Shown: positions 1 through 46,342 of the stretch, piece by piece | How the letters are laid out: the number at the start of each line of letters is the position of its first letter | How positions within the stretch are numbered: position 1 is the first letter of the stretch | Virus record (IMG/VR): IMGVR_UViG_3300010373_000014 | Location: 1-46,342 of that record | Length of the DNA: 46,342 nt | Strand: one strand, 5' to 3' | From: a virus | Translations under genes and position numbers: made by a program | The notes under the pieces: model-generated | What the model saw: the letters and a program-made list of their open reading frames with translations, nothing else | The model's database searches: none | Told to the model about the DNA's origin: nothing

Positions 1-123
1 ACTGGGTCTGCTGATGGATATTCACTATATGCGCCATTCTGTATAAGAAATCCATGAAGATATGGTGCAACATTTCGCCAACAACCATCATTACCAATAT
101 ATGTTGGTAAACCAGGAGTTAAA
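1..123. repeat. Terminal direct repeat, left copy
   Basis: Bases 1-123 are identical to 46220-46342. Because a minus-strand gene reads in frame through the join, this is best explained as the overlap left when a circular or circularly permuted genome was assembled. A true short terminal redundancy of the virion DNA is possible, but its position inside a gene makes that less likely. Confidence 0.95.
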
Positions 124-716
124 TCAGCCCCATTACCAGGTGCATCGAAATCTGAAGCAAGATGAAGATATGATAGAGCGCGCGGAAAAGTTTCTAATCC
201 ATAACGTAGAAATTCTACATATTGACTATTTGGTGTATCTTCTGACGGTTCCCAACCATTTGGCACAATCATCTGGCATATTTGCTGCCATCGATTAGTT
301 CGGAACATCTTATCATATGTATCAATAAGTTGCTGTAATGACCATCCGGCGGGGGATAGAAACATTACTATGATTATATTGTCTAATAGAAGTTCCTCAA
401 GAATAGATGCATATTTATCTGGATCAGTTGACCAATCTGTTACAGGATATTGACCATGATAGCCTGGATCAGATGGTGGACCTAATGCTGCATGTGTACA
501 GTTACCTTGTGCTTTATATGCAGCACGCATCCGAGCGCGCGTTGAAGAATCGAAATCAAAATAATAGTCCATAGCCAAAATATTACTTGGCTGATTTGGT
601 CTTGGACCGTATGGAATATCTAATCGATTAGTCCATAAAGCACCACGAATTTTCCGGCGCGCTTCTATAGAATACCACGGAATAATTCGTGAGTTACTAA
701 ATAGTACAGTACTCAT
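1..716 (-). CDS. Putative hydrolase-like virion or lysis protein (N-terminal part, continues at the right end)
   Basis: ATG at 716, directly after the stop of the upstream gene (717-719). The frame is open to base 1 and continues, via the 123-bp overlap, from 46219 to a TAA at 45970, giving 321 aa in all. The visible protein is rich in aromatic residues and has an alternating strand/helix look: MDYYFDFDSS, a segment near YPVTDWSTDPDKYAS, then a hydrophobic strand DNIIIVMFLSP. This resembles the TIM-barrel glycoside hydrolase-like proteins sometimes found near phage tail or lysis genes, but I see no diagnostic catalytic motif. There is no signal peptide. A cell-wall or capsule-degrading role is inference. 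Confidence 0.6.
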   Translation of the reverse strand, partial: MSTVLFSNSRIIPWYSIEARRKIRGALWTNRLDIPYGPRPNQPSNILAMDYYFDFDSSTRARMRAAYKAQGNCTHAALGPPSDPGYHGQYPVTDWSTDPDKYASILEELLLDNIIIVMFLSPAGWSLQQLIDTYDKMFRTNRWQQICQMIVPNGWEPSEDTPNSQYVEFLRYGLETFPRALSYLHLASDFDAPGNGADLTPGLPTYIGNDGCWRNVAPYLHGFLIQNGAYSEYPSADP

Positions 717-986
717 TTATGAACCAACAAACTTAAATCCATATTCACAATTGTTCGGTGACTTTGTACTATCAGGATTTACGAAAACAAAATCATCAGT
801 CACATGAAATTGCTCATATGGTCCATTAGTGCCACTTCCCCTATGTTGAATAGTACCATCGGGTTGTATGGATAGAACATCAGTGCCCCAATTAACCGGG
901 TTCAATGTAAATGTGCCATCAAATGAACCGATGACATTGCACATTAACCACTGTTTTAGACCATCAATACATACAATAATTTTCAT
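717..986 (-). CDS. Hypothetical small late protein (89 aa)
   Basis: ATG at 986 overlaps the stop of the upstream gene by four bases (ATGA), so it is translationally coupled in the late operon. The 89-aa product starts MKIIVCIDGLKQW and is rich in Gly, Asp, Asn and Thr. It looks like a small beta-rich globular protein and has no membrane segment. I do not recognise the family. Its place directly before the hydrolase-like gene suggests an accessory to that protein or a minor virion component. Confidence 0.7.
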   Translation of the reverse strand: MKIIVCIDGLKQWLMCNVIGSFDGTFTLNPVNWGTDVLSIQPDGTIQHRGSGTNGPYEQFHVTDDFVFVNPDSTKSPNNCEYGFKFVGS

Positions 987-1180
987 CTATTTTCCTCTAT
1001 TTCATCATCATGCATATTAAATCGAGTCTTGAAAGCTGCCCACATTACTTCTACGCGATTCTCAATCTTATTAATCTTTGTTACATTTGAAATATGAAAT
1101 TTATATAAGGTAAACAACATTGCTAATAAAGTTATTACATTACCAAGAGAAATGTCTTTTGTGAATAATGATGTATCCAT
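983..1180 (-). CDS. Small single-span membrane protein, possible lysis accessory
   Basis: ATG at 1180 overlaps the previous stop (TAATG), which favours this start over upstream non-ATG codons. The 65-aa product has a short N-terminus (MDTSLFTKDI), one hydrophobic segment at about residues 12-31 (VITLLAMLFTLYKF) and a charged, helical C-terminal half with coiled-coil character (NKIENRVEV ... DDEIEENR). This layout is seen in phage holin accessory or spanin-like proteins, but no family is recognisable. It lies a few genes upstream of the holin-like and lipoprotein-like genes at 45371-45969, so a role in lysis is plausible inference. Confidence 0.7.
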   Translation of the reverse strand: MDTSLFTKDISLGNVITLLAMLFTLYKFHISNVTKINKIENRVEVMWAAFKTRFNMHDDEIEENR

Positions 1181-1428
1181 TACGCGGTTGGCGAAGCGAG
1201 GATTAAGTTGACGGTTGTAGATGAGGTTAATTTTAACCAACCACCACACGTTTCAAATTGGTTATTTGTGCCGAGCGTTATTGTCGTAGCAGCGTTAATG
1301 GTACTTGTTAAGCTATATGAAAATGTTGGTGCTGTACCATCTGTAAATGCGAGGCATCGCTTCGCTGGCAAAGCAACAATTTGATTTTGTGCTATCTGAT
1401 AAACGATGCCGGTTTGTAATGATAACAT
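1180..1428 (-). CDS. Hypothetical small beta-rich late protein (82 aa)
   Basis: ATG at 1428 forms a TAATG overlap with the upstream gene, and its own stop overlaps the next ATG at 1180. The 82-aa product is rich in Thr, Ser, Ala and Asn with repeated short hydrophobic strands, such as TITLGTNNQFE and STTVNLILAS near the C-terminus. It resembles the small beta-sandwich decoration or fibre-associated proteins common in phage late operons, and the 71-aa neighbour at 1588-1803 has a similar composition. No family is recognised. Confidence 0.7.
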   Translation of the reverse strand: MLSLQTGIVYQIAQNQIVALPAKRCLAFTDGTAPTFSYSLTSTINAATTITLGTNNQFETCGGWLKLTSSTTVNLILASPTA

Positions 1429-1586
1429 TACTTCACCTTTCGCAAACGTGGATTTTTATGCTTTGCGTGCGCGCTTGAGTTTCGCGCAGAGGATGCCAAA
1501 ATGGCACCAGCAGATTTCTTACTAACACCACTTTTTGCTTCAATAGACTTTTGTATGGCAGCGAAGCCAGGATGCATACTTTTCAT
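1428..1586 (-). CDS. Small basic late protein (52 aa)
   Basis: A short frame from ATG 1586 to TAA 1428, joined to the next gene by TAATG. The 52-aa product is strongly basic: MHPGFAAIQKSIEAKSG, then SKKSAGAILASSARNS, then a Lys/Arg/His-rich tail ending KNPRLRKVK. Proteins of this shape (KSG...SKKSAGAILA...ARKAS) are common as unnamed small genes in phage structural blocks. The basic tail suggests nucleic-acid contact or a head-interior role, but no function is known to me. Tight packing between two coupled genes supports it being real. Confidence 0.7.
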   Translation of the reverse strand: MKSMHPGFAAIQKSIEAKSGVSKKSAGAILASSARNSSAHAKHKNPRLRKVK

Positions 1587-1587
1587 A

Positions 1588-1803
1588 TTATGCAACCGTT
1601 AATGCGTAATTACCACTCGTTAATGTTAATGTCAATGAAGTCTTACCAGTAATATCAACAATTGTTGTGGGATTTGTGCCCTGACTAATATTTAGTAATG
1701 CATTATCACAATCAATACTAAACTTTGTCACACCAGTGAATACCTGTGACGTTAATGCACCAGCGGGTCCGATTACACCGGTAACGGTAACTTTTGATGC
1801 CAT
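1588..1803 (-). CDS. Hypothetical small beta-rich late protein (71 aa)
   Basis: ATG at 1803 shares its A with the TAA stop of the small terminase gene. The 71-aa product, MASKVTVTGVIGPAG... through TSLTLTLTSGNYALTVA, is almost entirely Thr/Val/Ser/Leu-rich strand-forming sequence with no charged clusters. This suggests a small beta-barrel or Ig-like fold of the kind used for capsid decoration. It directly follows the terminase gene. No family is recognised, and decoration is only a guess from composition. Confidence 0.7.
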   Translation of the reverse strand: MASKVTVTGVIGPAGALTSQVFTGVTKFSIDCDNALLNISQGTNPTTIVDITGKTSLTLTLTSGNYALTVA

Positions 1804-2360
1804 TATTCATCCACCCTTATCGCTGTGTTATAATCTTCCATTGATTTCATTGAAGGCGCATAAATAACGATCTGCACCTTTTTATCATCGGCCTTATGTT
1901 CGTCAGGAATCATATCACGAACAACAGATGCCATTTCGCGCGCTACAGTTGATTTGTCACGAAGGGAAGCATTACGGAAATCATCAGGGCTGATGGACTC
2001 AAGTGCGGTTAAGGAAAGTCGTGCTGCCTTCCTTACGATACGATCTTTGAAGATGTTGTTCTTTTTATTAAGTTTCTTGTCTGGTGAGTTATAGGTGGAT
2101 GTGGATGTTGCGCCAACGGCATATGCCGATGCAGATGATGGTGATATGTTATATTCGCGCGCTATATCTCTTAACGTACCACCGGAAAGAACTTCTTGTG
2201 CTACTAATGCGCGAATAGGTTCTGGCGTTTCTAATTTCTCTCCCCTACCTTTATCGGGTAATTGTGTGATGATGCCAGAGCGCGCAGGAATATTCTTATT
2301 ATCATCCTTATGAACGATTTCTTTCTCGTAATCTTCTGGTGAAACAATTCCTATTGGCAT
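1803..2360 (-). CDS. terS: Candidate terminase small subunit
   Basis: First gene of the late operon, 185 aa. A helix-turn-helix is visible in the middle (GGTLRDIAREYNISPSSASA, about residues 60-79), followed by a basic helical stretch and an acidic C-terminal region containing IVIYAPSMKS. HTH proteins of this size at the head of a late operon are typically small terminases, which bind the packaging site and load the large subunit. The frame is open farther upstream to a GTG at 2408, but the promoter -10 box at 2399-2404 puts the transcript start downstream of that codon. ATG 2360 is therefore chosen, although its ribosome site is weak. The large subunit lies many genes downstream. Confidence 0.65.
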   Translation of the reverse strand: MPIGIVSPEDYEKEIVHKDDNKNIPARSGIITQLPDKGRGEKLETPEPIRALVAQEVLSGGTLRDIAREYNISPSSASAYAVGATSTSTYNSPDKKLNKKNNIFKDRIVRKAARLSLTALESISPDDFRNASLRDKSTVAREMASVVRDMIPDEHKADDKKVQIVIYAPSMKSMEDYNTAIRVDE

Positions 2361-2398
2361 AATGCGCCGGACACGGAAGTCGGTCTGATGGTCGGTGA

Positions 2399-2427
2399 AT
2401 CTTAGCACATGACGATCCGCTTGTCAA
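2399..2427 (-). promoter_or_regulatory. Late-operon promoter
   Basis: On the minus strand TTGACA (2427-2422), a 17-base spacer and TAAGAT (2404-2399) match the sigma70 consensus closely. It fires leftward into the small terminase and is the only convincing promoter I see for the whole late operon. It also rules out the GTG at 2408 as start codon. Confidence 0.8.
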
Positions 2428-2667
2428 CATCTGTAATTCTTCATTATCATATTTATTAGTATAATAATTTTATAATATTTATTTTTTGTGTGGAAATTTT
2501 TGTGATAAGGAAATGTATAAGCCCACCCGGTTCACCTGTAGTCGGTATCCTTTATAGATGGGCCTACGGACCTATTAGCGCCTTGCGGCTGAACGAGTTA
2601 ACGGTTGAATGACTCCCATTTCATCCGGGCGCCGGCGCGCTCGTCCTAGGTTCTGGCCCGGACGATT

Positions 2668-2796
2668 ATGCTAAGGAACATGAATGTAGTGAACGCCAAA
2701 CAAAAGGGCAATATCGGCGGCGTGTGGGGTGTGATGGGACCCGTTATAGATGGTATAACCCCATCATCATATCATTTACTTTACATTGCAAAGTAA
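2668..2796 (+). CDS. Possible 42-aa peptide in the control spacer (doubtful)
   Basis: ATG CTA AGG AAC ATG opens a frame to TAA at 2794-2796, encoding a Gly/Val-rich peptide (MLRNMNVVNAKQKGN...). An AGGA lies just before the second ATG but too close to be a good ribosome site. No coupling to neighbours and overlap with strong dyads make it doubtful. It is listed only because nothing else explains this stretch. Confidence 0.2.
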   Translation: MLRNMNVVNAKQKGNIGGVWGVMGPVIDGITPSSYHLLYIAK

Positions 2797-3001
2797 TTTG
2801 TAAAATAAATTTCAATTTTGTAATTTACATTTCTGTTATCGGTATGCTTGTAGTCGCTGGCGCGAATGTGGACCGCGCGGATGGCGCGTGCGCGGTACTA
2901 TACTCCACTATAGCATCATGCCTATCATCATCCTTTACGCCAATGACGTTGTGGGTCATATGCCCAATAATAATTTTAGGACTTTTTTAGTTGATAGACG
3001 T

Positions 3002-3028
3002 TTGGTGACATCGAATCCATGGTATGCT
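3002..3028 (+). promoter_or_regulatory. Possible extended -10 promoter for the 3048-3982 operon
   Basis: TATGCT at 3023-3028 is preceded by TGG, an extended -10 (TGn). The best -35 is only TTGGTG (3002-3007) with a short spacer. The string ATGGTATGCTC is shared with the well-supported promoter at 5059-5087. A start near 3035 would leave a short leader carrying GAGGTG before the ATG at 3048. Confidence 0.4.
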
Positions 3029-3047
3029 CGTGTGCGAGGTGACCATT

Positions 3048-3215
3048 ATGCATCTGCGTCTACTGCACATTGATACAACGAGTGATTCGATTGTCGAACC
3101 GGAAGAACCGCGTTACGGAATTGTTCTGCTATCTCCGAAGATTTATGGAGCATTTGTCCTGATGATTTACATGGGAAGTAGGACAATCGAGTTCTCCATT
3201 GGTGAAGGGAACTAG
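3048..3215 (+). CDS. Hypothetical early protein (55 aa)
   Basis: ATG at 3048 is preceded by GAGGTG at good spacing. The 55-aa product begins MHLRLLHIDTTSD and has a hydrophobic strand (AFVLMIYMG) near the middle. It appears to be a small mixed alpha/beta protein, not a clear membrane protein. It is the first gene of a five-gene rightward operon that ends at the terminator at 4002-4041. Its GC-richer codon use, shared by its neighbours up to 4691, differs from the AT-rich remainder of the genome. No family is recognised; early host-takeover or regulatory proteins often look like this. Confidence 0.55.
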   Translation: MHLRLLHIDTTSDSIVEPEEPRYGIVLLSPKIYGAFVLMIYMGSRTIEFSIGEGN

Positions 3216-3219
3216 CGCC

Positions 3220-3453
3220 ATGCGAGTAATCTCACGTCTTTGCCACATCTGCCAGCAATGGCACAATCATCTTACGTGTCCGTATTGCGGTGCGATGCGT
3301 ATCGGTAACAAGCATTACGACCGGCTGACTGGTAGAGAGCTCGTCAGATCGCACGGCCTGCCACGTGTCCTGAGTCAACAGGTAACGATGCAAGCCACAC
3401 ATAACGAGTTGCGCGAGCGCATTGTTCCGTCATTGGTGAGAAGGAGCATGTAA
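3220..3453 (+). CDS. Small zinc-ribbon protein (77 aa)
   Basis: ATG at 3220 follows a GAAGGGA ribosome site; a TTG seven codons upstream in frame is a weaker alternative. The product carries two CxxC pairs near its N-terminus (CHIC and CPYC, about 12 residues apart), the signature of a zinc ribbon, followed by a basic helical C-terminal half ending ELRERIVPSLVRRSM. Such proteins bind nucleic acid or modulate host polymerase, but no family is recognised. Its stop overlaps the next start (TAATG). Confidence 0.65.
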   Translation: MRVISRLCHICQQWHNHLTCPYCGAMRIGNKHYDRLTGRELVRSHGLPRVLSQQVTMQATHNELRERIVPSLVRRSM

Positions 3454-3653
3454 TGGTCTATCAAGTAGCCAGAATCATAAAGCCAGCCGGCGCAAACAAT
3501 CCACAAGTCACGTTAGAACTACAGGATGGTAAGCAACCAAACTTGACCGGGGGAACATCTCCACATTTCTATAAGGAAGCAAAAGCGCGTGAGTTTCTTA
3601 TGGAGTTGGAATTGACCCATGAGCGCGAAACTTACGTCATCGTTAGTTGGTAG
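3453..3653 (+). CDS. Hypothetical early protein (66 aa)
   Basis: ATG at 3453 overlaps the upstream stop by one base, with GAGAAGGAG just ahead as a strong ribosome site. The 66-aa product begins MVYQVARIIKPAGANNP, has a charged centre and ends in a strand ETYVIVSW. No membrane segment, Cys pair or known motif is visible. It is co-transcribed with the zinc-ribbon gene and is presumably an early accessory protein of unknown role. Confidence 0.6.
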   Translation: MVYQVARIIKPAGANNPQVTLELQDGKQPNLTGGTSPHFYKEAKAREFLMELELTHERETYVIVSW

Positions 3654-3661
3654 GTGAAGCA

Positions 3662-3766
3662 ATGACAATCACACATCGCGGCCGTTCCTACGTCGTTCAC
3701 ACGCAACTGGACATTGAAGTCCTTGTAATGGCGCTACAGACCATTACGTTATACGAACTGGAGTAG
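3662..3766 (+). CDS. Very small early protein (34 aa)
   Basis: ATG at 3662 lies eight bases after the previous stop with GGTGAAG ahead. The frame ends at TAG 3764-3766, immediately abutting the next ATG at 3767. The 34-aa product starts MTITHRGRSYVVH and ends MALQTITLYELE. The gene would be missed at usual length cutoffs, but its gap-free fit between two coupled neighbours and the ribosome site support it. Function unknown. Confidence 0.5.
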   Translation: MTITHRGRSYVVHTQLDIEVLVMALQTITLYELE

Positions 3767-3982
3767 ATGACTATGTTAGAAAAACAGATCATCCACGCAT
3801 GTTTCCAAGCGGCAATGGCAGCAGACCAAGCATGGTCTATTGAACTGGAAAGAGTGTTCGGACGCGCAGCCGGTGACGCAAGGTATGATGACCGTGGCGA
3901 ACAAACACCACGACTAAAGGCACTACGTGACGCGAAGCTTGCGACGGACGCAGCGTTGTTAGCGTCTTGGAATCAGGTATAA
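3767..3982 (+). CDS. Hypothetical early helical protein (71 aa)
   Basis: ATG at 3767 directly abuts the previous stop, with GGAG inside the upstream gene. The 71-aa product is predicted to be all helical and Ala-rich (FQAAMAADQAWSIELERVFGRAAGD, then LKALRDAKLATDAALLAS). It is the last gene of the small rightward operon and is followed 20 bases later by a strong terminator. No family is recognised. Confidence 0.6.
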   Translation: MTMLEKQIIHACFQAAMAADQAWSIELERVFGRAAGDARYDDRGEQTPRLKALRDAKLATDAALLASWNQV

Positions 3983-4001
3983 CACGTCCAGAAACACCAA
4001 T

Positions 4002-4041
4002 AGCCACGTATCGCGTTACATTGTGATACGTGGCTGTTTTT
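4002..4041 (+). terminator. Rho-independent terminator of the 3048-3982 operon
   Basis: A perfect 11-bp stem (AGCCACGTATC at 4002-4012 with GATACGTGGCT at 4025-4035) is followed by G and five T. It sits just after the last gene of the rightward operon. Confidence 0.85.
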
Positions 4042-4060
4042 ACGTCTACCAGAAACACTA

Positions 4061-4094
4061 AGAGCCCGGTAGCATCATTAGCCTACCGGGCTCT
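4061..4094 (-). terminator. Terminator hairpin after the leftward small gene
   Basis: A perfect 12-bp GC-rich stem (AGAGCCCGGTAG 4061-4072 with CTACCGGGCTCT 4083-4094) lies about 30 bases past the stop of the 4126-4287 gene. The T run on either strand is weak, so it may act in both directions or need Rho. The ten bases CCAGAAACAC precede both this stem and the one at 4002. Confidence 0.65.
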
Positions 4095-4125
4095 ATTCGT
4101 CACCTATCACATGCGGATAGCGTGA

Positions 4126-4287
4126 TTACGAAACTTTCGGTTCCTCGATTGCGATGCCCTTGTTCGTCATTTCTTCACGCGAGTAACGGAGCAAGTCCTG
4201 ATAATCCTTCGGGCTGGCCTTCGCAAGCGCCATGATTTCCGCAGTCGTCGCCACACCGGAATTACGCAGATACTGCAATGCGGTCAT
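4126..4287 (-). CDS. Small leftward early protein (53 aa)
   Basis: ATG at 4287 has AGGATGG six bases upstream and lies about 20 bases past a near-consensus promoter, which favours it over ATGs at 4311 and 4296. The 53-aa product starts MTALQYLRNSGVATTAE and is helical, with a helix-turn-helix-like run (VATTAEIMALAKASPKDYQD). It might be a small regulator, but the motif is too weak to call. It is antisense to the flanking operons and has its own promoter and terminator, so it is an independent transcription unit. Confidence 0.6.
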   Translation of the reverse strand: MTALQYLRNSGVATTAEIMALAKASPKDYQDLLRYSREEMTNKGIAIEEPKVS

Positions 4288-4306
4288 GTTTACCATCCTA
4301 AAGTAA

Positions 4307-4335
4307 ATCATAGCATGCTAACGATATTTTGTCAA
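4307..4335 (-). promoter_or_regulatory. Strong leftward promoter for the 4126-4287 gene
   Basis: On the minus strand TTGACA (4335-4330), a 17-base spacer and TATGAT (4312-4307) form an almost perfect sigma70 promoter. The -10 box lies inside the inner arm of an inverted repeat, so occupancy of that repeat would block it. Confidence 0.85.
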
Positions 4336-4346
4336 CATGCTATGAT
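4307..4346. promoter_or_regulatory. Operator-like inverted repeat over the promoter
   Basis: Perfect 11-bp arms ATCATAGCATG (4307-4317) and CATGCTATGAT (4336-4346) are separated by 18 bases. One arm covers the -10 box and the other lies just upstream of the -35 box, so the two arms bracket the promoter. This suggests a dimeric repressor site. The protein is unknown. Confidence 0.6.
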
Positions 4347-4355
4347 GCGTATCAA

Positions 4356-4691
4356 CTAACTAATCTTCGACTTAGCAAGTGACTCTGCCTCATCCTGCGA
4401 GAAGCCCATCGCCATAGCACTCTTAACAAACTGCGCTTGCTTGAACGCCGGGGAGGCCTCATAAGCCTTCTTGAGTTCCGCTGTAGCCTTCTGATAAGCT
4501 CCAGCCTTTGCACTACGCTCGGCAGTCTGATTTACCCACTTCAGAATCTCGTTATCCGATGGCCAATCTTCACTACCCTTGGCCTCGGTCAGATTGTCAT
4601 ACACATTGTATTCAAACGTATATGCAATCGGCGGATTCTGAACCTGCCCCTGATACTCTTCTACCTGTCCATTACCAGTCTTTGCGGTCAT
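4356..4691 (-). CDS. Hypothetical leftward early protein (111 aa)
   Basis: ATG at 4691 is preceded by TGGAG on the minus strand and by a promoter at 4761-4733. The 111-aa product has a polar N-terminus, a strand (IAYTFEYNVYDNLTEA), then a long charged helical region (NEILKWVNQTAERSAKAGAYQKATAELKKAYEAS), ending in an acidic helix (FSQDEAESLAKS). The YxVYDNLTEA...NEILKWVN arrangement recalls unnamed early proteins of other phages, but I cannot assign a function. The gene points against the operons on both sides and has a GC-richer codon use than most of the genome. Confidence 0.7.
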   Translation of the reverse strand: MTAKTGNGQVEEYQGQVQNPPIAYTFEYNVYDNLTEAKGSEDWPSDNEILKWVNQTAERSAKAGAYQKATAELKKAYEASPAFKQAQFVKSAMAMGFSQDEAESLAKSKIS

Positions 4692-4732
4692 TTGTAACTC
4701 CAGAAATTGTCAAAGAACGAACTAACAAGTAA

Positions 4733-4761
4733 AGCATAACACCGATGCGACGATCTGTCAA
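4733..4761 (-). promoter_or_regulatory. Leftward promoter for the 4356-4691 gene
   Basis: On the minus strand TTGACA (4761-4756), a 17-base spacer and TATGCT (4738-4733). A start near 4726 gives a leader of about 35 bases with the ribosome site TGGAG. Confidence 0.8.
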
Positions 4762-4763
4762 GT

Positions 4764-4837
4764 AGTGAGTCGGACGAGCTATCCGCGACTATGGGTCAAA
4801 TTCTTGACTTAACATGCGCAGTAGCGCCCGACTCACT
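4764..4837. repeat. 10-bp inverted repeat in the control spacer
   Basis: AGTGAGTCGG (4764-4773) and its complement CCGACTCACT (4828-4837) flank a 54-base interval. One arm lies just upstream of the -35 box of the 4733-4761 promoter, the other at the expected start point of the 4844-4872 promoter. Either paired operators or an RNA stem in the leftward leader would fit. Confidence 0.5.
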
Positions 4838-4843
4838 AAGAAC

Positions 4844-4872
4844 ATTGTAGCACAAGTCGTCTGGCGTGTCAA
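4844..4872 (-). promoter_or_regulatory. Second leftward promoter upstream of the 4356-4691 gene
   Basis: On the minus strand TTGACA (4872-4867), a 17-base spacer and TACAAT (4849-4844). It is in tandem with the promoter at 4733-4761 and would give a leader of about 145 bases containing the AGTGAGTCGG arm. Confidence 0.75.
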
Positions 4873-4968
4873 GTGGGCGTATAGTGCTCGGAACGCGGAC
4901 CATCTCTCCCTCTCTGTACAGGCCCCCGGCCACTCCGAGGCCCGCGACCCATTCCACTAAAGTGGACA

Positions 4969-5029
4969 GCTTGTTGGTTGGTCTTGTTCTTTTCTCTATT
5001 TTTTTTTTAGAACAACTATAACAACAAGC
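4969..5029. other. Long two-part stem with a T10 loop
   Basis: GCTTGTTG (4969-4976) pairs with CAACAAGC (5022-5029), and inside it TTGTTCT (4984-4990) pairs with AGAACAA (5009-5015). The terminal loop contains a run of ten T (4999-5008). It lies between divergent promoters, outside any gene. The T run sits in the loop rather than after the stem, so it is not a normal rho-independent terminator. Confidence 0.5.
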
Positions 5030-5058
5030 CAAAGCATAACTGTCAGCCCTTTGACACC

Positions 5059-5087
5059 TTGACAGGCCCGGAAGGGTATGGTATGCT
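5059..5087 (+). promoter_or_regulatory. Main early rightward promoter
   Basis: TTGACA (5059-5064), a 17-base spacer and TATGCT (5082-5087), also with a TGG extended -10. It points into the 14-kb rightward operon. Another TTGACA lies immediately upstream (5051-5056) and one downstream (5132-5137), neither with a matching -10 box. The initial transcript contains ACAGAGAGGGAGA, which also occurs inverted at 4905-4918. Confidence 0.85.
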
Positions 5088-5159
5088 CTACAGAGAGGGA
5101 GACGTGCTCCGAACTCCCGGCCGTCAACCGATTGACACTTATACAATACGGAAGCCAAA

Positions 5160-5387
5160 ATGGTCAAAAAGTTAACGGTAGAGGAATTTGATATACTTAA
5201 GCACGACTACGACATTAACGATTTTACAGGTGGGTGGGGTGGACCAAGAAAAGACGCAATAATCTACATAGTTGCGGATGAAATTTGGTTCATTAGTTCA
5301 GAAGAGACAGAAGCAATAGAAGCAATGCAAAAGCGTAACGTGACAGAAGCACTACTTTATGATGCAATTAGAAAAGGTCCACAATGA
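5160..5387 (+). CDS. Hypothetical early protein, first gene of the rightward operon (75 aa)
   Basis: ATG at 5160, about 65 bases after the predicted start point of the main early promoter; AATACGGAAG upstream could serve as ribosome site. The 75-aa product is acidic and of mixed fold: MVKKLTVEEFDILKHDYD, a Gly/Trp turn (GGWGGPRKD), a strand IIYIVADEIWFIS and a C-terminal helix. No motif is recognised. Its stop overlaps the next ATG by four bases. First genes after an early promoter often act on host functions, but nothing here shows how. Confidence 0.7.
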   Translation: MVKKLTVEEFDILKHDYDINDFTGGWGGPRKDAIIYIVADEIWFISSEETEAIEAMQKRNVTEALLYDAIRKGPQ

Positions 5388-5668
5388 GCAAGAAGAAAAA
5401 GCACACTCACAAATATCATAAAGTAGAATGTTTCGGCACAAAGCTATTCTTCTGCGCGCTTCCCGGCTGTCCACACCATATGCCCAAATATTACGAGAAT
5501 GGTTTGATTGGTAAATTCTCAATTTGTTGGGGCTGTGAAAAAGAATTTATCCTAGACGAACGCGCAATGCAAATGGATATGCCAACATGTATTAATTGCG
5601 TCTTGCCGGGCGAATTTGTCAATGCTGGCAACATTATCGACGATGTAAAAGATCCTAATGACTTGTGA
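5384..5668 (+). CDS. Zinc-binding protein with several Cys pairs (94 aa)
   Basis: ATG at 5384 is coupled to the upstream stop (ATGA). The 94-aa product has a basic N-terminus (MSKKKKHTHKYHK) and three cysteine knuckles: CALPGCPHH (about residues 26-34), CWGCEKEF (about 48-55) and CINC (about 69-72). These probably bind one or two zinc ions. It is of the nucleic-acid- or protein-binding type with no enzyme motif. The next gene is also cysteine-rich, so the two may work together. Confidence 0.75.
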   Translation: MSKKKKHTHKYHKVECFGTKLFFCALPGCPHHMPKYYENGLIGKFSICWGCEKEFILDERAMQMDMPTCINCVLPGEFVNAGNIIDDVKDPNDL

Positions 5669-6441
5669 AAATAAACCCATCTAATGGAATATGTCAATAC
5701 TGCAAACGTGAGCAGGAAGACGAAAATTATCGGTATTGTGGTAAGAAATGTAGATGGTTATACGGACAAATTAGAAAAATGAATCATTTATTTGTTAAAT
5801 CATCCGATGGCTCGTGTGAAACATGCCATCGCAAATATCTAGATCACACTGCGGCTGCACGCTGCGATTCGTGTCAAAAATGTGGCATCTGTAACATAGT
5901 GGATGATCTTCTATTATGCGATACATGTGCCGATAAGATAAAAAATAATCAATTTGATCTTATCGAACGCAGCCGAGCAATCGATAGCGCAATTGGTAGT
6001 AATCAGGACTTCTATAACGCAGCTACGATAAGCCTGATAGATGTCCGCGCAGCCATCGACGCAAACGATGACATCCTTAACAAAGATGATGCATTTAAAC
6101 AAGAGATATTGGTGAGGTACGAAAAGTTCTCTGCGCGCTTGTTCGAATTAGATAATGAGCGTTTCAAAACGCAATTAAATCTTTCAGTCGTCAAAAAGTC
6201 ACTTGATGACATAGCAGCGTCATTGCGCGCAGACGAGCGTGAGCGCATTAAAATCGCTGACGCGAATTATGTTCCGCCGGCAAAGAATAAGCCTGTTAAG
6301 CCACGTGTTGCTAAGGCTGACAAGAAATCCGTATTCGAGACAATGGTAGAAAACTTCGCTAAGATGAACGGCATTAGCGAAACGGAAGCTCGGATAACAT
6401 TAACGCAAGGTATGAATAAGATGGGGAAAAAGGTTGATTAA
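5665..6441 (+). CDS. Multi-zinc-finger protein with coiled coil (258 aa)
   Basis: GTG at 5665 overlaps the upstream TGA, which selects this start. The N-terminal third is crowded with cysteines: CQYCKREQ...CGKKC, then CETCHRKYLD...CDSCQKCGIC, then CDTC. These could form two or three zinc sites like treble-clef or B-box fingers. Residues about 95-200 form a long charged helix, and the C-terminus (SVFETMVENFAKMNGISETEARITLTQGM) looks like a small helical bundle. The layout suggests a nucleic-acid-binding adaptor. No catalytic motif is present and no family is recognised. Confidence 0.75.
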   Translation: MKINPSNGICQYCKREQEDENYRYCGKKCRWLYGQIRKMNHLFVKSSDGSCETCHRKYLDHTAAARCDSCQKCGICNIVDDLLLCDTCADKIKNNQFDLIERSRAIDSAIGSNQDFYNAATISLIDVRAAIDANDDILNKDDAFKQEILVRYEKFSARLFELDNERFKTQLNLSVVKKSLDDIAASLRADERERIKIADANYVPPAKNKPVKPRVAKADKKSVFETMVENFAKMNGISETEARITLTQGMNKMGKKVD

Positions 6442-6442
6442 C

Positions 6443-6589
6443 ATGGAATCAACAAACGAACAAAAATTATATAATGCATTACAAGAATTGGTAAATACAG
6501 CAAGGCCATCATTTCCTAACACACCATATCGTGATGCTTTAGAATCAGCTAAAAAGTTATTGAAAGAAGTTGTAACAAAATCACTATAG
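6443..6589 (+). CDS. Small helical protein (48 aa)
   Basis: ATG at 6443 starts two bases after the previous stop, with GGGGAAAAAGG upstream as a plausible ribosome site; TAG at 6587-6589. The 48-aa product (MESTNEQKLYNALQELVNTA...) is two amphipathic helices separated by a Pro-rich turn (RPSFPNTPYR). Good packing in the operon supports it being real. Function unknown. Confidence 0.55.
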   Translation: MESTNEQKLYNALQELVNTARPSFPNTPYRDALESAKKLLKEVVTKSL

Positions 6590-6602
6590 GCTTAGTGCGC
6601 TA

Positions 6603-6631
6603 TTACATCACGTGGGCATTATGTGATGTAA
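6603..6631. promoter_or_regulatory. Inverted repeat ahead of the SprT-SNF2 gene
   Basis: Perfect 9-bp arms TTACATCAC (6603-6611) and GTGATGTAA (6623-6631) with an 11-base spacer, 17 bases before ATG 6649. It could be an operator, a leader-RNA stem or a processing site. It argues mildly for the ATG at 6649 over the GTG at 6595. Confidence 0.5.
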
Positions 6632-6648
6632 TAGGTTGTATAACTTAT

Positions 6649-8691
6649 ATGGACAGAAAAATAGCAATCGCAACATTACGTGATCTATTAGATTCGCATG
6701 GAAAGAACGATTGGAAGGTCCGTCTATATGCTGATTTATATAAGCCATTTTTAGGAATGACGGATGCGCGCTCGAAAACTGTCACGTTAAACGCGCACCA
6801 TGTCGATACGCATCCAGATGTAGAAATTCTTAATACAATCCGTCATGAACTAGCACATGTTCTAGTAGGAACACAACATGGACATGATGCTATATGGGCA
6901 GAAAAAGCGCGCGAAGTAGGATGCGATAACACACTACCATGTGCAACATATTCCTTATCACCCGCCGCTGTAGACACGATACGAAGCGGCGCAACATTAG
7001 AAGTAGAATTTACTGAAGAAACACAAGTTATTCGGCGAATGAGCTACAAAACCACAAAATTTGTCGATAAATGTGAGAAATGTGGCAAAATCGCCGAAAT
7101 TAAGTCTAAGCTCAAACTAACTAATAAACTTAACGAAGTAACAGAAGTAGTTACGTTAGTATGTGGACATCTTCGATTTATTAAGTTAGGAATCGAATCA
7201 CCATATCACGAAATGTTTTTTGATGGTGATTCTTCATGTTCACATAAATGGGGCACCGATAAACAACGTACCACATGCTCTGTATGTGGCGCGCATCGTC
7301 TATACGAGTATCAAGTTGCCGGCGCACAAGCCATTGAACGCGCCAATGGGCGTATTGGCGTATTCGATGAAATGGGGCTTGGCAAAACTATCCAAGCCCT
7401 CGCTTATTTAAAGTATCATCCTGAACTTCGGCCATTCTTGTGGATTACAAAGAGTGGCATAAAATTTCAGCATGGCAAAGAAATTATCCGTTTATTAGGA
7501 CGCCATGAGCTACCACAAGTCGTAATGAGCGGTAAAGATACACTAATCGACGGAATGAACGTTATCGCGAGTTACGATATATTTAGACGATTACCGCGTG
7601 AAATGTTTGCAGCACATAAATTTAAGTCAGTTGTGCTAGATGAATGCCAAGCAATAAAGAATCCCGATAGCACACGAACAGGTGAAATTAGACAAGTTGT
7701 TCGTGATATACCGTCTATTATACCATTAAGCGGTACGCCGTGGAAGAATCGTGGTAGTGAGTTTTTCGTTGTGCTCAATATGTTAGCTCCTGCGCGCTTC
7801 AGTTCATATCAACATTTTAAGGATCGTTGGGTAGGAACATATTGGGATGGTTCGCGTGAGAAAGAAGGCGGCATCATTAATCCAGAGAAATTCAAGGAAC
7901 ATATAAAGGATATTGCCATTAGGCGCGAACGCAAAGAAGTTTTACCAGAGCTACCACTCATCAACAGGACTAAAATCCTTTGTGAAGTGGACAAGGTTGC
8001 TAGGACAATGTATAATGCCGAAGAAGATAAGTTAGTTCGTCTTCTTAATGATGCTGCTATCGATGGCGCTGAAGGATCATTTTCTACACAAAGTGAGGCT
8101 AACAGCATCCTTATCGTAATGCGCCAAATCGTCGGCATTAGCAAAGTTCCTACAACCGTTGAGTTCGTTGAAGAATTTCTCGAAGACACGGATAGAAAGA
8201 TTGTAGTATTTGTTCATCATAAAAAGTGCGGTGAGCTGATTCTCGAACAGTTGAGAACGTATTGTGCTGAAAATAATCATCGGACGCCATTAAAACTTAC
8301 AGCGGACATGAACTCATTGGAACGTGCAGAGGTACAAGATAAGTTTAATGACTCGTATCGTGTATTAGTAGCATCAACACTCGCATCAGGTGAGGGATTA
8401 AATCTCCAATCTTGTAGCGACTGTGTAATCCACGAACGCCAATGGAATCCGGCAAATGAAGAACAAGCCGAAGGCCGATTTATTCGTATCGGCCAATTAG
8501 CGCAATCTGTCAACGCAGTATATGTGCATGGTGATGATACCGTAGATACAATATTCGATGGTATTGTCGAAGCGAAGCGCCGACAGTTCCACGAAGCAAT
8601 GAATAATAGCGAATTAGTTGGATGGAATGAAAGTAATTTGTTGAGTGAATTGGTTAACCAAATTCGTAATCGTAAACGTACATCTAAATGA
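6649..8691 (+). CDS. SprT-like metalloprotease fused to SNF2-family helicase
   Basis: 680 aa from ATG 6649; a GTG at 6595 would add 18 residues encoded across the hairpin. The N-terminal domain has the zinc-protease signature HELAH (about residues 66-70) with a third His in HGHDAIW (about 77-83), as in SprT/Spartan proteins. Cysteine pairs follow (CEKCG, LVCGH, and CSH...CSVCG). A full SWI2/SNF2 motor then begins: DEMGLGKT Walker A (about 240-247), DECQ box (about 331-334), SGTPWKN, and near the C-terminus ASGEGLN and QAEGRFIRIGQ. SNF2 proteins move along DNA using ATP; SprT proteases cut DNA-bound proteins. The fusion suggests removal of roadblocks or DNA-protein crosslinks, which is inference. 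It is followed by a coupled gene at 8688. Confidence 0.9.
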   Translation: MDRKIAIATLRDLLDSHGKNDWKVRLYADLYKPFLGMTDARSKTVTLNAHHVDTHPDVEILNTIRHELAHVLVGTQHGHDAIWAEKAREVGCDNTLPCATYSLSPAAVDTIRSGATLEVEFTEETQVIRRMSYKTTKFVDKCEKCGKIAEIKSKLKLTNKLNEVTEVVTLVCGHLRFIKLGIESPYHEMFFDGDSSCSHKWGTDKQRTTCSVCGAHRLYEYQVAGAQAIERANGRIGVFDEMGLGKTIQALAYLKYHPELRPFLWITKSGIKFQHGKEIIRLLGRHELPQVVMSGKDTLIDGMNVIASYDIFRRLPREMFAAHKFKSVVLDECQAIKNPDSTRTGEIRQVVRDIPSIIPLSGTPWKNRGSEFFVVLNMLAPARFSSYQHFKDRWVGTYWDGSREKEGGIINPEKFKEHIKDIAIRRERKEVLPELPLINRTKILCEVDKVARTMYNAEEDKLVRLLNDAAIDGAEGSFSTQSEANSILIVMRQIVGISKVPTTVEFVEEFLEDTDRKIVVFVHHKKCGELILEQLRTYCAENNHRTPLKLTADMNSLERAEVQDKFNDSYRVLVASTLASGEGLNLQSCSDCVIHERQWNPANEEQAEGRFIRIGQLAQSVNAVYVHGDDTVDTIFDGIVEAKRRQFHEAMNNSELVGWNESNLLSELVNQIRNRKRTSK

Positions 8692-9158
8692 GTATAACAA
8701 TGAAAAAGAAGCACAGCAATTCTATTCCTCGTTCTATCAAACGTATGTTTCCAAATGTGACAAATATTATCGATGCGAAGCACGCAGTAGAAATCACAGT
8801 TAACACAAAAGATTGTAAATCCGGCGAGGCACTTAATCCTTCTGAATGCGCGCTTGCTAAGGCAGTTAAACGTCAATTTCATGCTGACGCAGCTATTATT
8901 GGACTCGGAGCATCATACATCATTAAAGGCAGCAAAGCCACGCGTTTTCATACTCCAGAACGTATTAGACGTGAAATTGTAAGTTTTGATAGGCATAATG
9001 ACTTTGCTGAAGGAACATATACACTTGTGCAAAAATGCCCATCATTGAGACTGGGTGCGCGTCTTTCTGGTAAACACAAGAATGATAAGCGAAAGCATGA
9101 AGCAAAAAGACATACGGTTCATAGCGCACGCGTTCGTGTATTAGGTACACGTGCATGA
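8688..9158 (+). CDS. Hypothetical conserved-looking phage protein (156 aa)
   Basis: ATG at 8688 overlaps the helicase stop (ATGA); an alternative ATG lies at 8700. The 156-aa protein has a basic N-terminus, a middle segment VEITVNTKDCKSGEALNPSE followed by CALAKAVKRQFHADAAIIGLG, and a Lys/Arg/His-rich tail (KHKNDKRKHEAKRHT). The KDxxxGxxLNPSxCALAxAxKR pattern recurs in unnamed proteins of many phages, but I know no function. The basic tail suggests nucleic-acid contact. Coupling to the SprT-SNF2 gene hints at a shared process. Confidence 0.75.
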   Translation: MSITMKKKHSNSIPRSIKRMFPNVTNIIDAKHAVEITVNTKDCKSGEALNPSECALAKAVKRQFHADAAIIGLGASYIIKGSKATRFHTPERIRREIVSFDRHNDFAEGTYTLVQKCPSLRLGARLSGKHKNDKRKHEAKRHTVHSARVRVLGTRA

Positions 9159-9286
9159 AAAATGATGTAATATGCCCCCATTGCACAAATAATGATCCAT
9201 CTATGCTAGAAATAATTTGGTCAACAGCATATGCGATTTATTATTTGTGTTCGGTTTGTAGTCGTTCGTTTTCTGTGAAGAAATAA
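9155..9286 (+). CDS. Tiny zinc-ribbon protein (43 aa)
   Basis: ATG at 9155 is coupled to the previous stop (ATGA); TAA at 9284-9286. The 43-aa product is essentially one zinc ribbon: CPHC near the N-terminus, a strand pair, then CSVC and a basic end (SRSFSVKK). Single-ribbon proteins of this kind usually bind nucleic acid or act as small subunits. It is too short for usual gene-calling cutoffs but well placed. Confidence 0.65.
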   Translation: MKNDVICPHCTNNDPSMLEIIWSTAYAIYYLCSVCSRSFSVKK

Positions 9287-9289
9287 TAT

Positions 9290-9457
9290 ATGCCAAGACA
9301 AACTATCTTATCATTACGAGTAACAGCAACTATAGAAACACGAGAAGATGACACAGAATTTGTTTTTAAGAAAGAAGTTAGCAAAGATATTAAGTTTAGT
9401 CAAGTTGATGAATTAGTTATTCATAGTCTTCTTGAAGAAGCATTACCTGAGATTTAA
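9290..9457 (+). CDS. Hypothetical small acidic protein (55 aa)
   Basis: ATG at 9290, three bases after the previous stop, with GAAGAAATAAT ahead; TAA at 9455-9457. The 55-aa product (MPRQTILSLRVTATIETRED...) is a beta hairpin followed by an acidic helix (SQVDELVIHSLLEEALPE). No motif is recognised. It lies tightly packed between two zinc-finger genes in the rightward operon. Confidence 0.6.
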   Translation: MPRQTILSLRVTATIETREDDTEFVFKKEVSKDIKFSQVDELVIHSLLEEALPEI

Positions 9458-9461
9458 TAAA

Positions 9462-9647
9462 ATGTGCTACGAAATTTATCACACCTGTCGCTTCTGTAAA
9501 CGTCATTATCATTGTGATATTGATGATAATATATGTCCAACTATCAACTTCGATGCTGATGGAAGCATATGCGATGAATGTAAGAAGGAATTAGAAATTT
9601 TCCTGCGCGCTAATGATGTGGTGACAAATGACCAACGAGATAAATAA
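9462..9647 (+). CDS. Zinc-finger protein (61 aa)
   Basis: ATG at 9462, chosen over an upstream in-frame TTG because it follows the previous stop directly. The 61-aa product contains CRFCKRHYHC (residues about 9-18), a later Cys in DNICPT and CDEC (about 46-49), consistent with a zinc-knuckle fold. It ends in a helix (CKKELEIFLRAND). The 3' end overlaps the next gene by 20 bases. Function unknown. Confidence 0.65.
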   Translation: MCYEIYHTCRFCKRHYHCDIDDNICPTINFDADGSICDECKKELEIFLRANDVVTNDQRDK

Positions 9648-10005
9648 AATCTATATCGTAACTGATGGTGAATATTCAGATTATCACATCATCGGCGCAT
9701 TTACTGATGAAACACAAGCAGAACGTGTTGCTAAGGAATATAATGCACGAGTAGAAGAATTTGTAGCGAATGAAATTGGGAAGGATGGTCGCTATCAATA
9801 TACAATTCATATGAATGATGAGGAAACAAGAGCTTATATTTCAAGCTCAACTTATACAGATATTAATAAAGTCACATCATATAAACAACGGAACAATCCA
9901 CCTCAATTAGATTATACTGTAACTGTAATGGCAGAAGATAAAGAACATGCAGTGAAAATTGCATCTGATCTCATCCGCGCGTTCAAGAGTGGTCAACATG
10001 AATAA
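9628..10005 (+). CDS. DUF7336-like hypothetical protein (125 aa)
   Basis: ATG at 9628 lies inside the end of the previous gene. The 125-aa product has the pattern IYIVTDGEYSDYHIIGAFTD followed by a helix ETQAERVAKEYNA, then a longer polar region and a final strand-helix TVTVMAEDKEHAVKIASDLI. The N-terminal strand-turn-helix (VTDGEYSDYxIxGxFTxxxxA) is typical of a small domain found in many phage and bacterial accessory proteins of unknown role (DUF7336-like, from memory). No catalytic residues are evident. Confidence 0.7.
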   Translation: MTNEINKIYIVTDGEYSDYHIIGAFTDETQAERVAKEYNARVEEFVANEIGKDGRYQYTIHMNDEETRAYISSSTYTDINKVTSYKQRNNPPQLDYTVTVMAEDKEHAVKIASDLIRAFKSGQHE

Positions 10006-10234
10006 TGAAAAGTCTAAAGATGAACTAAAACGTGACAAAGCGGCTCGAATTTTGGCAATGATCGAGCGCGCATACATCATGTTAGAAGATTTAGAAGAAG
10101 ATGTTAAGGAATGGTCATCGACTGACGAAATTAGTCCTGATGATATGATGAAGCATACAATGCACCAAAACGAAACGTGTGCTAATTTACAATTTTTCAT
10201 CGACTACCTACAGAATAAACGGTCGCGCACATGA
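9998..10234 (+). CDS. Hypothetical helical protein (78 aa)
   Basis: ATG at 9998 overlaps the previous gene by eight bases; an upstream TTG frame is less likely. The 78-aa product is all helical and highly charged (MNNEKSKDELKRDKAARIL..., then EDLEEDVKEWSS), and may form a coiled coil. The gene overlaps the next (nuclease) start by four bases, so it is tightly coupled to it. Function unknown. Confidence 0.65.
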   Translation: MNNEKSKDELKRDKAARILAMIERAYIMLEDLEEDVKEWSSTDEISPDDMMKHTMHQNETCANLQFFIDYLQNKRSRT

Positions 10235-11145
10235 AACAACATATCATCCTAGACGCCACAATGCTATCAACATTAATGGCATGTCCGCGCCTTGCTGATT
10301 ATCGTTTTAATCGTAATCTTGTTCTTAAGGAAGGTAAGTCCAATAGCCTAGAAGCCGGTACCCTAGTACACATTATCCTAGAACATTTTAATCGTAGTCT
10401 TATAGCCGGTAACACACGCGACGTTGCTATTGATCATGGATTCATAGCAGCAAATGAATTTCTTCGTGGCAGTTATCACGTAAATAATACATATTTATGT
10501 CCCGATGATGATTATGCTAGCGAAAAATTCATAGAACAAGAAGAATCAGCAAAATGGGATATTGGTTGGAAATTTGTCCTGAATACTATGAGGGAATATT
10601 TTGATTATTGGCGCAATGATTCCTTTACCGTTCTCAACGCAGAACATGTGATTACGGAAACAATTTATGAAGACGACGAACTGGTGATTGGATGGAAAGC
10701 CAAATTCGATGCAATAGTTGATATGACCAATGGTTTAATGCCAATGGATCATAAAACAATGAAACAGCGTCGTGATAGCAATAGTAACAATATCCAATTT
10801 ATGGGCCAATGTTTCCTAACGAAGTCACGGAACATGATGGTTAATAAGATTGGATTCCAAACATCATTAAAGCCACATGAAAAATTTGAACGGTCCATTA
10901 TAAGTTATACCGCTGATCGGTTGGCCGAGTTCGCTAATGAAATTGTACCTCATTATGGTCGGATGCTATTAGCATACAATGAAGCTGAAAATTGGCCCGC
11001 CAATTTCACACATTGTGAGAATAAATTTGGCGCATGTGAATTCTACAAACATGACGTATGTAATAATGATAGGCGCATGAGAGATGAAACGTTAAAGATT
11101 TATTGGAAAGAAGGAAAGAAATGGGATCCGGTGAACAATGATTAA
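10231..11145 (+). CDS. Cas4-like PD-(D/E)XK nuclease with Fe-S cysteines
   Basis: 304 aa, ATG at 10231 coupled to the upstream stop. The N-terminus has SxLMACPRLADYRF with Cys18, then a GTLVHIILEHF helix. The nuclease core shows an Asp in AKFDAIVD and MDHKTMK, a D-x-K-type end of the PD-(D/E)XK motif. Three more cysteines lie at the C-terminus (about 262, 269, 277). One N-terminal plus three C-terminal cysteines is the 4Fe-4S arrangement of Cas4 and AddB-type nucleases. Phages use such enzymes to trim DNA ends for recombination. A CRISPR array is not present, so a recombination role is favoured, supported by the Sak4-like gene just downstream. Confidence 0.85.
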   Translation: MKQHIILDATMLSTLMACPRLADYRFNRNLVLKEGKSNSLEAGTLVHIILEHFNRSLIAGNTRDVAIDHGFIAANEFLRGSYHVNNTYLCPDDDYASEKFIEQEESAKWDIGWKFVLNTMREYFDYWRNDSFTVLNAEHVITETIYEDDELVIGWKAKFDAIVDMTNGLMPMDHKTMKQRRDSNSNNIQFMGQCFLTKSRNMMVNKIGFQTSLKPHEKFERSIISYTADRLAEFANEIVPHYGRMLLAYNEAENWPANFTHCENKFGACEFYKHDVCNNDRRMRDETLKIYWKEGKKWDPVNND

Positions 11146-11305
11146 ATTCAAACGCGATACTGATTCCAAATTTTTCATGGCTGTTCGTGAACGTCCTGCA
11201 TCCTATTATGAATATTACTATGCATCTACAGAACAAGAATTAAAGGAATATTTGCGCGTAGCATTTGATGATGTTTTTGAGGCGACTATTGAGGAGCTTG
11301 AATGA
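11138..11305 (+). CDS. Small acidic protein between recombination genes (55 aa)
   Basis: ATG at 11138 lies inside the end of the nuclease gene; TGA at 11303-11305 overlaps the next ATG at 11302. The 55-aa product begins MIKFKRDTDSKFFMAV, has a Tyr-rich stretch (SYYEYYYAS) and an acidic helical end (FDDVFEATIEELE). It would be missed by length filters, but double overlap with both neighbours supports it. Function unknown. Confidence 0.6.
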   Translation: MIKFKRDTDSKFFMAVRERPASYYEYYYASTEQELKEYLRVAFDDVFEATIEELE

Positions 11306-11493
11306 CTAACCAATATGTAATCAAATTTCATCACCTCTATTACAATCAATATCCTGGTACATATCATGAGGATATTAATCTCGCAAGTCATTTTATACAT
11401 CCCGATGTAGCTAAGCAAATTATTATTGACAAGAAGTTGCCATTGGCGTGTAAAGTTTATCAGATTAACGTCGTCGAAAATGAGGTTAAGTAA
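11302..11493 (+). CDS. Hypothetical small protein (63 aa)
   Basis: ATG at 11302 is preceded by GAGGAG in the upstream gene and overlaps its stop. The 63-aa product (MTNQYVIKFHHLYYNQYPG...) has a His/Tyr-rich N-terminal strand, then a helix (HPDVAKQIIID) and a final strand (KVYQINVVENEVK). It ends one base into the recombinase start (TAATG). No motif is recognised. Confidence 0.65.
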   Translation: MTNQYVIKFHHLYYNQYPGTYHEDINLASHFIHPDVAKQIIIDKKLPLACKVYQINVVENEVK

Positions 11494-12275
11494 TGCCTAC
11501 GATGGAGAATGTTCCAAATAATGTCCATTATACTCTATTAAAAGGTGAGCCTGGAACAAGAAAAAGTACGGCGGCGTTAGGATGGCCTAAACCATTATAT
11601 TTCTTTTCGTACGACGGCAAGATGAACGCATTACGTCTGCCAATGAAGTTATGGAACATTGATCCTAAATCTGTAAGCTTCGATGATTATACCGATTGGA
11701 CGGCTGCGCGCTCCAAGTTAGAATCTTTTGCAATAAACTGTCCATATAAGACTATCGTCATCGATAGCATTACATCCTGCGCGGACAGTATGTTAAGGCA
11801 GACGATTAAGGCCAAGATGGGCAAGCAGCGAAGCTCAGGCGCGCAAGCAGGAAAGAATGTTGGCGGAATTGCAGTAAATGAATTAGAAGATTATAATGCC
11901 GAAGCTGCTGGCTTAACGGAGCTAATCGCGCTAACAAAAGATATTCACAAATATCATAAGATTGATATCATCCTAATAGCACACGTTGTTCGCACAGATT
12001 ACAAGTCACCTGATGGCAAGATGAACATTAGCCGCGTATTAGTAACGGCGGGCAAAAAGCCAGCCGCAAAGATACCTGCATATTGTGATGAAACATATCA
12101 TTTTGGATTTGAGCCATCGGCAATCGTTGGCGAGGCCGGCGACCTAATCGTCGAAACAGTCAATAATGGCGAGGACTACGCGAGAACAACCCTAACACTA
12201 CCAAGCACTATAAAGTTAAAAAACGATAACCTTTACGAAAAGTACATTCTTCCGGCTATCAACTCACAAGGATAA
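11493..12275 (+). CDS. Sak4-like RecA-fold recombinase ATPase
   Basis: 260 aa. Walker A is GEPGTRKST at about residues 19-27; Walker B is TIVIDSI at about 89-95, followed by a conserved-looking Ser/Thr. The central region (LIALTKDIHKYHKIDIILIAHVVRTD) ends a strand with the His often seen at the ATPase sensor position. This is the AAA_24/Sak4 type of phage single-strand annealing or RecA-like protein. It lies between a Cas4-like nuclease and a candidate ssDNA-binding protein, the usual phage recombination trio. An alternative is a general phage P-loop protein, but the gene context fits recombination. Confidence 0.85.
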   Translation: MPTMENVPNNVHYTLLKGEPGTRKSTAALGWPKPLYFFSYDGKMNALRLPMKLWNIDPKSVSFDDYTDWTAARSKLESFAINCPYKTIVIDSITSCADSMLRQTIKAKMGKQRSSGAQAGKNVGGIAVNELEDYNAEAAGLTELIALTKDIHKYHKIDIILIAHVVRTDYKSPDGKMNISRVLVTAGKKPAAKIPAYCDETYHFGFEPSAIVGEAGDLIVETVNNGEDYARTTLTLPSTIKLKNDNLYEKYILPAINSQG

Positions 12276-12280
12276 CAACA

Positions 12281-12676
12281 ATGCCAGCAATTGATTTCGC
12301 AACAGAAGATATTCAGCGTGGTAAACTGATTCGTCCGGCATGGTATCGTGTGCATATCGATGAAATTTCCGAGGGACTTAGCAAGAATGGTGACAGCACG
12401 AACTATCTTGTTAAGGGTACGATTGTTCGTAATGCTGACACACCATCCGATACAGAGTTCGATGGATTTCCTACGCCATATTGGAACTTTAACAGTAAGG
12501 CAAAAGGCTTTATGATCGGATTCTTTGCTGCGAATGGTATCGAGGTCGAAGCAGGAAAGCGATATGACATTGCTGCTTTTGTTGGTAAGGAAATCGAAGT
12601 AATGATTGAGAACGAATTGTACGAAGGACGGATGATTAATCGTATTAATCATAAGTATCGTAAGGCGTCTAAGTAA
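12281..12676 (+). CDS. Candidate ssDNA-binding protein (DUF669-like)
   Basis: 131 aa, ATG at 12281 with AAGGATAACAACA ahead. The sequence begins MPAIDFATEDIQRGKLIRPA and continues WYRVHIDEISEG, YLVKGTIVRNAD and KRYDIAAFVGKEIEVMIENELYEGRMINRINHKYR, the strand order expected of an OB-fold. Phage DUF669-type proteins with this start sit next to Sak4-like recombinases and are thought to bind single-stranded DNA. It is the last gene before tRNA-Leu, and small hairpins follow its stop. Confidence 0.7.
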   Translation: MPAIDFATEDIQRGKLIRPAWYRVHIDEISEGLSKNGDSTNYLVKGTIVRNADTPSDTEFDGFPTPYWNFNSKAKGFMIGFFAANGIEVEAGKRYDIAAFVGKEIEVMIENELYEGRMINRINHKYRKASK

Positions 12677-12678
12677 TT

Positions 12679-12692
12679 CCGCATACTTGCGG
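12679..12692 (+). other. Short hairpin after the ssDNA-binding gene
   Basis: CCGCA (12679-12683) pairs with TGCGG (12688-12692) just after the stop. There is no T run. It may be a transcript-stabilising or processing stem upstream of tRNA-Leu. Confidence 0.35.
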
Positions 12693-12740
12693 ATATTGTG
12701 ACATATCTCATTACGTGGGATAAATCACAAAACTGGTTTT

Positions 12741-12768
12741 CCTACTTTCCATTTGTCAAAAAAGTAGG
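12741..12768 (+). other. Hairpin just upstream of tRNA-Leu
   Basis: CCTACTTT (12741-12748) pairs with AAAGTAGG (12761-12768), ending seven bases before the tRNA. It could be a processing signal for the 5' leader or a weak attenuator; no T run follows. Confidence 0.4.
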
Positions 12769-12775
12769 ATTATAA

Positions 12776-12860
12776 GCCCCTATGATGGAATTGGCAGACA
12801 TAAGGGACTTAAAATCCCTCGACGTAAGTCATATAGGTTCGAGTCCTATTGGGGGCACCA
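12776..12860 (+). tRNA. tRNA-Leu (UAA)
   Basis: 85 bases with encoded CCA. The acceptor GCCCCTA pairs with TGGGGGC (one G-T). The anticodon stem AGGGA/TCCCT encloses loop CTTAAAA with anticodon TAA. The variable arm GAC-GTAA-GTC is long, as in class II tRNAs, and the T arm is ATAGG-TTCGAGT-CCTAT. This matches leucine. It probably supplements the host pool for the TTA codons frequent in this AT-rich genome. Confidence 0.95.
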
Positions 12861-12866
12861 TTTTTC

Positions 12867-13112
12867 ATGTACACACCGATACTAGATTACAGACCAGGAT
12901 TGGAACCAATTATGTATGATGAGAACAGGCCACAAGTAGACTGTGCAATGAGCGATGCTAAGTCCGCGCGAATCATGCGCCCAACAATCGAACAAGAAAT
13001 TGATGATGAAGTTCGTATGTTGACTGAACGACTTGCTAAGAAACAAAAGCTAGCACAACTTCTAAAAGAGAATCCAGTTATTGCTGAGTTTATGAACTTG
13101 TCAAGGAGTTAA
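12867..13112 (+). CDS. Hypothetical helical protein after tRNA-Leu (81 aa)
   Basis: ATG at 12867, six bases after the tRNA; the G-rich 3' acceptor arm (GGGGGC) may double as ribosome site. The 81-aa product has a Pro/Tyr-rich N-terminus (MYTPILDYRPGLEPIMYDENR) and a long charged helix (EQEIDDEVRMLTERLAKKQKLAQLL), likely a coiled coil. No family is recognised. It is followed by a small acidic protein gene one base later. Confidence 0.65.
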   Translation: MYTPILDYRPGLEPIMYDENRPQVDCAMSDAKSARIMRPTIEQEIDDEVRMLTERLAKKQKLAQLLKENPVIAEFMNLSRS

Positions 13113-13113
13113 T

Positions 13114-13326
13114 ATGGAATACAACGACATGTTGATGCATCATTCTTATCGTGAGCTATTTACATCACCAGTTAATCCTAGTGGTGATGATCCAAATGAA
13201 GATTCACCAAACGATGATTCTGACCTATCGTCTACTAATCTTCCTGATGACGATTTGGAAGATGATGAGGCTGATTCATTATCGCTTCCGGATAGTGATG
13301 ATGATGAAGCTGACGTAGATGATTAA
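13114..13326 (+). CDS. Extremely acidic small protein (70 aa)
   Basis: ATG at 13114 has a strong ribosome site (AAGGAG) ending just before it. The first 20 residues (MEYNDMLMHHSYRELFTSPV) are ordinary, but the remainder is almost only Asp, Glu, Ser, Pro and Asn, ending DSDDDEADVDD. The very low isoelectric point and likely disorder recall DNA-mimic or histone-like acidic phage proteins that block nucleases or polymerases. That role is a suggestion from composition only. Confidence 0.7.
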   Translation: MEYNDMLMHHSYRELFTSPVNPSGDDPNEDSPNDDSDLSSTNLPDDDLEDDEADSLSLPDSDDDEADVDD

Positions 13327-13349
13327 CGTGAATCTCTAGTAGGTGAATA

Positions 13350-13442
13350 ATGGACGCGCGCTCGGTAGTCATAACATCATATGTTTATGAGAACTTGATT
13401 GCTGGGCGCGCGTCTTCGTTTGCTTCGCATGGTGATAAATGA
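13350..13442 (+). CDS. Possible 30-aa protein
   Basis: ATG at 13350 follows AGGTGAAT; TGA at 13440-13442 overlaps the next ATG (13439) by four bases, the coupling pattern used throughout the operon. The 30-aa product is MDARSVVITSYVYENLIAGR plus a short Ser-rich tail. Two GCGCGC hexamers lie inside it. Translation is plausible but unproven. Confidence 0.45.
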   Translation: MDARSVVITSYVYENLIAGRASSFASHGDK

Positions 13443-13855
13443 CTGATTATAATACTGATCGTGGAATTTGGTCTGGTCCTTCTGCCGAAGAAATTAAAGA
13501 ACGTATGATTAAATCACAACCTTCGCAACATGATTGGAATCGATTTCATTTGATTCGCGCAGAAATTTTCAAATTTATTGCTAAATCATTAGAAGAAGAT
13601 GGACATTGTAAAAGTTATGAAGGAGGATTAAATGTAGAATGGCCTAATTATTTCGAGGATAAAGATACTTCAGAAAATAATGGTTGGTATACTAATGGTA
13701 GTTGGATGATTACCTTACATTGTTATTTACTTGGACCAAGTCGGCATTATCGATGGATTGGTAAATCATTTCAAGAATGTTTAGAAAAATTCGAGTTAGA
13801 TGCAACTCATTGGATTCAAGGTAATTATAACTTTCGACATGATGAAAGAGAATAA
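13439..13855 (+). CDS. Hypothetical protein (138 aa)
   Basis: ATG at 13439 is coupled to the upstream stop. The 138-aa product is polar and aromatic-rich: MTDYNTDRGIWSGPSAEEIK, a helix HDWNRFHLIRAEIFKFIAKS, a strand pair (GGLNVEWPNYF, GSWMITLHCYLLG) and a helix (FQECLEKFELDATHW). Probably a compact alpha+beta fold of cytosolic type. No known motif is visible and I do not recognise the family. The next gene starts just past its stop. Confidence 0.7.
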   Translation: MTDYNTDRGIWSGPSAEEIKERMIKSQPSQHDWNRFHLIRAEIFKFIAKSLEEDGHCKSYEGGLNVEWPNYFEDKDTSENNGWYTNGSWMITLHCYLLGPSRHYRWIGKSFQECLEKFELDATHWIQGNYNFRHDERE

Positions 13856-13856
13856 A

Positions 13857-14210
13857 ATGCCACTAATCCCCGGAATGATCGATACGTTCGATAAGTTAAA
13901 AGAACTTCATAAGAAGAAAAATGATGATTATGCAGGTCAAAACGGACCATTCTTCAATTTTAAATTTACCGAATGGCTTCTCGGACATTTTAAGTATGAT
14001 CGTGATAAGGTATATGTGAATCAAATCGGCATCAAATTGGCGCGATTATCAGTTTTGCTAGGCCAAAATGGTGAAGCACGCAATGAATCAATCGAGGATT
14101 CATTCGATGACTTAATCAATTATTGCGCTATATGGAAATGCGCTTATATGGACACGAAACGTACTGCGCGCTTAACAGATGCACAAATTCAATCGGCTAA
14201 TACGGTATGA
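13857..14210 (+). CDS. MazG-like / nucleotide-modification-associated protein
   Basis: 117 aa from ATG 13857, directly after the upstream stop; a TTG frame farther upstream is unlikely. The core reads FDKLKELHKKKNDDYAGQ...FFNFKFTEWLL, then IGIKLARLSVLLGQNGEARNESIEDSFDDLINYCAIW. The KKxxDY and the NESIEDSxxDLxNY segment match all-alpha MazG-like proteins (DUF1599/Nmad1-like) that phages carry near nucleotide-metabolism genes and that may hydrolyse or sense (d)NTPs. Acidic residues in EDSFDD would be the metal site. Substrate is unknown. A deaminase-like gene and a UDG-polymerase lie in the same operon. Confidence 0.7.
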   Translation: MPLIPGMIDTFDKLKELHKKKNDDYAGQNGPFFNFKFTEWLLGHFKYDRDKVYVNQIGIKLARLSVLLGQNGEARNESIEDSFDDLINYCAIWKCAYMDTKRTARLTDAQIQSANTV

Positions 14211-14416
14211 AGAAAATCATAGAATATATAGAAAGATATTGTTGTCAATTTAAGGATTTGCGTCCAGTTTGTGATTCTAAAGTTTTATTTAGAAGTGGAC
14301 TTAGTAATGTTTATGATTTATTACAATGTAAACATTGTGGTCAACTTCATGAATATCATAGATTTATGGATGCTGCAGGAAGTATGGATTGGGATTATAG
14401 GCCAATAAAGAAATGA
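14207..14416 (+). CDS. Small zinc-ribbon protein (69 aa)
   Basis: ATG at 14207 overlaps the previous stop (ATGA). The 69-aa product has CC near residues 12-13, C at about 22 and CKHCGQLHEYHRF at about 41-53, probably a half or complete zinc ribbon, ending in an aromatic segment (MDWDYRPIKK). It is coupled to the following HTH gene. Function unknown. Confidence 0.65.
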   Translation: MKKIIEYIERYCCQFKDLRPVCDSKVLFRSGLSNVYDLLQCKHCGQLHEYHRFMDAAGSMDWDYRPIKK

Positions 14417-14664
14417 CAACCGAGCGCGCAAAATATGATGCATCCGAAACATGGCAGGATAAGATACGTGTCATGGCACTATATCATTATAGTCAAATTG
14501 CATCACAGGATAAGTGGCTCATTCGTAACACCGCAGAGTTCTTTGGAATAAGCACAAGCACTGTAGCAGAGAATTTGTTTATAGCAAAGCACATGAGTGA
14601 AGTTAAGGAATTGGGTAGTAGGAATAAGGCGCTTAAGAAGCTGCGCGGATTCAAAGTCACATGA
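14413..14664 (+). CDS. Small helix-turn-helix protein (83 aa)
   Basis: ATG at 14413 overlaps the previous stop and its own TGA overlaps the polymerase ATG. The sequence WLIRNTAEFFGISTSTVAEN (about residues 36-55) is a clear helix-turn-helix, followed by a basic helix (SRNKALKKLRGFKVT). It is likely to bind DNA, perhaps as a regulator of the replication genes or an origin-binding accessory. Coupling to the polymerase gene supports a replication link, which is inference. Confidence 0.75.
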   Translation: MTTERAKYDASETWQDKIRVMALYHYSQIASQDKWLIRNTAEFFGISTSTVAENLFIAKHMSEVKELGSRNKALKKLRGFKVT

Positions 14665-17135
14665 TTGATGATACTTACGTTCCTGGACGTGGTGCATTTA
14701 ATCCTAAAATATGCTTTGTGGGGGAGGCGCCAAGTTATGACGAAGTAAAGTCCCTTACACCATTTACTGGTCCGTCCGGTAAGTTTTTTGATCAACTTCT
14801 GCGCGATGTTGGCATTAACAGATCAGAATGTTGGGTAACAAATGTATGTAAATACATGGTTACACCAAATAGTAAAAATGGACGCCCCATACCATTTGCT
14901 GTAAGAGCACAACGTGATGGTATTGATCTAAGCGCGCAGATAGATGAACTTAGGCGCGAAATAACACAACTTAACCCAAATGTTATAGTGCCGCTAGGCG
15001 GAACAGCATTATGGGCCGTTACGGGTAAAAAGTCCATCAAATCATTTCGTGGTAGCATCATAAGCGGAATGGGCCATAAAGTAATTGGCACATATCATCC
15101 TGCTCATATCCTATATTCCGAAGGCGAAGTAAAAGGATATTGGAATAAGCAGGTAATGGCATTTGATCTTAAGCGTGCAAAGATTCAATCGGAGTTTCCT
15201 GGTGTTAAACTTCCACAAAGAACGCTTCAGATTGCTAGGTCATCTCATCAATTTGCAGAATTCATTAACCGCAACAGACACCGCAATAATCCAGCTATTG
15301 ACATTGAAGCACAGAAATGTATTCCCATTTGTGTTGGCATCTCCTTTACGCCGACTGAAGGAATTACTGTACCTCTTTGGAATAGTTGGAATATCAGTGA
15401 TTTGCCTACCGCTGAGATTGTTAACATTTGGAAACTCCTTGCTGATTTCTTTGGTAAACATGACGTTGTAGGCCAAAACTTCGGATATGATCGAGATAAA
15501 CTCAAAAGATTAGGCTTTCTCGTCCGCGCGCTCCATAGCGACACGATGTTAAAAGCCTTTACCATAAATCCCGAGCTACCGAAGAATTTAGCCTTTAATA
15601 CGTCCATTTACACCGAAGAACCATATTACAAAGATGAAGGAATGTATGAAGGTTCCATCGATGACTTACTTATCGGCTGCGCGCGTGATGCTTGTGTAAC
15701 AAAAGAAATTGATTTAGCGATGGATAATGACCTGCGCGAGTTAGGCTTAACGGATTTTTATCGTAACTTTATCCTACCGTTACATGGATTATATGCCTTT
15801 ACAGAAAATAGTGATTCCATCGAACAATCCGGAATCCTCGTTGATGAGTCCATCCGAAAGGAACTTCTGCAGAAATATATTGCATGGGATGAGAAAATTA
15901 GATATGAGTTGTTTAGACTTACAGGATCTTATATCAATACATCATCGCCTAAGCAAGTTTCTGAACTCTTGTACAACACATGGCGATTACCTATCCGCGC
16001 GGGAACAGGTGAGGAAGTACTTACACAATTACTCAACAACACAGTTAAGAATGAAGTTCATAAACGAGGAATTGAGCTCATTCTTGAGAGCAGACGAGTA
16101 AAGAAAACTATTGGTACATATCTCCTAACACCAACTGACTTTGATGGTAGGATGCGCACAAGTTTCTTCATATGCCTAGAAACTGGCCGCAGCGCAACCA
16201 TGCAACAAGAACCACCTGTCCGTCCTCTTATTGATGGCATAGATGAGAATGGTAAGAAATGTAAACGTACTATTGGCATGGCCTTCCAAACTATCACGAA
16301 ACATGGTGATATTGGACAGGACATACGTAAGATGTTGGTGCCCGATAAGGATTGTGTATTTATTCAGGCTGACTTATCACAGGCTGAAGCGCGTGTCGTA
16401 ACATTATTGGCGGATGACCTTGACACATTAAGGTTATATGATGAACATGACATTCATGCTATCACTGCTTCTTGGTTTTTCGGTGGGACTGAATCTGATT
16501 ATTCTAAAAAAGTATTGGGATTTGAAAGTCCTTATCGCTTTGCTGGCAAAACTCTTAGACATGCTGGTCATCTCGGCGCTTCCAAACGTCGAGCAAGCAT
16601 TGAACTCAATACCCAAGCTAGAAAAAACAAGATTGACTTCACTATATCAGAAGCACAGGCTGAGAAGTCATTAAAGATATTTCATGCGCGCTTTCCAAAA
16701 TTAAAACAGGTATTTCATAATGGAATTATTGAAGCTCTTAATAAAAACAGAAGAATCACAGCTCCTGTACCCTATGGGATCGAGGCGAATAAAGGTGGAA
16801 CGAGAATTTTCTATGAACGATTTGGAGATGAACTCAATAGACAGGCATTTAGCTATATCCCTCAACGCACGGTCTCTGAACATACTAAAGCAGCAGGTCT
16901 TAGAATTAGAAAGAATCATCAATGGATAAAAATTGTAAACGAAGCACATGACGCGCTTTTACTAATGGTGCCTGAAAAGCGCGCAGAAGAATGCGCCCTC
17001 ATAGTACGTGAAGAAATGCAACGGCCAATTGACTTCGCCAATTGTACTCTTAAACGAGGACTACTTGTGATACCGAGTGATATCGAATATGGATACAATT
17101 ATCAAGAGTTGTCGAAGTTTAAGTGGAGTAAATAA
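14661..17135 (+). CDS. DNA polymerase I family protein with N-terminal uracil-DNA-glycosylase domain
   Basis: 824 aa. Residues about 15-165 are a family-4-like UDG domain: GEAPSYDEV, TPFTGPSGKFFDQLL and HPAHIL are recognisable, but the Fe-S cysteines are missing (no CxxC near the start; KCRPP is replaced by KYMVTP). Residues about 190-360 form a 3'-5' exonuclease with DIE (Exo I), GQNFGYDRD (Exo II) and ARDA (Exo III), so proofreading should be active. The A-family polymerase follows: motif A is QADLSQAEAR (about 569-578), motif B is RFAGKTLRHAGHLG (626-639), and motif C is NEAHDALLL, with Ala where HDE is usual. Phage SPO1 polymerase also carries a UDG-like N-terminus. It is the main replicase of this phage and is coupled to the HTH gene. 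Confidence 0.95.
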   Translation: MIDDTYVPGRGAFNPKICFVGEAPSYDEVKSLTPFTGPSGKFFDQLLRDVGINRSECWVTNVCKYMVTPNSKNGRPIPFAVRAQRDGIDLSAQIDELRREITQLNPNVIVPLGGTALWAVTGKKSIKSFRGSIISGMGHKVIGTYHPAHILYSEGEVKGYWNKQVMAFDLKRAKIQSEFPGVKLPQRTLQIARSSHQFAEFINRNRHRNNPAIDIEAQKCIPICVGISFTPTEGITVPLWNSWNISDLPTAEIVNIWKLLADFFGKHDVVGQNFGYDRDKLKRLGFLVRALHSDTMLKAFTINPELPKNLAFNTSIYTEEPYYKDEGMYEGSIDDLLIGCARDACVTKEIDLAMDNDLRELGLTDFYRNFILPLHGLYAFTENSDSIEQSGILVDESIRKELLQKYIAWDEKIRYELFRLTGSYINTSSPKQVSELLYNTWRLPIRAGTGEEVLTQLLNNTVKNEVHKRGIELILESRRVKKTIGTYLLTPTDFDGRMRTSFFICLETGRSATMQQEPPVRPLIDGIDENGKKCKRTIGMAFQTITKHGDIGQDIRKMLVPDKDCVFIQADLSQAEARVVTLLADDLDTLRLYDEHDIHAITASWFFGGTESDYSKKVLGFESPYRFAGKTLRHAGHLGASKRRASIELNTQARKNKIDFTISEAQAEKSLKIFHARFPKLKQVFHNGIIEALNKNRRITAPVPYGIEANKGGTRIFYERFGDELNRQAFSYIPQRTVSEHTKAAGLRIRKNHQWIKIVNEAHDALLLMVPEKRAEECALIVREEMQRPIDFANCTLKRGLLVIPSDIEYGYNYQELSKFKWSK

Positions 17136-17377
17136 TGGCTATTTGTCCTATTTGTGGAAATGATATGTCATCTAGTAAATGTTGGTGTTATGTATCTGGT
17201 GACAATTACATTTCGCCCTCTAGAAATAGTAAAATTGATAACATTACTATAGAACAACTAACAAATGAAGAAATCCTCATAATCAGTAATTACATCGCCA
17301 ATGATTATGTACCACACGAAGAGCCTGCGCGCTCGGCAATCTTAAAGTTGCATCGTATTGCGGAGAAATATCGGTGA
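17135..17377 (+). CDS. Zinc-ribbon small protein after the polymerase (80 aa)
   Basis: ATG at 17135 shares a base with the polymerase stop (TAATG). The product starts MAICPICGNDMSSSKCWCYV, with two CxC/CxxC knuckles forming a zinc ribbon, then a helical C-terminal half (EEILIISNYIANDYV...LKLHRIAEKYR). It overlaps the next start (GTGA). Position between polymerase and DUF3987 gene suggests a replication accessory. Confidence 0.7.
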   Translation: MAICPICGNDMSSSKCWCYVSGDNYISPSRNSKIDNITIEQLTNEEILIISNYIANDYVPHEEPARSAILKLHRIAEKYR

Positions 17378-18570
17378 CATCGTGGCTCGATACCATAGTA
17401 GAACAACATGCTGAAAGTGAGTCACCACGTAACTATTGGTATTGGTCCGCAATGGCTGCAATGTCTGCCGTGATCAAAGACAAGATATGGATGGACCGAC
17501 ATTATTATAAACTTTACCCTAACATATATGTGATGTTATTCGGACCCTCAGGGATAAAGAAAGGTCCACCTGTTAATATGGCCCGTAAGTTAGTAGATCA
17601 AATAAATAATACACGTGTAATAAATGGCCGTTCATCTATACAAGGCATCTTAAAGAAGTTAGGCGAAGCCGAAACGAAACCAGGCGGTCACATTATCAAC
17701 ACAAGTTGCGGTTTTATTTGCAGCAGCGAAATGGCCTCATCTGTTGTAGAAGATAAGGCGTTCATGACCATTCTCACAGATGTATATGACAGGAATTATC
17801 GGGATGGACAATGGGAATCCTTACTAAAAGGTGAGAGCTTCAAATTAAAAGATGTTACCGTTACATTACTTGGCGCAGTTAATCAAGCACATAGTGATGC
17901 GTTGTTTACGAAAACAGATATTAATGGTGGCTTCTTTGCGCGCACGTTCTTCATTAACGAATCAAAACCACAGCGCCGTAATTCACTAATGTATGCGCCA
18001 TCGATCATACCAGATTATAAACAACTATCACAACACCTACGCGCGCTCAGCCAATTATCCGGTGAAATCATATGCACCGATGACGCAAAACAATTCATGG
18101 ATTCGTGGTATAACAATTTCTGGGAAAACATTGATTCGCAAGGTTATGAAGATCCAACGGGTACCATCAACAGATACCAAGATAGCGTTCTTAAGGTGGC
18201 TATCTTAATGAGCCTAGCGAAATCAACGAATTTGGTAGTAGAGCGCGCAGAAATAGAATCTGCCATCCACTATTGCGAACGTCTTATTGGTAATGTCCGT
18301 AAGGCAACTTTAGGAATTGGTAATGCTGTGCTTGGTAATCAAAAAAAGATAGCCATTATGGAACTAGTTGATCGTCCTAACCATATGATCTCACGTGCCC
18401 AACTACATAAGAAATTTTGGATGCATGGCTCCTTATCCGAATGGAACGAGATAATGGAACAGTTAGTTATAGCAGGTATTATTAACGCTGAAACAATGGG
18501 CAATCAACTCGTTTATCGAATGAACGATGAACAGATTAATGGATGGCAACGGCATTTTGAGGGGAAATAA
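17374..18570 (+). CDS. DUF3987-type P-loop protein, candidate replicative helicase
   Basis: 398 aa; GTG at 17374 overlaps the upstream TGA. It starts WLDTIVEQHAESESPRNYW. The strand-loop YPNIYVMLFGPSGIKKGPP (about residues 48-66) is P-loop-like although the usual Ser/Thr after Lys-Gly is replaced by Pro. Then follow GFICSSEMASSVVEDKAFM, a Walker-B-like position (ILTDVYDR), LLGAVNQAHSD and an Arg segment (GGFFARTFFI). This order is typical of DUF3987 proteins annotated as primase/helicase in phages. The altered Walker A leaves ATPase activity uncertain. A C-terminal winged-helix-like segment (ISRAQLHKKFWMHGSLSEWN) may bind DNA. Confidence 0.75.
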   Translation: MTSWLDTIVEQHAESESPRNYWYWSAMAAMSAVIKDKIWMDRHYYKLYPNIYVMLFGPSGIKKGPPVNMARKLVDQINNTRVINGRSSIQGILKKLGEAETKPGGHIINTSCGFICSSEMASSVVEDKAFMTILTDVYDRNYRDGQWESLLKGESFKLKDVTVTLLGAVNQAHSDALFTKTDINGGFFARTFFINESKPQRRNSLMYAPSIIPDYKQLSQHLRALSQLSGEIICTDDAKQFMDSWYNNFWENIDSQGYEDPTGTINRYQDSVLKVAILMSLAKSTNLVVERAEIESAIHYCERLIGNVRKATLGIGNAVLGNQKKIAIMELVDRPNHMISRAQLHKKFWMHGSLSEWNEIMEQLVIAGIINAETMGNQLVYRMNDEQINGWQRHFEGK

Positions 18571-18571
18571 C

Positions 18572-18646
18572 GGGCCCATAGCTTAACGGTAAAGCTGCGT
18601 CCTCATAAGACGTTGATTCTACGTTCGAATCGTAGTGGGCCCACCA
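18572..18646 (+). tRNA. tRNA-Met (CAU)
   Basis: 75 bases with encoded CCA. The acceptor GGGCCCA pairs perfectly with TGGGCCC; anticodon stem GCGTC/GACGT encloses CTCATAA with anticodon CAT; the T arm is CTACG-TTCGAAT-CGTAG. An elongator methionine tRNA is most likely, but a CAU anticodon modified to lysidine (isoleucine AUA) cannot be excluded from sequence. It begins two bases after the stop of the DUF3987 gene. Confidence 0.9.
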
Positions 18647-18652
18647 AATTTT

Positions 18653-18850
18653 ATGGACAAACAACAAATAATAAAGCTCATCAAATTAGCCAATGATAAT
18701 CCAAATATCAATGAGGCAAATTCCTCCGCGCGCTTGGTATGTAAACTTCTTGCTGATTATTCATTTCCACCCGAATCACCACAAGAATTAGATCCAATGA
18801 AGTGGTGTTTGCGCCATCATTGTCCTCGTAACACGTGTAAATGTGGATAA
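18653..18850 (+). CDS. Small DUF2786-like protein with Cys-rich tail (65 aa)
   Basis: ATG at 18653, seven bases after the tRNA. The N-terminal part (IIKLIKLANDNPNINEANSS...RLVCKLLADY) matches the helical start of DUF2786 proteins (KI.KLL.LA.d.n.nEa..A...a..L). The C-terminus is a short cysteine cluster (CLRHHCPRNTCKCG) able to bind zinc. It is much shorter than full DUF2786 proteins, so it may be a remnant or a stand-alone domain. Function unknown. Confidence 0.6.
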   Translation: MDKQQIIKLIKLANDNPNINEANSSARLVCKLLADYSFPPESPQELDPMKWCLRHHCPRNTCKCG

Positions 18851-19187
18851 ACAACTTCCTTATAAAGACCTTTGCACACTAATCGCCGCGCGCTCCATAT
18901 GCGCCGTACAAGTAGGATCACTTATTTATGATCATCATGGCATTATTAGTTGGGGTTGGAATCATTCAGGCCATACTGGTAATGGTGCTCATGCGGAAAG
19001 TGAAGCAATTAAGCGCGCAAATAGAAAACGTCTGCGAGGAAGTACGATTATCACAGTCGCTATCAGACGTAGGAAGATCATTAACTCATTTCCATGCCCC
19101 AATTGCTATGCCCGGATACGTAACGCGCAGATACGATTCGTAGAATGTCATAATCATCTTCGTGAATGGATGCGATATAAAATATGA
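18843..19187 (+). CDS. Cytidine/deoxycytidylate deaminase-like protein
   Basis: 114 aa; GTG at 18843 overlaps the previous stop. The zinc-deaminase signature is visible: HAESEAI (about residues 50-56, His ligand and catalytic Glu) and PCPNCYARI (about 84-92, two Cys ligands), with the strand SLIYDHHGIISWGWNHSG before them. This is the cytidine deaminase fold. Possible substrates are dCMP, a free nucleoside, or a base in nucleic acid. Phages often use such enzymes to supply dUMP for dTTP. Its presence with a UDG-bearing polymerase is notable because deamination makes uracil. Confidence 0.8.
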   Translation: MDKQLPYKDLCTLIAARSICAVQVGSLIYDHHGIISWGWNHSGHTGNGAHAESEAIKRANRKRLRGSTIITVAIRRRKIINSFPCPNCYARIRNAQIRFVECHNHLREWMRYKI

Positions 19188-19420
19188 GCCAATTCTTCAA
19201 ATTATACTTCGACAAACACCGCACAGATAATCTTGTATGGGAAATTACTTATTATGATGTGCAATCACACAAATCCGTAATGGCACATTATAGTGAGGTA
19301 TTTATCTCTGTGCCTATAAGGACTATTTATCTTGGTAAGTATGCGGAGGAACCGAAAGCAGTTATTAAGGGGAAGTATGATGTTCTGCGCACGAAGGGAA
19401 CTAAGTTGTATATTACTTAG
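19184..19420 (+). CDS. Hypothetical last gene of the early operon (78 aa)
   Basis: ATG at 19184 overlaps the deaminase stop (ATGA). The 78-aa product, MSQFFKLYFDKHRTDNLVWE... to VLRTKGTKLYIT, is basic and beta-rich with several aromatic residues. No motif is recognised. Its stop at 19418-19420 lies within the 3' end of the convergent late gene, an 8-base overlap. Confidence 0.65.
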   Translation: MSQFFKLYFDKHRTDNLVWEITYYDVQSHKSVMAHYSEVFISVPIRTIYLGKYAEEPKAVIKGKYDVLRTKGTKLYIT

Positions 19421-19432
19421 TAAATATAACTT
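19403..19432. terminator. Imperfect AT-rich dyad at the convergent operon ends
   Basis: AAGTT (19403-19407) and AACTT (19428-19432), with partly pairing TATA-rich inner arms around TTA, cover both stop codons. A weak bidirectional terminator is possible. No GC-rich terminator is visible here, so the two long operons may read into each other. Confidence 0.35.
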
Positions 19433-22019
19433 TCTTTAACTGTTGTCCTCCCGGTGTTACCCAAGCAACGGTATCACCTATTGCGCCGGCCAAATCACCT
19501 TTCGCCAAGTCATTACCAACTGTAGTAATGAAATCACCAAATGGTCCAAGGACAGTTGGCTTAAGTAAGTTGCTTGGATTCATATGTAATGTATGCGCAC
19601 CCATAACTGTACCAGTAGCAGCTAATCCTGCGCCAAACAATAATCGCGCAGTTTGTGCTGCTTTCTGAGGGCTGTCAAACGTATTCTTTATGATATTGCT
19701 ATACTGCTCCACGATCTTTAATGGCACACCTTTAAATTGTTGACCTACTCGTGATGCAATTTGACCCCCTGCTATATTACTTTGTGATGTGAGCCCTTTA
19801 GCCATACGACTCGGATCAACTGTATAAGTCATATCTTTCGTATCGGCTATAGCTTTCATCACAGCTTGTGATTCGCTCATACCCATATCGAGCGCGCGTG
19901 CCTTAGCACCATTATAAGCAATTCCCTTAGTAACTGCTTCCGCAACATTCCAAAAGTTAGCGGCTGTTTGCCATCTTTCCGCTACTGTTTGAAATGCCGG
20001 CGGCACTACGGAATTCTGCAATAATCCATTAGATGCTATTTCGCGTGTTGTCGCAGCAGGATTCATTGCAAATTTCCGCGCGCCTATAGTCGTATACTTA
20101 CTTCCTAATTCCGGAAATACACTTGACGGAATTTCACCAAGGTGTAGCATATGCAACGGCACATTCCAGTCCAGATAGCTTCTCGTATATGTATTTGCTA
20201 CTGCATTAGCCCAATCATTATATTCCTTGGCTAATTGACCTTCAGCATTATAATGTGTTACGTTACGTATATAAGCATCTGCAACTGCTTTAACTTTGGG
20301 AAGCGTATCAGGAATGGAAGTTAATTGTTCCTTTGCAGCAGTAACTGCCGGATCCATAAACTTCGTGCGCGCTATCGATGATACATATGCCCTTAACACT
20401 TTTGGTAAATCTGTACTGTAGTCCTGTAACGCACCAGTACGTTGTTCAGTAAATGGATTATTAATATCACCTAATGCACTTGGCGTGCCTGGTTGTAATG
20501 GGTCATATATTGGCTTCTTACCGAAGAAATATCCCCATAATGTTTGATTAGCTGCATTGCCTTCGCGCATGTGAGTTATATAATCTGATAGATAACCCAC
20601 ATCACCTGGAATACCGGCATGTATCGCGTCAAGTTGTTGGCGAAGGCCACTTACTTTTTGTTGAAGATCTGGCGATAATGTTGCTGGATCAAGTTTGCCG
20701 TCTAATGCATTAAATATTGCCGTATTTTCAGTAGCATTATTTCCTAACAATGGTTCCATTTGTTTCAGTGACGAATTCATAAATGGAAGCATTCTATCCT
20801 GCGCACCACGTATTCCAGATGATATTGGCGCAGTTGATTCGTAACTATCAAGAATCTTATCAGCTGATTTAATATTAGCTACCCATTTATTCACATCTAC
20901 TGTTGGTGACGCCATACCAGCACGGGGCATCGTAATATCAGATGGAACCACTGGATCAACAGGTGTACTATTAACAATATCCGGTATAGGACGTTGGCCG
21001 CGCGTTTGTGGATTACTATCAATGATATTGGCAATATTCTCTGGTTCATGTTGACTTAGTTGGCGATTAACAACATCAATTTTATTTGGATCATATTCAC
21101 CAGCCGGCTTATCAACTACCTTCCCACCATATGGATACACCTGTGTTACATCAACTGCACCTTCTTTTGGAAATCCCTGTAATCCTAATGGTTTAGTTTT
21201 TATTCCACTATATCGTTCTGGCACAAGCGCGCGGAATGCAGGATTAAGTTGTGCTGGATCTTTTATATCTAAACTTGTACGATTAGCTGCTGCAATTGGA
21301 CCAATATCATTTGGTTGCTGTACACCGGGTTCACCAGATGATATTGATTGTGGTGCTGGATGTGCTGGATCTTGTATATCATATGGATAAGCTAAGCGCG
21401 CATCAGCTATTCCGGCAGGACCAGCATAAAAACGTGGTGCAGAATTAGTCTCACCAATTGCTGGCAAATATCCAGCAACACGATGTTCTGGCAATTGTAA
21501 TGGAACTGTAATTGGTGCTTTAACAGGAGTTGGATTAACTCCCTCATTACCAAATGCTGTATCAGGGACATTAACTTTAGGCGATGAGTCCATACCTCCA
21601 ATTGGTGCATCACCTGTAATAGCACCATGAAGTAATCCAACTAATCCTAACATAGCAACTGGTGGAACTACATCACCAGCTAATCCACCATAATTCTTAT
21701 TTTGATAATCAGTATAAATTGTATCAGGATTAAATCCAAGCGCGCCCGCAACAGTCTTTAATGGATGTTGTACTGTATTCTGTAATGTCTGCGCGTTCCG
21801 TTCACCAAATCTTTGAAATCCTGCTGGTGAAGATGATGCATCGGCAGACTTCGACATATTGTTTATCAGACCATGATACATATCTTCCAGGCCCGATAAT
21901 AAGCCACGTTGTTCGGTTGGTGCAGAAGCAGTTATAGGTTTACCATTATCATCATAAACTTGTGGTTTAGATGGAATTGGCTTACCATTATCATCATATA
22001 CCTGTTGATCTGCATCCAT
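19413..22019 (-). CDS. Large internal virion / DNA-ejection protein (868 aa)
   Basis: ATG at 22019; last gene of the late operon. The N-terminus has a tandem repeat (QVYDDNGKPI twice), followed by a long Pro/Gly/Asn-rich low-complexity half and a helical C-terminal half with Ala/Gly-rich hydrophobic stretches (LLFGAGLAATGTVMGAHTL). Large last genes of this type after the tail genes of podoviruses encode internal core proteins ejected with DNA (like P22 gp16 or T7 gp16 in role). I see no lysozyme or transglycosylase motif. The assignment rests on size, composition and position after two similar genes. Confidence 0.7.
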   Translation of the reverse strand: MDADQQVYDDNGKPIPSKPQVYDDNGKPITASAPTEQRGLLSGLEDMYHGLINNMSKSADASSSPAGFQRFGERNAQTLQNTVQHPLKTVAGALGFNPDTIYTDYQNKNYGGLAGDVVPPVAMLGLVGLLHGAITGDAPIGGMDSSPKVNVPDTAFGNEGVNPTPVKAPITVPLQLPEHRVAGYLPAIGETNSAPRFYAGPAGIADARLAYPYDIQDPAHPAPQSISSGEPGVQQPNDIGPIAAANRTSLDIKDPAQLNPAFRALVPERYSGIKTKPLGLQGFPKEGAVDVTQVYPYGGKVVDKPAGEYDPNKIDVVNRQLSQHEPENIANIIDSNPQTRGQRPIPDIVNSTPVDPVVPSDITMPRAGMASPTVDVNKWVANIKSADKILDSYESTAPISSGIRGAQDRMLPFMNSSLKQMEPLLGNNATENTAIFNALDGKLDPATLSPDLQQKVSGLRQQLDAIHAGIPGDVGYLSDYITHMREGNAANQTLWGYFFGKKPIYDPLQPGTPSALGDINNPFTEQRTGALQDYSTDLPKVLRAYVSSIARTKFMDPAVTAAKEQLTSIPDTLPKVKAVADAYIRNVTHYNAEGQLAKEYNDWANAVANTYTRSYLDWNVPLHMLHLGEIPSSVFPELGSKYTTIGARKFAMNPAATTREIASNGLLQNSVVPPAFQTVAERWQTAANFWNVAEAVTKGIAYNGAKARALDMGMSESQAVMKAIADTKDMTYTVDPSRMAKGLTSQSNIAGGQIASRVGQQFKGVPLKIVEQYSNIIKNTFDSPQKAAQTARLLFGAGLAATGTVMGAHTLHMNPSNLLKPTVLGPFGDFITTVGNDLAKGDLAGAIGDTVAWVTPGGQQLKKVIFTK
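21921..22004 (-). repeat. Tandem 42-bp coding repeat
   Basis: Two adjacent 42-base units encode QVYDDNGKPIPSKP and QVYDDNGKPITASA near the N-terminus of the 868-aa protein. The protein repeat is stronger than the DNA repeat. It probably forms a short flexible or binding segment. Confidence 0.75.
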
Positions 22020-22020
22020 A

Positions 22021-23265
22021 TTATTTCACCCAACCACCTGATGCTTTGCTCCAATGCATTAACTGACCACCAACCATAGCAGCCATACCATCAGTTCTAT
22101 TTGCAAGGGGAATATCTGTTGCATTAGGTACTTTATTATTTCCTTGCGCGTTTTGTTGTGCAGTTGTTGGTTCCGTTTCAGTTACTGTTGACTTAGTAAC
22201 TTTTTCTGGTCCTTCACCAAGTATATAATGTTCCCACCAATTAGTAGGTGTTTTCTGTTCTGTAGTAACAACTTTACCACTTGGCGGTTTAGCAGCAGTA
22301 CCAGGTTTAACAGCACCTTGTGGAATATCAGTTACAGGAATAACTTGTCCTGTATCCTGATTAGCACGCATCCAATTACCATCTTTGCCTTGGATGAATG
22401 TCCAGCCTTTTAACTGATTGGCAGTATTTGCGCGATCGTTAGCACCAGTAACAGTATTGGCATTACGTTCATTTGCACCTGTTTGCTGTACATTAGTACG
22501 TGCCATTGCAGCATCTTCTTTATCCTTTTCTAACTGAAATCGCATATCAGGTGTTAATGCATCAGTAGTTACACCTGTATTATGAATTTGTGTTGGATCT
22601 TTTGGATTATAAAGAATTAGCTGTCCATCCTTATCAATAGCAGATTTCCAATCAGGGTTCTGATAACGGAAAGCATATACATCTGCGCGCTGTTGTGCTA
22701 TTGCGGCTTTCTGATCAGCTATCTGTTTATTCTGTGCTAATGCATCATATTTCTCCTGCATCGTTGCCTGATTATTCGCAATCAATCTACCAGTATTATT
22801 TGACTGCGCTTCATCCGATGCTAATTGCTGTCCAACCTTTACCTGATTCTGCCACGCATTCATATTACGTTCATATGGACCTTGCAGATATTGTTGCGCA
22901 GCTTGTGGCCCACGTGTAGCGCCAATTAAGCCAGCTTCCAACTTACCAAAGAATCCTGGTGGCTGGTATTGTGGCATCTGCTGCATAAGTGATGTAAGAT
23001 TATTTCGCGCAGTAGATGATGGTTGGAATCCTGATAAGAATCCATTAACAAAGCCGCTTACGGGATCGCCAGTTGATGATGCTGATGATGATGCTGACGG
23101 CGCACTATCCGGCGATGATCCATAAGCATTGTTATTAGGATTATCTGGTGACGAATCTGGTAATGGCTGCGCGCTCTGTTGCGTGCTTTGTGACATATCA
23201 TTTTGCGCAGCCGATGGCGCAGAAGAAAATTGTCCGAGGCGCATTAATTCAATTAGTGGGTCCAT
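22021..23265 (-). CDS. Internal virion protein, Gln/Ser/Ala-rich (414 aa)
   Basis: ATG at 23265 overlaps the upstream stop (TAATG). The first 80 residues are Ser/Pro/Asn/Gln-rich and probably disordered; residues about 100-230 are Gln/Ala-rich helices (AQQYLQGPYERNMNAWQNQV, YDALAQNKQIADQKAAIAQQ); the C-terminal part is Thr/Gly/Asn-rich. Middle-sized, Gln-Ala-rich helical proteins in this position are typical ejection proteins of podoviruses (like P22 gp20 or T7 gp15 in role). No enzyme motif is seen. Confidence 0.65.
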   Translation of the reverse strand: MDPLIELMRLGQFSSAPSAAQNDMSQSTQQSAQPLPDSSPDNPNNNAYGSSPDSAPSASSSASSTGDPVSGFVNGFLSGFQPSSTARNNLTSLMQQMPQYQPPGFFGKLEAGLIGATRGPQAAQQYLQGPYERNMNAWQNQVKVGQQLASDEAQSNNTGRLIANNQATMQEKYDALAQNKQIADQKAAIAQQRADVYAFRYQNPDWKSAIDKDGQLILYNPKDPTQIHNTGVTTDALTPDMRFQLEKDKEDAAMARTNVQQTGANERNANTVTGANDRANTANQLKGWTFIQGKDGNWMRANQDTGQVIPVTDIPQGAVKPGTAAKPPSGKVVTTEQKTPTNWWEHYILGEGPEKVTKSTVTETEPTTAQQNAQGNNKVPNATDIPLANRTDGMAAMVGGQLMHWSKASGGWVK

Positions 23266-24449
23266 TATTGTAATCCATAATAAGTCGAACCACTTCCAGC
23301 ACCATAACCAGCAGTAGTATTAGAACCTGGTACACCACCGCCACCACCAGATGATCCAAATCCAAATGGTGATAAGAAACCACTAACAGGACCAAGGAAA
23401 CTCATTACATTTCCCATACCTTGTTGGAAGTCGCCAGGTACATTTGATTCGCCGAGTTGACCCTTTATTAATTGGCCACCTATCTGATTCTGTGTTTGCT
23501 GGCTTCCTAATAAGCTATTTCCACTACCAAGTAGTTGATTACCATATGTCGCGCCCATACCCGGCGCAGTGCCATATAGGCTTGTATTACCACCTAATGC
23601 ACCTAATTCCGCCTGTAAATTTGCTGCTTGCGCTTGGTTATTAATACCACCAACTCCTGTCATTCCTGCTAGTCCGCTGAGCTTACCCTGCTGTATCATT
23701 TGTGCTATAGCTGCGTTGGTTCCAATATCTGCTTGTGATACGCCATAACCCATATCCCGCGCCATCTTAGCAGTAGCGGCAGCATAATTGGGTGAAAATT
23801 GTTGTAGTTCTCTATTTTGGTTAAGGTTACTTTGAGCAGTACCATATACACCACGTACCGCGGCCTCACTTTGGTCACGTAATGCTTGTTGATCTTGTGG
23901 ACTTAGACCACCTGTTTTAGCAAAATCACTATAACCACTTAGCGCGCCACCAAGAGCACCATTTAATCCACCACCACCACCACTATCACCAGCACCCGCT
24001 AATGAACGATTATTCCAATATCCAATATTGCCCTGTGTTAATCCACCCGTTTCATTAATCTTACCAATCCAATAATTCGGATCAGTAGCTAATGTTGGAT
24101 CTGCGCCGGGCTGTTGACTAAGATATTGTACATATGCTGCTTCTGCTTGCGGATCTGTTGGATTAGTTCCGGGCGGTAATTGGAATCCACTTCCATTTTG
24201 TTGTTGTGGTAATGTACTTCCTATACCAACACCAATTTGACCAGTTTCTAATCCATTAAGAAAATTGCCATATCCCTGATTCAAATTGTTATATGTGCCA
24301 AAATCAGTTCCAGCACCAACATTATAGTTATTCTGGAAACCTAAATTCTGACCATATAACTGATTCTGAATGGCATTCTGACTGGCTTGTTCAGTATTAC
24401 CTTGTTGGTTTATTTGGTTCTGAACACGAGTATGGTCTCCCTTAGCGAT
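23265..24449 (-). CDS. Internal virion protein, Gly/Gln-rich, without an ordinary start codon
   Basis: The frame from 24449 encodes about 394 aa. It begins SYIAKGDHTRVQ, continues with Gln/Asn-rich repeats (QNAIQNQLYGQNLGFQNNYN) and ends Gly/Ser/Tyr-rich. No ATG, GTG or TTG occurs in frame between the upstream stop and a TTG at 24284, yet the 55 codons before that TTG look coding and share the Gln/Asn style of the protein. GATGAGGT sits about six bases before an ATC codon at 24449-24447, so translation may start there, or a start codon was lost by mutation or sequencing error. Position suggests the first of three ejection proteins. Confidence 0.65.
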   Translation of the reverse strand: MAKGDHTRVQNQINQQGNTEQASQNAIQNQLYGQNLGFQNNYNVGAGTDFGTYNNLNQGYGNFLNGLETGQIGVGIGSTLPQQQNGSGFQLPPGTNPTDPQAEAAYVQYLSQQPGADPTLATDPNYWIGKINETGGLTQGNIGYWNNRSLAGAGDSGGGGGLNGALGGALSGYSDFAKTGGLSPQDQQALRDQSEAAVRGVYGTAQSNLNQNRELQQFSPNYAAATAKMARDMGYGVSQADIGTNAAIAQMIQQGKLSGLAGMTGVGGINNQAQAANLQAELGALGGNTSLYGTAPGMGATYGNQLLGSGNSLLGSQQTQNQIGGQLIKGQLGESNVPGDFQQGMGNVMSFLGPVSGFLSPFGFGSSGGGGGVPGSNTTAGYGAGSGSTYYGLQ

Positions 24450-24453
24450 ATAG

Positions 24454-24663
24454 CTACCTCATCCCTTCTTCTGATTTCCAATACGGTAATGGACACCACA
24501 TCGTAGGTTGCTTCTCATAACCATATTCTTCGGAGTAAAATTTCTTTAATAATTTCATCCACTTACCAACAGACGGACGTGGCCATGATGGATCATAAAG
24601 TACTATCCATGTGTCCATTGGCGCCGACTCTATCGTTGTCCAGCGAATATCCATATTAGCCAA
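24454..24663 (-). CDS. DUF551-like small protein (69 aa)
   Basis: ATG at 24663 overlaps the upstream gene by eight bases. The sequence MDIRWTTIESAPMDTWIVLYDPSWPRPSVGKW...MWCPLPYW matches the short Trp-rich DUF551 pattern (W.pI.tAPkdg.wilL ... hW.plP). Such proteins are common phage accessories of unknown role. A ribosome-site-like GATGAGGT for the next gene lies in its last codons. Confidence 0.7.
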   Translation of the reverse strand: MANMDIRWTTIESAPMDTWIVLYDPSWPRPSVGKWMKLLKKFYSEEYGYEKQPTMWCPLPYWKSEEGMR

Positions 24664-25039
24664 TCACATAATTATGATCAACTGACCGCCTAAATCCAAC
24701 TGATAAAAGTTGCTGCTGCCACTTTGATTCCTGCGCGCTTGCATATAATAATGCATGGCCCATATTACTAGCGCATAATGTGCTTATTTGTAGCGCGCTG
24801 GTTAATGCAAATGCGCGGTCATGTGCGCTCGCATCCTTATCAGTTATGAGCACAACTTCCGGAAACAATTTCACACCACCGGCTGTGATTACCTTCCCAT
24901 TATCACCTATGATTTTGAATGTGCTGATAAAATTATGTGTGAAATTGGGAAATGGAAATTCATCTTTATAATGCGCGTCATGGAACGCGCGTAGTTCGTC
25001 AAGATCACTCGCTATTAATGGTAATGTAATCATGCCCAA
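24656..25039 (-). CDS. GNAT-like acyltransferase-fold protein (127 aa)
   Basis: ATG at 25039 (M-G-M) overlaps the DUF5675 gene by 10 bases. The sequence runs strand-helix (LDELRAFHDAHY), strand (TFKIIGDNGKVITAGGVKLFPEVVLITDKDASAHDRAFALTSALQIS) then helix and LLYASAQESKWQQQLLSVGFRRSVDHNYVIG. The order agrees with a small GNAT acyltransferase, including an ending like LLxxxGFxxxxxxxY, though the acetyl-CoA loop (Q/RxxGxG/A) is degenerate. Similar proteins occur in podovirus late regions with unknown function. Confidence 0.6.
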   Translation of the reverse strand: MGMITLPLIASDLDELRAFHDAHYKDEFPFPNFTHNFISTFKIIGDNGKVITAGGVKLFPEVVLITDKDASAHDRAFALTSALQISTLCASNMGHALLYASAQESKWQQQLLSVGFRRSVDHNYVIG

Positions 25040-25398
25040 TCTTCAATCTTAATCACAATATTAGTTGCGCTACCAATTTTAATCATTAATGCCTGAAATG
25101 CCTCTCTGCTATTAAGGAGCATAGTAGCATCTTTATCATTTCCTACAGCAATGCATCCTTCCAATTCAGTTGGCCAATTTGCTACATGCATTTCAATTTC
25201 ACTTCGTCCAAGAACATTATTTAATAGAGGCACAATACACTTATTTCGTGGACTATCATAAAAAGTTATTGGATATGTACCAGCCGGAATAATTTTCTCC
25301 GTATTTTCCAATGTAAAGCATTGAAAATAACCATCGATAAATAAGATGCCGAATGTTGTGTTTGGTGTACTTGGCTCACGAATAAGGCGCATTACCAT
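25030..25398 (-). CDS. DUF5675-family protein, possible cell-wall enzyme
   Basis: 122 aa, ATG at 25398 (M-V-M-R; an ATG two codons later at 25392 is also possible). It shows the DUF5675 pattern: MRLIREPSTPNTTFGILFIDG, CFTLENTEK, IPAGTYPITFYDSPR and a C-terminal EMHVANWPTELEGCIAVGN. The His followed about 12 residues later by GC recalls the catalytic H...GC of L,D-transpeptidases, so it may act on peptidoglycan. That link is inference; the family has no proven function that I know of. It sits between the spike and ejection-protein genes. Confidence 0.7.
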   Translation of the reverse strand: MVMRLIREPSTPNTTFGILFIDGYFQCFTLENTEKIIPAGTYPITFYDSPRNKCIVPLLNNVLGRSEIEMHVANWPTELEGCIAVGNDKDATMLLNSREAFQALMIKIGSATNIVIKIEDWA

Positions 25399-26582
25399 AA
25401 TATGAATGTCCTAGATTTCATAGCAGCTAAATGAGTAATTTCCCAAGCTCCAATAGTAGGTGGATTTGCCCGCATATAATTGCTTATATCATTAGGAGCA
25501 TTTGTTGCATCAAGAAATCCATTAGCTGCTAAAGCTGTCGCAGCAATTGCACGAAGATCACTTGAAGTATTTGATGCTTGTGTAAATGGTGTGGTAGAGG
25601 AATATGTTACTGAAGTTTGATTACTTGAACCGGGTAAACTTGCTGTGTTCGTAGCATTATTCTCACATGCTGATGAACCATTACGAATTGGAGTTGTGAA
25701 TCCAAAAATCGCGCATGAAACAACTTTCTGCTGAAGATAGGAACCACCAGGACCACAATCAATACCAATCGATACAGTACCCAGACTTGTTGATTTCACA
25801 ACTGTAGATGATTCAAATGTAAAGAAGTTCGTTATAAATGATATAAGTGATACTGGTTGTGTTGCGTAAAGAGAAATTGTTTTGAAAACTAATGTATTTG
25901 TAGTAAGTATGCAATCCCGAATTAATTCACCGTCACCCTGTGTTATAACACTATCGATTCGTCCAGCATTTCGAATACCATTACTAATACCAGTATTTTG
26001 AAACTGGATGCGTGTAACTCTATCTGCACGAACATTATTCATATCAAAACATGCACTAGCATCATTATGACAAATGAATGCTACGCCTTTCGTCTTGTCA
26101 TATACTAATGCATTAGTTCGCACAGATACTTGATCCTGAAAACTTTGACCAGTTGCCGCCGTGATCACAAAATATGCAGTACTACTTGTTGTGTTTCCTG
26201 TTGTATTAACAAATTGTGTATTACTTGCTACTGTAAATTCTGAATCTGCATAACAATCTGCCCACCAAATTACACCAGTATTAGTTTTGGCACTAACTAT
26301 ACAAGTAGCACCAGAAGTACTTCCTGTAAGTGTAACAATTGAAGATGAATTACCACTAGTAATACCAAAAACGATATACGTTGCTCCATCTGAATCAAGA
26401 AATTCACCAGTTAATCCAGTTCCAGTGATAGTTTCACCCTGAATAAAAGATCCAATAAATGTATTAGCAGACCATTTTTCTGCTGTTGTAAGATCAGTCG
26501 GTGCAGCAGCCTGCCATAATGCAAGTGTTGTAAATGCACGTCCACTTGTACCAACTGTTTTGACAACTGTTGCCGGTGCCAT
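25392..26582 (-). CDS. Tailspike-like beta-helix protein (396 aa)
   Basis: ATG at 26582. The 396-aa protein is rich in Ser, Thr, Asn and Gly and has repeated short strands (VASNTQFVNTTGNTTSSTAYF, DRVTRIQFQNTGISNGIRNAG, DSVITQGDGELIRDCILTTN) typical of a parallel beta helix. Like related spikes it ends with a motif PPTIGAWEI. It begins with a repeat-like GTSGRAFTTLALWQAA. The likely role is receptor binding or polysaccharide degradation. No catalytic pair is identifiable. Confidence 0.7.
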   Translation of the reverse strand: MAPATVVKTVGTSGRAFTTLALWQAAAPTDLTTAEKWSANTFIGSFIQGETITGTGLTGEFLDSDGATYIVFGITSGNSSSIVTLTGSTSGATCIVSAKTNTGVIWWADCYADSEFTVASNTQFVNTTGNTTSSTAYFVITAATGQSFQDQVSVRTNALVYDKTKGVAFICHNDASACFDMNNVRADRVTRIQFQNTGISNGIRNAGRIDSVITQGDGELIRDCILTTNTLVFKTISLYATQPVSLISFITNFFTFESSTVVKSTSLGTVSIGIDCGPGGSYLQQKVVSCAIFGFTTPIRNGSSACENNATNTASLPGSSNQTSVTYSSTTPFTQASNTSSDLRAIAATALAANGFLDATNAPNDISNYMRANPPTIGAWEITHLAAMKSRTFILW

Positions 26583-26586
26583 AAAA

Positions 26587-26967
26587 CTATCCTAAAACAT
26601 TATGTGAAGATCCAATTACTGTAGGATCATCTACACTAGACTTGAATGATGTTAACGCTTGTACTGTTGCTAGTGACATGACATTACTAAATCGAGAATC
26701 ATCTATATTAAGAGTTTTATGACGCATATGAAGTATAATGGGAGCTAGCCAACTATTACTTCTTTCACTAGACATGAGGAATGCTAATTCCTCAACATCC
26801 GTGTCCAAAACTTTAACAATAGTCCACTGAGGATTTGATCTCTCACTTTTTGACCAATTCCATCCATCAGATCGTACTTCAAGAATATCTCCACGCTTTG
26901 GTACACATACATCATGATATATTGTTGCTCCAATACGTGATGTTAAACAAACTAATATTTCAGCCAT
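26587..26967 (-). CDS. Hypothetical tail-region protein (126 aa)
   Basis: ATG at 26967 abuts the upstream gene within a few bases. The 126-aa protein starts MAEILVCLTSRIG, contains a turn-rich segment (PKRGDILEVRSDGWNWSKSERSNPQWTIVKV) and a helical middle (VEELAFLMSSERSNSW). It resembles small tail-associated proteins found between fibre genes, but I do not recognise a family. It is co-transcribed with the cupin-like gene upstream. Confidence 0.65.
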   Translation of the reverse strand: MAEILVCLTSRIGATIYHDVCVPKRGDILEVRSDGWNWSKSERSNPQWTIVKVLDTDVEELAFLMSSERSNSWLAPIILHMRHKTLNIDDSRFSNVMSLATVQALTSFKSSVDDPTVIGSSHNVLG

Positions 26968-26968
26968 A

Positions 26969-27421
26969 TTAATAATAAGCCTTATCCCAACCTGTATAAT
27001 CCTGCGAAACCGATGCCTGTGGTGTTAGATGACTATAAACACACCAGAATTCCGTTCCTGATTCAATAGCAGTAATTTCATGCTCAACATCCGCTTTAAT
27101 GAGACAATGTGAAGGCGCATGAAAATCTCTTTCTGCAATTAACTGTTCGCGCTCACTTATTTTATTAAATCCAGAAGTAGCATTACAGGCTGGACATGAA
27201 GTTGTTGTAGATCGTTGTGTTTCCCATGTCTTACCACAGGAAGTACAAGTAAATTGTCGAAATAAGTAACGTGCACGAATATGAATAGCCCCAGTAAAAA
27301 TAATTGTAGTATGATCAAAATTATGCTGGTGCCCATCAACCTTATCACCAATATTTTCCAATAAATTCGGGCGAATAAAAATATTTCCGCTAATCCATTC
27401 ACCTTTAGATACCCGTGACAT
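26969..27421 (-). CDS. Cupin-like protein with inserted zinc ribbon
   Basis: 150 aa, ATG at 27421. Residues about 25-50 (VDGHQHNFDHTTIIFTGAIHIRARYLF) and about 105-135 (HCLIKADVEHEITAIESGTEFWCVYSH) look like the two halves of a cupin barrel, with His residues spaced like a metal site. Between them is a zinc ribbon CTSCGKTW...CPAC. The C-terminus is YTGWDKAYY. Cupin-like proteins of this pattern occur among phage tail genes; the ribbon insertion is unusual. Function is unknown and may be structural or sugar-related. Confidence 0.65.
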   Translation of the reverse strand: MSRVSKGEWISGNIFIRPNLLENIGDKVDGHQHNFDHTTIIFTGAIHIRARYLFRQFTCTSCGKTWETQRSTTTSCPACNATSGFNKISEREQLIAERDFHAPSHCLIKADVEHEITAIESGTEFWCVYSHLTPQASVSQDYTGWDKAYY

Positions 27422-27433
27422 TTTATAATACCT

Positions 27434-28105
27434 CTACTTCGTTACCGTTAATTCTAATACAAGTCGTGTAATAGAACTTACTGAATTAATATTAAATCTA
27501 AGCGTGTCACCAGCAGATATAGATGTTGTCCAGCCAGTAAGTGTGGTATCCTGTGATTTAACAGCGGAAGAAATTGTTGGCAAATCACTTGCTGTAATGG
27601 TATTAGAAATTGTAGCAGGATATGATCCATATGCAACTTTCCAAATATCAACTACAATTGAACCTGTTTGATCAGCTAACATTGTTACGGCAGTAATTGT
27701 GCAAGCAAATGGAACATATAAGTCTGCTACGATACCAGTCGATAATGCACTTCCTCCTCCATCAAGTGAAATTCCTAATGCTGTTGTTTTTATTGCAGTA
27801 GTTACATCAACAGACGATGCTCCTACCGTTAATCCACTACCAAAACTGTTTTCGGTATAAGCAGAACCACTACCACCAGAACCACTACCTACCCATTTAC
27901 TATTAGCAGCTGCATTTGCTATTTTTGCTAGAGTAATGGCCGCATTATTAACTTTACTTGTCGTTACTGCATTAGCTTGTATAGTTGATGCAACACTACC
28001 CGGACCATTTGCTACAACATCACCAGTAAGTGCCGTTATAGCTGATGATGGTGTTGTTCCAGCAATAGATCCATCAGCATTATAAATCGTATCAGCCAAT
28101 TTCAT
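27434..28105 (-). CDS. Tail fibre-like protein (223 aa)
   Basis: ATG at 28105 (a GTG lies one codon upstream); it overlaps the previous gene by 14 bases. The N-terminal part has the fibre pattern ITALTGDVVANGPGSVASTI followed by TTSKVNNAAITLAKIANAAA, common in phage fibre and collar proteins. The C-terminal half (VADLYVPFACTITAVTMLAD, PATISNTITASDLPTIS) is a beta-sandwich-like domain of the type found at fibre tips. Part of a cluster of four small beta-rich genes. Confidence 0.65.
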   Translation of the reverse strand: MKLADTIYNADGSIAGTTPSSAITALTGDVVANGPGSVASTIQANAVTTSKVNNAAITLAKIANAAANSKWVGSGSGGSGSAYTENSFGSGLTVGASSVDVTTAIKTTALGISLDGGGSALSTGIVADLYVPFACTITAVTMLADQTGSIVVDIWKVAYGSYPATISNTITASDLPTISSAVKSQDTTLTGWTTSISAGDTLRFNINSVSSITRLVLELTVTK

Positions 28106-28418
28106 CACCCCACATTGTCATTGTTAGTTGTGAGGCCGTTGATGCTACACCTTGTAATGTATCAGCTGTATTAAATGTCATTGATACACGATCACGTTGC
28201 CATGCTCCACCTGCCGGTATAGAAACGGCAGTAGGTGTGATGATATGTGTTGCTGTGCCGCCATTCTGATAAAGAGAAAATGTATGCGCGCTCGTAGTAT
28301 CATTATTAACAACTTCCATCGTTTTCGCAATCCATTCCTTAGCTGCCGGAACAGTCGCGAGCACGCCTACAGAAGATGGAAGTTGACCTTGATAAAGTAT
28401 CTTATAGGTATTAGCCAT
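28092..28418 (-). CDS. Small beta-sandwich tail/fibre protein (108 aa)
   Basis: ATG at 28418 shares a base with the upstream stop. The 108-aa protein reads MANTYKILYQGQLPSSVGVL, AKEWIAKTMEVVNNDTTSAHTFSLYQNGG, IPAGGAWQRDRVSMTFNTADTLQGVAST, QLTMTMWGDEIG. Repeated strands and the end motif resemble small phage fibre-associated or head-decoration proteins. It belongs to the fibre cluster and is likely structural. Confidence 0.65.
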   Translation of the reverse strand: MANTYKILYQGQLPSSVGVLATVPAAKEWIAKTMEVVNNDTTSAHTFSLYQNGGTATHIITPTAVSIPAGGAWQRDRVSMTFNTADTLQGVASTASQLTMTMWGDEIG

Positions 28419-28744
28419 TAGCCCATGAAAAAGGCAAAGTCATCAGATGAACTACCACCACCCGATGCATTAATTATTCTTTCACCACCAATGGAATCAT
28501 CAAAAGTCACATTTGTCCCTGCAACTAATTCACGACTATTAGCTAATGATGCTGCATGATCATATGTAAGAATCGGTCCATCTAATCCATTTGTATTAAC
28601 TGTTAATTGATTATTAATATTTGTTTGATTTGTATCTAATTGTGCAAGTAATTGTTTAATAGCTTGATAGGCACCATCATTTGCTTTAAGCGCGCGAGAG
28701 GTATTGAGTACTGTTAATAGTTGGCTATATGACTGCGCACTCAT
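28418..28744 (-). CDS. Fibre-related protein with coiled-coil start (108 aa)
   Basis: ATG at 28744 overlaps the previous gene by four bases. The N-terminal half is helical (YSQLLTVLNTSRALKANDGA, AIKQLLAQLDTNQTNINNQL) and the C-terminal half is Gly/Asn-rich (ELVAGTNVTFDDSIGGERII, GGGSSSDD). This looks like a trimeric fibre connector: coiled coil followed by a Gly-rich fibre shaft. It is coupled to the genes on both sides. Confidence 0.6.
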   Translation of the reverse strand: MSAQSYSQLLTVLNTSRALKANDGAYQAIKQLLAQLDTNQTNINNQLTVNTNGLDGPILTYDHAASLANSRELVAGTNVTFDDSIGGERIINASGGGSSSDDFAFFMG

Positions 28745-29019
28745 TCCGGATATTCCTCATAAATCGTCTTAACAAATAATGTTATGTCCTGAACACGACA
28801 TGTATCATTTATATTAACGGCTGCTCCACGCAATACCACACCCTGTGATGTATAATTTGCGAGCCTTTGCAGCACTTTAGCTGTTGTAGCTGTTAATGTA
28901 AATGGTACTAAATCAACATGATTAAGATCATCAAATGTGCGTACTTGTAATGCCATTGTGCCACTACCCGTAACGCGCATCTTAATCATTCCGAGATGGA
29001 TAATTGAACTAGATGCCAT
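28741..29019 (-). CDS. Small beta-rich tail-region protein (92 aa)
   Basis: ATG at 29019. The 92-aa protein begins MASSSIIHLGMIKMRVTGSG, has strands (MALQVRTFDDLNHVDLVPF) and ends VKTIYEEYPE. Likely a small beta-sandwich. No motif is known to me. It directly follows the large lectin-like fibre gene without a gap and is likely a fibre accessory. Confidence 0.65.
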   Translation of the reverse strand: MASSSIIHLGMIKMRVTGSGTMALQVRTFDDLNHVDLVPFTLTATTAKVLQRLANYTSQGVVLRGAAVNINDTCRVQDITLFVKTIYEEYPE

Positions 29020-30879
29020 TTACTTATTCCTATCTGTAAATAGCTCAAAGAACCAATTAATTATTTTATCAGTTGTGCTTCCATCTTGATTACGTAACGT
29101 GTCATTTGTTTTGCCGGGAACTAATTGATATAAGCCGCCATATTTAGCCGATAACTGATTCACAATCACGAGATCAATTAGTTGACCAGCTGATAATACA
29201 ATTGCCGTATTAGGATCATCATTTGACGTGTTATATTGTGGTTGATAAAGTGTATCGGGCACCTCTACAATACTATATGTACCAGGTGGTAAACTTAACG
29301 ATTCTGTGCCTTGAAATCCAATACTAAATGATTGACTAACTGGTCCCGTTACGTTCATAGTAAATGTTTCGCTATTTACTGGTACTGATGCTTTACCAAC
29401 TATGATTGTTCCAACTAATGCCGCGCCCATTGGAATAACTGGACATGTAGTTGGTACTGTACCACCACCATCCATATCTGGTGTAGTAAATGTAGTTGCA
29501 ACAGCACTAGATGAAATAGTAAATTTATACCATGTTGAAGTTGTATCGGTATCTGTATCAAAAGCACGCATCCAGAAATAACTTAAATTATAATCAAGAA
29601 ATATTTCTGGCGCATCATAATCACCGGCGTTAGTTACAGGACCATATGTCTTTACTAATGTACCTGTTTTATCGTATTGCTGTGCTTCCCAATCAAGTGC
29701 AATTGTTGAATTAGTAAATGCGATTATGAAACTTGTACTATTGACAATTATTATCTGGTCTTGAAGTTGCGTACCCAGCGGCATTACTAAAACATCGGGT
29801 AATGCAACATTATTAACTAAGTCGAACGCATGAATTGTTAGTCCATCTTTCCAATAAAGGACTGAATCATCATCTGTTACTGCAATAGCATCAGCCTTAC
29901 CAGATAAATTCCAACTACTGCCACTAAGTGATCCAGATGATGTTATCTGTTCAACTGTGAATGGATTACTCGGATTCTGAATATAAAAGAAATTCTTACT
30001 AGCCGTAAATGGTGGTGAAAACCAATTTGCTATTGTAACAGCACCAAGTAAATTAAATCCTGTATCATAAACATTTACAGCATTAACATTTCCACTACTA
30101 CTGCTAACTTGTGCAGCAACGGCCCATATCCCAGATGAAAGACGACCACCTTGATCAGCGGTAACAAATGGTAATGTTGTTAGAACTGCACCAGATGAAC
30201 TATCAATAATAACAGCAGAACCTTTAACCGAATCAAAATGATCTGATGGAATAAATAATGATCCAGCAGTTGGTGGTAATGGATCAGCTACAAACGTTGG
30301 TGTGCCTACAGCGGTCCAATTATTACCATTACCGCTAACATCAAGAAGGTCGGATGTAAGTGGCGTGAATGTGACAAGGCCACTTGTGTGTACGACAGCC
30401 GATGGCGAGTTGATTTCAGCATTTATTTGTGTAACGTTTAATGCTGTGTTCCATTCACGATAATTATAGAAATCTAAATTTCCAACTCCTGTGACGCCAT
30501 CATTACCTAAAAATAAATCAGTAAACGTATATGCGGATAAATTTACAGTTCCACTACCAATAAGCACACCACTAACATATAGAGACTGTGTATTTCCATT
30601 ACGAACATAGGTAATAGGATACCATATTGCTGGATTTACACTAGCATATGTTGATTGTGTTTCTGGACTACCAGCATCGATAAATATTTTTTCTAGTGAA
30701 GAATCACAGGACACATTAGCCCAATTACTATAATCAATATCAGTAGTTGCTTGTAATTGACGCCCAACAAAAGATGAATTTGCTTTTACCCAAAATAATG
30801 CTGTATAGTTGCTAGATGCTGCAACTATATTAGTATTACGATGTAAATAATCACTTCCTGTTGCAAGACGAACAGCCAT
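29020..30879 (-). CDS. LamG/lectin-like tail fibre or receptor-binding protein (619 aa)
   Basis: ATG at 30879 overlaps the preceding small frame (TAATG). Residues about 1-200 form a concanavalin/LamG-like domain: TALFWVKANSSFVGRQLQAT, WYPITYVRNGNTQSLYVSGV, LFLGNDGVTGVGNLDFYNYR, EWNTAL. The middle (about 210-470) has repeated strands like a beta-propeller. The end (VPVNSETFTMNVTGPVSQSF, ESLSLPPGTYSIVEVPD) looks like an SpaA/prealbumin-like beta sandwich. The layout fits a large carbohydrate-binding tail fibre. The largest protein of the fibre cluster. Confidence 0.75.
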   Translation of the reverse strand: MAVRLATGSDYLHRNTNIVAASSNYTALFWVKANSSFVGRQLQATTDIDYSNWANVSCDSSLEKIFIDAGSPETQSTYASVNPAIWYPITYVRNGNTQSLYVSGVLIGSGTVNLSAYTFTDLFLGNDGVTGVGNLDFYNYREWNTALNVTQINAEINSPSAVVHTSGLVTFTPLTSDLLDVSGNGNNWTAVGTPTFVADPLPPTAGSLFIPSDHFDSVKGSAVIIDSSSGAVLTTLPFVTADQGGRLSSGIWAVAAQVSSSSGNVNAVNVYDTGFNLLGAVTIANWFSPPFTASKNFFYIQNPSNPFTVEQITSSGSLSGSSWNLSGKADAIAVTDDDSVLYWKDGLTIHAFDLVNNVALPDVLVMPLGTQLQDQIIIVNSTSFIIAFTNSTIALDWEAQQYDKTGTLVKTYGPVTNAGDYDAPEIFLDYNLSYFWMRAFDTDTDTTSTWYKFTISSSAVATTFTTPDMDGGGTVPTTCPVIPMGAALVGTIIVGKASVPVNSETFTMNVTGPVSQSFSIGFQGTESLSLPPGTYSIVEVPDTLYQPQYNTSNDDPNTAIVLSAGQLIDLVIVNQLSAKYGGLYQLVPGKTNDTLRNQDGSTTDKIINWFFELFTDRNK

Positions 30880-30977
30880 TATTTCTTATTCATCCATATC
30901 CAGAACGCGCAGTACATAATGAACATTCCTACCCAAAATGCCATGTACCAAAATGGTGGACTATGTATTATTCGCAC
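30879..30977 (-). CDS. Hidden small transmembrane peptide (32 aa)
   Basis: GTG at 30977 (or ATG at 30944) to TAA 30881-30879. The stop shares a base with the next ATG, the same TAATG coupling used by other late genes, and the frame overlaps the end of the upstream gene. The peptide is very hydrophobic with many aromatic residues (WYMAFWVGMFIMYCAFWIW), ending MNKK: one membrane span with a positive end. It may be a small lysis or membrane accessory. Confidence 0.4.
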   Translation of the reverse strand: MRIIHSPPFWYMAFWVGMFIMYCAFWIWMNKK

Positions 30978-32523
30978 GACTACCAATAATCAACTTATCT
31001 GTGTCAACAAGTGCAATCGTACTAATTTGATTGTTGAATGTCCATGGACACCATTTAATCTTAATCGGATCCAAGTTTTCGCTATAGTCACCAAATAACA
31101 TCTGATTATTGGGCAATGTGATATAGAGATATTGATTTAAACTATCGTTGAGAAATTGAATATTTTGAAAGAAGTCTCTATCAAGTCCTAACCAAAGATC
31201 TCTTATTTTAAACGATAACTCAGGCCGTATGTAGATACCATTAAAATACATTATGCCACTATAATCAACTAATAGCAAAGCATCAATGTTAACACCACCT
31301 GAGTCCAATACTGTTGCTATGCCATGTACGCTGGCACCAATACCTTCATCGATTACGGTTAATGGCCATGACGACGGCACATCACCATTATCATTATATG
31401 CATATGTTCTCGTTTGCTTAAACATATACAGCGTTCCACGAAATCCCTGCGCGTTTGTTAGTGGATAGCCATCTAATGGTGCAACTATAAGGCCGCTGAC
31501 CATATTAACTGCTTCAGGCATCCCCGGATTACTAACATATGCCGTGCTTATTAACCCAGCGGTGGTAACTGATGATTGATCACCATAGGGAGCTGAAAGA
31601 ACCATACGATTATTGAACAAAGTAATGTTGACGCCCGCTGGAATGTTAGCAAACAAATCAAACAGATCATCAGAACTTTGCAGTAATTCGGCATCATAAA
31701 AATTTACCGTTGTGCTCGTCGTAGTGTTATCATTAAGGTCAGCACCAGGTATTAAGAATAATTCGTATTGTGTTACATCACCGGTGAATAATGTTGGGTC
31801 AATTGCCTGACTAGCATAAATCCGTCTTGTTGTGACAAATGCATCAGGCGACACAGGAACATTTGTTAAGTCAATTGCATGTGAACCATCTGCCGTTGCG
31901 CTAGCAAAATAATATGTTTTATTAGGATCAATTGAGTCAGCAGATGGCCCCGGTGATGTTTCAAATCCTGTATTAGTAATATATGTTACTGCAAATACGT
32001 GTACACCTACTGCTACGTTACCGGCTGTTGCTGATAATGCAGCAGCGAATCCATTAGGTCCAATTGGCCATTTGCCCCCGGCTTTTCTCGCAAGAGAACC
32101 ATCACCTTCATATACATATACAAATTCATTCTGCAAACCATTAATACTGTCATTTGGTGTTATGTAAGCGCGCCCATTAATAGATGCGTAGGCAAAATCT
32201 GTCATGCCAATAATAGATAAAATTGGCGATGATGGTGTTGGACTGGTCGTATGGAATATATTACCTAATGTATCTAGTACGAGAAGGCCACTAACCTGAT
32301 TATTAAATACGTAATGATATATTCTGGCAACAGATCCATAAGGATTAGATGGTGGTATACCGATTAAGAATAAATCTTCACCAGGGCGTGATAAGAATTC
32401 ACCTTCATTGAATACTAAATCGCTACAATCACTAAAATGATCCAGAGGTACAGATTCTTGACCACCACGTTTCCAGAGGCCATTAAAGTTATCGATTAGT
32501 AATGGATTGTGATCGCGGGGCAT
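30961..32523 (-). CDS. Virion tail protein, nozzle/hub-like (520 aa)
   Basis: ATG at 32523. It begins MPRDHNPLLIDNFNGLW and continues with repeated strand motifs (LVFNEGEFLSRPGEDL, AYASINGRAYITPND, EFVYVYEGDGSLARKAGG) suggesting a beta-propeller, then VFAVTYITNTGFETSPGP and FRGTLYMFKQTRTYAYN. Podovirus tail nozzle or hub proteins share this N-terminal style (DNFNGLW.R) and size, so it probably closes the portal channel. It follows the adaptor-like gene and a small fibre gene, as in other podovirus tail blocks. Confidence 0.7.
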   Translation of the reverse strand: MPRDHNPLLIDNFNGLWKRGGQESVPLDHFSDCSDLVFNEGEFLSRPGEDLFLIGIPPSNPYGSVARIYHYVFNNQVSGLLVLDTLGNIFHTTSPTPSSPILSIIGMTDFAYASINGRAYITPNDSINGLQNEFVYVYEGDGSLARKAGGKWPIGPNGFAAALSATAGNVAVGVHVFAVTYITNTGFETSPGPSADSIDPNKTYYFASATADGSHAIDLTNVPVSPDAFVTTRRIYASQAIDPTLFTGDVTQYELFLIPGADLNDNTTTSTTVNFYDAELLQSSDDLFDLFANIPAGVNITLFNNRMVLSAPYGDQSSVTTAGLISTAYVSNPGMPEAVNMVSGLIVAPLDGYPLTNAQGFRGTLYMFKQTRTYAYNDNGDVPSSWPLTVIDEGIGASVHGIATVLDSGGVNIDALLLVDYSGIMYFNGIYIRPELSFKIRDLWLGLDRDFFQNIQFLNDSLNQYLYITLPNNQMLFGDYSENLDPIKIKWCPWTFNNQISTIALVDTDKLIIGSRANNT

Positions 32524-32535
32524 TTAAATTATAAT

Positions 32536-32556
32536 CCGCGTTTTATGGATGCGCGG
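32536..32556 (-). other. GC hairpin before the nozzle-like gene
   Basis: CCGCG (32536-32540) pairs with CGCGG (32552-32556) in an 86-base gap, 13 bases before ATG 32523. It is preceded on the minus strand by GGGGG and followed by ATTATAATTTAA. The order GGGG, CGCGCAT, CGCG, AT-rich, ATG is also present at 36810-36828. Attenuator or processing stem is likely. Confidence 0.4.
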
Positions 32557-32609
32557 CCCCCATTATTGCTGATAAGGTAATCCGTTAGGATTCAGTCCAC
32601 ATCACCCCT

Positions 32610-33296
32610 TTACGATGAAACCTTCGGCACAGACGCCCACTTCGCCAATACAGGAGCATTAAATGTTACTGCGGCATGTGCAGCAATGGTATATGCCGTG
32701 CTACCAGCCGTGCCATTAATAGTAGCCGAATCAGTAGCATTGCCATATACTTTCAATATACTTGCGGAGTCATTTATAACAGTTAATGCCTGTCCTACTG
32801 CCGCTACTGGTAATGCTACACCAACAGTACCATCAGCAGTAGTACAATAAACCATTGCTGATCCAACTGGTGTAATTGTTCCGCTATTACCCTGATTCGT
32901 ACCGAGAGCCGTTACAGTTTGAACAGGGAAATCAATAACGGGCTGATTAATAACTGGTGTTGTAATTGTTGGCGATCCACCAATAGTTCCGGTAATTGTT
33001 GGTCCGGTAATTGTTGGCGCAGTAAGTGTCTTATTGGTTAATGTCTGTGTACCAGTAAGAGTAACGTTACCACCACCACTACCAGCGATTGCAGTCCATG
33101 TGGGAGATGCAAGTGTATTCGTATTCTGATAAAGAACTTTATTAGTTATATCAATTAATAACGAACCAGGACCACATAATCCTGCACCAGTGCCACTTGT
33201 ACCGTTTGTTGGTGCGCCCGCATTAACTGCACCCCAAAATACGTTGTTTGTAGCTGAATCACTTAACGCGCCCCAAATTGACTGTTGTGTAAACAT
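32610..33296 (-). CDS. Fibre-like protein with TxTxxT repeats (228 aa)
   Basis: ATG at 33296 has AAGGTG five bases ahead; a GTG one codon upstream is weaker. After an N-terminal domain (SIWGALSDSATNNVFWGAVN) the protein shows the fibre repeat LTGTQTLTNKTLTAPTITGP, then repeated TIxxPxI units, and a C-terminal beta-sandwich (VALPVAAVGQALTVINDSAS). The TQTLTNKTLTAPTI motif is typical of phage tail fibre and head-fibre proteins. It lies next to the adaptor gene. Confidence 0.7.
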   Translation of the reverse strand: MFTQQSIWGALSDSATNNVFWGAVNAGAPTNGTSGTGAGLCGPGSLLIDITNKVLYQNTNTLASPTWTAIAGSGGGNVTLTGTQTLTNKTLTAPTITGPTITGTIGGSPTITTPVINQPVIDFPVQTVTALGTNQGNSGTITPVGSAMVYCTTADGTVGVALPVAAVGQALTVINDSASILKVYGNATDSATINGTAGSTAYTIAAHAAVTFNAPVLAKWASVPKVSS

Positions 33297-33345
33297 CACA
33301 TCACCTTATCGGAATCCCATCGATTAGTGGGACGATGTAATACTG

Positions 33346-34038
33346 TTAATAATTACCACGATTCCTATACGCGGCGAGGAATGGGCGCCGTCTAGCAGGA
33401 AACACCTGTTTCCCTTTAATATTTATCTGTAGAAATCTGTCTAATGATGCCTGCGCAGCTTCGTTTAGTGATTGAGCGCGCGTGGCATTTTCGCCAATGA
33501 ACTCAGCACATAACGACGCTGTGCGATAATTGAGAAAGGACTGAGCATTGATAAGATTAATTGGATCTGCTGGATCAACGATTTTTGGTAGTTTATCAGC
33601 TATATATTTTAGAAGAAGCTGCCTATCACTTGTCGCGCCAATAAATCTTAATTCTTGATTTTGATAGGTCCAATATACAAGGCTCGTCGTCTGAACGGTG
33701 AATGCAGGAAGAAACTCGCAACGCTGCATATCATCATAATCTTCTTCGGTTTGGCCGTTCGTCCTCTCCTGAAGATTCTGTATCTCTATAAGATCCGCTG
33801 GCATTTGCGCCTGCGTAACAACTAATGTACCTGCCGGAACGACAATATTTGTATCAACATTATTGGTAAGTTGAACATTATACTGTTGTAATGATTCGCG
33901 TAGTTCAGCCAATGCCATATTCAAATAAGCCATCTGCGCGGTTGGTGTGAATAATGATGGCACACCATTATTTGCTAACCCCTGATCATTTAGGAGCGCA
34001 GCGGCTGAAGTGAATATGTCATTGGCTAATAGTTGCAT
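33346..34038 (-). CDS. Head-tail adaptor-like protein (230 aa)
   Basis: ATG at 34038 overlaps the upstream stop (TAATG). It starts MQLLANDIFTSAAALLNDQG and reads FTPTAQMAYLNMALAELRES, GTLVVTQAQMPADLIEIQNL, then WTYQNQELRFIGATSDRQLL and KYIADKLPKIVDPAD...FLNYRTASLCAEFIG. The helix set with a beta insertion resembles the portal adaptor (P22 gp4 role) of podoviruses. Its place downstream of portal, scaffold and capsid and before the nozzle-like gene supports this. Confidence 0.65.
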   Translation of the reverse strand: MQLLANDIFTSAAALLNDQGLANNGVPSLFTPTAQMAYLNMALAELRESLQQYNVQLTNNVDTNIVVPAGTLVVTQAQMPADLIEIQNLQERTNGQTEEDYDDMQRCEFLPAFTVQTTSLVYWTYQNQELRFIGATSDRQLLLKYIADKLPKIVDPADPINLINAQSFLNYRTASLCAEFIGENATRAQSLNEAAQASLDRFLQINIKGKQVFPARRRPFLAAYRNRGNY

Positions 34039-34229
34039 TACTTACCATCCAAATGAATATGAATTTTATCTGCTTCAGTTTTTATAGTAATACTTGTCAA
34101 ACAAATCACTATTAACTGCCAAAATGGTTGTCCAAATATCCTACCAAGATGAGTTAAAGTAAGTTGTTCATACTTTAACTCATCTTCAACCTTAGCCAAT
34201 TCATCTTTATTAATTTCACAGAATGACAT
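34038..34229 (-). CDS. Small amphipathic/possible membrane protein (63 aa)
   Basis: ATG at 34229 overlaps the upstream stop. The 63-aa product has a charged helical N-terminus (MSFCEINKDELAKVEDELKY), a hydrophobic segment (FGQPFWQLIVICLTSITI, about residues 33-50) and a polar end (EADKIHIHLDGK). It may span or touch the membrane. No family is recognised. Confidence 0.6.
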   Translation of the reverse strand: MSFCEINKDELAKVEDELKYEQLTLTHLGRIFGQPFWQLIVICLTSITIKTEADKIHIHLDGK

Positions 34230-34912
34230 TATGATGCTTTTTTAATTCCGAGTTTTGTTGCCAATTCCAAATCAACAATATGATGACATGCGCCACATAT
34301 CGGATATTTTGGATTCCTTAATGCACCACATGCCACACATGGAATCATTTCCGCAGCACGGAAATCACCCATCCATACCTTATCTTTTTGATTTAGTTCA
34401 TTTGCTGCCATGCGACTATCGTCACTGATCGCGAGAGGATTACCATTATATTTGGCCCAATCACTATCCGCAATACGTACTAATTCACGATACCATGCAG
34501 TTTGTAATTCGTTTGCGCGCTCAATATCTTTCTTATCAATTTCAGCTGCAATTTTCTTGCCCAACACAAAAAACACACCAGGCTGCCTAACATCTTTCAA
34601 ACAGCCGATCATGTTAAGGACATTATCCGTAATAATACTTTGCGCGACTTGTGGTGACGAAACTTGTATCTCAATAAGTGGCTGATCTGGTCCTGTATCT
34701 TTCCACCAGCTTACGCTGCCTACATGTATAAGACTCGGAGCTTCTTTTTTACCAGCAGGTACTGTAAATTCATTTGGTTCGCATGTAATGAACTTGGCAG
34801 TTATTGGCTTAGGAAAGATAGACACAACTGTACATATGTCAAGTGGATTTTGTGGTGACTTGACAATACGACGCTTATTGTGAATGTTCATGAACGAATA
34901 ATCGAGTGGCAT
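34229..34912 (-). CDS. Hypothetical protein with C-terminal zinc ribbon (227 aa)
   Basis: ATG at 34912. The first 120 residues are strand-rich (DICTVVSIFPKPITAKFITC, FTVPAGKKEAPSLIHVGSVS), the middle is helical (KKDIERANELQTAWYRELVR) and the C-terminus holds CVACGALRNPKYPICGACHH, a zinc ribbon. Phage head-region proteins with this layout are known as hypotheticals. It may be a minor head or head-completion component. Function unknown. Confidence 0.65.
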   Translation of the reverse strand: MPLDYSFMNIHNKRRIVKSPQNPLDICTVVSIFPKPITAKFITCEPNEFTVPAGKKEAPSLIHVGSVSWWKDTGPDQPLIEIQVSSPQVAQSIITDNVLNMIGCLKDVRQPGVFFVLGKKIAAEIDKKDIERANELQTAWYRELVRIADSDWAKYNGNPLAISDDSRMAANELNQKDKVWMGDFRAAEMIPCVACGALRNPKYPICGACHHIVDLELATKLGIKKAS

Positions 34913-34913
34913 C

Positions 34914-35456
34914 TTAATTTACATCCTTCGTGGTATTGGCCAAGCTTACCCCAGTTCCATATGCTAGGGCATCAGTTACAGGAGTTTCATTAGCAAAGAG
35001 TTCATCACGCATCTTCTTTAATCGTGCAGCATCTTCTTCCTTAAAATTTGGATTAGCGCGCGGGTCCATGTATTTTGCGCCAATGGCTTTCGCAGATGCT
35101 GCATATATAGATGCAATTACAATTTTACACACGTCATAGTTGGGAGGAAGGAAATTTTTATCCTTGTCCTCAAATACCCATACAGGTTCATAAGAAACTT
35201 TATCTACAAGATCCGCTATTTCGGGAACTGGTACTACGCGCTCAAGAATATACTTATTATGAATCCATTGCCTGTACTTAGGACGTTCCTCAACGGTGCT
35301 ATAGGGAAGTTCTATGCCATGTATATCATGATTAACGATACGTTTCTCGAATTGGTCATCACTCCACACAATTCTGAAAAGAGGATATGTGGCTTGGAAG
35401 TAACCATAATCACGCTCAAGATAACGGTTCATATGTTCTATTTCAGGTGTCATCAT
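34914..35456 (-). CDS. Hypothetical head-region protein (180 aa)
   Basis: ATG at 35456 overlaps the glycosyltransferase stop (ATGA); a second ATG follows. The protein has a charged helical start (EIEHMNRYLERDYGYF), Trp/Tyr-rich middle (YPLFRIVWSDDQFEKRI, YRQWIHNKYILERVVPVP) and a helical end with an Ala-rich segment (CKIVIASIYAASAKAIG, EEDAARLKKMRDELF). No family is recognised. Its location between a glycosyltransferase and head-completion genes suggests a virion or assembly role. Confidence 0.65.
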   Translation of the reverse strand: MMTPEIEHMNRYLERDYGYFQATYPLFRIVWSDDQFEKRIVNHDIHGIELPYSTVEERPKYRQWIHNKYILERVVPVPEIADLVDKVSYEPVWVFEDKDKNFLPPNYDVCKIVIASIYAASAKAIGAKYMDPRANPNFKEEDAARLKKMRDELFANETPVTDALAYGTGVSLANTTKDVN

Positions 35457-36799
35457 GCTTTCACCACCTGCGAACCAGCCGTATCGTAACCAATCTTTAA
35501 TGTACCATCAGCATCACGTATTGGCCAAATAACAACAGATGCTTGATGACCAACTAATACGCTCGTGTCAAGGAATATGTCAAATCCTGCTTCCCTAACG
35601 CGCTTGAAGAATCCTAGATCATCACACCACATATCAGATTCTAATTCGCCCATCCTAATCCATGGTTCTTCCATTTTCCTAAATACATCTGTTCGTATAA
35701 GACAACATCCTAATCCTGCACCAACAATCTGTATTAAATCCTGTCCCTTATACTTATCGAGAACAAGATGGTTACACTTGCCATCCGGTGCTGCAAAATC
35801 AAATGCAATTGGATAATGTGGATGATTGCGCATCAGATATAGGCCGCTAATAACATCTTTGTCATGGGCCAATAAACGTGTTAGGCCATCAGGTGGTATG
35901 ATAACATCATCATCTACAAATAGTACATGAGAACAATCATATTCTAGTGCCTGTCGTATAATAACGTTGCGGTTTCGCGCAGGCGATTGTCCATGAGCAA
36001 ATGTGCATAATGTGCCTAATGGCTTATTGATAATATTAAAATGATCATAGAAATCAGCCTTACGTGCATATTCGGCTGTAATAACACCGACCATTATCTT
36101 TGTGGGCTCGATGATACCTGCGCGCTCGGATAAATCTCTCCTAATCGATGATCTTAATGATTCCTGTGCCTGATATAATGGGCGTTCCAAAGCCATTACT
36201 TCCTGATTAAGTGGATAATATTTTGTCACTCCATCACGTATTACCGGCACTCCCGGCCCATGATCAACAAGATGAAGATGTTCCATTACAACTTCTGGCA
36301 TATAAACACGTCGTGATTTTGGTACAATGTTGAATATTGTATCATCAACTGCATATCTTTTGAATGGTAAGGGCCAAGGCACCTTATCCATTATTAGTCT
36401 ACTCGTAACAGGATAACAGGCTAATTGATCACCAAATATCCTATCATCAGGATATACAAGAATAACATCATCTAAACATTCAGCTAATTTATTTCGGAAT
36501 ATTATATCCCAATCTTTCGTATGACAAATTGTATCATCACCAGATAACATGATATATGGTGAATGTGATTGCTTATAACAAATTTCTACCAAATCATTAA
36601 TTGGATATTGGCCATGATTAACGCGCGTTACAACTGCGCCACCCCATCTATCCAATTGTTCATCTTCTGGTAATTGTTCAACAACTAATGATAGCTCAAT
36701 TTTATCAGGCTCAGCACAATTATCGTATAGGCTATTTAACCACCTTTCGAGATCGGTTGGTCTATTAGAAGGACAGAGAACGGAAATTACTGTTTTCAT
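35453..36799 (-). CDS. Two-domain glycosyltransferase (GT-A folds in tandem)
   Basis: 448 aa, ATG at 36799. Two GT-A-like domains are visible. The N-terminal one starts ISVLCPSNRPTDLERWLNSLY and has a DD motif in IMLSGDDTICHT, then VPWPLPFKRYAVDDTIFNIV. The C-terminal one starts MVGVITAEYARKADFYDHFN, has SPARNRNVIIRQALEYDCSH, the DxD-type FVDDDVIIPPDG, and then MWCDDLGFFKRVREAGFDIF ending in HQASV. Both halves could be active. Glycosyltransferases in phage structural operons can decorate virion proteins, or the enzyme may change host sugars or modified DNA. The position next to capsid genes favours the first. Confidence 0.8.
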   Translation of the reverse strand: MKTVISVLCPSNRPTDLERWLNSLYDNCAEPDKIELSLVVEQLPEDEQLDRWGGAVVTRVNHGQYPINDLVEICYKQSHSPYIMLSGDDTICHTKDWDIIFRNKLAECLDDVILVYPDDRIFGDQLACYPVTSRLIMDKVPWPLPFKRYAVDDTIFNIVPKSRRVYMPEVVMEHLHLVDHGPGVPVIRDGVTKYYPLNQEVMALERPLYQAQESLRSSIRRDLSERAGIIEPTKIMVGVITAEYARKADFYDHFNIINKPLGTLCTFAHGQSPARNRNVIIRQALEYDCSHVLFVDDDVIIPPDGLTRLLAHDKDVISGLYLMRNHPHYPIAFDFAAPDGKCNHLVLDKYKGQDLIQIVGAGLGCCLIRTDVFRKMEEPWIRMGELESDMWCDDLGFFKRVREAGFDIFLDTSVLVGHQASVVIWPIRDADGTLKIGYDTAGSQVVKA

Positions 36800-36809
36800 A
36801 ATTATAAAT

Positions 36810-36828
36810 GCGCGTGTACCATGCGCGC
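36810..36828 (-). other. GC hairpin before the glycosyltransferase gene
   Basis: GCGCG (36810-36814) pairs with CGCGC (36824-36828) in the 42-base gap between the small capsid-associated gene and the glycosyltransferase. It is followed leftward by ATTTATAATT. Its layout matches the hairpin at 32536-32556. It may limit expression downstream of the capsid gene. Confidence 0.4.
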
Positions 36829-36841
36829 CCCGGTTTCTTTG

Positions 36842-37156
36842 TTACTTAACGTAGTAAGTGGCGCTCGTTGGATCGTAGAAAGCCAATACAGGTACCTTAC
36901 TCGTTGGTGCTAATGTATTGGATAAATTGCCCGTGGTAACGAATGCCGCAGGTGAATTATCCGTAAAAATTAACACTAACTGATGCTGACCTGCTATTGG
37001 CGGTGTAATTGTTGCTACAGCCGTTGTACCAGTAACGCGTGTAATAAACGACGTTGGTGCAATAGTCGTTGTTGACGCGATAGATGGTGGAAATGGCTGC
37101 TGTTCACTTTGCGGTGTTCCAAGATTAGCTGCTGTTAAGTCCTGTGATACTGACAT
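36842..37156 (-). CDS. Possible capsid decoration protein (104 aa)
   Basis: ATG at 37156 has a strong ribosome site (AAGGAGAG) directly after the capsid gene. The 104-aa protein is Thr/Ser/Ala/Pro-rich with several strands (TSFITRVTGTTAVATITPPI, HQLVLIFTDNSPAAFVTTG) and ends YDPTSATYYVK. Small beta-barrel proteins with strong ribosome sites next to the major capsid gene often decorate the head. A hairpin after it could keep its output apart from the genes downstream. Confidence 0.65.
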   Translation of the reverse strand: MSVSQDLTAANLGTPQSEQQPFPPSIASTTTIAPTSFITRVTGTTAVATITPPIAGQHQLVLIFTDNSPAAFVTTGNLSNTLAPTSKVPVLAFYDPTSATYYVK

Positions 37157-37168
37157 TTTATTCTCTCC

Positions 37169-38419
37169 TTAGTAACCAGACGGAACAGCTAAATTGTAGA
37201 TATAGCTGATCGCTGCGGGATTGTTAACGAATGTCTGAGTACCAATTACGAGATAGAAAATATCAGCCGTCAATATACCACCGCTAGGTCCCCTCAGCTC
37301 AAAGGTTTTACGTCCATCCGTTGTATAGAATCCTAATGGAAGAATTTCACCACGGCCCCAAATTGACTCATTAATAAAGTCAATCCGTGTATTATCCCAG
37401 TTATAAGACTCACGAACAGTAGCACCAGCCATCTGCATCTTATCGAAATACATATTGAGACCTTCTTCTTTTGCCTCTTTATGTATTACTGATACAACCT
37501 GACCAATCTGTTCGTAAGCCTGTTTCTGCGCGGGATGCATCCATGCCGATGGCTCAAAATCATGATCGATACCAATACGATTACCAATCTGATTTATTGC
37601 TAAGCGCGCGAGTGGTAACGTGAATGACGCAGAACTCGCATTAATACCCGTAGCACGGATCTGCGGAGTATTAGCACGATTAAAGCCTAGCCATGTTCCT
37701 GTTGAAGCATTGGAATCATGATAAGCAACACCAAACAACGCCGGTAATGAACTTGGTGCGCTAATACCATAAACAACAACTTTATCAGTACCAGTTGCAC
37801 CAGCAATAGCAGGAGTAACAGAGATCGTCTTATTAATAACATCGACCTGTGTTACCTGCGATGAACCTCTAAGCGTCGCAAGAGTGGTATCATATAACTG
37901 AATCATCTGTTGGTCACGGACAAGACGTGCTCCGAAACCATCAGTTGTGCAGGTATAAGTATCAACGCCGGCCGTTGTACTCACACTTGTAACAGTTGCA
38001 AGAACACCATTACCACTGCCCATTATATTAGCATCGAGTTGACGGCCTAGTTCATCAAATGCCTTAGCAGAATATTCGCGTACTGCATTAACGATACTCT
38101 TACGGTCTGAGTCAGTCGCCCACTGTGCTAACTTTGTGTATTCAATGTTCTGTGACATGAATACGGGTTGCAACACAGCCTTATCGTACTGCTGTGCCGA
38201 ACCACGTCCTAAGTCACCGCCGTCGGGATTAAAGTATTGAAACGAGCCACCAGGATTAATCTCTAGTGGAACGCGCATCTGACGGTTTGATACTTTTTCA
38301 ACATTCTTCTTCTTAACCGTACCCCAAAATCGCTGGTCACGATCAAACAATGTACGATAATGAGGAATTACTCTTTCTAACTCCAGCGCTACGACTTCGG
38401 ATTCGTTAGCTGCTGCCAT
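37169..38419 (-). CDS. Major capsid protein (HK97-like)
   Basis: 416 aa, ATG at 38419 with TTTGGAG ahead. The protein has a helical N-terminus (LELERVIPHYRTLFDRDQRF), a strand-rich E-loop-like stretch (RQMRVPLEINPGGSFQYFNP, DGGDLGRGS), a long helix (IVNAVREYSAKAFDELGRQL) and a C-terminal part with FGVAYHDS...WLGFNRA and LARLAINQIGNRIGIDHDFE. Order and size fit an HK97-fold capsid protein. The gene follows portal and scaffold-like genes and has one of the better ribosome sites in the operon. Confidence 0.8.
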   Translation of the reverse strand: MAAANESEVVALELERVIPHYRTLFDRDQRFWGTVKKKNVEKVSNRQMRVPLEINPGGSFQYFNPDGGDLGRGSAQQYDKAVLQPVFMSQNIEYTKLAQWATDSDRKSIVNAVREYSAKAFDELGRQLDANIMGSGNGVLATVTSVSTTAGVDTYTCTTDGFGARLVRDQQMIQLYDTTLATLRGSSQVTQVDVINKTISVTPAIAGATGTDKVVVYGISAPSSLPALFGVAYHDSNASTGTWLGFNRANTPQIRATGINASSASFTLPLARLAINQIGNRIGIDHDFEPSAWMHPAQKQAYEQIGQVVSVIHKEAKEEGLNMYFDKMQMAGATVRESYNWDNTRIDFINESIWGRGEILPLGFYTTDGRKTFELRGPSGGILTADIFYLVIGTQTFVNNPAAISYIYNLAVPSGY

Positions 38420-38423
38420 ATCA

Positions 38424-38759
38424 TTAGCTCCAAATAATCTTTATCGACACAGATGATGCTGCCGATAAAACAAACGCGGCTGTACTGTTTAGACCAATCC
38501 GCGTAGGATCAGTTGGATGCAATACAATACCAGTATCACCATTCACACCTTTCAGCGTCACCAATACAGCATTACTTGTTGGGAAAAGTAATGTGGCACC
38601 GGTACTTTGTGCAGGTGGTGTTATAGTATTGTTGCCAGTTGATAGTGCATAATCAACTATAGCACCAGGTGAATTTGTATTCTCCAATGCAGATGCTATT
38701 GATTGGAGCCCGAAATCACCAGTGAATAAATTGATTACTCTACTATTACTAGTTATCAT
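38424..38759 (-). CDS. Small beta-rich head protein (111 aa)
   Basis: ATG at 38759 overlaps the scaffold gene by four bases; its stop lies just before the capsid start. The 111-aa protein (MITSNSRVINLFTGDFGLQS, TGATLLFPTSNAVLVTLKGV, TAAFVLSAASSVSIKIIWS) is almost all strands. A decoration or head-stabilising protein is plausible from position; its composition is like the 104-aa protein on the other side of the capsid gene. Confidence 0.65.
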   Translation of the reverse strand: MITSNSRVINLFTGDFGLQSIASALENTNSPGAIVDYALSTGNNTITPPAQSTGATLLFPTSNAVLVTLKGVNGDTGIVLHPTDPTRIGLNSTAAFVLSAASSVSIKIIWS

Positions 38760-39952
38760 CCAGCTACCCTATTAAGATAGTCTATTGTTGATTCACCTTT
38801 ACGTCGTTCTTCTTGTCCGCGTTTTGGGGCCGCAGATTGTGCCCGATCTTTTCGTTCACGTTCTGGTTCATTATCATTATCTTTCGAGCGCGCAGTCGTT
38901 GTTGCTTTACCAGATAATGCCTCAGAACGAACCTTTTTGATAATATCGAATAATAGCGTTTTGGCCTTGTTAAAATAGGCATTCTTTATTGCTTCTTGAG
39001 CCGATTTATTAAAGTCCTGCGCGATTAAGTTTTGCCACAAATGATCTAAATTACCTTTGAATCTCGTATCATTACCAATTGCGTTATCTAATAGACGCTT
39101 AACATCATCAACTGCCTTAGCGCGCACGTAGGAACTCATACTTTCGCGTGGATCGATATATTTATTAATTGTTGCTGTAATGGCATTATCCGCGCGCTCA
39201 ATCAAATCGTCACGGACCTCAACAAATCGTTGATTAATTAACTGTTGCTCACGTTCACTAACACGCTTATCACCTTCACTTACTGGCTTAGCTAATGGAA
39301 CTAATTCCTGAAATTGACTATTACCAAATAGAAATTGGTTCTGTATTGTGGCGCTACCGACTAATGCCTTGTACTGTTCGGTGTCCTTACCAAAACGTTG
39401 CGCTTCAGCTAACATATTCTTAATAAAGAAGCGCCCAACATTGCCCATCACATGTAGATAAACACTTTTATCAAGGCGCTCAATTGTTGGCAGGAAATTT
39501 TCTACAATTCTCTTAAAAGCTTCCTCATCCTCATTTCTTACCGATTTTAGGATATCAGTAACATCACCGGCAAATAATAACTGTTCCGCGCCAGATAATG
39601 TCTCTGCGCGCTCTTTAGCATCATTGGCATCTTTTAATGTGGGAAATATCTCCTCGTACTTCTCACCACGATAAATTTTCTTTTCCAAATCTGGAAACTT
39701 TTTGAAGATGTCTGGATATGCTTTGATGACTTCTGATCGCTTAAATGGTTCACCAAATGATATTTCATCATCTTTAATTTCGGGCAACTCAGCTAAGTCG
39801 TCTATGATCTCGTCATCTTTTGCGCCATCTGCATCGCCAATTTCTGCTAATGCTTCTTCCTTCGCAGGCGCTTCCTGTTCCTTATCAAGTTCCTGATTAA
39901 CGAAATCTAACGTATCAACTTTTGGTGAATCAACAATATCAATATCTGCCAT
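38756..39952 (-). CDS. Scaffold-like protein (398 aa)
   Basis: ATG at 39952. The first 75 residues are very acidic (PAKEEALAEIGDADGAKDDE, IDDLAELPEIKDDEISFGEP) and the rest is long charged helices (SVRNEDEEAFKRIVENFLPT, QFVEVRDDLIERADNA type) with a basic, disordered C-terminus (DNEPERERKDRAQSAAPKRG). An acidic start and helical body with a basic tail that can bind the capsid are classic for scaffold proteins. It lies between portal and capsid as expected. Confidence 0.75.
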   Translation of the reverse strand: MADIDIVDSPKVDTLDFVNQELDKEQEAPAKEEALAEIGDADGAKDDEIIDDLAELPEIKDDEISFGEPFKRSEVIKAYPDIFKKFPDLEKKIYRGEKYEEIFPTLKDANDAKERAETLSGAEQLLFAGDVTDILKSVRNEDEEAFKRIVENFLPTIERLDKSVYLHVMGNVGRFFIKNMLAEAQRFGKDTEQYKALVGSATIQNQFLFGNSQFQELVPLAKPVSEGDKRVSEREQQLINQRFVEVRDDLIERADNAITATINKYIDPRESMSSYVRAKAVDDVKRLLDNAIGNDTRFKGNLDHLWQNLIAQDFNKSAQEAIKNAYFNKAKTLLFDIIKKVRSEALSGKATTTARSKDNDNEPERERKDRAQSAAPKRGQEERRKGESTIDYLNRVAG

Positions 39953-39956
39953 TTTA

Positions 39957-42311
39957 TTATCTACCTGATTGCGCGTTCTGTGGAATCGGTCCTACTAATG
40001 GTTCCTTCTGTGCGTCTGGTGCTGTAGCGCCTTCCTTTGGCGCGCTTACTTTTGATTGATTCAATGCCTCTTGTTGCTGCATTGCTTGCATTTGTTGCTG
40101 TTGCACGGCTATGTTATGTGCTTGCCAATGTAATAGGACATTGGCATATCCAGCCTGATTCTCCATCTTGCACATACGGCCACTATCTGACGCAAGCCAA
40201 TTCTTACAAATATCACTATGAATCATATTATCATCGAATGGATTAATTGGTATCGATGATGTCGGCGTCCCTGCCTCCATTTGCCCCGTCATCGGATTCA
40301 TTGACGGTTGTCCGGGTAATGGCGCGCTATTTATAAGAGCATTTATTTCTTCTAACTGATATTCGCGCTGTGCTTCGCCGGGTAATGTAAATTCTACTAT
40401 GCCTATAGTATCCTTAACGAGTTGGAAATTTTCTGGTGCTGTTATTGCGCTCTGCACCAATGGATTAGTGCTCATCAGCAATTGCATTACCTTATCAGAC
40501 TTCTGTGACCATGTAGTAGGTAATTGATCACTACAATCTAATTCAATAGAGCCAATTTTACCTTGTAATTCAGCTTTACGTATGAAAACATTTAGGAAAT
40601 TACCATTATCGTCTTTATCAACATATTTCTCATCTTCCTTCATGCATTTGATAAAGGAAGGAATAACTTTACCGTGGATTTCTTTCCACCACGTAAGGAA
40701 CATTACCCATGTATTCTGTAATCTTTGAAGAGCCTGTGATCTACTTTCAGAATATTGACCCAATGTCTTTGATGAATTTGGCTGCGCGCCACCCCATAAT
40801 GACGGTAATGCTCCACAAACCATTTGCGCCATATCCTGCACGAATTGCATGAATGGCATTACTTCAGCAGATAATGTAGCAGTTTTTAATTGGAAAAATG
40901 CATCACCAACGTTCTGACCAGCTTTAGGAACAGCGGGAAATACTTGTCCTGGTGTTGCTTCTACTTGGCGGTATTGTTCAAAGTTTAGTACGGATGGATT
41001 AGCAAATGTCTGACCAATACCATGCTCGATTGTTTGGATGATTAAGCTAATGAGTTCATTTGTTACTTCCTGCATCGGAACTACACCTTCGCCAACTGGC
41101 TCGAAGTGAATGTAGTTTGACATTGGATTCTTTAAGCATGTCCAATGATCTTTTAATGATTCATTAACCGCGCAGCAGAAATCATCATTTACATAATCAA
41201 TCTTCACACCATCAGGAAACTTTTTCAGTAATTCCTTTGTATCGCGCTCATCAGCGAGACTATAGAATGATGTTGGAGGAATCCACCACCGATTCCATGT
41301 TGGTGTATCGGTAGGATATTCGCCCATGTATTGTGGACTAAGCCGAGCCCATCTATCATAAGCATCAGCATAGCCGGCATTGCCTTTACCATTACGTATA
41401 CGTTCGGCTAGATCTGGATCATCCTTTGCTAATTCAGCTACGAGAAACGAGTAATGTTTCTCCATCGATAAGCAAAGGTATGGCAATTCTTTCGCGTTCA
41501 TTACATAATTAGGTACCTTAACATATAAACCACCATATACCTCAATACATTGCCTAGCCTTCGGCTTATTAATATAACCAACTAATCGTGGTACGGTTAA
41601 TGTATCAGTTTGTAATTCTGGATCAACTTGTTGTAGGCATTGTGGACATAAGTCCTGCCCAGAATTCAAATAACCATGTGCTAGAACATCATCTTGCCCA
41701 GGATTATATTCGTCACGTTCTTTATCGCTTGCCTGTTTACTACTAATATTAGTTTTACAAATAGGACAGATTTTATTCTCTACTGTTATTTCTTCATTCT
41801 CATATTTTGGTTCGGCGTACGTGCCATATTCTTCATCTTCATCAGTGTAGTTATAGCAGAACGTTTGGCCTTGTGTTACGTAGGTGAATAGACCGTGTAA
41901 CCAAAATAACTTAGCATCATTATGTTTGGCTACTAAATCGGCAATTTTCTGTGATGCACGCGCGGTCTGTAAATCCAGCACATTATCCGCGTCATCGGGT
42001 ACGCCAATAACACCAGGAATGTTAACAGACAATGCAGCAATAATAGACTCAAGTAACGCCTTGAAGATATTGGCTTGTTTGTCGTAGTACGATTCATATC
42101 CGGTCGCATTGTTTACATCTGTATTTTGTAAATCAAATACACGCCAATCATGTGCAACTTCATTCCACCAAACGCGCTGGAATCCTTCCCACATAAATGC
42201 GAGCCGCTTCCATGCACGTAACTGACGTTCGCGCACAGCTTTATCTTCTAGTTTGAATTGATCAACTAGAGTTTTAAGCGAATCGACTATTGAATCGGGA
42301 AGTTCTCTCAT
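39957..42311 (-). CDS. Portal protein, with inserted zinc-ribbon pairs (784 aa)
   Basis: ATG at 42311 overlaps the upstream stop (TAATG). The N-terminus is helical (RQLRAWKRLAFMWEGFQRVW), then a strand-rich clip region, and the middle has helices KSxLEYWKE-like (MQEVTNELISLIIQTIEHGI, NTWVMFLTWWKEIHGKVIPS). The C-terminus is Gln/Met-rich (AQQQMQAMQQQEALNQS type). Between residues about 180 and 235 are two pairs, CPIC and CPQC, a likely zinc ribbon not usual in portals. Size and location (before scaffold and capsid) fit a long podovirus portal. Confidence 0.8.
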   Translation of the reverse strand: MRELPDSIVDSLKTLVDQFKLEDKAVRERQLRAWKRLAFMWEGFQRVWWNEVAHDWRVFDLQNTDVNNATGYESYYDKQANIFKALLESIIAALSVNIPGVIGVPDDADNVLDLQTARASQKIADLVAKHNDAKLFWLHGLFTYVTQGQTFCYNYTDEDEEYGTYAEPKYENEEITVENKICPICKTNISSKQASDKERDEYNPGQDDVLAHGYLNSGQDLCPQCLQQVDPELQTDTLTVPRLVGYINKPKARQCIEVYGGLYVKVPNYVMNAKELPYLCLSMEKHYSFLVAELAKDDPDLAERIRNGKGNAGYADAYDRWARLSPQYMGEYPTDTPTWNRWWIPPTSFYSLADERDTKELLKKFPDGVKIDYVNDDFCCAVNESLKDHWTCLKNPMSNYIHFEPVGEGVVPMQEVTNELISLIIQTIEHGIGQTFANPSVLNFEQYRQVEATPGQVFPAVPKAGQNVGDAFFQLKTATLSAEVMPFMQFVQDMAQMVCGALPSLWGGAQPNSSKTLGQYSESRSQALQRLQNTWVMFLTWWKEIHGKVIPSFIKCMKEDEKYVDKDDNGNFLNVFIRKAELQGKIGSIELDCSDQLPTTWSQKSDKVMQLLMSTNPLVQSAITAPENFQLVKDTIGIVEFTLPGEAQREYQLEEINALINSAPLPGQPSMNPMTGQMEAGTPTSSIPINPFDDNMIHSDICKNWLASDSGRMCKMENQAGYANVLLHWQAHNIAVQQQQMQAMQQQEALNQSKVSAPKEGATAPDAQKEPLVGPIPQNAQSGR

Positions 42312-42475
42312 TACACTTTTTCAATCTTAACATCTGGAAAATTAGGTTTTATGTTATTTGCCACATTAATTGCTACTTGGTCAATAAAACGAGTAGCATC
42401 AATTCTATCCCATCTAAAATCGTATCTCTGATTCACTACTTGTATATAAAGTTTACCACACTTTATGATGCTCAT
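42311..42475 (-). CDS. Small head-region protein (54 aa)
   Basis: ATG at 42475 abuts the previous stop; TAA at 42311-42313 shares a base with the portal ATG. The 54-aa product (MSIIKCGKLYIQVVNQRYDF, RWDRIDATRFIDQVAINVAN) has strands then a helix. Short length hides it from length-based calls, but overlap on the downstream side supports it. Function unknown. Confidence 0.6.
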   Translation of the reverse strand: MSIIKCGKLYIQVVNQRYDFRWDRIDATRFIDQVAINVANNIKPNFPDVKIEKV

Positions 42476-42649
42476 TTAGAAATCTTTAGAATTAGGCGCT
42501 GGATTAAATCGCCGATTACGTGGCATAAATGGCTTCGGTGCCTTAGCAGTCTTAGGTAAACTTATTCTAGGTGCACCAGCCTTACTAACATTAGGGGGCT
42601 TTGGAATACTCATTCTCGGAGCGTTTGGTATTGATAATTTGAATGCCAT
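42476..42649 (-). CDS. Small Pro/Lys-rich protein (57 aa)
   Basis: ATG at 42649, just after the stop of the Met/Gln-rich gene; TAA at 42476-42478 abuts the next ATG. The 57-aa product is basic and Pro-rich (MAFKLSIPNAPRMSIPKPPN, LPKTAKAPKPFMPRNRRFNP). Disordered basic proteins like this occur near portal genes and may touch DNA or the portal. Function unknown. Confidence 0.6.
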   Translation of the reverse strand: MAFKLSIPNAPRMSIPKPPNVSKAGAPRISLPKTAKAPKPFMPRNRRFNPAPNSKDF

Positions 42650-42651
42650 TG

Positions 42652-43110
42652 TTATGCCTGTTGTGGACCTCGCGGCTGTTGCTGATCATTTGGTCCTATA
42701 CCATTTGTCGGCTGTGGCATAGGTGATTGTGATGGCATAATAGATGGAACATTTGGATTATTTCCCATACCCATCGATGGAAACATTGATCGCATTAATG
42801 GTTGGAATGTTCTACCAATTTGCTGACCCATACCATATGATTGTAAGTATGGATTCATGCCATAGCCATTCATTGGCTGTTGCTGCATACCCATATTACC
42901 AAATCCACGCATAACATTACCCATCATACCATTATTTCCCATCATTGGCATTGGTGGGCGCTGAAATTGCGATCCCATCATAGGCCGCATTTGTCCCATC
43001 ATCTGTTGTGGAACAATTGATGTAGGATAACTAATATTGCTATTAGCTAACTGCTGCCATTGTGGTGATGTATTAGTATTAGGATTAGTTGCTTGGTCGC
43101 CTTTAGGCAT
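42652..43110 (-). CDS. Met/Gln/Pro/Gly-rich low-complexity protein (152 aa)
   Basis: ATG at 43110 overlaps the upstream stop (TAATG). The whole protein is low-complexity: QQMMGQMRPMMGSQFQRPPM, NNGMMGNVMRGFGNMGMQQQ, SPMPQPTNGIGPNDQQQPRG. More than a third of residues are Met, Gln, Pro or Gly. Likely disordered; possibly a virion interior or head-assembly component. The Met abundance is striking. No homologous family is recognised. Confidence 0.65.
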   Translation of the reverse strand: MPKGDQATNPNTNTSPQWQQLANSNISYPTSIVPQQMMGQMRPMMGSQFQRPPMPMMGNNGMMGNVMRGFGNMGMQQQPMNGYGMNPYLQSYGMGQQIGRTFQPLMRSMFPSMGMGNNPNVPSIMPSQSPMPQPTNGIGPNDQQQPRGPQQA

Positions 43111-43262
43111 TATCGTGTCCCCATTTTCTTAGATGGTCCTATTGATTTAAGTTTATTAGCTGTTGCGTAGAAAACTTGCTTACCCTTCTTAGGACCATAT
43201 TCTTTCTTCATGTTGGACATAACTTTTTCGCCGGAACCAGAAAAGTATTTACTGATTGGCAT
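43110..43262 (-). CDS. Small basic protein (50 aa)
   Basis: ATG at 43262 lies inside the end of the upstream gene; the stop shares a base with the next ATG. The 50-aa product is MPISKYFSGSGEKVMSNMKK followed by EYGPKKGKQVFYATANKLK and a basic end. The segment GxKVMxxMKKxYGxKKGKQVFYATANK is a pattern common to unnamed small phage proteins. It is likely DNA- or capsid-associated. Missed by length filters but well supported by coupling. Confidence 0.65.
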   Translation of the reverse strand: MPISKYFSGSGEKVMSNMKKEYGPKKGKQVFYATANKLKSIGPSKKMGTR

Positions 43263-43551
43263 CGTTTATATCCTTTGGTGCATGTGCCTTTAAGAATGAA
43301 TCGCGTTCTAATTGTTCACGCTTTGCGCGCCATGATAATGGGCCAATTTTACTATAATCGATAGATGGCGCATTATCATCTGAGCGCGCAGGTTGTGCAG
43401 TAAATAGTTCCATTAATTTGATACGTTCTGCGCGTTCTCGTTCAAGGAGTTGAAATAACTCATCACAATGCTTACATTGCTTCGCTGATTCGCAGGCATC
43501 ACAATGTGGTGTGAATAAGTGGATGAGCCAATGACGAAAATGATACCACAT
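43249..43551 (-). CDS. Zinc-finger/coiled-coil protein next to large terminase (100 aa)
   Basis: ATG at 43551, one base after the terminase stop. Residues about 17-29 hold CDACESAKQCKHC, a zinc knuckle, after an aromatic start (MWYHFRHWLIHLFTPH). A charged helix follows (ELFQLLERERAERIKLMELF) and a basic end. It may be a terminase or portal accessory; the position is suggestive but the family is not recognised. Confidence 0.65.
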   Translation of the reverse strand: MWYHFRHWLIHLFTPHCDACESAKQCKHCDELFQLLERERAERIKLMELFTAQPARSDDNAPSIDYSKIGPLSWRAKREQLERDSFLKAHAPKDINDANQ

Positions 43552-43552
43552 A

Positions 43553-45166
43553 TTAATGCCGATGAAACATTCTGATCGGAATCATTTGACTACGTTGCGC
43601 GCGTTCCATAGCCGCTGCGCGTCTAAAGAGCATATTGTAATCAGGATTTTCATTAAATGTGCGTTCTAATTGCTCGCGCGCTTGGACATTTTCAAATTCC
43701 GCCTTCGCATCATTTACATATGTACTTGTCGCATCAACCATGTAACGTATTCCATCATATGCATCATCACCTTCAAATGCCGCAACATCTTCTGCCTTCA
43801 CATCATTTTTTGGCTTAGCATATACACATGCCTTAATGGCATTGATCAACATTTCGCAGCTCCTAAATATCTGGAGCTTTGGAAGCACCTCTTTTGTAAC
43901 TACTGATGTGAACCTACCAACATATTTATCATATTCTTCTTGTGATCTATTGCGCATAAGCCACATAGCATGTTCATCATCATATGGCTCGTCATTAGTG
44001 CTATTTGTTAATGGAGCATCTTTCCAACGTAAATATTCATGTAAAAGCGTCTTACCGGCCAAGCGACTACCATGGACGTTACCTGTTAAGTCCACTGGCC
44101 GTCCAATTGCTATTTCAATTTGTTCACGTATCGTATGTTCCATGCCTTTATCTTGATTCGTTGATTGGCAGAACTTTATAATACGTGGATTATCTTTATC
44201 GATAAATTGTTTTGCTATTGGAGCCCAATCGGCAATAAGAGTATTCTTCCAATGTAACTCACGATATACATATAAACGTCCTGTTGGTGCGATAGCTCCG
44301 AATCCTATCCATGTATTTGCTCGGAAGCCCCAATCACCAATAACAATCTTGGGCCAATATTCTGGTATGGCAAATTCATCGATAACATGAATAGCATGTT
44401 CAGGTTCATCTGGATAATGTTTCTCACGGAACTCATCAAATACTTGGCCTAAGTATGCATTCCAGTCACCATATTTCTTTGCGCGCTTTTCTGCTTCCGA
44501 TAATGCTTCAAGTGAATTTTTATAGTCAGGATCAATATGTGGATTATCGGCTAATGTGGCATGGACATAGATACGTTTATTTCCACCTTTACCAATAAGA
44601 GGAAATTTACTACATTCTTTTAGATCATTTACTCCCAACTTATAATATGGATCAATAAAACGACGTTTTACGAAAGTATGTCCTACACCGCCTGGCATTC
44701 CACCTGCGCGTATGATGGCTGGTAAGCCTGTGCCTGTTGATGTCCTCACACGTTGAAATGCTATGTATAAGTATATCCATTCCGTAAATGATGTAAGCTC
44801 ATCTGGTGTGTAGAGATTGATTTCCATCGAATCATATTTGTGAACATCATCTTCTGTTTCACAATGCGCCATGAATATGCAGGCGCCGGATGGAAATTCC
44901 CATTTCATTTCTGATGCATTGAATTTTGCATCAAAATGCCGATAAATTTGTTTGCTACGTGGAATGACCTCATTCCTAAGTTCAGGATATGTCCTACGCA
45001 TAAACACTTGTTTAAAGCGCGGATTCTCATGAAACTTATGGATAAGCGGATACATCAGCAATGTTTCCGTCTTGGCAGAACCTGCCCCACCACCATATAA
45101 TGCTTCCTTAATATCATATGGTAAGGATAAGAATTCTGCTTGACGTGCTGATGGTTTCCAGTCCAT
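43553..45166 (-). CDS. terL: Terminase large subunit
   Basis: 537 aa, ATG at 45166. Walker A is GGGAGSAKTE (about residues 25-34), with QVFMRRTYPEL following, and the Walker B region is MEINLYTPDELTSF (about 130-143). The C-terminal nuclease starts IVIGDWGFRANTW (catalytic Asp at about 270), then YVYRELHWKN and a later acidic site. This is the DNA-packaging motor that cuts and pumps DNA into the head. A downstream zinc-finger gene is one base away. Very certain from motifs and size. Confidence 0.95.
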   Translation of the reverse strand: MDWKPSARQAEFLSLPYDIKEALYGGGAGSAKTETLLMYPLIHKFHENPRFKQVFMRRTYPELRNEVIPRSKQIYRHFDAKFNASEMKWEFPSGACIFMAHCETEDDVHKYDSMEINLYTPDELTSFTEWIYLYIAFQRVRTSTGTGLPAIIRAGGMPGGVGHTFVKRRFIDPYYKLGVNDLKECSKFPLIGKGGNKRIYVHATLADNPHIDPDYKNSLEALSEAEKRAKKYGDWNAYLGQVFDEFREKHYPDEPEHAIHVIDEFAIPEYWPKIVIGDWGFRANTWIGFGAIAPTGRLYVYRELHWKNTLIADWAPIAKQFIDKDNPRIIKFCQSTNQDKGMEHTIREQIEIAIGRPVDLTGNVHGSRLAGKTLLHEYLRWKDAPLTNSTNDEPYDDEHAMWLMRNRSQEEYDKYVGRFTSVVTKEVLPKLQIFRSCEMLINAIKACVYAKPKNDVKAEDVAAFEGDDAYDGIRYMVDATSTYVNDAKAEFENVQAREQLERTFNENPDYNMLFRRAAAMERAQRSQMIPIRMFHRH

Positions 45167-45170
45167 TTGC

Positions 45171-45371
45171 TTACGTGGTAGTAGTTGGTGATGATGGATG
45201 CGCCGCTAACCATGCATCTGCTACTGCTGTTACACGAGCAGCATCAGTTTGAAAATTGGCTATTACTTGTGCATCAGTAGGAAGTGTACCATTAGCGGTA
45301 TGGAATCCTTTGATGAACTGAAGAAGTTCGGGAACGATTCCTATGATGACATTAACTAATGATGGAGGCAT
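45171..45371 (-). CDS. Hypothetical small protein in the lysis-like cluster (66 aa)
   Basis: ATG at 45371 overlaps the upstream stop (TAATG). The N-terminus has a moderately hydrophobic stretch (PPSLVNVIIGIVPELLQFIK), then helices (DAQVIANFQTDAARVTAVAD) and a Thr/Ser/Pro tail. It could be a membrane-associated lysis accessory or a small virion protein. It lies directly upstream of the large terminase gene. Confidence 0.65.
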   Translation of the reverse strand: MPPSLVNVIIGIVPELLQFIKGFHTANGTLPTDAQVIANFQTDAARVTAVADAWLAAHPSSPTTTT

Positions 45372-45751
45372 TAGGAAATTCCTTGTACAATTGTTTTAAT
45401 AAGAGTAATGTAGGAACCATATTTCGTTTGCGCGCTTAGTGATAATGCATTCTGTAACTGTGTAAGGGCTGTTGTTACGGCAGATTGCCATCCTGATTGC
45501 GCAGCCGTGATAGTTGCAACTGCACCTTTACTAAATGTAACTATAAGACGTGTATCAGCATCGGAAATAAGTTTAGAGGAATTTGCGCTAATAGCGGCAT
45601 CCTGAAATATTCCTATTGCTGATACAACTTGATCTGCACTATATGCTGCCTTACCAGCCGGTGTAACGACTGATGTAGGCGCAGATGCGCAGGAAATTGT
45701 TGGGCCTAATGTGAGAACGATAATTGATAATGATGCAATGAACTTTTTCAT
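45371..45751 (-). CDS. Exported lipoprotein-like protein (126 aa)
   Basis: ATG at 45751 overlaps the holin-like gene by four bases. A signal sequence is clear: basic start (MKKF), hydrophobic core (IASLSIIVLTLGPTI) and SCAS, a Cys at residue 21 that may be lipidated, although the -3 residue is not the usual Leu. The mature part is Ala/Ser-rich helices (YSADQVVSAIGIFQDAAISA, ALTQLQNALSLSAQTKYGS). Next to a holin-like gene, a spanin-like or other envelope role is plausible inference. Confidence 0.7.
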   Translation of the reverse strand: MKKFIASLSIIVLTLGPTISCASAPTSVVTPAGKAAYSADQVVSAIGIFQDAAISANSSKLISDADTRLIVTFSKGAVATITAAQSGWQSAVTTALTQLQNALSLSAQTKYGSYITLIKTIVQGIS

Positions 45752-45969
45752 TTCTTTGGCCCCGCTGGTAATGAGGAACTATCGTAATGACCACTAAACC
45801 ATAAAATCACAGCACATGCTACTGTGATGATACGTGCCCATTTATCACCAACATAGGGAGTTAGTGGGAATACACCACTAATAAGAAGTAGGGCACCAGA
45901 TGATAACTTACCCCAGAACCATACCCAACTATCACGTGTTAGACCGAGACTGATAAGAAATGAACTCAT
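45748..45969 (-). CDS. Holin-like membrane protein (73 aa)
   Basis: ATG at 45969, immediately before the stop of the hydrolase-like gene. Two hydrophobic spans are visible: about residues 24-41 (SGALLLISGVFPLTPYVG) and 45-60 (ARIITVACAVILWFSG), with a polar, basic end (SSSLPAGPKK). Two-span proteins of this size near lysis genes are usually class II holins, which permeabilise the inner membrane. A lipoprotein-like gene follows. No endolysin is recognised with confidence. Confidence 0.65.
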   Translation of the reverse strand: MSSFLISLGLTRDSWVWFWGKLSSGALLLISGVFPLTPYVGDKWARIITVACAVILWFSGHYDSSSLPAGPKK

Positions 45970-46342
45970 TTATGAAACTCCATCAAACGCACCAACTGCT
46001 CCGCGCGATAATGCTAAATCACCCCATGCTTGGCTAATTGGTTGTGGTAAATCATACCAATATGCATTATAACTTGTACATTCACCATTAATCATATCTA
46101 GTGGTGTATTTGGTCCCCAAGCTGAGAATGTTGGCCAATTTGCATAACCATGAGTAAATCTATTAGCTAAACTACCAGAAATATTCGGATCAAATTGATC
46201 ACCAAAGTTTTTTTCTAGAACTGGGTCTGCTGATGGATATTCACTATATGCGCCATTCTGTATAAGAAATCCATGAAGATATGGTGCAACATTTCGCCAA
46301 CAACCATCATTACCAATATATGTTGGTAAACCAGGAGTTAAA
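45970..46342 (-). CDS. Putative hydrolase-like protein (C-terminal part, continues from 1-716)
   Basis: C-terminal end of the 321-aa frame that begins at 716 and crosses the join. This part reads FGDQFDPNISGSLANRFTHG, NWPTFSAWGPNTPLDMINGE and WYDLPQPISQAWGDLALSRG, ending TAA at 45970-45972. Aromatic-rich and polar, with no membrane segment. Bases 46220-46342 duplicate 1-123. Whole-gene notes are given with the N-terminal part. Confidence 0.6.
   Translation of the reverse strand, partial: LTPGLPTYIGNDGCWRNVAPYLHGFLIQNGAYSEYPSADPVLEKNFGDQFDPNISGSLANRFTHGYANWPTFSAWGPNTPLDMINGECTSYNAYWYDLPQPISQAWGDLALSRGAVGAFDGVS
46220..46342. repeat. Terminal direct repeat, right copy
   Basis: Identical to bases 1-123; see the left copy. 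Collapsing the two copies gives a circle of about 46,219 bp in which the interrupted minus-strand gene is whole. Confidence 0.95.

Follow-up and report, generated by a model that had tools for sequence, protein, structure and literature searches.

A phage protein combining a SprT-like metalloprotease domain with an SNF2 motor in a single chain

The viral record IMGVR_UViG_3300010373_000014 (46,342 nucleotides, analysed over its whole length and referred to here as the window) encodes a protein in which a SprT-like metalloprotease domain is joined, through two zinc ribbons, to a complete SNF2 motor in a single polypeptide (Table 1). The domains are individually known and their combination is new, and the architecture is spread across a large uncultured phage lineage rather than being unique to the window phage. 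A SprT protease and an SNF2 motor in one chain appear to be undescribed. A full-text literature search, within the portions of the sources that it returned, found no description of a SprT-SNF2 fusion in a phage, in agreement with the first-pass annotation, which knew of no described phage system with such a design.

That annotation had also proposed that a protease domain, zinc ribbons and a full SNF2 helicase occur in one phage protein, and Pfam matches, conserved ligands and AlphaFold models confirm it. Searches of the 680-aa product against Pfam recovered all three expected domains, namely SprT-like (PF10263, residues 32-98, E 8.9e-7), SNF2-rel_dom (PF00176, residues 238-493, E 5e-23) and Helicase_C (PF00271, residues 505-615, E 4.5e-15). 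The two motor domains scored above their curated cut-offs, as did the SprT-like domain (29.2-31.7 bits versus a cut-off of 25.6). The protease domain contains the HExxH motif and downstream histidine of SprT-like proteins, and the motor, which also matches phrog_62 (E 7e-78), possesses both RecA-like lobes, Walker A, Walker B and motif VI, as expected of an SNF2 ATPase. The zinc ribbons (CxxC...CxH and CxH...CxxC) are placed between the two. The start methionine is nearly invariant among relatives. Each of the 15 members of the N-terminal alignment matches PF10263 individually (E 0.01 or better), which excludes chance or a frameshift artefact as the source of the SprT domain.

Table 1 Features of the fusion gene and its neighbourhood in the window.
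Feature	Position	Strand	Evidence or remark
SprT-SNF2 fusion gene	6649..8691	+	680 aa; uninterrupted frame, conserved start Met, Pfam SprT-like/SNF2-rel_dom/Helicase_C
SprT metalloprotease domain, residues 1-100	6649..6948	+	Pfam, AlphaFold, VIA-align to SPRTN 6mdx
HELAH zinc/catalytic motif, residues 66-70	6844..6858	+	H66, E67, H70 invariant (76/76)
His79, third zinc ligand	6883..6885	+	Invariant (76/76); in no search pattern used
Zinc ribbon 1, C142xxC145...C172xH174	7072..7170	+	Invariant; present also in SprT-less relatives
Zinc ribbon 2, C197xH199...C210xxC213	7237..7287	+	Invariant in 76/76 SprT-bearing relatives
SNF2 two-lobe motor, residues 216-655	7294..8613	+	Pfam, phrog_62, VIA-align INO80/SWR1/CSB
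Walker A GLGKT, residues 243-247	7375..7389	+	G245, K246 invariant
Walker B DECQ, residues 331-334	7639..7650	+	D331, E332 invariant
Helicase motif VI QAEGRFIRIGQ, residues 606-616	8464..8496	+	R610, R613, G615 invariant where present
Conserved upstream neighbour, 258 aa, Cys-rich N-terminus	5665..6441	+	No known family; family searches negative
Downstream gene, 156 aa	8688..9158	+	ATGA overlap with fusion gene stop codon
PD-(D/E)XK exonuclease of same module	10231..11145	+	Pfam PF12705 / phrog_1218
Sak4-like recombinase/annealing protein	11493..12275	+	phrog_124, E 2e-16; syntenic
Uracil-DNA glycosylase (UDG) fused to N-terminus of family A DNA polymerase	14661..17135	+	Pfam UDG, DNA_pol_A
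Primase-like protein (DUF3987)	17374..18570	+	Pfam PF13148, phrog_14296 DNA primase

AlphaFold modelling of the SprT part, based on 15 aligned sequences, predicted a gluzincin-type fold at residues 1-100 with pLDDT mostly between 80 and 97. A zinc-protease fold had been anticipated at residues 20-130, and the model places one there, with the fold proper at residues 1-100. Human SPRTN was the top VIA-align match of this model (6mdx, Z 10.9 over 99 residues, rmsd 2.5 Å) and also the second (6mdw, Z 10.8), followed by jannalysin/selecase (minigluzincins) and Wss1. Selecase and Wss1 metallopeptidases (Z 7-10) have the gluzincin-type fold in common with the phage domain, but there is no SNF2 motor in these entries. 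Foldseek recovered the same families with a probability of 1.00 but modest E values (2e-3 to 2e-2). The models indicate that the SprT domain is similar to Spartan in both its fold and its active site. The structural alignment with SPRTN ends at residue 102, the zinc ribbon comes after the protease, and the zinc subdomain with which SPRTN binds ssDNA was not recovered in this match. The full-length model had a pLDDT of 82.9 and a pTM of 0.67, and its motor part (residues ~180-670) matched INO80, SWR1 and CSB at Z 25-27.

SPRTN (Spartan) is the human DNA-dependent protease for DNA-protein crosslinks. It shares the SprT fold and the HExxH...H active site with the phage protein but has no fused motor, its partner helicase FANCJ working in trans, whereas the phage protein has an SNF2 motor of its own. 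Stand-alone phage SprT proteins (phrog_1006, the mycobacteriophage 'SprT-like protease' and jumbo-phage SprT) contain the same domain, the closer ones at roughly 35-45% identity over about 95 residues. However, they are short, single-domain proteins, and no SNF2 gene was annotated beside them in the five annotated cases examined. Phage SNF2 helicases of the phrog_62 type (Rhodothermus phage RM378, Thermus phages phiLo and MN1) have the same type of motor at 25-29% identity, but a different N-terminal domain where the window protein has SprT and the ribbons.

A survey of the architecture in phages, as the first-pass annotation had suggested, found at least 76 further IMG/VR proteins that share it, with active site and zinc ligands intact in all. 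Including the window, at least 77 distinct proteins carry the SprT active site and the CxxC motif, and 76 were aligned. These relatives were retrieved by alignment-based scans; the single-protein query (P0001) gave no match in viral contigs. Relatives from motor-based scans align over residues 1-680 at 41-50% identity, and an N-terminal scan gave at least 80 matches spanning residues 1-221. A strict Walker A pattern had scored 21 relatives as unfused; the ten inspected were full-length fused proteins whose Walker A deviates from the pattern (e.g., DDMGLGKT, HEMGLGKS) or, in L252, carries an insert. The L252 insert is intein-like (328 aa, GQILSDT...VTHN; ORF 3950-7123) and splits Walker A in frame (MGLGK|T); lacking an N-terminal Cys, it is possibly a class 3 intein.

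Searches beyond this lineage returned no fusion. No place covering 80% of the query was found in 50,697 phage records and 72,556 plasmids, and the best 80 matches of a GTDB contig scan contained stand-alone SprT only. A sample of about 1,280 bacterial genomes, drawn from the phyla to which four hits belong, gave no N-terminal match at E 1e-30, in a search whose positive control consisted of virus records only, the SprT-bearing ones being detected at 1e-89 to 1e-131. A bacterial SprT (G751) in a 1234-aa open frame was rejected as an independent fusion: the frame is a spurious high-GC one overlapping other genes, with a stand-alone-type SprT and its zinc ribbon at the C-terminal end.

The 76 aligned proteins show no variation at H66, E67, H70, H79 and W83 or at any of the eight zinc-ribbon ligands. 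Because this set was partly selected on HExxH, through a search pattern and a filter that bias catalytic conservation there, conservation was re-measured in a set picked by motor motifs alone, in which HExxH and the third histidine were kept in all 23 SprT-bearing proteins. Median dN/dS over disjoint pairs was 0.053 for SprT and 0.085 for the motor, both rough values since many pairs approach saturation at synonymous sites. These estimates suggest that purifying selection on SprT is at least as strong as that on the motor.

The distribution of SprT on the motor trees needs three changes, which are most readily explained by one gain followed by two losses. Forcing all SprT-bearing proteins into one motor clade was rejected (p-AU 0.0008). 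Compared with 80 stand-alone SprT domains, the fused ones formed one clade with 100/100 support, in an alignment with few columns and long branches. The trees therefore indicate a single fusion event, in which SprT was apparently added once to a pre-existing phage SNF2 helicase, and they support an accessory status of SprT, which two phages seem to have subsequently lost while retaining the motor. The closest motor relative of the window protein (L024, 58% identity) retains an N-terminal SprT stump without the active site, seen as a weak profile match at positions 1-69, and the SprT-less protein of L019 begins just ahead of ribbon 1. The contigs of SprT-less relatives contained no stand-alone SprT at another position, suggesting that the domain had not merely become a separate gene in them. 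More distant SprT-less relatives retain both ribbon 1 and the motor, and this ribbon therefore goes with the motor. Among related uncultured phages, ribbon-SNF2 proteins such as those of L025, L031 and L036 share ribbon 1, the SNF2 motor and often the same gene module but are without SprT, and they probably mark the pre-fusion state.

Identical direct repeats of 123 bp are found at both ends of the window (1-123 and 46220-46342), and the record thus probably represents an entire genome of about 46.2 kb. The fusion gene lies in a rightward cluster in which starts and stops overlap. Its synteny with the exonuclease and Sak4 genes is maintained in SprT-bearing relatives and in several that lack SprT, the exonuclease being syntenic in 64 SprT-bearing and 7 SprT-less loci, and the UDG-polymerase and primase-like genes follow farther downstream in the window. 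This conserved placement in a replication and recombination module favours a role of the fusion protein in phage replication and recombination. A homologue of the 258-aa upstream gene occurs in 59 of 92 SprT-bearing loci and also beside both phages that lost SprT; its Cys-rich product is a possible partner of the fusion protein. Homologues of the 156-aa downstream gene occur in 10 related loci, the available identities being 52-54%. The window also contains genes for a dCMP-deaminase-like small protein (18843-19187), tRNA-Leu (TAA, 12776-12860) and tRNA-Met (CAT, 18572-18646).

For the proteolysis, motor action and substrate of the fusion protein, we infer a mechanism from the architecture and from related families. 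On balance, we favour a protease that tracks along DNA and removes protein roadblocks while the phage genome replicates and recombines. The zinc ribbons, together with the SNF2 motor, would load onto phage DNA, and the ATPase, behaving like its family, would translocate along the duplex until it meets a bound or covalently crosslinked protein, which would be displaced or partly unfolded. The tethered SprT zinc protease could then cut the exposed polypeptide, allowing the polymerase, exonuclease and recombinase to proceed. The closest precedent for such a mechanism involves two separate human proteins: FANCJ translocates into a crosslinked protein and unfolds it, enabling cleavage by SPRTN (PMC12279946). 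The narrower proposal that the phage protein is a self-contained, motor-coupled protease for DNA-protein crosslinks and roadblocks, the single-polypeptide counterpart of FANCJ plus SPRTN, has about an even chance of being correct. SNF2 proteins usually translocate on double-stranded DNA rather than unwind it as FANCJ does, and unfolding may therefore proceed in another way here. SprT is absent from some near relatives, which indicates that the domain is not essential in all hosts.

A remover of bound proteins had already been suggested by the first-pass annotation, with host nucleoid proteins and defence complexes among its targets. The architecture, the intact catalytic residues and the Spartan-like fold are consistent with the remover itself, but those two targets are disfavoured by the placement of the gene, which favours clearance of the phage's own DNA during replication. 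Host takeover, in which the motor tracks the host chromosome while SprT digests nucleoid proteins or RNA polymerase, so that nucleotides are released and host expression ceases, therefore seems unlikely. For jumbo phages, host proteins were proposed as the targets of SprT proteins on the basis of the patchy distribution of the latter (PMC7824862), the stand-alone SprT of Vibrio phage QD01 (L262) adjoins an Alt ADP-ribosylase and an Alc-like host transcription inhibitor, and the loss of SprT in two lineages would fit host dependence. However, the gene is fixed in its module near the exonuclease and Sak4, whether SprT is present or absent. The degradation of host machinery loaded on phage DNA, whether defence complexes or repair proteins (restriction or RecBCD-like machines, for example), is more doubtful still. 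DNA tracking combined with a protease would suit the removal of DNA-loaded complexes, and loss in some lineages is typical of arms-race genes, but SprT appears to be under strong purifying selection and lacks the fast change that arms-race proteins usually show. Matches to the SNF2 defence proteins ZorD, DpdE and DrmD (PADLOC/NCBIfam) were partial, confined to the generic SNF2 core and far below NCBIfam cut-offs, and membership in these families was rejected, as the shared motor core alone matches.

Two further readings concern what SprT itself might do. It could switch replication stages by cleaving itself or another product of the module, with the motor bringing it to the fork. SPRTN is known for autocatalytic inactivation (PMC7826251), and a conserved Cys-rich gene lies immediately upstream as a possible partner; the rest of the module nevertheless stays in place after SprT loss, and we give this reading little credence. 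Least probable by far is a DNA- or protein-binding module without proteolysis. Some protease-fold domains do act non-catalytically, but all four catalytic and zinc residues are invariant here, and the phages that lost SprT removed the domain instead of mutating it.

How proteins that are stuck or crosslinked to DNA are removed is poorly understood in prokaryotes and their viruses in comparison with eukaryotes. The present protein, in which a Spartan-type protease and a DNA motor are naturally fused, offers a simple one-protein system for testing motor-coupled proteolysis on DNA, for which the natural SprT-less sister proteins provide a ready-made control.
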